Notes under the pieces: model-generated
What the model saw: the letters and a program-made list of their open reading frames with translations, nothing else
What the model was told of the DNA's origin: nothing
The model's database searches: none
Origin: Paludibacter sp.
Lineage (GTDB): Bacteria; Bacteroidota; Bacteroidia; Bacteroidales; Paludibacteraceae
Direction of reading: 5' to 3'
Assembly (NCBI GenBank): GCA_028691965.1
Contig: JAQUYE010000029.1
Location: 1 to 33,082, forward strand
Length of the DNA stretch: 33,082 nt
Shown here: one piece after another, positions 1 to 33,082 of the stretch
How the letters are laid out: each line of letters begins with the position of its first letter
Position numbering within the stretch: position 1 is the stretch's first letter
Translations under genes and position numbers: made by a program

Positions 1-520
1 GGTAATTTTTAAACGACTCATCCCATTCCCATACCCGTCTGTTGGTTGTATATACCGTACCTGTCCAATAATCCTTGTCGAAGTCACGTATATTGGATGA
101 AACGGCCCGCTGCAGGTTAAAGGCCGGCAAAGCAGGGATTTCAGGCGGAAAATAATCATTGGAAGTACCCTCACCACGAATACCGGCACTGGGGAGAATG
201 TAATCACCATTCTTATTTTTACTCTTTAAACCACCGCATTTACCCAGAAAGAGAACTGCTTTAGGCTGGATGGCAGATAAAGTATCCATAATAAGGGCTG
301 CATTCGGACTCCCCATCCCGAAATTAATGATGGTTATTCCGTTTGCAGAGGCGTTTATCATGTTGGCATCTCTACCCAGAACCGGAACATTAAACCATTC
401 AGCAAATTTCTCTACATAATTATTGAAATTGGTAAGCAGGATATAATCGGTAAAATCTTCCAACGGACGTTTTGTATAACGTGGAAGCCAATTTTCAACT
501 ATTTCACGTTTTGTTTTCAT
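1..520 (-). CDS. amn: AMP nucleosidase, 5' part (runs off left edge)
   Basis: The first ~173 codons of a minus-strand gene whose ATG is at 518-520; the rest lies beyond the window edge. The translation starts MKTKREIVENWLPRYTKRPL and continues with the motifs INFGMGSPNAALIMD and LFLGKCGGLK, followed by RGEGTSNDYFPPEIPALPAF. I recognise these as the Bacteroidota form of AMP nucleosidase (purine nucleoside phosphorylase/MTAN fold), which hydrolyses AMP to adenine and ribose-5-phosphate in the cytoplasm. The gene is divergent from the HsdR-N-like gene at 618 with a 97-bp gap in which I see no consensus promoter. The C-terminal third, with the rest of the active site, cannot be checked here. The family is clear; AMP specificity is from family knowledge. 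Confidence 0.85.
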   Translation of the reverse strand, partial: MKTKREIVENWLPRYTKRPLEDFTDYILLTNFNNYVEKFAEWFNVPVLGRDANMINASANGITIINFGMGSPNAALIMDTLSAIQPKAVLFLGKCGGLKSKNKNGDYILPSAGIRGEGTSNDYFPPEIPALPAFNLQRAVSSNIRDFDKDYWTGTVYTTNRRVWEWDESFKNY

Positions 521-617
521 TGTTCTGGCACAATTAAAGAGTTTTTCCTAAATTCGCTGTTCAAAACTGTGTAAAGGCAGTATTAACAGCATAAATTCCG
601 GCAAATATATAAAAAAT

Positions 618-1082
618 ATGTGGCAATTGAATCTCCCGTCCTATCAATACAATGTTAAAAAAACGGACAATCGCTGGATGATCTTTGATTCATTGCGCAA
701 AAAGTTTGTGACACTTACCCCCGAAGAATGGGTACGTCAGCATTTTCTGAATTACCTTATTAATTCAAAACGGTATCCTGCTGCTTTAATCGCTGTTGAA
801 CAACAGATTGAACTCAACGGCTTGCGAAAACGGTGCGATGCGGTTTTGTACAACCGGGACAGGAAGGCTGTAGCCATTTTTGAGTTTAAAGCTCCACAGA
901 TAACGATTGGTCAGGATACCTTTGATCAGGTGGCTGTTTATAATTCAAAACTTCAACTTGATCTTATTTTTATCAGCAATGGAGTGCAGCATTATTTTGC
1001 ACGGCTGTCTGATAATCGTACTACTTACCTCATTCAGGAAGCGATTCCCGATTATGAGGAGCTATTTCCGGACAAAAGATAA
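618..1082 (+). CDS. HsdR N-terminal-like domain protein (PD-(D/E)XK fold)
   Basis: A 154-residue protein made almost only of a domain resembling the N-terminus of type I restriction subunit HsdR (HSDR_N_2-type). The motif spread over KRCDAVLYNRDRKAVAIFEF followed by KAP gives the D ... E-x-K arrangement of PD-(D/E)XK nucleases: Asp near residue 75, then Glu and Lys near residues 90-92. There is no helicase/translocase part and no HsdM or HsdS nearby, so this is a stand-alone protein, a form common in Bacteroidales genomes, and not a working restriction enzyme. The ATG at 618 is the first in frame. It ends 29 bp before the convergent pyrD. Fold assignment is good; the cellular role is unknown. 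Confidence 0.75.
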   Translation: MWQLNLPSYQYNVKKTDNRWMIFDSLRKKFVTLTPEEWVRQHFLNYLINSKRYPAALIAVEQQIELNGLRKRCDAVLYNRDRKAVAIFEFKAPQITIGQDTFDQVAVYNSKLQLDLIFISNGVQHYFARLSDNRTTYLIQEAIPDYEELFPDKR

Positions 1083-1111
1083 AAGCTGTTCAGTAAAGAA
1101 GTACCCTCATG

Positions 1112-2023
1112 TCATACTTCCAGGGCACCTATCAGTTCAGATACACTGTTCATCTTATGACGTAGAAGATAATCTTCAATACCCTCCAGTACTTTAACCG
1201 GTGTAGTCGGATCTATAAAGTTAGCTGTTCCTATTTGTATGGCAGTAGCACCTGCCAGCAAAAATTCAATCGCATCGGTTGCATTTATGATACCACCCAT
1301 ACCTACTACGGGGATCCCGACTGACTTACTTACCTCCCAAACCATACGTAAAGCAACGGGTTTTACTGCCGGTCCCGACAAGCCTCCGGTTACTGTCGAA
1401 AGTACCGGTTTTCGTGTTTCAGCATGAATGGCCATCCCCAATAAGGTGTTAATTAAGGAGATTGAATCGGCTCCCTCACCCTCTACCGCCTTTGCAATCT
1501 CTGAAATGGAAGTTACATTTGGCGAAAGCTTCACCATCAGTTCTTTTCCATAAACCCTTCGCACCTCCTTAACTGCCTGTGCAGCAGAGGGACAGCTGGT
1601 TCCAAATGTCATTCCTCCTTCTTTCACATTCGGACAGGAAATGTTCAGTTCTATACCCGGAATATGGTCTAATTCGTTGATTATTGCAGCAGTTTCAACG
1701 TATTCTTCAACAGTTGACCCCGAAATGTTTACAAATATACTTGTATTCAGGTCTAACAGTGTAGGATAAATATTCTCTGCAAAGTATTCAACACCCTTAT
1801 TCTGCAGTCCCACAGCGTTTAACATGCCCGAAGGTGTTTCGGCCATACGGGGATACGCATTTCCCTGTCTGTCGCGAAGAGTTGTACCCTTCACAACTAT
1901 ACCTCCTATTCGTGATACGTCAAAGAAGTCGTAATACTCTGTACCATAACCAAATGTGCCCGAAGCGGTCATCACAGGGTTTTTCAATTGTATTTTTCCT
2001 AAGTTTACTCTTAAATCTACCAT
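1112..2023 (-). CDS. pyrD: Dihydroorotate dehydrogenase B (NAD+), catalytic subunit
   Basis: A 303-residue class 1B dihydroorotate dehydrogenase, FMN-bound, oxidising dihydroorotate to orotate in pyrimidine synthesis. Visible family segments are [15 protein letters not shown], the catalytic-cysteine segment [13 protein letters not shown], and the C-terminal FMN-phosphate segment [20 protein letters not shown]. The reading frame is open further upstream, but the family begins at [17 protein letters not shown], so I place the start at ATG 2021-2023. That start overlaps the pyrK stop by 7 nt, a typical coupled arrangement: PyrK passes electrons from orotate oxidation to NAD+. The length is normal for the family. 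No terminator is visible after the stop; the next gene converges 29 bp away. Confidence 0.93.
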
Positions 2024-2787
2024 TTTAGTTTTGTTATTGGGAATACCGGTCCTTCGGTACAAACACATAAATGACCATCCGTAGTATCTGTTACACAGCA
2101 AAGGCAGGCACCAAAACCACAGGCCATTGTATTTTCGAGCGACACTTCACAGAATAGTTTATTTTTAGCAGCATAGGCAGCAACTGCCTTCATCATAGGC
2201 GTAGGTCCGCAGGTATATACAGCATCAAACTGTTTAGTCTTCAAAATAGAATGATCAGTTACATATCCCTTCTCGCCACTACTTCCGTCTTCTGTAGTGA
2301 CCACTACAGTTCCATAGCGTTTAAATTCATCCAGCATCAATAAATTAGACTCTGAGCGACCTCCCAGCAGAAAGGTACATGTATAGCCTTCAGAAGCCAG
2401 CTTAGCACCCCAAAACAACAAGGGAGCTATCCCAACCCCACCACCAACTAAAAGTATGTCAGAAGGCTTAAAATCGGGCAAACTGAATGTATTACCAAGA
2501 GGATATATGAGGTTCAGACTATCGCCGGCCCGGAGTTGACTTAGTTTTAATGTTCCTGCACCCACAATCTGGATGAGTAGCCATAGTTCGTTACGCTCGT
2601 AGTCAACAAAATTAATGGAAATCGGACGCCTCAGAAAGGTTGATGGAGAATCCTCCACCTTAATTTCAGCAAATTGACCGGGTAGCATTTCAGGAAGCTT
2701 ATCCTCAGCAGTCAGCTTGATTATAAAATACTGTTCATTCAGACGAATCATTTCGCTGATGAGCAGATCACTCATGAATTTCTTCAT
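2017..2787 (-). CDS. pyrK: Dihydroorotate dehydrogenase B, electron-transfer subunit
   Basis: A 256-residue FAD/[2Fe-2S] reductase subunit pairing with PyrD. In order: an FAD-binding beta-barrel with FLRRPISI near residues 50-57, an NAD-binding Rossmann part with [13 protein letters not shown], the CGPTPMM motif, and a C-terminal cluster segment with Cys 223, 228, 231 and 243 ([10 protein letters not shown] ... VCTEGPVF), matching the cysteine pattern of PyrK. The gene lies 42 bp after the XRE regulator gene and overlaps pyrD by 7 nt. A possible -7 box (TATTTTTG on the minus strand, 2817-2824) sits just upstream, but its TTTG partner at 2841-2844 is only 16 nt away, so a private promoter is uncertain and readthrough from the regulator gene is equally possible. 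Confidence 0.93.
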
Positions 2788-2829
2788 TCAGGTAAATGTT
2801 TGTAGTTTTCTGACTGCAAAAATACGACA

Positions 2830-3405
2830 TTATTTTGAATCAAATTCCTGAAACGTATTATCTGTATAATATATGATCACTTTCGTTGCCTTTCTCGGGG
2901 GAAGAGAGGAGATAGCGATCTGATTGATGGTCGTTGTTTCTCCGGGTAGTTCTTTATTGGCTGATGCCGTGGTTCCCACTCCCGGCGAACTTATTAGTTT
3001 ACTACTATTCAGCTCTGCATTGCCCGATTGAGCAGGTGAGGTCAGATTTAGTTCACTTTTTAACATTTCATTCTGGTTGTTACGATTTAGCGAACTACTT
3101 TCAGGGACATAATTAGCCCCTAAACCAGCTGATAATGAGTCATCTTCTTCTTCAGAGTCGAATAAAGTGGGCTCTTTAGAATTAAATTCCTGACGTAACA
3201 TGGATCCTTGTCCTAAAATAAGCCAGTCTGTGCTAACTTCAGGGAAGCGACTAAGAATTTTTTTCAGTACATCCAGACTTGGATTATTTCTGTTGTTCAA
3301 AATATGCGACAAGGTAGAATTCTGTACACCAATCTCTGCTGCAAACTGTCCGGATGTCATGTTTAAATGCAGCATAACCTTTTCAATCCTGTTTTTTTCG
3401 CTCAT
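2830..3405 (-). CDS. XRE-family helix-turn-helix regulator
   Basis: A 191-residue protein with an N-terminal Cro/C1-type helix-turn-helix (about residues 3-60). The recognition region GVQNSTLSHILNNRNNPSL is followed by FPEVSTDWLILGQGSM, a combination common in Bacteroidales one-domain regulators. Residues ~75-165 form a Ser/Asn/Glu-rich, probably disordered linker, and the end TKVIIYYTDNTFQEFDSK looks like a short conserved tail. The frame is open to 3450, but the promoter -7 box covers 3450-3457, so the start is ATG 3403-3405 (MSEKNRIEKV). A palindrome of AATGTAAA half-sites overlaps the promoter, suggesting autoregulation. pyrK and pyrD follow on the same strand; whether they are targets cannot be said. 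Confidence 0.85.
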   Translation of the reverse strand: MSEKNRIEKVMLHLNMTSGQFAAEIGVQNSTLSHILNNRNNPSLDVLKKILSRFPEVSTDWLILGQGSMLRQEFNSKEPTLFDSEEEDDSLSAGLGANYVPESSSLNRNNQNEMLKSELNLTSPAQSGNAELNSSKLISSPGVGTTASANKELPGETTTINQIAISSLPPRKATKVIIYYTDNTFQEFDSK

Positions 3406-3449
3406 TGCCTCTGTATATAAGGAGTTAGTACAATGTAAAATGAATGGCA

Positions 3450-3481
3450 CAAATGTAAAGTAATTATTTTACATTTGCAAA
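3450..3481 (-). promoter_or_regulatory. Consensus Bacteroidota promoter of the XRE gene
   Basis: On the minus strand a TTTG box (3478-3481) and a TACATTTG box (3450-3457, matching TAnnTTTG) are separated by 20 nt, the expected -33/-7 geometry for the Bacteroidota primary sigma factor. Transcription would begin near 3443, giving a leader of about 38 nt to the ATG at 3405. This is the best promoter match in the window. Confidence 0.75.
3452..3475. promoter_or_regulatory. Perfect palindrome, candidate operator
   Basis: AATGTAAA (3452-3459) and TTTACATT (3468-3475) are perfect inverted repeats with an 8-nt spacer. They lie between and over the promoter boxes of the XRE gene, where a bound repressor would block polymerase. 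Further copies of the octamer are at 3432-3439 and 3614-3621, with a one-base variant at 3522-3529. That the XRE protein binds here is inference from position. Confidence 0.5.
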
Positions 3482-4520
3482 TTACAATAATATACTTCTG
3501 GTTTTACAGATATATAATTACTTTACATCGATAACATTACAACTGTAAACACACCTTACATAAGAAATGTACATAACCGGTTTATTTCAGGTACTATTGA
3601 AAGATAAATCAGGAATGTAAATAAGCAGATATGAACTAAATCAGTACTCAGAATACCTGAGTTGTGGTTTAATCAGATCACTTGAATAATCCCTTATAAT
3701 CCCTTTTAAAAGATAGCTTTAAACTGATACTTACTTAAACAGGTAACTTGTAAGGATGTCAGCTGAATGAAGGTCAGATGTGATTACTTACAGTGCTATA
3801 CGAGGGGCTTTATACAGCTAAATTACCTACATTTACCTTACTTAAATTGTTTATTTATAATGTATGCGCTATATGCTTTGATTATCAATGTTATATGTTA
3901 TGTATTATTACTCTTTTTACAATTATATGGCTTAAATTGACATTAGATCCAATATGATTCAATGTATACTTTAATAATATTTTATATTTAACTGATATAT
4001 AGTTATATATAATTAGATAGTTAAGGAGATTTGTTTTTGATTTTACAAAAGTCTATTGTATAATTTTGTAAACCAGACAAGGTATATAAAAGTATTATAA
4101 ACTTAATACAACCTGTTTAATTTAGTTTTGTAAACCTATTAACCGCATTACATCTGTAACAATCTACACGATTTATACATATGTATAATGAAGGTTCAAT
4201 TAGTTTCGATAAACATTTGTATCCGTAATGTGTAACAGGAATCTCAAAAATATAATTCTCTGAGAATTGATTATTTTGGAGTAAGCTCGGGGATTGGTGT
4301 AAATATTAAAATCTCAGCAATCGTGGATAGCTTGCAAAATACTTTCAAAAGTGTAGCAATACTACCCCAGAAGCTATGAATTGCTGATTAAACACTACTC
4401 GTTCAAATTCCGGTTGTACCATATCCCTGATTAATTCAGGCAGTCGATCTACATAAAAAGTAAGTAGGGTTATTGTCTGACTCAGCCTTGATAATTGTAT
4501 GTATAAGGAAAGGTAAACAG
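3482..4520. other. AT-rich gene-free region
   Basis: About 1 kb of markedly AT-rich DNA with no convincing gene on either strand. It holds scattered TTACAT/ATGTAA motifs (dense up to 3620, one more at 4148), an inverted repeat at 4042-4072, and at its right end a minus-strand frame open from 4566 to 4345 without a start codon. No tRNA cloverleaf, insertion-sequence ends or target duplications were seen. It may be a decayed locus or a long regulatory spacer. Confidence 0.6.
4042..4072. repeat. 9-bp inverted repeat
   Basis: TTTACAAAA (4042-4050) and TTTTGTAAA (4064-4072) are perfect inverted arms around a 13-nt spacer. There is no adjoining U-tract and no gene within several hundred bases, so neither a terminator nor a specific operator is supported. 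A third copy of TTTTGTAAACC lies about 60 bp further right. Confidence 0.4.
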
Positions 4521-4566
4521 ACCTACATCGGCAATGTAGACCGGCTATATCGGCAATGCAGACCAG
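4345..4566 (-). other. Start-less open frame, possible gene remnant
   Basis: On the minus strand a frame stays open for about 73 codons, from inside the repeat array to a TGA at 4345-4347, without an ATG at its head. Its central part reads TFYVDRLPELIRDMVQPEFE, more protein-like than the surrounding AT-rich DNA, then ends VVLLHF-stop. I do not recognise the family. It could be the 3' end of a gene cut off where the repeat array begins, or chance; chance is quite possible at this length. Confidence 0.2.
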
Positions 4567-4696
4567 CTACATTCGCAATGTAGAGCACGTACATTCGCAA
4601 TGCAGACCACCTACATTCGCAATGTAGACCACGTACATTCGCAATGTAGACCACGTACATTCGCAATGCAGACAACCTACATTCGCAATGCAGAAG
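4521..4696. repeat. Eight tandem 22-bp palindromic repeats
   Basis: Eight contiguous units of exactly 22 bp, beginning at 4521, 4543, 4565, 4587, 4609, 4631, 4653 and 4675. The core is CTACATTCGCAATGTAG, a 7-bp inverted repeat around CGC. Units 3 and 5 keep the perfect 7-bp palindrome; unit 6 keeps a 6-bp one; units 4, 7 and 8 have AATGCA in the right arm; units 1 and 2 are the most diverged (CGGC in the centre). Units are joined by short AGACC-like linkers. As RNA or single-stranded DNA each unit could fold into a small hairpin. There are no unique spacers, so this is not a CRISPR. The array lies in gene-free DNA about 130 bp beyond the terminator of the zinc-ribbon operon. Confidence 0.9.
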
Positions 4697-4825
4697 AAAT
4701 TGCCTGGATTATAAATCAAATTTGCATACCTGTATTTCGGATAACAGGTTGAATTAAAGTAGTGAAGGTGAGTTTTTTATCGGGAAGATCCAGTCTATTG
4801 AACTACCAAAACTCATGTAAGGAAC

Positions 4826-4856
4826 AAAAAAAAGAGATCTGGAAATCCAGACCTCT
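4826..4856 (-). terminator. Rho-independent terminator of the dapL-zinc-ribbon run
   Basis: Read on the minus strand, AGAGGTCTGG, a loop ATTT and CCAGATCTCT form a 10-bp stem (4833-4856) with one G-U pair, followed by seven T (4826-4832). It lies 33 bp after the stop of the zinc-ribbon gene at 4890 and closes the minus-strand gene run. Confidence 0.85.
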
Positions 4857-4889
4857 TTCTAAGAAGTTATATAGTAAGCTTATTGTATC

Positions 4890-5666
4890 TTATTGTTGTT
4901 CAGCAACAGTATCTCCATCAGCTAATTGCTGGTCGACAAGTATACGTCCGCAATACTCACAAACGATAATTTTTTTACGTTGCCGGATATCCAGTTGTTT
5001 TTGTGCCGGGATCTTATTGAAGCAACCACCGCAGGTATCACGGGTAACTGATACAACAGCCAGTCCGTTACGTGCATTTTTGCGAATACGTTTGAAAGCA
5101 GTCAATAAATTAGGTTCAATTCGGCTTTCGATCGATTTGGCAAACTCACGAAGCTTTTCTTCTTCCTGTTTTGTTTCAGCCACAATTTCGTCCAGCTCTC
5201 CTTTTTTCTCTTCAAGATCCAGTTTGCGTTCTGTAAGTTGAGCAATAGTTTCCTTTTGCTCAGCAAGTTTCAGATCTTTGGAAATTTTATATTCACGAAT
5301 ATGTTTTTCGCTTAACTCGATTTCAAGTGTTTGAAATTCAATCTCTTTTTCAAGATTCTCGTGTTCACGGTTATTCCGGACATTGTTCTGTTGTTCCTGG
5401 TACCGTTCAATCTTAATACGAGATTCTTCGATTGAAATTTTCTTACCGGCAATCATTGATGTGTACTCATTGATCTCCCGTTCAAAATGCTCTATGCGGG
5501 TATTTAACCCCATGATCTCATCTTCAAGATCCTGGACTTCGAGTGGTAATTCGCCACGAAGTGTCTTAATTTCATCAATTTTGGATACAGCCTTTTGAAG
5601 ATCATAAAGGGCAAAAAGCTTATCTTCTACTGTGATTTCCTTATCAATCTTGTTCTCTGTTGTCAT
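4890..5666 (-). CDS. Coiled-coil protein with C4 zinc ribbon (DUF164/CdsZ type)
   Basis: A 258-residue protein. Residues ~15-185 are a long charged helical hairpin typical of antiparallel coiled coils. Residues ~205-242 hold a zinc ribbon with Cys 212 and 215 (CGGC) and Cys 236 and 239 (CEYC). This architecture is the family annotated as C4-type zinc ribbon or nucleic-acid-binding Zn-ribbon protein; studied relatives suggest a role linked to RNA or translation, but I cannot assign one here. The start at 5666 is 4 nt after the nif3-like stop, so the genes are almost certainly cotranscribed and perhaps translationally coupled. The gene is the last of the run, ahead of the terminator at 4826. 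Confidence 0.85.
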   Translation of the reverse strand: MTTENKIDKEITVEDKLFALYDLQKAVSKIDEIKTLRGELPLEVQDLEDEIMGLNTRIEHFEREINEYTSMIAGKKISIEESRIKIERYQEQQNNVRNNREHENLEKEIEFQTLEIELSEKHIREYKISKDLKLAEQKETIAQLTERKLDLEEKKGELDEIVAETKQEEEKLREFAKSIESRIEPNLLTAFKRIRKNARNGLAVVSVTRDTCGGCFNKIPAQKQLDIRQRKKIIVCEYCGRILVDQQLADGDTVAEQQ

Positions 5667-5670
5667 TTTA

Positions 5671-6768
5671 TTACAAATATAGAATGGGATTTGTACTTAC
5701 GTTTGAAATACGGACTGCAAAGGTAGGAAATTTTTTCGAAATAATTTCATACATCAGGTCTTTTGTATACTGTTCGGTCTCATAATGACCTGCATCCACC
5801 AGTACCAACTGACCTTCGGCTTGCATAAATTCGTGGTATTTAATATCGGCAGTTATGTATACATCTGCTTTGGCAGTCAGTGCATCGGGTATGAGGAAGC
5901 TCCCCGAACCACCGCAGACAGCAATACGTTGCACCTCAGCTTGTACAATAGCAGTATGCCGGAGCGATGGTACCTGAAACACCTGTTTCAGATGATTCAG
6001 GAATTCAGTGGTTGATACAGGTGCTGGCAGTGTACCCACTACCCCTGCTCCTACCTGCTCCCATTTGTTGCTGATGGGGAGAATGTCATAAGCCGGTTCT
6101 TCGTATGGATGAACCTGTTTTAACGCGCTTACAACGCCGGATACCAGTACCTTAGGCACTACCAGCTCTAACCTGATTTCAGGTTCGAAATGAAGTTGAG
6201 CGGACTTACCCACAAAAGGTTGTGCGCCCTCTCCTGCTCTAAACCTCCCAATTCCTTCGCCTGTAAAACTACAGGAGTCGTACTTACCTATTGTACCGGC
6301 TCCCGCTTCGAACAAAGCATTACGAACCTTACTTACAAGTAATTTTGGTACATAAGTAACTAATTTACAGAGTGAGTCACTCATCGGAGCAAGAATCCTG
6401 CAATTTTCCAACCCAAGTTTAGCAGCAATTTTACCGTTAACACCCTCGAATACATTGTCGAGATTTGTATGGGCTGCATACAGGGCAATGTCATTTTTGA
6501 TAGAAGCAGTTACGCAACGCTGCACCTCATTTTGTCCTGTCAACCGCTTTAAGCCATTAAAAATGATCGGATGATGGGCAATAATCAGGTTATATTTCAG
6601 CTCGATTGCTTCCTGTATAACTGCTTCGGTAACATCGAGACATAGTAACACACCTGTTACCGGCTGCAGGTAATCCCCTACCAGTAATCCGGCATTGTCG
6701 TACTTCTCCTGAAGCGACAGAGGTGCCAGTTGTTCAAGTGTGTTGGTTATATCCCGTACCCGTACCAT
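5671..6768 (-). CDS. Nif3-like dinuclear metal centre protein
   Basis: A 365-residue NIF3/YbgI (DUF34) family member of the long form, with a PII-like domain inserted between the two halves. Metal ligands are visible as IIAHHPIIF (His 65, 66), HTNLDN (His 100, Asp 104) and, near the C-terminus, DAGHYETEQY (His and Glu). The family forms a toroidal hexamer; relatives have been described as GTP cyclohydrolase 1 type 2-like, but the biochemical role is unsettled. The neighbouring zinc-ribbon gene is 4 nt downstream and the DUF5606 gene ends 2 nt upstream; nif3 next to the zinc-ribbon gene is a recurrent pairing in Bacteroidota. Length and motifs are intact. Confidence 0.9.
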   Translation of the reverse strand: MVRVRDITNTLEQLAPLSLQEKYDNAGLLVGDYLQPVTGVLLCLDVTEAVIQEAIELKYNLIIAHHPIIFNGLKRLTGQNEVQRCVTASIKNDIALYAAHTNLDNVFEGVNGKIAAKLGLENCRILAPMSDSLCKLVTYVPKLLVSKVRNALFEAGAGTIGKYDSCSFTGEGIGRFRAGEGAQPFVGKSAQLHFEPEIRLELVVPKVLVSGVVSALKQVHPYEEPAYDILPISNKWEQVGAGVVGTLPAPVSTTEFLNHLKQVFQVPSLRHTAIVQAEVQRIAVCGGSGSFLIPDALTAKADVYITADIKYHEFMQAEGQLVLVDAGHYETEQYTKDLMYEIISKKFPTFAVRISNVSTNPILYL

Positions 6769-6770
6769 TC

Positions 6771-7187
6771 TTATTCAGCAGTTTCGACAGTTTCTTTTAC
6801 TTCGTCAAAGTCGGACATACCACTTTTGACCAAAATATTATACCAGTTGAACAACTTACGCATATCGCTTGGATACACCCTGTCTTTATCATAATCAGGA
6901 AGAATTTCGGCCATGTATTTTTTAAGTGCAGCATTGTCGGCCTTAGCTTCAACCGGACATTGGCCACCATTTTCCTTCGTTTTAATATTGTTCAGCACCT
7001 GGCGAAGGGGTACCTCTTCTGTTTCAGTAAAAATGGCAATATCACTAAGTGAAACCACTTTATCTCTCGAATAAGAAGGCATACGTTTACCATCCAGTAA
7101 GGATTCAACTACCAACATATTTTTGCCCTGAGATACTAATTTGTAAAGCCCTGGCTTACCAGAGATGGATAAAATTTCTTTCAACAT
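6771..7187 (-). CDS. DUF5606 family protein
   Basis: A 138-residue protein that I recognise as the Bacteroidota-specific DUF5606 family from its start MLKEILSISGKPGLYKLVSQ and the later LPDYDKDRVYPSDMRKLFNW. A TTG codon at 7196 extends the frame by three residues, but the ATG at 7185-7187 gives the conserved N-terminus. The N-terminal ~50 residues look like a small beta domain; the C-terminal half is helical and acidic. No signal peptide or membrane segment, so cytoplasmic. Function unknown. It is packed between the purF-like gene (13 nt) and the nif3-like gene (2 nt). Confidence 0.85.
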   Translation of the reverse strand: MLKEILSISGKPGLYKLVSQGKNMLVVESLLDGKRMPSYSRDKVVSLSDIAIFTETEEVPLRQVLNNIKTKENGGQCPVEAKADNAALKKYMAEILPDYDKDRVYPSDMRKLFNWYNILVKSGMSDFDEVKETVETAE

Positions 7188-7200
7188 ACGATTCAATCAA

Positions 7201-9003
7201 TTATAATAATTCTTTACCTTCGTAATAGTTAATAAAAGCCTGATTTACAAGTCTGTTACCGCCTGGTGTGGGATAATCGCCCGTAAAATACCAGTCGCCG
7301 GTGTGGTTCGGACATGCCTTGTGCAACCCTTCGATCGTTTGATATACCAGCTGAACCGGACAATCAACATCTTCAGGGGTTAGCATGAGGGCAATCTGCG
7401 CCGATACTTCTTCCTGCGAAAAGGGCGCATATATTTCCTTCACGTAATTTACAACCTGTTCTTTTGGCAATGATTGCTGCGCTTTCGATTTTTTATAAAC
7501 ATCATCGATGATCGACTGCAACCCTCTGTCTTTCAGCAACTGAATAGCTGCCCGGAATGCACAGAACTCAGACATTCTCGACATATCTATACCATAGTAG
7601 TCGGGATACCGAACTTGCGGCGACGAAGATACTATAACAATCTTTTTAGGCTCCAGACGATTCATTATTTTTAACAAACTTTGTTTTAAGGTAGTACCCC
7701 TAACAATAGAATCGTCAATAGCAACAAGGTTATCCTGTCGGCCACGGCGTGTCGAACCATAGGTTACATCATACACATGGGTGGCTAAATCGTCACGCTC
7801 CTTATTCTGGGAGATAAAGGTACGCAGTTTAATGTCCTTAATGAGTACCTTCTCGGTGCGTATTGAATCTGTAGTTTTATTTTTAATACCGTCGATCATA
7901 CCATAAAAGGCCACTTCGGCGGTATTTGGAATAAACGAAAATACTGTATTCTGAATATCTCCGTCGACTACATCCAGTATGCGGTCGGCCAGCGATTCAC
8001 CAAGTTTCTTTCGTTCACGGTAGATGTCGTAATCGCTGCCACGTGAAAAATAGATGCGTTCGAACGAGCATTGTTTTAGTTCGGGAGCAGCCTCACGTAT
8101 AGTTTCAAAAAAGATGGTACCATCTTTCTTAATAATCATCGACTGACCAGGCATTAATTCCTTTACCTGCGATTCGGTAACGTTAAAAGAAGTCTGTATA
8201 ACCGGTCGTTCCGAAGCCACCACAGCAATTTCATCATCCACATAATAGAAAGCCGGACGAATCCCTTTCGGATCCCGGAAAGCAAAGGCATCGCCATGAC
8301 CCAGCATGCCCGTTATCACATATCCCCCATCCCACAGATGTTCTGATTTACGAATAATGGAAGGGATATCCAATTGTTGTTCAATCTTTTGAGTTATTGT
8401 AATATCATTGGTATAGCGTTGCTTAATTAAATCATACTCCTTCTGTACTTCCATATCTAACCGGAAGCCCAGTTGTTCAAGCATCAAAAAGGTATCGCTG
8501 GTATCACGGGGGTGTTGCCCTTTCAGTGTGAGGTAATCAAACAACTCATCAACATTCGTGAGGTTAAAGTTGCCGGCAAGTACCAGGGTCCGGTTTTTCC
8601 AGTTATGCCTGCGCAAAAAAGGATGGATATGCGTGACTCCGGCTTTGTGGTTGGTAGTACTATACCGCAGGTGCCCCAGGTACAATTCGGCAGCAAACGG
8701 AATTCTCGACTTAATAGTCGACACATCATTAAACTCATCACACGAGAGTTGACCGACCGTCTCATTTACATTTGCAAAGATTTCCTGAATCGCATTTTTG
8801 CCTTCTATCCTGTCTCTCCAGATATATTCCTCACCGGGAGGCATATCCAGTTTGACTCCGGCAATTCCGGCCCCTTCCTGACCTCTGTTGTGTTGTTTTT
8901 CCATCATAAGATACATTTTCTGCAATCCATATTGCCAGGTACCATATTTCTGATGGTAATACTCTAAAGGCTTTAACAACCTTACCATTGCGATTCCGCA
9001 CAT
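7201..9003 (-). CDS. PurF-like class II amidophosphoribosyltransferase family protein
   Basis: A 600-residue protein with an N-terminal Ntn-type glutaminase (Cys2 in MCGIAM, exposed after Met removal; QHNRGQEGAG at 37-46; GHLRYSTT near 110) and a C-terminal phosphoribosyltransferase domain with the PRPP loop VAIDDSIVRGTTLKQS (about 427-442). Canonical PurF is near 470-500 residues; this is the longer form found in Bacteroidota alongside, or instead of, a standard PurF, with extra sequence after the N-terminal strand (LKPLEYYHQKYGTWQYG) and around residues 340-410. The likely reaction is PRPP plus glutamine to phosphoribosylamine, the first step of purine synthesis, but the specificity of this subfamily is inferred. 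It follows glmS by 32 nt, so two class II glutaminases are adjacent. Confidence 0.85.
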   Translation of the reverse strand: MCGIAMVRLLKPLEYYHQKYGTWQYGLQKMYLMMEKQHNRGQEGAGIAGVKLDMPPGEEYIWRDRIEGKNAIQEIFANVNETVGQLSCDEFNDVSTIKSRIPFAAELYLGHLRYSTTNHKAGVTHIHPFLRRHNWKNRTLVLAGNFNLTNVDELFDYLTLKGQHPRDTSDTFLMLEQLGFRLDMEVQKEYDLIKQRYTNDITITQKIEQQLDIPSIIRKSEHLWDGGYVITGMLGHGDAFAFRDPKGIRPAFYYVDDEIAVVASERPVIQTSFNVTESQVKELMPGQSMIIKKDGTIFFETIREAAPELKQCSFERIYFSRGSDYDIYRERKKLGESLADRILDVVDGDIQNTVFSFIPNTAEVAFYGMIDGIKNKTTDSIRTEKVLIKDIKLRTFISQNKERDDLATHVYDVTYGSTRRGRQDNLVAIDDSIVRGTTLKQSLLKIMNRLEPKKIVIVSSSPQVRYPDYYGIDMSRMSEFCAFRAAIQLLKDRGLQSIIDDVYKKSKAQQSLPKEQVVNYVKEIYAPFSQEEVSAQIALMLTPEDVDCPVQLVYQTIEGLHKACPNHTGDWYFTGDYPTPGGNRLVNQAFINYYEGKELL

Positions 9004-9035
9004 CTTATATAACTATATTAATGAATTAAAAAAAA

Positions 9036-10877
9036 CTATTCTACTGTTACTGATTTCGCTAAATTTCGTGGTTGATCCACATCACATCCTTTTACCACGG
9101 CAATATGATAGGCCATCAATTGCAACGGAATTGTAGCCAAAAGTGGTACCAGGCATTCTTCGGTATCGGGAATCTCGATGCAATAATCTGCCAGATTCTT
9201 TACAACCTCATCACCTTCGGTAATAATTGCTATGATTTTACCCTTACGGGCTTTGATTTCCTGAATGTTGCTCACTACCTTTTCATACATTCCGGTATTC
9301 GGAGCAATTACCACAATCGGCATTTCCTGACTGATAAGAGCAATCGGACCGTGTTTCATTTCGGCTGCAGGATAACCTTCGGCATGAATATAGGAAATCT
9401 CTTTCAGTTTAAGAGCACCTTCGAGGGCTACCGGGAAGTTGTATCATCGTCCCAGGTAGATAAAATTCTGAGCATAGGTAAATGTCTTTGCAAACTGCGC
9501 AATGCGTTCGTTCTGACTTAACAGGATCTTCATTTTATCAGGTATCCTGCCTAACTCTTTCACTATCGAAAGGTATTTCTCTTCGGGCAGGGTACCTTTC
9601 TCGCGTCCAATCATCAGTGCCAGCATTGTCAACACAGTAACCTGTGCTGTAAACGCTTTAGTAGATGCAACACCAATTTCGGGCCCGACATGCGTATACG
9701 CTCCTGAATCAGAATTTCTGGGGATAGACGACCCAACCACATTACAGATACCGAAAATAAAAGCGCCATGCGATTTTGCCAGTTCTACTGCAGCAAGGGT
9801 ATCGGCAGTTTCGCCCGATTGAGAAATAGCAATTACAATATCATTGGGGAAAATGACCGGTTTGCGGTACCGGAACTCCGATGAGTATTCCACTTCAACA
9901 GGTATTCGTGCGAATTCTTCAATCACATACATACCTATCAGTCCGGCGTGCCATGAAGTTCCGCAGGCAGTTATGATTATACGGCCTGCATTCAGAAACT
10001 TTTCCTTATTGTCGATAAATCCCGACAGTACCACATTATTCTCTTCGATATTCACCCTTCCACGCATCGAATCAGCAAGTGTTTGAGGTTGCTGAAAGAT
10101 TTCCTTGATCATGAAATGCGGATAGCCACCCTTTTCCAATTGATTGAGTGTTAGTTCCAGTTTCTTAATTTCAGGAGTCTTGACCACGTTGGAGATAGTC
10201 TTAATCTGAATATCTTTTCCGCGATGTAAGGTCACAATTTCCTCTTCGCCTACATAAATTACCTGATTGGTATATTCAATAATAGGAGTTGCATCAGAAG
10301 CAATGAAAAACTCATCTTCACCCAGTCCGACTACCAGCGGAGAACCCTTACGAGCAGCAACAATAGTATCGGGCTGCGACTTCTCGAGAACAGCTATCGC
10401 ATACGCACCTACCACCTGATTCAACGCTAATTGCACTGCTGTGGTAAGATCAACATGATTGGCTTTTTTTACAAATTCAATTAACTGAATCAGCACTTCT
10501 GTATCTGTTTCACTCTGAAAAGCATAGCCATTTGCAATTAATCCCTGCTTCAGTACGGCATAATTCTCAATGATTCCGTTATGAATGATGGCCAGTTCCT
10601 CCGATTGTGAATAATGAGGATGAGCATTCACTGTATTAGGCTCACCGTGGGTTGCCCATCGCGTATGAGCAATACCAACAGTTCCTGCAATATCTTTTTG
10701 TTGCGCAAAATGTACAAGGTCCGAAACTTTACCTTTTGCCTTGTATACGTTTAAATTTCCATTACTAATTAATGCAATACCTGCACTGTCGTAACCCCTG
10801 TATTCGAGTCGTTGTAAACCTTTGATCAATATAGGGTAAGCCTCTCTGTGGCCAATATATCCCACGATTCCACACAT
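9036..10877 (-). pseudogene. glmS: glmS interrupted by an in-frame TGA
   Basis: Glutamine-fructose-6-phosphate aminotransferase, which makes glucosamine-6-phosphate for peptidoglycan and LPS. The N-terminal glutaminase (MCGIVGYIGHREAYPILIKG, LEYRGYDSAG) and first SIS domain (ITACGTSWHAG, ISQSGETADTLAA) are intact, giving 477 residues up to FIYLGR. Then codon 478 is TGA (9444-9446), and the same frame continues [20 protein letters not shown] through [10 protein letters not shown] to [13 protein letters not shown] and TAA at 9036. GlmS proteins have glycine at that place (LGRG), so a GGA codon has become TGA by one base. The continuous product would be 613 residues, the normal length. No second lesion is seen, so the change is recent, or a sequence error, or recoded. 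It starts 29 nt after dapL. Confidence 0.92.
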
Positions 10878-10906
10878 ATCGTAAATTTTTTGTTAAGTGA
10901 TTAATT

Positions 10907-12133
10907 TTAAAATTGGTTTTTAATTCGCTCAAGTGCCAGCACTGTATCTTCGTAACTACTAAAACCGGTAAAACGCATATAACCCTCTCCTGCTTGTCCG
11001 AACACAACACCAGGAGTTGCCACTATCTGATAATCATACAGTAGTAGCTGGAAGAACTTCCAGGAAGGCATATCGCCCGGTATTTTGAACCATACATAGG
11101 GTGAGTCGATGCCCCCGTAAACTGTTAAGCCTTCGCGAAGCAGTTGATTTCGTATAAGCGTAGTATTTCTTTTATAATAGGCAATTAATTGCTGCATCTC
11201 TGCTTTCCCTTTCCTGGAATAGGTAGCCTCGGCGCCCCGCTGTACGATGTACGATACACCATTTGTATAATTGGCGTTGCGCCGGCTCCAGAGTTTATTA
11301 AGAGCCACATTCCCGCCATATTGTGAATGCACGATTAACTCTTCAGGAAAAACCGAAAAGCCGCACCGTATTCCGGTAAAGCCATGACTTTTTGAAAAGC
11401 TTTGAATCTCGACAGCTACCTTCCGTGCTCCTTTTATTTCATAAATACTGCGGGGTACCTCCTTGTTCGAAACAAAAGCCTGGTAAGCAGCATCAAATAA
11501 GATAATGGCGTTATTCTCCAATGCATAATCCACCCACTTCTTAAGTTCGGTTTTATCCATGGAAGTGCCGGTGGGATTATTCGGGCTACACAGGTAGATG
11601 ATATCAACCCTCTCTTCAGGTAGTTCGGGCAGGAATCCGGTCTGCTCGTTGCATTTGAGGTATACTATATTACTCCATTTCTGGTCATCCAGCATTTCAC
11701 CGGCCCGACCGCTCATGATGGTTGCATTTTCGTATACCGGATACACCGGATCAGCAATCGCAATGATATTATCACGCCCAAGTACATGCCCGATATTGCC
11801 GATATCTGATTTGGCTCCATCGTTAATAAAAACTGACTCCTTACTAATTGTAATCCCTTTCGATCGGTAATCTTTCAGGATCTTCTCGATCAGGAAGTCG
11901 TAACCTTGCGGGGGACTGTACCCCCTGAAGGTGTCGGCTACCGATAATTCGTCGATAGCAGCATGCATAGCTTTAACTACTTCTGCTGGAAGAGGCCGAC
12001 TCACATCTCCGACTCCAAGACGAATGATTTTAGCAGTAGGATGAAGTAATTTATAGGCATTCACGCGCTTATCAATATCGTCGAAACAATAGATTTCGGG
12101 AGTCTTTAGATAATTTTCGTTTGCTAATGCCAT
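10907..12133 (-). CDS. dapL: LL-diaminopimelate aminotransferase
   Basis: A 408-residue class I/II PLP aminotransferase of the DapL family, which converts tetrahydrodipicolinate directly to LL-diaminopimelate using glutamate, bypassing the succinylase/acetylase steps. Diagnostic segments: PTAKIIRLGVGDVSRPLP, FRGYSPPQGYDFL, FINDGAKSDIGN, LCSPNNPTGT, and the PLP lysine near residue 248 in QSFSKSHGFTG. The length is normal. It is the first gene of the minus-strand run and sits 29 nt ahead of glmS, pairing two precursors of peptidoglycan. I could not find a clear TAnnTTTG promoter in the 89 bp upstream. A second enzyme acting on the same substrate, Ddh, is encoded ~6 kb away. Confidence 0.93.
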   Translation of the reverse strand: MALANENYLKTPEIYCFDDIDKRVNAYKLLHPTAKIIRLGVGDVSRPLPAEVVKAMHAAIDELSVADTFRGYSPPQGYDFLIEKILKDYRSKGITISKESVFINDGAKSDIGNIGHVLGRDNIIAIADPVYPVYENATIMSGRAGEMLDDQKWSNIVYLKCNEQTGFLPELPEERVDIIYLCSPNNPTGTSMDKTELKKWVDYALENNAIILFDAAYQAFVSNKEVPRSIYEIKGARKVAVEIQSFSKSHGFTGIRCGFSVFPEELIVHSQYGGNVALNKLWSRRNANYTNGVSYIVQRGAEATYSRKGKAEMQQLIAYYKRNTTLIRNQLLREGLTVYGGIDSPYVWFKIPGDMPSWKFFQLLLYDYQIVATPGVVFGQAGEGYMRFTGFSSYEDTVLALERIKNQF

Positions 12134-12222
12134 CAGAATAAACCAATATTATGAGAAAATATGACAAGAAGTAAATCAATGCAAAAATGCACTTTTTTTT
12201 TCAACTACGAAAGTGTGAAGAT

Positions 12223-13212
12223 CTACTTTATTTCAATCAGGGTACGTCCCTTTAGCTGACCTTTCAAAATTTTCGCGACTGCATCGGGCACCTCCTCGAG
12301 CGTTATTTCGTTGAACATGGTCAACAACGCTTCGGGTTTGAAACCGCTTGCCAACTGTTTCCACAGTTCAGGGCGAAGGGTGGCTGGGTAATTTTGTGCC
12401 GAGATGCCAACGAGCGATACTGCTCTCAGAATAAAAGGAAAAACGTTTAAATTAAGCGTTGTTGACGATACACTACCACAGGTAGTTACTATGCCGTCCT
12501 GCTTAACCGACTTAATCATATTCACTAAGATTTCACCTCCTACTGTATCTACTGCTCCTGCAAAACGGGATGATAACAGTGGCTTTGGAGTTACTTCCTG
12601 AAAATCGCTTCGGGGATAAATCACCGAAGCACCCAAGGTACGCAAGAACTCATTTTCGGTTTCTTTACCTGAAATTGCATGTACTTCGTAGCCCAGACCA
12701 GCCAGCATGGCAACTGTCATCGAACCTACTCCTCCGGTTGCACCTGATACCAGTACTGCACCTGCCGAAGGTTGAATCTGTTGGATTATCTTCTGAACAG
12801 AAATAGCAGCTGTAAAACCGGCAGTTCCGAATATCATGGATTCCTTCATGGTTAATCCTTCGGGCAATGCCACTACCCATTCAGCCGGAACACGAATTAG
12901 CTGTCCCATGCCTCCCGGCGTGTTCATCCCTAAATCAAAACCGGTAACAATAACTTCCTGACCGGGATGAAAGAGAGGTGAGAGTGATTCTTCCACTACT
13001 CCGGCAGCATCAATTCCGGGAGTGTGAGGGTATTTTTTGGTTACCCCCTTGTTGCCTGTTACTGATAATGCATCCTTGTAGTTGAGGGATGAATAATGAA
13101 CCCGAACCAGCACATCTCCGGCAGGCAGAAATTGTTCAGAATCTAATTGCCTGATAGCAGAGTTAAACCTTCCATCCTGTGTTTCATCAATTACCAGTGC
13201 CTTGTATTGCAT
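12223..13212 (-). CDS. YhdH/AcuI-family zinc-less oxidoreductase (MDR superfamily)
   Basis: A 329-residue medium-chain dehydrogenase/reductase of the YhdH/YhfP/AcuI group: N-terminal GroES-like domain with SSLNYKDALSVTGNKGVTKK and PGIDAAGVV, then a Rossmann domain with SGATGGVGSM (about 157-165), and ends GRTLIEIK. Structural zinc cysteines are absent, as usual in this group. Characterised relatives are NADPH-dependent acryloyl-CoA reductases or quinone reductases; substrate here is not decidable from sequence. It is preceded by the bactofilin terminator (13248-13278), leaving only about 35 bp for its own promoter, and shows no link to dapL 89 bp downstream. Confidence 0.85.
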   Translation of the reverse strand: MQYKALVIDETQDGRFNSAIRQLDSEQFLPAGDVLVRVHYSSLNYKDALSVTGNKGVTKKYPHTPGIDAAGVVEESLSPLFHPGQEVIVTGFDLGMNTPGGMGQLIRVPAEWVVALPEGLTMKESMIFGTAGFTAAISVQKIIQQIQPSAGAVLVSGATGGVGSMTVAMLAGLGYEVHAISGKETENEFLRTLGASVIYPRSDFQEVTPKPLLSSRFAGAVDTVGGEILVNMIKSVKQDGIVTTCGSVSSTTLNLNVFPFILRAVSLVGISAQNYPATLRPELWKQLASGFKPEALLTMFNEITLEEVPDAVAKILKGQLKGRTLIEIK

Positions 13213-13247
13213 AGTGTTTATTTTGAAGTTGGCTACTTAATCTGTTT

Positions 13248-13278
13248 AAAAAAAAGAGCGTTGAAATTCCTTCAACGC
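13248..13278 (-). terminator. Rho-independent terminator after bactofilin
   Basis: Minus-strand GCGTTGAA (13271-13278) pairs perfectly with TTCAACGC (13258-13265) around a 5-nt loop; after a TC there are eight T (13248-13255). It starts 9 bp after the bactofilin stop at 13287 and separates it from the oxidoreductase gene. Confidence 0.85.
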
Positions 13279-13286
13279 CCGGTATG

Positions 13287-13643
13287 CTATTTCTCCTGAG
13301 TTTGCTTCATGCTGCAGGATCCGTTAAAGACAGCTGAGGGTTCGATAATGAGGTTCTTTGTTTTCACATCGCCTTCGATAGATGCTGTGGAGCGTAAGGT
13401 AAGGGTTTCGCTAACGGTCAGGTCACCTACCACTTTGCCTCCGATTTCAGCGTTTACGCACATAACCATACCGGCTATACTTCCCGACTGACTAACTACT
13501 ACTTTTCCACTGCAGGTAACGTTTCCTTCTACTTCTCCATCTATCCTGAGATCCCGATCGGCAGAGATATTCCCTACAATTTTTGTTCCCTGACAAAATG
13601 CATTGTATAAAGCTCCTGCCGATGCGGCAACTTCCTTAGCCAT
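13287..13643 (-). CDS. Bactofilin (polymer-forming cytoskeletal protein)
   Basis: A 118-residue bactofilin: short flexible N-terminus, then a repetitive beta-helix of ~6-8 residue strands rich in Gly/Val/Ile (KIVGNISADRDLRIDGEVEG, then NVTCSGKVVVSQSGSIAG), ending in a short hydrophilic tail. Bactofilins self-assemble without nucleotide into filaments and often organise cell-wall enzymes or polysaccharide machinery. The gene is monocistronic, with a terminator directly after it. It is divergent from the FemAB-GT-flippase cluster with 135 bp between the start codons, which is suggestive but not proof of a surface-related link. Length is typical for Bacteroidota. Confidence 0.9.
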   Translation of the reverse strand: MAKEVAASAGALYNAFCQGTKIVGNISADRDLRIDGEVEGNVTCSGKVVVSQSGSIAGMVMCVNAEIGGKVVGDLTVSETLTLRSTASIEGDVKTKNLIIEPSAVFNGSCSMKQTQEK

Positions 13644-13678
13644 ATCTATGATTGTTTACATTTTTGTATAATCGACTT

Positions 13679-13707
13679 CAAAATTACATCATATTTCTTA
13701 AACCAAA
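13679..13707 (-). promoter_or_regulatory. Probable bactofilin promoter
   Basis: Minus-strand TAATTTTG (13679-13686, TAnnTTTG) lies 36 bp upstream of the ATG at 13643, with a TTTG at 13704-13707. The spacer is 17 nt, at the short end of the usual range, so the -33 box is less certain than the -7 box. Confidence 0.45.
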
Positions 13708-13746
13708 AAATAATTCCTTCAATTATGAAATTAAAATGTTTTAATG

Positions 13747-13754
13747 TACTTTTG
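13747..13754 (+). promoter_or_regulatory. -7 box of the FemAB-GT-flippase cluster
   Basis: TACTTTTG matches TAnnTTTG and sits 25 bp before the ATG at 13779. No TTTG is present at the -33 distance. It argues that the gene starts at 13779 and not at the upstream in-frame ATG at 13725. Confidence 0.4.
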
Positions 13755-13778
13755 TTGGACTATAACAGAAGTCGTTGC

Positions 13779-14657
13779 ATGCAGGTTGATTATTTAATAC
13801 ATTCATCTATCGATAAGGAAAAATGGGATCGATCAATCCTGGATGCAGAGAATGGTCTTATCTATGCCTGTTCGTGGTTTCTGGATTGTGTTGCCCCTGA
13901 TTGGGATGCACTTGTATCCGACGATTACCGGTTTGTTTTCCCTGTACCTGTAAAGCGCAAATACAAACTCCCCTATATAGTTCAGCCTGCGCTGACTCAA
14001 CAACTCGGATTGTTTGGCAGGGATGAACTTTCTGAATCCTTGTTGCAGGAGTTCTTGTCGCGACTTCCTTCCTATAGTTACGAAATAAACCTAAACTATC
14101 TGAACCACCATCCCGAAGCACAGCTTAAAACAAATTATGTCATACCGCTTCAGCCGGCCTTTACAGAAATTCAGGCAGCTTATTCTAAAAATACAATCCG
14201 TAACATCCAAAAAGCCGGTAAACGGCACTATACCTTTACTGAACTTGATCCTGACGGGTTTTTATCTGTTTACAAAAAAGTGGAACATGCTGATAAGTCG
14301 ATTAACATTGACCTGATTAGCAAGCTAATCCACACTGGATTCGAAAAAGGACACATAGCCTGCTGCGGGATTAAAAGTAAAGAAGGTGAAATACATTCGG
14401 CCCTGGCCTATGGTAACTTCAGGAATCGGATTACTTACCTTTTTCCGGTTTCAACAGAGGCAGGTAAAAAATACTCGGCTATGTTTTTGCTGGTCGACAC
14501 CCTATTAAGTATTTATAGTACTAAGGCATCCTTTTTCGACTTTGAAGGAGCAATGATAGAGGGTATTGCCCGCTTTTATAAAGGCTTTGGAGCTATTCAA
14601 CAACCCTACCGGATACTAAAACGACTCCGACCCTCGTTCTTAGTAGGTAAACTATAG
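13779..14657 (+). CDS. FemAB/GNAT-like acyltransferase-fold protein
   Basis: A 292-residue soluble protein without signal peptide. The segment IYACSWFLDCVAPDWDALVS near the start, then FPVPVKRKYKLPYIVQPALT, and later FSLAL-like and FEGAMIEGIARFYKGFGAIQ resemble Bacteroidota proteins annotated as GNAT/FemAB-type acyltransferases: a double GNAT fold used to add aminoacyl or acyl groups to cell-wall or sugar precursors. The upstream ATG at 13725 precedes a -7 box, so I use the ATG at 13779 (MQVDYLIHSS). It leads a three-gene cluster, ending 15 bp before the glycosyltransferase, so a role in modifying a surface glycan is plausible but inferred. The acyl donor and acceptor are unknown. Confidence 0.55.
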   Translation: MQVDYLIHSSIDKEKWDRSILDAENGLIYACSWFLDCVAPDWDALVSDDYRFVFPVPVKRKYKLPYIVQPALTQQLGLFGRDELSESLLQEFLSRLPSYSYEINLNYLNHHPEAQLKTNYVIPLQPAFTEIQAAYSKNTIRNIQKAGKRHYTFTELDPDGFLSVYKKVEHADKSINIDLISKLIHTGFEKGHIACCGIKSKEGEIHSALAYGNFRNRITYLFPVSTEAGKKYSAMFLLVDTLLSIYSTKASFFDFEGAMIEGIARFYKGFGAIQQPYRILKRLRPSFLVGKL

Positions 14658-14672
14658 TCCACACACCCGCGA

Positions 14673-15839
14673 ATGACAACATCTCCTGCATCCTTTCACA
14701 GCCTGTTTCTCGCTGCATGGTATCCCAACAGAGAGGATGCTATGTCGGGACTCTTTGTACGCAAACATGCTGATGCAGTGAGTGCTTTCTGCCAGGTAAC
14801 GGTAGTGTACGTTCATGCCGGTTCGCAAATCAGGCAACAGGAATGTGTTGTACACTACTACAACAAAGTAAGGGAAATAATCGTGTATTACCCGGCCGGA
14901 AAGGGATGGAAGGGAAAAATCAAAAAACCCTTTGCTTTTTTGAAAGCCTGGCGAAGAGGACTAAAAGAAGTTGAAGGCCGCCCCTCACTGGTACATGTAA
15001 ACATACTCACGCGAACCGGAATTCCTGCACTGTGCATGAAGCTGACTAAAGGCATTCCATATGTGATCACCGAGCACTGGTCACGTTACCTGCCCTCACG
15101 CAATTCCTACCATGGAGTGTTACGGAAGCTCCTTACCCGCCTGGTGGTGAATCAGGCAGCAGCTGTTCTCCCCATTACCGGAGTTCTTCAAGAGGCCATG
15201 ATCAGCCACGGGTTGAAGAATAAAAACTATCAGGTAATCAACAATGTAGTGGATGATTTCTTCTTTGAGCCTGCTACCACGGTTGTGCGGGAAGATGCAC
15301 GTAAACATATTGTTCATATCTCCTGTTTCGACGACGAACCTAAAAACCTCAGCGGAATAATCCGGGTGCTCAGTCGACTTATCACCGAACGGGATGATTT
15401 CAGGGTGACCATCGCCGGTACGGGCAAAGATGCTCCGAAAATTATTGCACTTGCTTCGTCGCTAAACATCCCTGAAGATCGTCTACAGTTCACAGGTGAG
15501 CTTATCCCCGAAGAAATTGCCAGTCTGCTTCATAGTGCCGATTTCTTTTTGTTGTTTTCGCACAATGAGAATGCGCCGGTAGTGATCAGTGAGAGTCTGG
15601 CTTGCGGCAAACCTGTTGTCAGCTCATCTGTCGGAGGCATCCCTGCTATGATTAACAACTCAAACGGAGTGTTGGTAAAACCGGCAGATGAAGACGGACT
15701 AAAGGAAGCACTTCATTATATGCTGGATCATTTTAAGGACTATGATGCGCTGGCAATTCAAAAGCAGGCACATGAGAAGTATTCGTACGCTACAGTTGGC
15801 AAAACTATCTTTGAACTATACCGAAAAGTTGTGCCATGA
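14673..15839 (+). CDS. GT4-family glycosyltransferase
   Basis: A 388-residue GT-B fold glycosyltransferase. The N-terminal domain begins LFLAAWYPNREDAMSGLFVR, the usual opening of GT4 enzymes that build surface polysaccharides; a middle segment has YVITEHWSRYLPS. The C-terminal nucleotide-sugar domain has ISCFDDEPKNLSGIIRVLSR, VTIAGTGKDAPKI and the donor-binding E-x7-E motif in SHNENAPVVISESLACGKPV. It is cytoplasmic or membrane-associated. The stop overlaps the flippase start by 4 nt (ATGA, 15836-15839), implying coupled translation, so the product probably glycosylates the lipid-linked glycan that the next protein exports. Sugar donor and acceptor unknown. Confidence 0.88.
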   Translation: MTTSPASFHSLFLAAWYPNREDAMSGLFVRKHADAVSAFCQVTVVYVHAGSQIRQQECVVHYYNKVREIIVYYPAGKGWKGKIKKPFAFLKAWRRGLKEVEGRPSLVHVNILTRTGIPALCMKLTKGIPYVITEHWSRYLPSRNSYHGVLRKLLTRLVVNQAAAVLPITGVLQEAMISHGLKNKNYQVINNVVDDFFFEPATTVVREDARKHIVHISCFDDEPKNLSGIIRVLSRLITERDDFRVTIAGTGKDAPKIIALASSLNIPEDRLQFTGELIPEEIASLLHSADFFLLFSHNENAPVVISESLACGKPVVSSSVGGIPAMINNSNGVLVKPADEDGLKEALHYMLDHFKDYDALAIQKQAHEKYSYATVGKTIFELYRKVVP

Positions 15840-17122
15840 ACCATACGGTAAACGACATAAAGGTATTTCTGAATCAGGTTCGTAGCAAGGGCTTTTTTCA
15901 TTTGTTATCCGCCAACGTACTGATACAGATTTTCGCGTTTGCCTCTCAGCTTTTTGTTGCCGGTATTATCTCACCTGATGATTTAGGGCGAATAAAGATT
16001 ATTCAGACTTACCTGGCACTCTTTTCGATTATTGCAGGGATGGGACTTAGCTCCTCGACTCTGAAAATTTGCTCGGAAGGCAGATCTGAAGCCGAAAACC
16101 GGCGCTATTTTAATACAGCCTTTTTCTTTACACTCATAAGCTCCTCACTTTTATACCTTGTGGTGTTGATAGTTAATCACTTCGAACTACTCACCAGTGA
16201 TCAGCTGATTCGGATGTTGTTACCGCTGGGCTTGTTTCCCTTGATCACCAACTCCCTGTTTATGCTGATGATGGCCTATTTTCAGGCTGCCAGGAACATC
16301 CGGCTTTTTTCTATTCTCACCATAACAAATAAAGTAGTAGCTATTGCCGGGATTATTGTTCTTACCTGGTTGATGGGTATAAAAGGATACTATATAGCCT
16401 ACAACATTAGTTTCGTACTTATGGTTGTGGTGGCCTTTATCGCTTCGCCCCGGCTGTTTAGCAGCAAATTACTTCAACCTGAACGGGCAATGCTGAACGA
16501 ACATGTGCCCTATGCACGCTCTTCTGTTTTTGCAAATATTACTTCCGAAGCATCGTCGTACATCGATATTCTGATGATTTCATTTTTGTTGAAAGACAAT
16601 ATGGAAGAGATTGGTTATTATAGTTTTGCACTCACGCTGACGATCGCTTTACGCATTTTTCCTTCCACTGTACAACAGATCACTTTACCGTATTTTTCGG
16701 AAAAGAGTCGCGATAAAGAGACCTTTATGAACTTGTACAAACGGTATAACCGACTGCTTTATAGCGTGATAATTATAACCTTAGTTCTGTTTGTTGGTCT
16801 GGTGCCTCTTTTTATAGAATTGATTTTTAAAGGGAAGTACGAAGCTTCTGTGCCCTACCTTTACCTATTGGGGATAGGCTGGAGTATCCGGCATACAATT
16901 CAACTACGAAGCAGTGCTATATTCGGACTAGGTAAAATAGCGTACAACGGATACACCTCATTAATTACCCTGGCAGTGAACCTGCTGGTTTTTCCTGTAA
17001 TGATTCACTTTTATGGTTTTTACGGAGCTGCCTGTGCAAGCATTATTAGTGGAATAGTTACCTACCTGGGATCGGTTTATTTTTTCCGAAGAGCAATAGC
17101 CAAAACAAAATGGGAGGAGTAA
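15836..17122 (+). CDS. Polysaccharide flippase-like MOP-superfamily transporter
   Basis: A 428-residue integral membrane protein with about 12 hydrophobic helices spread over the whole length, of the Wzx/PST type: the N-terminal part has FASQLFVAGIISPDDLGRIK, with later loops carrying Arg/Lys-rich turns. Such proteins flip undecaprenyl-linked oligosaccharides across the inner membrane. The ATG overlaps the glycosyltransferase stop. Only one glycosyltransferase accompanies it and there is no polymerase or chain-length gene, so this is a minimal or split cluster rather than a complete capsule locus. A hairpin overlaps the stop codon. Confidence 0.85.
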   Translation: MNHTVNDIKVFLNQVRSKGFFHLLSANVLIQIFAFASQLFVAGIISPDDLGRIKIIQTYLALFSIIAGMGLSSSTLKICSEGRSEAENRRYFNTAFFFTLISSSLLYLVVLIVNHFELLTSDQLIRMLLPLGLFPLITNSLFMLMMAYFQAARNIRLFSILTITNKVVAIAGIIVLTWLMGIKGYYIAYNISFVLMVVVAFIASPRLFSSKLLQPERAMLNEHVPYARSSVFANITSEASSYIDILMISFLLKDNMEEIGYYSFALTLTIALRIFPSTVQQITLPYFSEKSRDKETFMNLYKRYNRLLYSVIIITLVLFVGLVPLFIELIFKGKYEASVPYLYLLGIGWSIRHTIQLRSSAIFGLGKIAYNGYTSLITLAVNLLVFPVMIHFYGFYGAACASIISGIVTYLGSVYFFRRAIAKTKWEE

Positions 17123-17140
17123 GCCACGGCTACTCCCCCC
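17112..17140. terminator. Hairpin between convergent flippase and ddh genes
   Basis: GGGAGGAGTAAGCC and GGCTACTCCCCCC fold into a GC-rich stem with a bulge, over the flippase stop at 17120-17122 and 25 bp after the ddh stop. On the minus strand it is followed by a loose T-rich run (ATTTTGTTTT); on the plus strand there is no T-tract. It may terminate ddh better than the flippase gene. Confidence 0.45.
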
Positions 17141-17164
17141 ATATCTAAGTTAGTAAATGGTATA

Positions 17165-18067
17165 CTATACCAGTCTTCTTATTAAGTCTTCCTTTTCTCC
17201 AACGAGCATATCAATCAACGGAATTTCAATCATCGTGTAAGCACCCGGGCGCGACTTTACTGTAGCACGTGCGCAGGAAACTAAAATCTGGCCGGTCAAT
17301 GCCGGATTGTTTATTTTCATATTGAATTCAAACAATTGATTGTAGGTAATACCTGAAACCCCTTTACGAACCAGGTTAACGCCATGTCCCATGTCAATCA
17401 GGTTGTTCACATCAGCTACCTGTGTAACATGTGTTTCGTCGTGCACAAAGTAGGCATCTGCTTTAATGGCATTGGCTACTTCATCAAATTGATGTCCCTC
17501 TTCTACTTCGATATATACCATTCGACGGTGAATACCTGTGCCGGTAGGAATAGTCATTGATAAAGCCTTTTTAACGCCGGGTATCGCTTTTACAGCAACA
17601 GTATGTCCCATACTCATACCAGGACCGAAATTGGTATAAGTAATACCTTTAGGAGCCATCGACTCCAGTAAAGCGCGTACCATAGAATCGCTTCCCGGAT
17701 CCCATCCGGCCGAAATAATGGCTACAGCATTATTTGCCTGAGCAACCGGTTCGAGTTCCTGACGAAGCTCCCAGATAGAACTGTGTATATCGTAACTATC
17801 AACCGTGTTAATTCCTAATGCCAGCATTTCTTTAGCTACTTCCGGTACTTTACGGGATGGAGAACATAAAACAGCTACCTGTACATCCTTTACTTTTTTG
17901 ATATCATCAACTACTAAAATATCATTCAGTTCCGGTGGAGTGTTACCCAGCGAAGCTTTACGACGTACAACTGCTGCTACTTCAAAATCGGGTGCCGATT
18001 GCAATGCTTCCAGTACTGCTTTACCGATATTGCCATATCCTACGATGGCAGCGCGAATCTTTTTCAT
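17165..18067 (-). CDS. ddh: meso-Diaminopimelate D-dehydrogenase
   Basis: A 300-residue NADPH-dependent enzyme that converts tetrahydrodipicolinate and ammonia to meso-diaminopimelate in one step. The N-terminal Rossmann motif is IVGYGNIGKAV (8-18); then AAVVRRKAS, VAVLCSPSRKVPEVA, the substrate region SAGWDPGSDSMVRALLE, and FGPGMSMGHTVAVKAIPGVK. The frame continues upstream to 18136, but the family starts at MKKIRAAIVGYG, so the ATG at 18065-18067 is used. A -7-like TACCTTTG (minus strand, 18105-18112) is 37 bp upstream. It stands alone between convergent and unrelated genes. With dapL also present, the organism has two routes to DAP. Confidence 0.93.
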   Translation of the reverse strand: MKKIRAAIVGYGNIGKAVLEALQSAPDFEVAAVVRRKASLGNTPPELNDILVVDDIKKVKDVQVAVLCSPSRKVPEVAKEMLALGINTVDSYDIHSSIWELRQELEPVAQANNAVAIISAGWDPGSDSMVRALLESMAPKGITYTNFGPGMSMGHTVAVKAIPGVKKALSMTIPTGTGIHRRMVYIEVEEGHQFDEVANAIKADAYFVHDETHVTQVADVNNLIDMGHGVNLVRKGVSGITYNQLFEFNMKINNPALTGQILVSCARATVKSRPGAYTMIEIPLIDMLVGEKEDLIRRLV

Positions 18068-18104
18068 TCTGTTTTTTAGTTTATTTGTTTCCTGTTTCGG
18101 GTTA

Positions 18105-18112
18105 CAAAGGTA
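18105..18112 (-). promoter_or_regulatory. -7 box of ddh
   Basis: TACCTTTG on the minus strand fits TAnnTTTG and lies 37 bp before the chosen ATG. About 21 nt further up is ATTG (18134-18137 read on minus), one base off the TTTG -33 box. Confidence 0.4.
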
Positions 18113-18286
18113 GCAAATAGAGCGGGGATGACCCAATCAGTCAGCCAAAATGATTTAATCGAGCCCGAAGATATTGCAAACTGAAAGGGATAAGGGTGAT
18201 ATTTTTTAAAACTATAATCGAATAATTAAATCTACCTTTCTAATTATAAGTCTGCTAGTTATAAAAAAATAAAAACATATTCCGGC

Positions 18287-20110
18287 CTATAATAGCTTTT
18301 TAATCAAATCGGGACGATTGATACGGTGTAAGGTTTTATAGATTTCTTTTTTGTACTCCGGTTTATACCAGAAGAAAAACTGCCTTTGTTCCAGCTTTTC
18401 CAGTTTGGTACGGGGAGTGTACATTGGTTCGAGTGTATAGGGATGATAGCCCGAATAATAAATTTCCGTAGCTACCGTCATAGGTGTCGGTGTAAAGTCC
18501 TGCACCTGCTCGAGCTTAAAATCAAGGTTCTTTGTGCGAATAGCAAGATCGGCCATATCTTCGGGACCACAAGCAGGGTGACTGGAAATGAAATACGGTA
18601 TTAATTGCTGGTTTTTTCCGGTTTCACGATTAATGCGGTCGAACTGTTCCTTAAACTTGTAAAAATAATCGAAGGAAGGCTTTCGCATTACCTTCAGCAC
18701 CTGATCAGAAGTATGTTCAGGTGCAATCTTTAACCGACCCGAGACATGTTTTGTTATCAGCTCCCGGGTGTATTCTACGTGCGATTGATTAGCCTTTTCA
18801 TCTTTCGTATCGGTAAGCATAATATCATAGCGGATACCGCTACCAACGAACGATTTTTTTATACCCGGCAGTTTATCCACCGAACGATAGATATCAATCA
18901 GTGGGGTGTGATCGGTACTAAGATTAAAACATACTTTCGGGAAGATACAGGAAGGTCGTTTACACTGCTTGCAAATCTCCATGTCCTTACCACGCATCTC
19001 GTACATATTAGCCGAAGGACCTCCCAGATCACTAAGATAGCCTTTGAAATCGGGCATCCTGGTGATTTCTTTTACTTCGTTAAGGATAGACTCTTTCGAG
19101 CGTGACACTATAAACTTTCCCTGATGAGCTGAGATTGTGCAGAACGCACATCCACCAAAACAACCTCTATGAAGATTTACCGAGAACTTAATCATCTCGT
19201 AGGCAGGGATCTTTTTATTCTTGTACTTGGGGTGTGGCAAGCGGGTATAGGGTAAGTCAAACGACGCATCCAACTCGCCCTGACTAAGAGGTTGGAAGGG
19301 CGGATTGACAACAATAAATCGATTGCCGGTTTGTTGCACCAGTCTATCAGCATTGTAGCGATTGGATTCAACTTCAATATGTTTGAAGTTGGAAGCATAG
19401 AGCTTTTTATCTTTCAGGCAGGTATCATGATCTACCAGCGTTTTCGTTTTCCATTTCGTATGTTCAGGAACCTCTTTGGTGAGGTAGGATGTTTGTGGAA
19501 TATCGGTCAGTTCTTTCAGGGATTTTCCCTTTTCCAGTTCGCTGAGAATCGCTAAAAGTGGCTTCTCCCCCATCCCGTATACCAGCAAATCGGCGTTGGT
19601 ACCCAATAAGATGCCCGGCATTAGTTTATCCGACCAATAGTCGTAGTGAGTGAACCGGCGTAACGAAGCCTCAATACCACCCAACAGTATAGGTACATCC
19701 GGAAATAGTTTTTTCAGGGTATTACAATATACTATTGATGCATAATCGGGTCGGAAGTGAGGTTTTCCATCGGGCGAATAGGCATCGTCGGAACGTAAGC
19801 GTTTATTAGCAGTATAATGATTCACCATCGAGTCCATATTGCCGGCAGTAACGGCAAAAAACAAACGGGGGCGACCAAATTTCTTAAAATCGCGGAGGTC
19901 ATCCTGCCAGTTCGGCTGAGGAACGATAGCAACTTTTAATCCCTGAGCTTCCATCATTCTACCAATTACAGCGGCACCGAAGGAGGGATGATCAATATAG
20001 GCATCGCCCGAAAAGAGGACGACATCAAGTTGATCCCATCCACGTAAATCGGTTTCCTTTTTAGTAGTTGGTAAAAAATCAGTCAGTTGGTATTCGCGGG
20101 GATTAATCAT
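18287..20110 (-). CDS. YgiQ family radical SAM protein
   Basis: A 607-residue radical-SAM protein of the YgiQ family. The N-terminal region has LDVVLFSGDAYIDHPSFGAA and VTAGNMDSMVNHYTANKR, a cobalamin-binding-like fold seen in related radical-SAM enzymes. The [4Fe-4S] motif is HRGCFGGCAFC with Cys 317, 321 and 324, and a second Cys-rich patch EICKQCKRPSCIFPKVC follows. The substrate of YgiQ is not known. The start at 20110 is 6 nt after the gmk stop, so the two are cotranscribed. About 220 bp of AT-rich sequence without a clear terminator follow. Length and motifs are intact. Confidence 0.9.
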   Translation of the reverse strand: MINPREYQLTDFLPTTKKETDLRGWDQLDVVLFSGDAYIDHPSFGAAVIGRMMEAQGLKVAIVPQPNWQDDLRDFKKFGRPRLFFAVTAGNMDSMVNHYTANKRLRSDDAYSPDGKPHFRPDYASIVYCNTLKKLFPDVPILLGGIEASLRRFTHYDYWSDKLMPGILLGTNADLLVYGMGEKPLLAILSELEKGKSLKELTDIPQTSYLTKEVPEHTKWKTKTLVDHDTCLKDKKLYASNFKHIEVESNRYNADRLVQQTGNRFIVVNPPFQPLSQGELDASFDLPYTRLPHPKYKNKKIPAYEMIKFSVNLHRGCFGGCAFCTISAHQGKFIVSRSKESILNEVKEITRMPDFKGYLSDLGGPSANMYEMRGKDMEICKQCKRPSCIFPKVCFNLSTDHTPLIDIYRSVDKLPGIKKSFVGSGIRYDIMLTDTKDEKANQSHVEYTRELITKHVSGRLKIAPEHTSDQVLKVMRKPSFDYFYKFKEQFDRINRETGKNQQLIPYFISSHPACGPEDMADLAIRTKNLDFKLEQVQDFTPTPMTVATEIYYSGYHPYTLEPMYTPRTKLEKLEQRQFFFWYKPEYKKEIYKTLHRINRPDLIKKLL

Positions 20111-20116
20111 GCTTTC

Positions 20117-20680
20117 TTACTTAATAAACTTCTGAATCACTGCTTCTGCTTGTTCTTTTGCTTTTTCAAGGTCATCGTTAACGATGGTGAGGTCAAACTG
20201 CGGGGCAAACGATAGTTCATATTCTGCCTTTGCTACCCGCAAATCAATCATTTCGGGACTATCGGTGCCACGATTGGTCAGACGGTTACGTAGTTCGTCA
20301 ATTCCCGGAGGAGCAATAAAAACAAGCAATGCGCGATCGCCGAACTGTTTCTTTATATTCAGTCCACCTATAACATCCACATCGAAAATAATGTTCTTAC
20401 CCTTTGCTCCAATACGTTCTACCTCACTGCGTAAGGTACCGTAATAACAATCCTTATAAACTTCCTCGTATTCAATAAATTCGTTATTAGCAATTCGGGC
20501 ACGAAAATCATCAGGAGTCAGAAAGTAATATTCCACACCGTTCTGTTCCGTACCACGGGGAGCCCTGCTGGTAGCAGAAATGGAGAACTCCAGTTCCAAT
20601 CCTTTTTTAATAAGATGATTAACAATCGTACTTTTACCTGCACCTGAAGGAGCTGAAAAGATAATCAGTTTGGCAGCCAT
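20117..20680 (-). CDS. gmk: Guanylate kinase
   Basis: A 187-residue guanylate kinase (GMP + ATP to GDP + ADP). It has the P-loop FSAPSGAGKSTI (8-19), the GMP-binding region SATSRAPRGTEQNGVEYYFL, and IDVDVIGGLNIKKQF in place of the usual DVDVQGA. Essential housekeeping gene. Its ATG is only 26 nt downstream of the end of rnpB, leaving no room for a complete separate promoter; expression by readthrough from rnpB, or from a promoter inside rnpB, is likely. In many bacteria gmk follows yicC directly; here yicC is ~2 kb away in the opposite orientation. Confidence 0.95.
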   Translation of the reverse strand: MAAKLIIFSAPSGAGKSTIVNHLIKKGLELEFSISATSRAPRGTEQNGVEYYFLTPDDFRARIANNEFIEYEEVYKDCYYGTLRSEVERIGAKGKNIIFDVDVIGGLNIKKQFGDRALLVFIAPPGIDELRNRLTNRGTDSPEMIDLRVAKAEYELSFAPQFDLTIVNDDLEKAKEQAEAVIQKFIK

Positions 20681-20706
20681 AACATTGATTTATGTAGAGT
20701 TAAAAA

Positions 20707-21067
20707 AAAACAGTAGTCCTGTAAGCCGGGTTCTGTACCCTGATTACTCAGGGTGTTCGTCATTTATCTTGGACAAATGTCACCATTTGCCTCCAGCAAT
20801 CTACCCCCCGGCATCGGACGGGCCGTCCTACTGCGCCGGTATACATGATCTTGCAACCCATATGGTGTACGGCCGGCTATGTTACCATAACCGCCGGTAG
20901 GCTCTTACCCCACCTTTTCACCCTTACCTTCCCGCAGGAAGGCGGTTTTTCTCTGTTACACTACACTGCCCTCACGAACAGCTTCCCGTTAGGAAGTATG
21001 GTGCCCTGTGTTGCCCGGACTTTCCTCCCCGTTACAAGAACGGAGCGACAAACCGGACTACTGTTTT
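20707..21067 (-). ncRNA. rnpB: RNase P RNA (bacterial type A)
   Basis: Read on the minus strand this is the catalytic RNA that matures tRNA 5' ends. The P1 helix pairs GGACTACTG-type sequences at the two ends (20707-20719 with 21055-21067). The 5' universal core reads GGGGAGGAAAGTCCGGGCA, and the 3' core reads ACAGAACCCGGCTTACAG, which holds the tRNA-CCA-pairing and P4 strand. A GGTAAGGGTGAAAAGGTG stretch and a GTAAGAG-like conserved core lie between. About 361 nt, normal for type A. A run of nine T directly follows the 3' P1 strand (20702-20710), so P1 plus the T-run can act as its terminator. Open frames across this region are meaningless. Confidence 0.97.
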
Positions 21068-21073
21068 GAGGGG

Positions 21074-21105
21074 CAAAGATACAACAAAATCAGCTTACCC
21101 GAAAA
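21074..21105 (-). promoter_or_regulatory. rnpB promoter
   Basis: TATCTTTG on the minus strand (21074-21081) fits TAnnTTTG and ends 7 nt before the first paired base of rnpB, exactly where a start site should be. The -33 position (21101-21105) holds TTTC, one base off TTTG, with the expected spacing. It lies partly inside the loop of the trpB2 terminator hairpin. Confidence 0.65.
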
Positions 21106-21129
21106 AAATCTTCTTTCAGGGTAAGCTGA
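21090..21129 (-). terminator. Hairpin after trpB2
   Basis: TCAGCTTACCC and GGGTAAGCTGA form a perfect 11-bp stem around an 18-nt loop, 27 bp after the trpB2 stop; the minus-strand continuation ATTTTG is a weak T-tract. It probably ends trpB2 transcription before rnpB begins. Confidence 0.6.
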
Positions 21130-21155
21130 CTATATATATAAGAGCTAATCCGGGA

Positions 21156-22520
21156 TTATACTAACTGATCCAGTTTAGCTACATTCTTATCGATATCATC
21201 CTGTGAAAGTGAATAGTTAACAAGATCACCTGCCAGGAACTGGTCGTATGATGCCATGTCCACCAATCCGTGACCCGATAGATTAAACAGAATAACTTTC
21301 TTTTTACCTTCTTCCTTAGCTTGTTTGGCTTCGCGGATAGCTGCTGCAATTGCGTGAGCCGACTCAGGAGCAGGCATAATTCCTTCGGTCTGAGCAAATA
21401 AAACGCCTGCTTCGAAGGATTCAAGTTGTTGTATATCCACAGCTTCAATAAAGTTATCCTTGAGGAGCTGACTTACCAGCATTCCGGCACCATGATACCG
21501 TAAGCCACCGGCATGGATGTGAGCAGGAGCAAAATCATGCCCTAAGGTATACATTGGAATCAGCGGAGTATACCCTGCTTCATCGCCAAAGTCGTAATGG
21601 AACTTACCCCGGGTAAGTTTCGGACAGGAAGCCGGTTCGGCGGATACAAAACGGGTTGTAGCCTTACCCTGGAAATTATGCCGCAGGAAGGGGAAGGAAA
21701 TACCGGAGAAGTTAGATCCACCACCGAAGCAACCGATAACCACATCGGGATATTCTTCTGCCATGGCCATTTGCTTTTCGGCTTCCAGTCCGATAATGGT
21801 TTGGTGTAAAGACACATGATTCAACACACTACCAAGCGTATATTTACAATTGGGAGTACTCATGGCCAACTCAATAGCCTCCGAGATAGCCGTACCTAAA
21901 CTACCCTGATAGTTCGGGTGATCCGTGATTATTTTTCGACCAGCTTTTGTCGACATGGAAGGTGACGGTATTACCTGTGCACCCCAGGCCTGCATCAGCG
22001 AACGACGATAGGGCTTTTGTTCGTAACTGATCTTTACCATATATACAGCCAGTTCGATACCAAACATTTTGGAAGCTAAGGCCATAGCAGTACCCCACTG
22101 TCCGGCACCGGTTTCGGTAGTCAGGTTGGTAATCCCCTCCATCTTGTTGTAGTACACCTGAGCAATAGCCGAATTCAGTTTGTGTGAACCTACCGGACTA
22201 ACACTTTCGTTTTTGAAATAAATGTGAGCCGGTGTGTCAAGCGCTTTTTCCAAATTATAAGCACGCACCAGTGGAGTCGGACGATAGATTTTATATTTTT
22301 CATATACTTCTTCGGGTATATCAATCCATGCATCTTTTGTATTTGTTTCCTGATCGACCAGTCCTTTTGCAAATAAAGGATACCAATCTTCCGGCTTCGT
22401 GGGTTGTTTAGTCCCCGGATGTAAAGCCGGCATAGGTTTATTGGGCATTTCAGCAAGGATATTATACCATTGAGTAGGCATCTCTTTTTCAGAGAGCATA
22501 AACCGTTTTTGTTTTTCCAT
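21156..22520 (-). CDS. trpB2: TrpB2-type tryptophan synthase beta-like protein
   Basis: A 454-residue PLP enzyme of the TrpB2 group, longer than TrpB1 (~400) by an N-terminal extension (NKPMPALHPGTKQPTKPEDW). PLP lysine 114 is in NESVSPVGSHKLNSAIA; then TETGAGQWGTAMALA, the phosphate-binding GCFGGGSNFSG, and the C-terminal FNLSGHGLVDM. TrpB2 enzymes make tryptophan from indole and serine and usually do not need TrpA; physiological indole salvage is inferred. No other trp gene is nearby, so it is an orphan copy, typical for TrpB2. ATG at 22518-22520; a TACTTTTG -7-like box is at 22558-22565 (minus). Confidence 0.92.
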   Translation of the reverse strand: MEKQKRFMLSEKEMPTQWYNILAEMPNKPMPALHPGTKQPTKPEDWYPLFAKGLVDQETNTKDAWIDIPEEVYEKYKIYRPTPLVRAYNLEKALDTPAHIYFKNESVSPVGSHKLNSAIAQVYYNKMEGITNLTTETGAGQWGTAMALASKMFGIELAVYMVKISYEQKPYRRSLMQAWGAQVIPSPSMSTKAGRKIITDHPNYQGSLGTAISEAIELAMSTPNCKYTLGSVLNHVSLHQTIIGLEAEKQMAMAEEYPDVVIGCFGGGSNFSGISFPFLRHNFQGKATTRFVSAEPASCPKLTRGKFHYDFGDEAGYTPLIPMYTLGHDFAPAHIHAGGLRYHGAGMLVSQLLKDNFIEAVDIQQLESFEAGVLFAQTEGIMPAPESAHAIAAAIREAKQAKEEGKKKVILFNLSGHGLVDMASYDQFLAGDLVNYSLSQDDIDKNVAKLDQLV

Positions 22521-22557
22521 GAGTGCTTAAAATTAGAACGTATAATTGAATTAGATG

Positions 22558-22565
22558 CAAAAGTA
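22558..22565 (-). promoter_or_regulatory. -7 box of trpB2
   Basis: TACTTTTG on the minus strand fits TAnnTTTG, 37 bp before the trpB2 ATG. No TTTG is found at the -33 distance. Confidence 0.4.
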
Positions 22566-22689
22566 ATAAAAGCTGTCGTAAATTTAAAATATTTCAGGGT
22601 AATAAATTAATACTTTAAAACATTTACTGCCAGATAGCTTTTAATCTCTCATGATTAAGCTTGTTTATGCTGTTTTCAATAAAAATGAG

Positions 22690-22697
22690 TAATTTTG
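22690..22697 (+). promoter_or_regulatory. -7 box of yicC
   Basis: TAATTTTG fits TAnnTTTG and ends 17 bp before the ATG at 22715, which would give a very short leader. The -33 box is not evident. It supports the internal start of yicC over the upstream ATG at 22661. Confidence 0.35.
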
Positions 22698-22714
22698 CGG
22701 ATAAAAACAAAATC

Positions 22715-23590
22715 ATGGTACAATCGATGACCGGCTTCGGGAAAGCCACAGGAGAATTCAACGGAAAGAAGTTAGTGGTTGAAGTAAAATCACTTAACAG
22801 TAAACAACTGGATATTTCCACCCGGATTGTAGGTACCTACAGGGATAAAGAGATTGAAATCAGGAATGAATTATCTCAGGCCCTGGAACGGGGAAAGATA
22901 GATCTTGCACTTTATATGGAGAATTCAGGAAAGGAAAGTGCAACACAGATTAACCCCGCATTGTTTGAATCCTATTACCTTCAGATTAAAAGCCTTGCCG
23001 AACAACATTCGATGGAAATTCCTACGAATTGGTTTGAAATTATACTTCGTTTACCGGATGTAATGAAAACAGAAACATCCGAATTAGACGAAAATGAATG
23101 GAAGCAGGTTAAGGAACTCCTGACTACTGCCATTGCACAATTAAAGGAATACCGAGAGCAGGAAGGGAAATCGCTGGAACAGGTATTCAGACAACGTATA
23201 GAGGATATACGCAATTTATTGAAAGAGATTGAGCCATTCGAGGCCGAACGAATTGAGAAAATAAAAGCCCGTCTGGAAGAAAACTTACAGAATATCTCTG
23301 ACAAATTTGACTACAACACGAATCGTTTGGAGCAGGAATTAATCTTCTACATCGAGAAACTGGATGTAAATGAAGAAAAAGTCCGCCTGCGTGCACATCT
23401 TGATTATTTCATTCAAATTATGGAATCGGAAACATCACCCGGTAAGAAGTTAGGATTTATCGCTCAGGAAATGGGACGCGAAATCAATACGCTGGGGTCG
23501 AAATCGAATCATTCGGAAATGCAGAAAATTGTTGTATTGATGAAAGATAATCTTGAACAGATTAAGGAGCAGGTACTGAATGTATTGTAA
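22715..23590 (+). CDS. yicC: YicC family endoribonuclease-like protein
   Basis: A 291-residue YicC protein: the start MVQSMTGFGKATGEFNGKKL and VEVKSLNSKQLDIS are the family's N-terminal signature; the C-terminal DUF1732 part has VRLRAHLDYFIQIMESETSP and KKLGFIAQEMGREINTLGSK. Relatives are stress-linked endoribonucleases acting on small RNAs; activity here is by family. The frame opens earlier at 22661, but the family start is the ATG at 22715. It heads a plus-strand run with yihY (42 bp further) and coaE. It is unlinked from its usual partner gmk. Confidence 0.93.
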   Translation: MVQSMTGFGKATGEFNGKKLVVEVKSLNSKQLDISTRIVGTYRDKEIEIRNELSQALERGKIDLALYMENSGKESATQINPALFESYYLQIKSLAEQHSMEIPTNWFEIILRLPDVMKTETSELDENEWKQVKELLTTAIAQLKEYREQEGKSLEQVFRQRIEDIRNLLKEIEPFEAERIEKIKARLEENLQNISDKFDYNTNRLEQELIFYIEKLDVNEEKVRLRAHLDYFIQIMESETSPGKKLGFIAQEMGREINTLGSKSNHSEMQKIVVLMKDNLEQIKEQVLNVL

Positions 23591-23632
23591 AGATACTGTA
23601 CCGGTTTATTAACTTTAATGCGGCATGCAATC

Positions 23633-24973
23633 ATGAAAATCACAGAATATATTAAAGCATCCTACAAATTTATTACCCACGATTTGTGGCGAACAACAGA
23701 TGCGGAGCTGGCAAAGCATAAACGACTACCTTTCCGACTGTTAAAAGTGGTGATGATAGCCGTCAGAGGAGTAAGCCGTGATAATTTAAATATCAACGCC
23801 TCGGCCCTTACCTATTCGGTTATGTTTGCACTGGTGCCAATGATCGCCCTGTTTATTGCTATCGGTAAAGGGTTTGGGATTGAAGCCAGCATTAAAGACT
23901 GGCTGACTGAAGCAATGGCAGCTCAAAAAGAGTTGATTCCTTTTATCATGGGTTTTGTTGATCGTTATCTTGAATCGTCGCAGGGCGGATTATTTATTGG
24001 TATTGGTATTGTGATTCTGTTGGTTACTGTTATGAATTTACTTAACCAGGTTGAACGTACCTTTAATAATATCTGGCAGGTTAATAAATCACGTTCCTTA
24101 CTGAGGCAATTTACCAGTTATTTTTCATCTCTCTTTGTGATACCGGTCCTGATTGCACTCACGGGGGGTATCAATATTTACTTCAGCAACCTGCTCGATC
24201 AATGGCAGTTAACTAAAGTGCTTTCGCCGCTATTGACACTGGGAATGAAATTTACTCCCTATCTTATAAGCTGGTTGGTTTTCACAGCCATCTACATCTC
24301 TGTTCCCAATACCAAAGTAACCTTTAGAAGTGGATTTATAGCTGGTATCGTAGCAGGAACTGCATTTCAGTTTTTCCAGGTTTTATACATTGAAGGTCAA
24401 AGTTACCTTTCGCGTTATGATGTTGTATACGGTAGTTTTGCTGCCATCCCTTTATTATTATTGTGGCTGCAGATTTCGTTTACTATCCTTTTGTTGGGTG
24501 CCGAAATTTCATACGCTTCCCAGAACCTGCAAAACTACGACTACGAAGGTGATACAAATGCAATAAGTATTCGGTATAAAAAATTTATAAGTTTATTTCT
24601 TACCTATATAATTATTAAGCGTTTTGAAAACAACGAAGCCCCGGTTCGTGATGATGAGTTTTCAACACTCTACAAATTACCGATACGATTAATAAATCAG
24701 GTATTATCCGAACTTACCAATGCACGGATAATTACCGAAATTGTTGATAGCGATGAAAAGTCGAAAGCCTATCAGCCGGCCATGGACATTCATCAGTTAG
24801 ATATTAAAACCCTCTTCGAACGACTTGAATCAGATGGAGCTGAGTTGTTTCTCAGCAATAAAAGTGAAGAACTGGACAGGCTCTGGAATATATACCTCAA
24901 CCTGAACGACCCCGAACATAAGGAAGACGAGTTAAAATTGATAAAAGACATTTTGCTGGAAAAGAAAAAATGA
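23633..24973 (+). CDS. YihY/BrkB family membrane protein
   Basis: A 446-residue inner-membrane protein. After a cytoplasmic N-terminus, the domain of about six helices (residues ~55-300) carries NINASALTYSVMFALVPMIA, LLNQVERTFNNIWQV and YGSFAAIPLLLLWLQISFTI, all typical of YihY (once misnamed RNase BN). The C-terminal ~130 residues are soluble, charged, and look like a winged helix (FSTLYKLPIRLINQVLSELT, NARIITEIV). The family's transport role is unproven. An in-frame ATG at 23618 gives five extra residues; I prefer 23633 (MKITEYIKAS). It ends in TGA 9 bp before coaE. Confidence 0.88.
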   Translation: MKITEYIKASYKFITHDLWRTTDAELAKHKRLPFRLLKVVMIAVRGVSRDNLNINASALTYSVMFALVPMIALFIAIGKGFGIEASIKDWLTEAMAAQKELIPFIMGFVDRYLESSQGGLFIGIGIVILLVTVMNLLNQVERTFNNIWQVNKSRSLLRQFTSYFSSLFVIPVLIALTGGINIYFSNLLDQWQLTKVLSPLLTLGMKFTPYLISWLVFTAIYISVPNTKVTFRSGFIAGIVAGTAFQFFQVLYIEGQSYLSRYDVVYGSFAAIPLLLLWLQISFTILLLGAEISYASQNLQNYDYEGDTNAISIRYKKFISLFLTYIIIKRFENNEAPVRDDEFSTLYKLPIRLINQVLSELTNARIITEIVDSDEKSKAYQPAMDIHQLDIKTLFERLESDGAELFLSNKSEELDRLWNIYLNLNDPEHKEDELKLIKDILLEKKK

Positions 24974-24982
24974 TTCGTTTTA

Positions 24983-25570
24983 GTGTATACTGCCTTGAAG
25001 AAAATTATTGGGATAACAGGAGGAATCGGAGGAGGTAAAACCACCTTGTCAAATCGGCTCAGAAAAGCTGGTTATCCGGTGTATGATACCGATCTGGAGG
25101 CAAAACGTTTGCAAAACGAAGACCCGGAATTAATAGCAGCCATCAAGGACTTACTTGGACCTGATGTGTATGTTGATGATCGTTTAGACCGGCCCGCGGT
25201 TGCTGCCAGGGTGTTTAGTAATGCGACTTTGTTGGGCCGCTTAACCCGATTAGTGCATCCGGTAGTTAAACGTGATTTTATGAAATGGGTTAGTTTACAG
25301 CAATCTCCCTTAGTATTTATCGAAAGTGCAGTTTTGTTTGAAGGAGGATTTGATACATTAACAACTAAAAATATTGTGGTGACTGCACCCGAGGAGATTC
25401 GAATAGAGCGGGTGATGCATCGTGATCAACTTACACGGGAACAGGTGGTGAAGAGGATAAACAATCAGCTTCCTGAACCGGATAAAGAAGCCAGAGCAGA
25501 TTTGGTAATCTATACCGACACCGGATTACCACCCGATGAACTACTAAAAAAAGTGCTTAGTGAATTATAA
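24983..25570 (+). CDS. coaE: Dephospho-CoA kinase
   Basis: A 195-residue P-loop kinase for the last step of coenzyme A synthesis. It has GITGGIGGGKTTLSNRLRKA (10-29), DTDLEAKRL, the CoA-binding region LVHPVVKRDFMKW and FIESAVLFEGGFD. No in-frame ATG fits: the start is GTG at 24983 (or TTG at 24995), while an ATG overlapping the yihY stop is in another frame. The family's N-terminus sits at residue 6-8, so either start is acceptable. The last codons (KKVLSEL-stop) form the left arm of the terminator that ends the operon. Confidence 0.92.
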   Translation: MYTALKKIIGITGGIGGGKTTLSNRLRKAGYPVYDTDLEAKRLQNEDPELIAAIKDLLGPDVYVDDRLDRPAVAARVFSNATLLGRLTRLVHPVVKRDFMKWVSLQQSPLVFIESAVLFEGGFDTLTTKNIVVTAPEEIRIERVMHRDQLTREQVVKRINNQLPEPDKEARADLVIYTDTGLPPDELLKKVLSEL

Positions 25571-25591
25571 TCTCACTAAGCACTTTTTTTT
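25546..25591. terminator. Bidirectional terminator between coaE and DPP III genes
   Basis: An 18-bp perfect inverted repeat: A-rich left arm 25546-25563 (inner part AGTGCTTAGTGA) and right arm 25573-25590 (TCACTAAGCACT then T). The loop is 9 nt. Both outer ends supply a T-tract on the appropriate strand, so it stops coaE (+) and DPP III (-) transcription. The left arm lies inside the coaE coding sequence; the DPP III stop is 19 bp beyond the right arm. Confidence 0.93.
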
Positions 25592-25608
25592 AACAGGACT
25601 TCAACTTC

Positions 25609-27639
25609 TTAATTCATCGAAGGCAGAACAGAGTATTCACGGGAGTAACGAAGGTGTTGATCAACGTAGTTTTCATCGTAAGTTACTTGTACATCAGCAA
25701 TGCTTCCATCTTCAGCTTTTACCAGGGTGTATACCGGATTTACAAATCCTTTGTAAGGTGCGATATTTAACTTGGCATATCGATCCAGAACTTCGGTATG
25801 AATTTCCTGATTTACTTTCACGGCATAGGTTTCAACCATTTGCTTAGCAGCTTCAAAATCGCCGGTTGATTTAATGCGTTGAATTTCCTTCAGCAGTTCC
25901 CCAAACAGACCACGGAGTTTTTCATAATCGTTGACAACCACAAAGGTCTTTCCGTTCACCTTTTTGAGTTCAACCACTTTATCGTCTTTTCCTTTCTCGT
26001 ATACCCACGAAGCTATTAACTGACGGTTACGCATGTGCGCCTGTTCAATATTTTTACCGGGCTGAATACGGGTTAACTGAGTCATCAGGCCATTCATCAG
26101 ATAACTGTAGTACTGTGTTTTATAGGCCTCCATGTCGGGAAGTAATCCTAATTCGACCAATTTTGGGTCGGCAACATAATACAAACCAAATAAGTCGGCA
26201 CGTGCTTCTTCTATCGGCGAACCGTAGGCTTTTAAGGCATCCGGACTAACACCCGGCAGTAATTTTCCCGAACCATGACCAAGGCATTCATGCAAATCAG
26301 TGTGAAGGTTATCAGTAAGGGCACCATAGTTGACTGCGCGTTCAATTTCTTCCTTACTTACCATAAACTCTTCACGGAAACCACTTCCTGATGAAGCCTG
26401 GTTGTACGCTTCGGTAATGTTTTCGATGGTTACCGACTTAGATCCATGTTCGGCACGAATCCAGTTCGAGTTGGGCAGGTTGATACCAATTGGAGTAGCA
26501 GGGTAACAATCACCTCCCAGCATCGCTACCGTAATCACCTTAGCAGTAACACCTCTTACTTCTTCTTTCTTATATTGCTTATCAGTAGGTGAATTATCCT
26601 CAAACCACTGAGCATTATCACTGATAATGGTGGTTCGTTTGGTTGCTTCCACGTCTTTGAAATTCACAATCGACTCCCAGGTAGCCTTCATTCCAAGCGG
26701 ATCGGTATAGGTTTCAGTAAAACCATTCACGAAATCAACCTGTGAATTCAGGTCTTGTAACCAGAAAATAGAGTATTTGTCGTAGGTTTCAAGATTACCG
26801 GTCTCGTAATAATCGATCAGGGTTGAAATTACTTTCTTCTGACTTTCGTTTTCAGCAACTTCAGCAGCTTTGTGTAACCAGCCTACAATGCGAATGATAG
26901 CTTCTGAATACATCCCTCCTACTTTCCACTTAATCTCCTGAATCTTACCGTCTCTTTTCACCACTTTGCTATTCAGACCGTAAGGTACCGGACGTGGATC
27001 GTTGGGATTAGCCATTCCCTGATAAAAAGCTTCTACTTCGGCCTGACTTACTCCCTCATAGAAGTTATTGGCCGAGCTGAGAACCAGATCAACATCGTTT
27101 TCCTGATTGGTGCGTTTTGGATAAAGCGCCGGATCGAAGATTACCGGAAATACGCGTGCAATGAATGAATCAACCGACTCGCCGGTGGCCAGTGGCAGTT
27201 GGGTAGAATCAATCCCTTGTACAGCCGTACGCAGAAAGTCTTCAGAAAATCCGGGTTTAAATTTATCCTCTGAATAATGGTGATGAATACCATTTCCCAT
27301 CCAAACCTGTTTCAGGTAGGTAGTCATAGCTTCAAAATCAGCAGCCGTTTTATCTCCGGTATAATTCACATACACAGCCTCGAGCAACCTGCGAATGCTA
27401 AGGTTATTTTTGTGATTCTGATCGAATAAAATATCACGACCTTCAAGAGCAGCCTGCGATAGATAATACACCAGCATTTTCTGATTCAATGATAACTGGT
27501 CAAAATTATTAACCTTATACCTAAGAATCTGTACGTCAGCAAAACGGTCGACTTCGTATTGGAAGTCAGCTTCTTTTTGTTGTTGGCCGCATGCAGCCAG
27601 CAGTAAACCTGTCATAATGATACTTGTAAGTTTCTTCAT
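25609..27639 (-). CDS. Dipeptidyl peptidase III lipoprotein (M49)
   Basis: A 676-residue zinc peptidase of family M49 that removes N-terminal dipeptides. The M49 zinc motif is HECLGH at 450-455 and the third ligand is in EEARAD (about 477-482), the same positions as in the Bacteroides thetaiotaomicron enzyme. The N-terminus MKKLTSIIMTGLLLAACGQQ has a lipobox with Cys17, so the enzyme is lipidated and placed in the outer or inner membrane, facing the periplasm or outside. It follows mazG by 12 bp, and its 3' end is guarded by the bidirectional terminator. Length is normal; no defects seen. Confidence 0.93.
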   Translation of the reverse strand: MKKLTSIIMTGLLLAACGQQQKEADFQYEVDRFADVQILRYKVNNFDQLSLNQKMLVYYLSQAALEGRDILFDQNHKNNLSIRRLLEAVYVNYTGDKTAADFEAMTTYLKQVWMGNGIHHHYSEDKFKPGFSEDFLRTAVQGIDSTQLPLATGESVDSFIARVFPVIFDPALYPKRTNQENDVDLVLSSANNFYEGVSQAEVEAFYQGMANPNDPRPVPYGLNSKVVKRDGKIQEIKWKVGGMYSEAIIRIVGWLHKAAEVAENESQKKVISTLIDYYETGNLETYDKYSIFWLQDLNSQVDFVNGFTETYTDPLGMKATWESIVNFKDVEATKRTTIISDNAQWFEDNSPTDKQYKKEEVRGVTAKVITVAMLGGDCYPATPIGINLPNSNWIRAEHGSKSVTIENITEAYNQASSGSGFREEFMVSKEEIERAVNYGALTDNLHTDLHECLGHGSGKLLPGVSPDALKAYGSPIEEARADLFGLYYVADPKLVELGLLPDMEAYKTQYYSYLMNGLMTQLTRIQPGKNIEQAHMRNRQLIASWVYEKGKDDKVVELKKVNGKTFVVVNDYEKLRGLFGELLKEIQRIKSTGDFEAAKQMVETYAVKVNQEIHTEVLDRYAKLNIAPYKGFVNPVYTLVKAEDGSIADVQVTYDENYVDQHLRYSREYSVLPSMN

Positions 27640-27651
27640 ATTCTAAAAAAT

Positions 27652-28452
27652 TTATTCTCTATTCGTAGTTAACTCCTGTGCTTTTGCTTCATTCCAGAAT
27701 TCATCCATCTCAGCCAGCGACATTTTCTTAAGGTCTAAGCCCATAGCGATGGTTTGTGACTCAAGGTAATTGAAGCGGCGAATGAATTTACGATTTGTTC
27801 GTTCGAGAGCATTTTCAGGGTTAATTTTATATAAACGGGCAGCGTTAATCAAACTGAAAAACAAATCCCCGAACTCAGCTTCCATACGGTCCTGGTCCAT
27901 GGATTCAATCTCAGCCTGCAGCTCGTTAAACTCTTCCTTTACTTTATCCCATACCTGTGATTTTTCTTCCCAATCGAATCCTACATTACGAGCCTTGTCC
28001 TGTACCCTGTAGGCTTTAATGGTAGCAGGAAGTGAATTGGGTACACCGGCTAAAACCGAACGATTCCCACCCTTTTCCTTTAATTTAAGATCTTCCCAGT
28101 TTTGCATTACTTTATCCGGATTGTTGGCTTCAACTTCGCCGTAGATGTGAGGATGCCGGTAAATCAATTTCTCGGAAAGATTTTTCATTACATCATAGAT
28201 ATCAAAGTCGTTGGTTTCACTTCCCATCTGGGCATAAAACACCACATGAAGCAATAAATCCCCCAATTCTTTACTTATTTCCTTCTTATTATCCTTCAGG
28301 ATGGCATCAGCAAGTTCGTAGGTTTCCTCTATGGTTAGTGTTCTCAGGCTTTCAAAGGTCTGTTCCTTATCCCACGGACATTGCTGTCGGAGGTCGGCCA
28401 TTATTCCCAGTAAGCGTTCAAATTGTTCTTTCTTTTCTTCCAGCGTATGCAT
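27652..28452 (-). CDS. mazG: MazG nucleoside triphosphate pyrophosphohydrolase
   Basis: A 266-residue two-domain MazG. The N-terminal domain has CPWDKEQTFESLRTLTIEET followed by YELADAI and the metal motif KELGDLLLHVVFYAQ; the second has WDKVKEEFNELQAEI and EFGDLFFSLINAARLY. It cleaves NTPs/dNTPs to NMP and PPi, a house-cleaning activity, and in some bacteria tunes (p)ppGpp. A TTG two codons upstream (28458) is less likely than the ATG at 28450-28452 (MHTLEEKKEQ). It starts a two-gene run with the DPP III gene; a -7-like TACCTTTG is at 28481-28488 (minus). Confidence 0.92.
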   Translation of the reverse strand: MHTLEEKKEQFERLLGIMADLRQQCPWDKEQTFESLRTLTIEETYELADAILKDNKKEISKELGDLLLHVVFYAQMGSETNDFDIYDVMKNLSEKLIYRHPHIYGEVEANNPDKVMQNWEDLKLKEKGGNRSVLAGVPNSLPATIKAYRVQDKARNVGFDWEEKSQVWDKVKEEFNELQAEIESMDQDRMEAEFGDLFFSLINAARLYKINPENALERTNRKFIRRFNYLESQTIAMGLDLKKMSLAEMDEFWNEAKAQELTTNRE

Positions 28453-28480
28453 GTACAATTATTTAACTATATAATAAGTA

Positions 28481-28538
28481 CAAAGGTAGAAAAAAATACT
28501 GTTAGCTTCCTTCACTTATCATAAAATGGCTATATTTG
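28481..28538. promoter_or_regulatory. Divergent -7 boxes between mazG and the NAD(P)-binding gene
   Basis: Minus-strand TACCTTTG (28481-28488) lies 28 bp before the mazG ATG; plus-strand TATATTTG (28531-28538) lies 37 bp before the ATG at 28576. Both fit TAnnTTTG. Neither has a good TTTG at -33. Confidence 0.45.
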
Positions 28539-28575
28539 TATACTTAAATTAAGAATCTAATACAAGAGAAAACAC

Positions 28576-29220
28576 ATGAAAACAGCTGTACTGATTGGTG
28601 CAACTGGTTTGATAGGTGGTGAAATTTTACATCAGCTTATCAATCAGTCGCTATTCACTGAAATCCGCATCCTTGTTCGACGTCCCTATACAGCTCCTGA
28701 CCCCCGCGTCAGGGTACTACAACTCGACTTTACTGATAAGGAGGCCTTTCGCAAAGGCATACAGGGAAGTCACCATGTATTTTGTGCAGTAGGTACAACC
28801 CGCAGTAAAACACCCGATCTTAAGGAATACCGAAAAATTGATGTTGACATTCCTGTAACTGCTGCAAAACTGTGCGCGGAAGAAAATGTGATCAGTTTCC
28901 ACCTTGTCTCCTCGGTTGGCGCTTCAGGTAAGAGTTCTAACTTTTATACCCGTATGAAGGGTGAAGTTGAGGATACTGTTTCCGGGTTCTCCATCCCGGG
29001 TATTATTTTTTATCGACCATCATTATTACTAGGTAAACGAAAGGAACGACGTACTGCCGAAAAAATATCAGGTGGCATAATGAAATTGCTAACTCCCGTT
29101 ATACCTGATAAGTACAAACCAATTCAGGCTTCCACTGTTGCCAAAGCGATGATTCGCGATGCAATGAGCGCAGTAAAGGGGACAAAAGTGTACCATTACG
29201 CCGAAATGATACAAAACTAA
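28576..29220 (+). CDS. NAD(P)-binding atypical SDR protein
   Basis: A 214-residue Rossmann protein of the extended/atypical SDR type related to the HTATIP2/TIP30 group. The dinucleotide motif is VLIGATGLIGGEILHQLI (5-22), then LQLDFTD, HHVFCAVGTTRSK, and VSSVGASGKSSNFYTRMKGE with the Tyr and Lys of the SDR YxxxK pattern altered (YTRMK), followed by FYRPSLLLG. No signal peptide; cytoplasmic. Substrate unknown. Monocistronic, followed ~60 bp later by a hairpin. Confidence is high for the fold and low for the role. Confidence 0.8.
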   Translation: MKTAVLIGATGLIGGEILHQLINQSLFTEIRILVRRPYTAPDPRVRVLQLDFTDKEAFRKGIQGSHHVFCAVGTTRSKTPDLKEYRKIDVDIPVTAAKLCAEENVISFHLVSSVGASGKSSNFYTRMKGEVEDTVSGFSIPGIIFYRPSLLLGKRKERRTAEKISGGIMKLLTPVIPDKYKPIQASTVAKAMIRDAMSAVKGTKVYHYAEMIQN

Positions 29221-29272
29221 AACTATCCACCTTATTGGTTAAAATGTCCTCCCTTACCGAAGCTTTCCTGAC

Positions 29273-29316
29273 TAATTTTGCCGAAGCTTATTTTAAGGAA
29301 GCTTTCGCTTTTTTTT
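29273..29316 (+). terminator. Hairpin and T-run before the FAS1 lipoprotein gene
   Basis: CGAAGCTT and AAGCTTTCG form a stem with a bulge (29282-29307), followed by eight T (29309-29316), which suits a terminator for the preceding gene. Just before it, TAATTTTG (29273-29280) fits a -7 box, so the hairpin might instead lie in the leader of the next gene. The two readings cannot be separated here. Confidence 0.45.
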
Positions 29317-29329
29317 GAAAATATACTTA

Positions 29330-31915
29330 ATGAAAATAACCATGAGAACATCAATCACACGCTTACAGAATTTAAAATTCCGTGGGTGGCTGATGGTACT
29401 GTTACTGGCAGGTGTTGCGTTGACATCCTGTGACAAGTATCCACTCGACGACGAGGAGCCCGATTGGCTGGGAGCCAGTATTTACGATTACCTGAAAACA
29501 GATGGCAGGTTTAGCAACTACCTGCGACTGGCCGACGATCTGGAGTATGTCGAGGTACTTAGTAAGACAGGTAGTAATACTCTGTTTGTAGCCACCGACT
29601 CAGCATTTAATGAGTTTTACAAAAACAATCCCTGGGGAGTACGCAGGTACGAAGATCTCACTCCGGCTCAGAAGAGTCTGATTCTGAATTTCGGGATGAT
29701 CAATAATGCCTACCTGGTGGATATGCTGGCCGATTACAATAATAATGGTCTTCGAGAAGGAGCCGCCATGCGGAGGCAGACTGCAGTAACTGTACTCGAC
29801 ACCATTCCTTATAATAGTGGTGACCAACTACCTAAGACTAAATACTGGGATTATTACCGGACTAATGGAATGTATATCCTGAAGGATAACACTCCGCTTA
29901 CCCTGATGTATTTTACGGAACCCCATATGGTACAGAATCTGATTTCCAATCACGATTTTAATATTATTACCGGACTCACCCGTAACGAGAACGATGCTCA
30001 CTTATTCGGCATTAAAATAATCCGGAAAGATATCACCTGTAAGAATGGTTACCTTAATATACTGGAGAAAGTAATGATTCCACCGGTGAACATGGCCGAA
30101 TATGTAAGTACCAACAGCAATACATCCATATTCGCTGAAGTACTGAATCGTTTTTGTGCTCCTTATTACGACAGCGAAAATACAATCGCCTATCGTCAAA
30201 TCAACACCTCGTTTAGTGATTCAATCTTCGTAAAACGTTATTTTGCACGTATTGGTGGAATTAACCGCTACCCTGCCGGACAAGCAGTGCCGACTGATAT
30301 GTTGCTTCCGTTTGATCCGGGATGGAACTCCTACATTCGTATTGCTCAGGGAAATGCGTTACAGTCGGATATGGCTGCCATGTTTGTGCCAACCAATGAT
30401 GCAATGAACGAATATATTAATTCGGGTGCAGGTGCCGTATTAAAAGATCGATTCAAATCGTGGGACAGTATCCCGAATGATATTCTTCCCCTGTTTATAA
30501 AACGTCATATGCGAACCTCATTTATAGAATCAGTACCCAGCAGGTTTGCAACCATGGTAGATGAAGATAACTCGGTTCTGCCTGTTAAGGAAGCTGATAT
30601 CGTTAAAGCGTACATCGGTACTAACGGAGTTATTTTTGAAACCAACAAAGTATATCCTCCCGACGATTATATCTCAGTATATGGTCCGGTATTGTTGAGT
30701 GCCAACGATGCTACCGATGATAATAAGACCAAAATATGGAAATGGGCGATTACGCAAAACGACTTTCGCCTGTACCTGAACTCATTAGTAAGTACCTATA
30801 GCTTCTTTGTACCTACAGATGAATATTTCAAAAACTACATCGATCCTGTTTCAATTGGTAAAGATGTAATCAGCGGATTGCGATCCTTTTACAATACAAG
30901 AACCAATGCAGTCAATGCTGCGATTCACCAGTACTTTCCTGAATCAAACAGCTTTGGTGACTCAATTGGTGTAATCACCGCCGAACCTTTCCTTCGAAAC
31001 AGAATGCTCGACATGCTGAACTCGCATGTAGTAGTAGGAAGTGTGGAATCGGGACGTGAATTCTATATTACCAAAGGAAACGTAGCTCTTAAAGTAAGCG
31101 GTAGTAACAACGACCTGAAAATTGAGGGGGGCGGAAATATAAGCATGAACGAAACAATAAACACAACAAGGGCTTACAGTCAGTCGAATGGTAAGACCTA
31201 TTTTATTGATCGTCCCATACAGGCTCCTCAACAGTCGGTATATAAGGTGTTGAGTGAAACTCCTCAATTCAGTGCCTTCTTTGCATTGCTCTCAGGTTTC
31301 CCTGCCGATAGCAAATCAGTTGTATTTGTAAGCAAATCCAACTTCTTCGGGATCGACTATAACGTTAAGTTCTTTAATACCTTTAATTACACGGTTTATG
31401 TACCTACTAATGACGCTATAAACGATGCCATCAATAAAGGCTTAATAAAACCCTGGGATACAGAGGGGGCTATTGTAGGAATAAATGACTTAACCGATGA
31501 AACTGAACGACAGGCTGAGATAGTTAAACTGGAACGTTTTGTTCGTTATCATTTCCAGGATAATTCCGTATTTGTCGACAAGGTAGCACAGAATAAGGTA
31601 TTTCAATCGGCCACTATCAAACTAAATGATGTAAATACTCATTTCAACACCTTTAAAAATAAGTATTATAAGTTGGGGGTTAGTAGTAATGGCGGAGATT
31701 TAGTACTTACCACTGAACAGAATAAAACAGCGCGGCTTGTCAAAACTGATAACCTTTATAATATAATGACAAGGGATTATGTATTCAACAACCGCCCGTC
31801 ATCGTTTAAAAATGCTGATGGTACCGGTAGTGGAGCAGAATACAGCACTTCTACCATTCTTACATCATCAACGGCGGTAATCCATCAGATTGATGCAGTG
31901 TTGACCTTTGAATAA
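29330..31915 (+). CDS. Multi-FAS1 (fasciclin) domain surface lipoprotein
   Basis: An 861-residue lipoprotein: long basic N-terminus, hydrophobic segment and lipobox VALTSCDKYP with Cys34. Four FAS1-like H1 motifs are visible: TLFVATDSAFNEF near 85, AAMFVPTNDAMNEY near 352, SFFVPTDEYFKNY near 493 and YTVYVPTNDAINDA near 689. The last motif-to-end section closes with AVIHQIDAVL, the usual FAS1 ending. FAS1 domains mediate adhesion; in Bacteroidota such lipoproteins are often encoded beside SusC/SusD-like pairs and lie at the cell surface. The start is ATG 29330 (or 29342); a TTG extends the frame to 29315. It is 24 bp ahead of the SusC gene, so they form one operon. Ligand unknown. Confidence 0.82.
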   Translation: MKITMRTSITRLQNLKFRGWLMVLLLAGVALTSCDKYPLDDEEPDWLGASIYDYLKTDGRFSNYLRLADDLEYVEVLSKTGSNTLFVATDSAFNEFYKNNPWGVRRYEDLTPAQKSLILNFGMINNAYLVDMLADYNNNGLREGAAMRRQTAVTVLDTIPYNSGDQLPKTKYWDYYRTNGMYILKDNTPLTLMYFTEPHMVQNLISNHDFNIITGLTRNENDAHLFGIKIIRKDITCKNGYLNILEKVMIPPVNMAEYVSTNSNTSIFAEVLNRFCAPYYDSENTIAYRQINTSFSDSIFVKRYFARIGGINRYPAGQAVPTDMLLPFDPGWNSYIRIAQGNALQSDMAAMFVPTNDAMNEYINSGAGAVLKDRFKSWDSIPNDILPLFIKRHMRTSFIESVPSRFATMVDEDNSVLPVKEADIVKAYIGTNGVIFETNKVYPPDDYISVYGPVLLSANDATDDNKTKIWKWAITQNDFRLYLNSLVSTYSFFVPTDEYFKNYIDPVSIGKDVISGLRSFYNTRTNAVNAAIHQYFPESNSFGDSIGVITAEPFLRNRMLDMLNSHVVVGSVESGREFYITKGNVALKVSGSNNDLKIEGGGNISMNETINTTRAYSQSNGKTYFIDRPIQAPQQSVYKVLSETPQFSAFFALLSGFPADSKSVVFVSKSNFFGIDYNVKFFNTFNYTVYVPTNDAINDAINKGLIKPWDTEGAIVGINDLTDETERQAEIVKLERFVRYHFQDNSVFVDKVAQNKVFQSATIKLNDVNTHFNTFKNKYYKLGVSSNGGDLVLTTEQNKTARLVKTDNLYNIMTRDYVFNNRPSSFKNADGTGSGAEYSTSTILTSSTAVIHQIDAVLTFE

Positions 31916-31939
31916 TAATCCGGATAAAAGAAAAAACAA

Positions 31940-33082
31940 ATGAAATCAAGCTATAAACTTATTCTGCTGTTAGTGATATTCACTACTTCCCTGTCCGCTG
32001 TAGCTCAGCGTATTGTTCAGGGAACAGTGACCTCCAAAACCGACGGAGAACCGTTAATCGGAGTAAACATTACTGAAGAGGATGCCAATAATCGTGTTAT
32101 TAGTGGTACGATTACCGACTTCGACGGAAAGTATGTACTTCGGATTAAAAGCAACAGCCATCGGATAGTTGTGAGTTATGTGGGTTATACTAAGTTTGAA
32201 CGTGTTATTGGAACAGCGAATGTTATCAATGCACAGCTTACTGAATTAACGCAGCAAATAACTGACGTTGTGATAACTGCGCAACGCCGTCAAACCGAGG
32301 GAGGATTCAGTATTCCCAAACGAGAAATTGCCACCGCTGTACAAACCATCGAAATGAAGGAAGTTGAAGGTATTCAGGTTTCCTCTATCGACGAAGCATT
32401 GCAGGGACGAATTGCCGGTCTCGACATTGTTGCCAACTCCGGCGACCCCGGTAGTGGTACCACCATGCGTATTCGTGGTGCAAGTTCGATCAATGGAAAT
32501 AATCAACCACTTATCGTTTTGAACGGTGTACCGTATGAAATGCAGGTAGATCAGAGTTTCGACTATGCCAATTCAAATCAGGAACAATATGCTAACCTGC
32601 TGAGTATAAATCCGGATGATATCCAGGAAATCTCCGTATTAAAAGATGCTGCTGCTTCGGCTGTATGGGGTTCCAAGGGGGCTAACGGGGTAATTATGAT
32701 TACTACCAAACGAGGTTATTACGGTCCGACAAAAATTGAATACTCGTTTCGCTATACCGGTACTATACAACCTCAGGGATTGAATATGCTGAACGGTGAC
32801 GACTATACCATGTTGATGAAACAGGCTTTTTTCAATCCTGCTCAGGACGAAAACGCTGCTAATTATGATGAATACAATTATAATAAGTCGTTTTCCGAGT
32901 ACCACAACTTTAATAAAAATACCAACTGGGTTGATGCGGTTTCGCAGATAGGTAATATTAATGACCATTATCTAACCCTGTCAGGTGGTGATGAACGTGC
33001 AATCTATCGTATCTCGGGTGGCGTAATGAATCAGAATGGTACCGTCATTGGACAGTTATTTAACCGTCTGTCCTCACGGGCG
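31940..33082 (+). CDS. SusC/RagA-type TonB-linked receptor, 5' part (runs off right edge)
   Basis: The first 381 codons of a TonB-dependent outer-membrane transporter. MKSSYKLILLLVIFTTSLSA-VAQ is a signal peptide (~22 residues). Residues ~26-105 are a CarboxypepD_reg-like domain (VQGTVTSKTDGEPLIGVNI, TDFDGKYVLRI, VVSYVGYTKFE). The plug follows with LQGRIAGLDIVANSGDPGSG, TTMRIRGASSINGNNQPLIV and EISVLKDAAASAVWGSKGAN, the SusC signature. Such receptors import oligosaccharides or peptides captured by a SusD-like lipoprotein, which would be expected just beyond the window. The gene follows the FAS1 lipoprotein in the same operon; the barrel is not in view. Confidence 0.93.
   Translation, partial: MKSSYKLILLLVIFTTSLSAVAQRIVQGTVTSKTDGEPLIGVNITEEDANNRVISGTITDFDGKYVLRIKSNSHRIVVSYVGYTKFERVIGTANVINAQLTELTQQITDVVITAQRRQTEGGFSIPKREIATAVQTIEMKEVEGIQVSSIDEALQGRIAGLDIVANSGDPGSGTTMRIRGASSINGNNQPLIVLNGVPYEMQVDQSFDYANSNQEQYANLLSINPDDIQEISVLKDAAASAVWGSKGANGVIMITTKRGYYGPTKIEYSFRYTGTIQPQGLNMLNGDDYTMLMKQAFFNPAQDENAANYDEYNYNKSFSEYHNFNKNTNWVDAVSQIGNINDHYLTLSGGDERAIYRISGGVMNQNGTVIGQLFNRLSSRA

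Follow-up and report, generated by a model that had tools for sequence, protein, structure and literature searches.

The gene glmS is usually essential, and isolated nonsense or consensus errors occur in draft metagenome bins, a subject on which we found no paper. Tannerella forsythia belongs to the same order as the Paludibacter-like bins considered here. This organism is reported to lack glmS naturally and to be also without glmU, murA and murB (PMC5790795). In M. smegmatis, depletion of glmS is reported to be rescued by GlcNAc or MurNAc (PMC13041923). A small literature search returned no published account of glmS loss in Paludibacter.

We examined the glmS locus in a 33,082-nucleotide stretch of DNA (the window) that belongs to a draft metagenome bin (G000; 3.04 Mb in 167 contigs, 89% complete). 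By glmS, the nearest named records are labelled Paludibacter sp., Bacteroidetes or Bacteroidales bins; from these labels we infer the bin's own genus name and call it Paludibacter-like. The glmS frame comprises 614 codons including the normal stop (613 before it), and its sole internal stop is a TGA at codon 478 (Table 1). With that TGA read through, the frame matches the profile for GlmS (glutamine-fructose-6-phosphate transaminase, isomerizing) over all 607 positions, above the cut-off of 418.05 bits, and has the same domains as the family. Each half also matches the profile alone, so the frame is not there by chance.

Table 1. Features of the glmS locus in the window (forward-strand coordinates)
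Feature	Position	Strand	Evidence
glmS, whole frame	10877-9036	-	TIGR01135 816.8 bits, positions 1-607
glmS before stop, 477 aa: glutaminase domain and first SIS	9447..10877	-	TIGR01135 594.7 bits, 1-471; Pfam GATase_6, SIS
In-frame TGA, codon 478 of glmS	9444..9446	-	Gly in 110/110 related loci
glmS after stop, 135 aa and normal stop: second SIS and C-terminal tail	9036..9443	-	TIGR01135 204.7 bits, 474-607; Pfam SIS
dapL (LL-diaminopimelate aminotransferase), upstream neighbour	10907..12133	-	TIGR03542 535.7 bits
PurF-like protein, 600 aa, downstream neighbour	7201..9003	-	TIGR01134 131.1 bits, cut-off 350
DUF5606/DUF6852 protein, syntenic	6771..7196	-	Pfam; gene-order comparison
Nif3-like protein, syntenic	5671..6768	-	Profile match; gene-order comparison
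Zinc-ribbon protein, syntenic	4890..5666	-	Pfam; gene-order comparison
YhdH-type oxidoreductase, upstream flank of relatives' deletions	12223..13212	-	TIGR02823 415.2 bits

G000 alone has a TGA where all 110 related loci encode glycine (GGA in 48, GGT in 28, GGC in 19 and GGG in 15); these comprise 30 loci from relative genomes and 80 from named records, with some genomes counted twice. The closest relative (G033), whose glmS is 93% identical, has GGA at this codon. The initial annotation had described a glmS broken at a conserved glycine by a single in-frame TGA with no other lesion, had proposed a GGA-to-TGA change and had advised comparing the codon in the closest relatives; the frame bears out the description, and the G033 codon fits the proposed change. 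The best glmS match is stop-free and full length in all 58 relatives with such a match (in G045 it extends to position 593 of 607). Gene order around glmS is identical in G000 and G033, and the downstream neighbours had been named correctly. The PurF-like protein scores well below the purF cut-off, and its gene adjoins glmS or its empty site in the compared loci.

Under the standard code the GlmS product of G000 breaks off after 477 residues, just where the second SIS domain begins, and this domain with its C-terminal catalytic residues is not made unbroken. In an alignment to E. coli GlmS, the residues corresponding to Glu488, His504 and Lys603, which we take to be the isomerase catalytic residues, all lie behind the TGA. 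A protein cut short in this way would therefore not be expected to form GlcN-6-P.

The sequence behind the stop is 97.8% identical to that of G033, and its three residue differences are all V/I/A exchanges. Over its 135 codons there are 77.5 synonymous and 6.5 non-synonymous differences, in keeping with the earlier remark that the run around the TGA is otherwise under normal constraint; the synonymous distance between the two glmS genes is saturated, so no dN/dS ratio is given. Private glmS residues in G000 and G033 number 16 and 15 with G069 as outgroup, and 22 and 12 with G068 (chi2 2.94), by which G000 glmS evolves at about the rate of its G033 counterpart. Neither the substitution counts nor the private residues relative to G033 support relaxed constraint in G000 glmS, and the gene holds no second lesion; neither mark of a pseudogene was found. 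Judged from these comparisons, the part after the stop is fully constrained. Constraint and ordinary rate together argue that glmS worked until very recently, or still does, and full constraint after the stop leaves two origins for the TGA, a consensus error in this draft assembly or an extremely recent change.

We favour a consensus error, introduced in base calling or assembly, at a probability of about 0.52. The TGA would then be a single-base error in an otherwise constrained glmS, and the living population would carry no TGA. Besides constraint on both sides of the TGA and the G033-like rate, the uniformly stop-free glmS of the 58 relatives and the location of the presumed catalytic residues behind the stop favour this reading. 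The main competitor, to which we give somewhat less than even odds, is a genuine, very recent nonsense mutation that would be the first step of glmS loss, with GlcN-6-P obtained elsewhere. The same lack of relaxed constraint and of a second lesion counts against such a mutation, which must be very young. Some features of the gene sit poorly with an error, however. At near-invariant columns of glmS, G000 carries two further private residues, E262Q and V521I, compared with none in G033, G068, G069 or G070 and a mean of 0.45 (highest 8) over 102 rows. Codon 262 is CAG in G000 and GAA in G033; two bases differ, so this is not one error. Nor do the neighbouring genes show an excess of odd residues: the PurF-like gene and dapL each have a single private residue at such columns.

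Other lesions in the bin bear on both readings. In a G000 sample of 413,540 bases (the window and 20 further stretches), 18 places had a coding look on both sides of a stop. By eye, 15 of these are a gene end before the next start, and three lie inside a gene: the glmS TGA, a single in-frame TAG in a GH115 glucuronidase gene (L231:881, contig C29; Tyr in both PDB homologues shown) and an in-frame TAA in a CE15 esterase gene (L236:5331, minus strand, contig C75; Asp in both homologues shown). At a run of G near position 8018 of L242 (contig C65), the frame shifts by one base in a gene whose G033 counterpart is open; this is either an error or phase variation. A 400,000-base sample of G033 listed 17 places, none inside a gene by eye; the seven doubtful stops were followed by no Pfam match and had longer frames beside or opposite them. 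A homology check covered 16,215 aligned codons in G000 and 15,354 in G033. It found two lesions in G000 (the glmS stop and the run-of-G frameshift) and none in G033, whose set included a stretch matched to the glmS locus. As with consensus errors in draft bins, the lesions of G000 are single and involve more than one type of stop codon, and the presence of isolated lesions of other kinds, with none in the G033 sample, favours an error at glmS.

We infer that the other G000 lesions are errors as well. A rough sum from the two other stops in 380 kb, assuming 88% coding sequence and 4-5% of random changes giving a stop, would put the error rate near 1e-4 per base and the chance that glmS shows a false stop near 1/100. 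This rate depends on just those two stops, and the GH115 and CE15 genes are both accessory carbohydrate genes that could credibly be decaying. The frame of the CE15 gene ends 54 positions into the 185-position CBM9 domain; the gene may carry a second, genuine lesion and be truly decaying, which would suit a nonsense mutation in glmS. Because the CE15 finding weakens the error sum, we lowered the probability of an error from 0.55 to its present value and raised that of genuine nonsense by as much.

A frame that stays open and constrained behind a TGA is also what would be seen if UGA were decoded as an amino acid, by a suppressor tRNA, the Sec machinery or a changed code, to give full-length GlmS. 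Several observations make this very unlikely. The gene prfB (release factor 2) is unbroken in G000 and above its cut-off at 454.1 bits, TGA terminates genes normally (for example at window position 24971), and the stops within two other G000 genes are TAG and TAA, so that nothing singles out UGA. The initial annotation had suggested looking for UGA-suppressor tRNA genes; among the 40 tRNAs found (RF00005) in this 89%-complete bin, after 150 of the 191 first-look candidates had been scored, all 40 anticodons were read by ARAGORN and none is UCA. The best tRNA-Sec score was 42.8 bits against a cut-off of 47 (150 of 245 candidates scored), and the top match is a tRNA-Ser. The TGA is present in the sequence, but its recoding is unlikely to explain the locus. 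More improbable still is a split GlmS, in which a second polypeptide started inside the gene would assemble with the first into a working enzyme. A 107-residue frame does start with ATG at 9359, but this restart would lose the first 28 residues behind the stop, among them the aligned counterpart of E. coli Glu488, and none of the 58 full-length relatives is split at the TGA site.

The initial annotation had also allowed for a second glmS or a nagB route. In the 89%-complete bin no second glmS was found (two other matches, on contigs C154 and C68, scored 30 and 20.4 bits); nagB is present. The annotation's list of options was fair: sequencing error and recent nonsense stay, recoding and suppression are weakened, and the second glmS did not appear.

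That close relatives have cleanly lost glmS is a more solid and more interesting result than the TGA. Three genomes of the same genus (G003, G006 and G029; 94, 95 and 92% complete) lack any glmS-level match and retain the PurF-like gene, with both flanks of the locus on the contig. In G029 (L168, C120) only glmS is missing: YhdH, dapL, PurF-like, DUF5606, Nif3 and zinc ribbon stand in the conserved order, and dapL and the PurF-like gene are 114 bases apart. In G003 (L169, C91) and G006 (L170, C93) both dapL and glmS are missing, the absence of dapL referring to the glmS locus only, and some 45 and 59 bases, respectively, lie between YhdH and the PurF-like gene. G000 has no such deletion, and G033 carries dapL and glmS at the same locus.

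A tree of the PurF-like protein alone (56 rows, some genomes twice and some rows partial) places 38 of the 48 genus genomes; G004, G008, G009, G010, G015, G019, G021, G027, G035 and G065 are absent from it. G000, G033, G068, G003, G006, G029, G069 and G070 form one group (100/99), in which G003 and G006 are sisters (100/100) and G029 falls with G069 and G070 (98/89). The latter two have glmS, beside dapL and the PurF-like gene. Because the tree parts G029 from G003 and G006, and G069 and G070 keep glmS, the simplest reading of these sequences is two separate glmS deletions, with G000 in the same group. Clean deletions between the same neighbours in the subclade that holds G000 make a real loss there more believable and to that extent count against an error. 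The group contains 8 of the 38 placed genomes, so that G000 would land in it by chance about one time in five, which is not rare.

Across the genus (48 genomes including G000), the other 47 comprise 35 with full-length glmS, five with glmS in pieces (G008, G018 and G035, at contig ends; G009 and G015) and seven with no glmS-level match. The seven are the three deleted genomes, in which both flanks were seen, together with G010, G019 and G027, which also have no PurF-like match, so that their lack of glmS is uninformative, and with G065. Other glmS-like sequences were observed as well. G054 has a second copy in two overlapping pieces (G054:C80:12643-14480; 1-368 and 365-607), with a full copy on another contig, and the G070 bin, for which a contamination of 6% is stated, holds two full-length copies. 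G010, G019, G021, G027, G062 and G070 have frames of about 390-400 residues that match the SIS part of GlmS only (about 226-253 to 597-598) and have no glutaminase part; the one in G019 holds two TAA codons.

Whether loss of glmS could be tolerated depends on other sources of GlcN-6-P. Intact nagB (TIGR00502) is present in G000 (404.8 bits), G003, G006, G029 and G033; since a genus-wide PF01182 search mixes 6-phosphogluconolactonase, NagB and NagB-like proteins, nagB is named only where TIGR00502 was scanned. The gene murA is above cut-off in 43 of 48 genomes, including these five, and glmM is present in all eight subclade genomes. The presence of nagB, glmM and murA in G000 fits a nonsense mutation. 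The gene nagA is patchy, above cut-off in 13 of the 48 genomes: six of the eight in the subclade (G003, G006, G029, G068, G069 and G070), four of the 30 remaining genomes in the tree (G014, G017, G023 and G025) and three of the 10 unplaced (G004, G021 and G027). All three glmS-deleted genomes are among them (probability under a random draw 0.0165 for three of three genomes, 0.069 for two of two events), and from their gene content they look able to take GlcN-6-P from GlcNAc-6-P. In contrast, no nagA was found above cut-off in G000 or its sister G033, and G000 would need reversed NagB or glucosamine uptake. The absence of nagA, in a bin that is 89% complete, speaks against a tolerated glmS loss in G000 and, with the lack of a second glmS, for an error.

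T. forsythia offers a natural precedent for a genuine loss of glmS in G000: G003, G006 and G029 are likewise without glmS, but the Paludibacter-like relatives retain murA and glmM, and T. forsythia has no murA (PMC5790795). Salvage in place of GlmS, as reported for M. smegmatis, finds a parallel in the nagA and nagB of the glmS-deleted relatives; that case is, however, a laboratory knock-down, and G000 has no nagA above cut-off (PMC13041923). It is a tentative and rather doubtful suggestion that G000 is taking the first step of losing de novo GlcN-6-P synthesis, as a further independent loss in one subclade, and would build peptidoglycan through GlmM and MurA from GlcN-6-P supplied by reversed NagB or from scavenged amino sugars.

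With a consensus error favoured, the TGA alone is probably of little weight, and its genomic context is worth more. The three genomes without glmS but with glmM and murA are a natural test of whether salvage or reversed NagB can sustain the cell wall.
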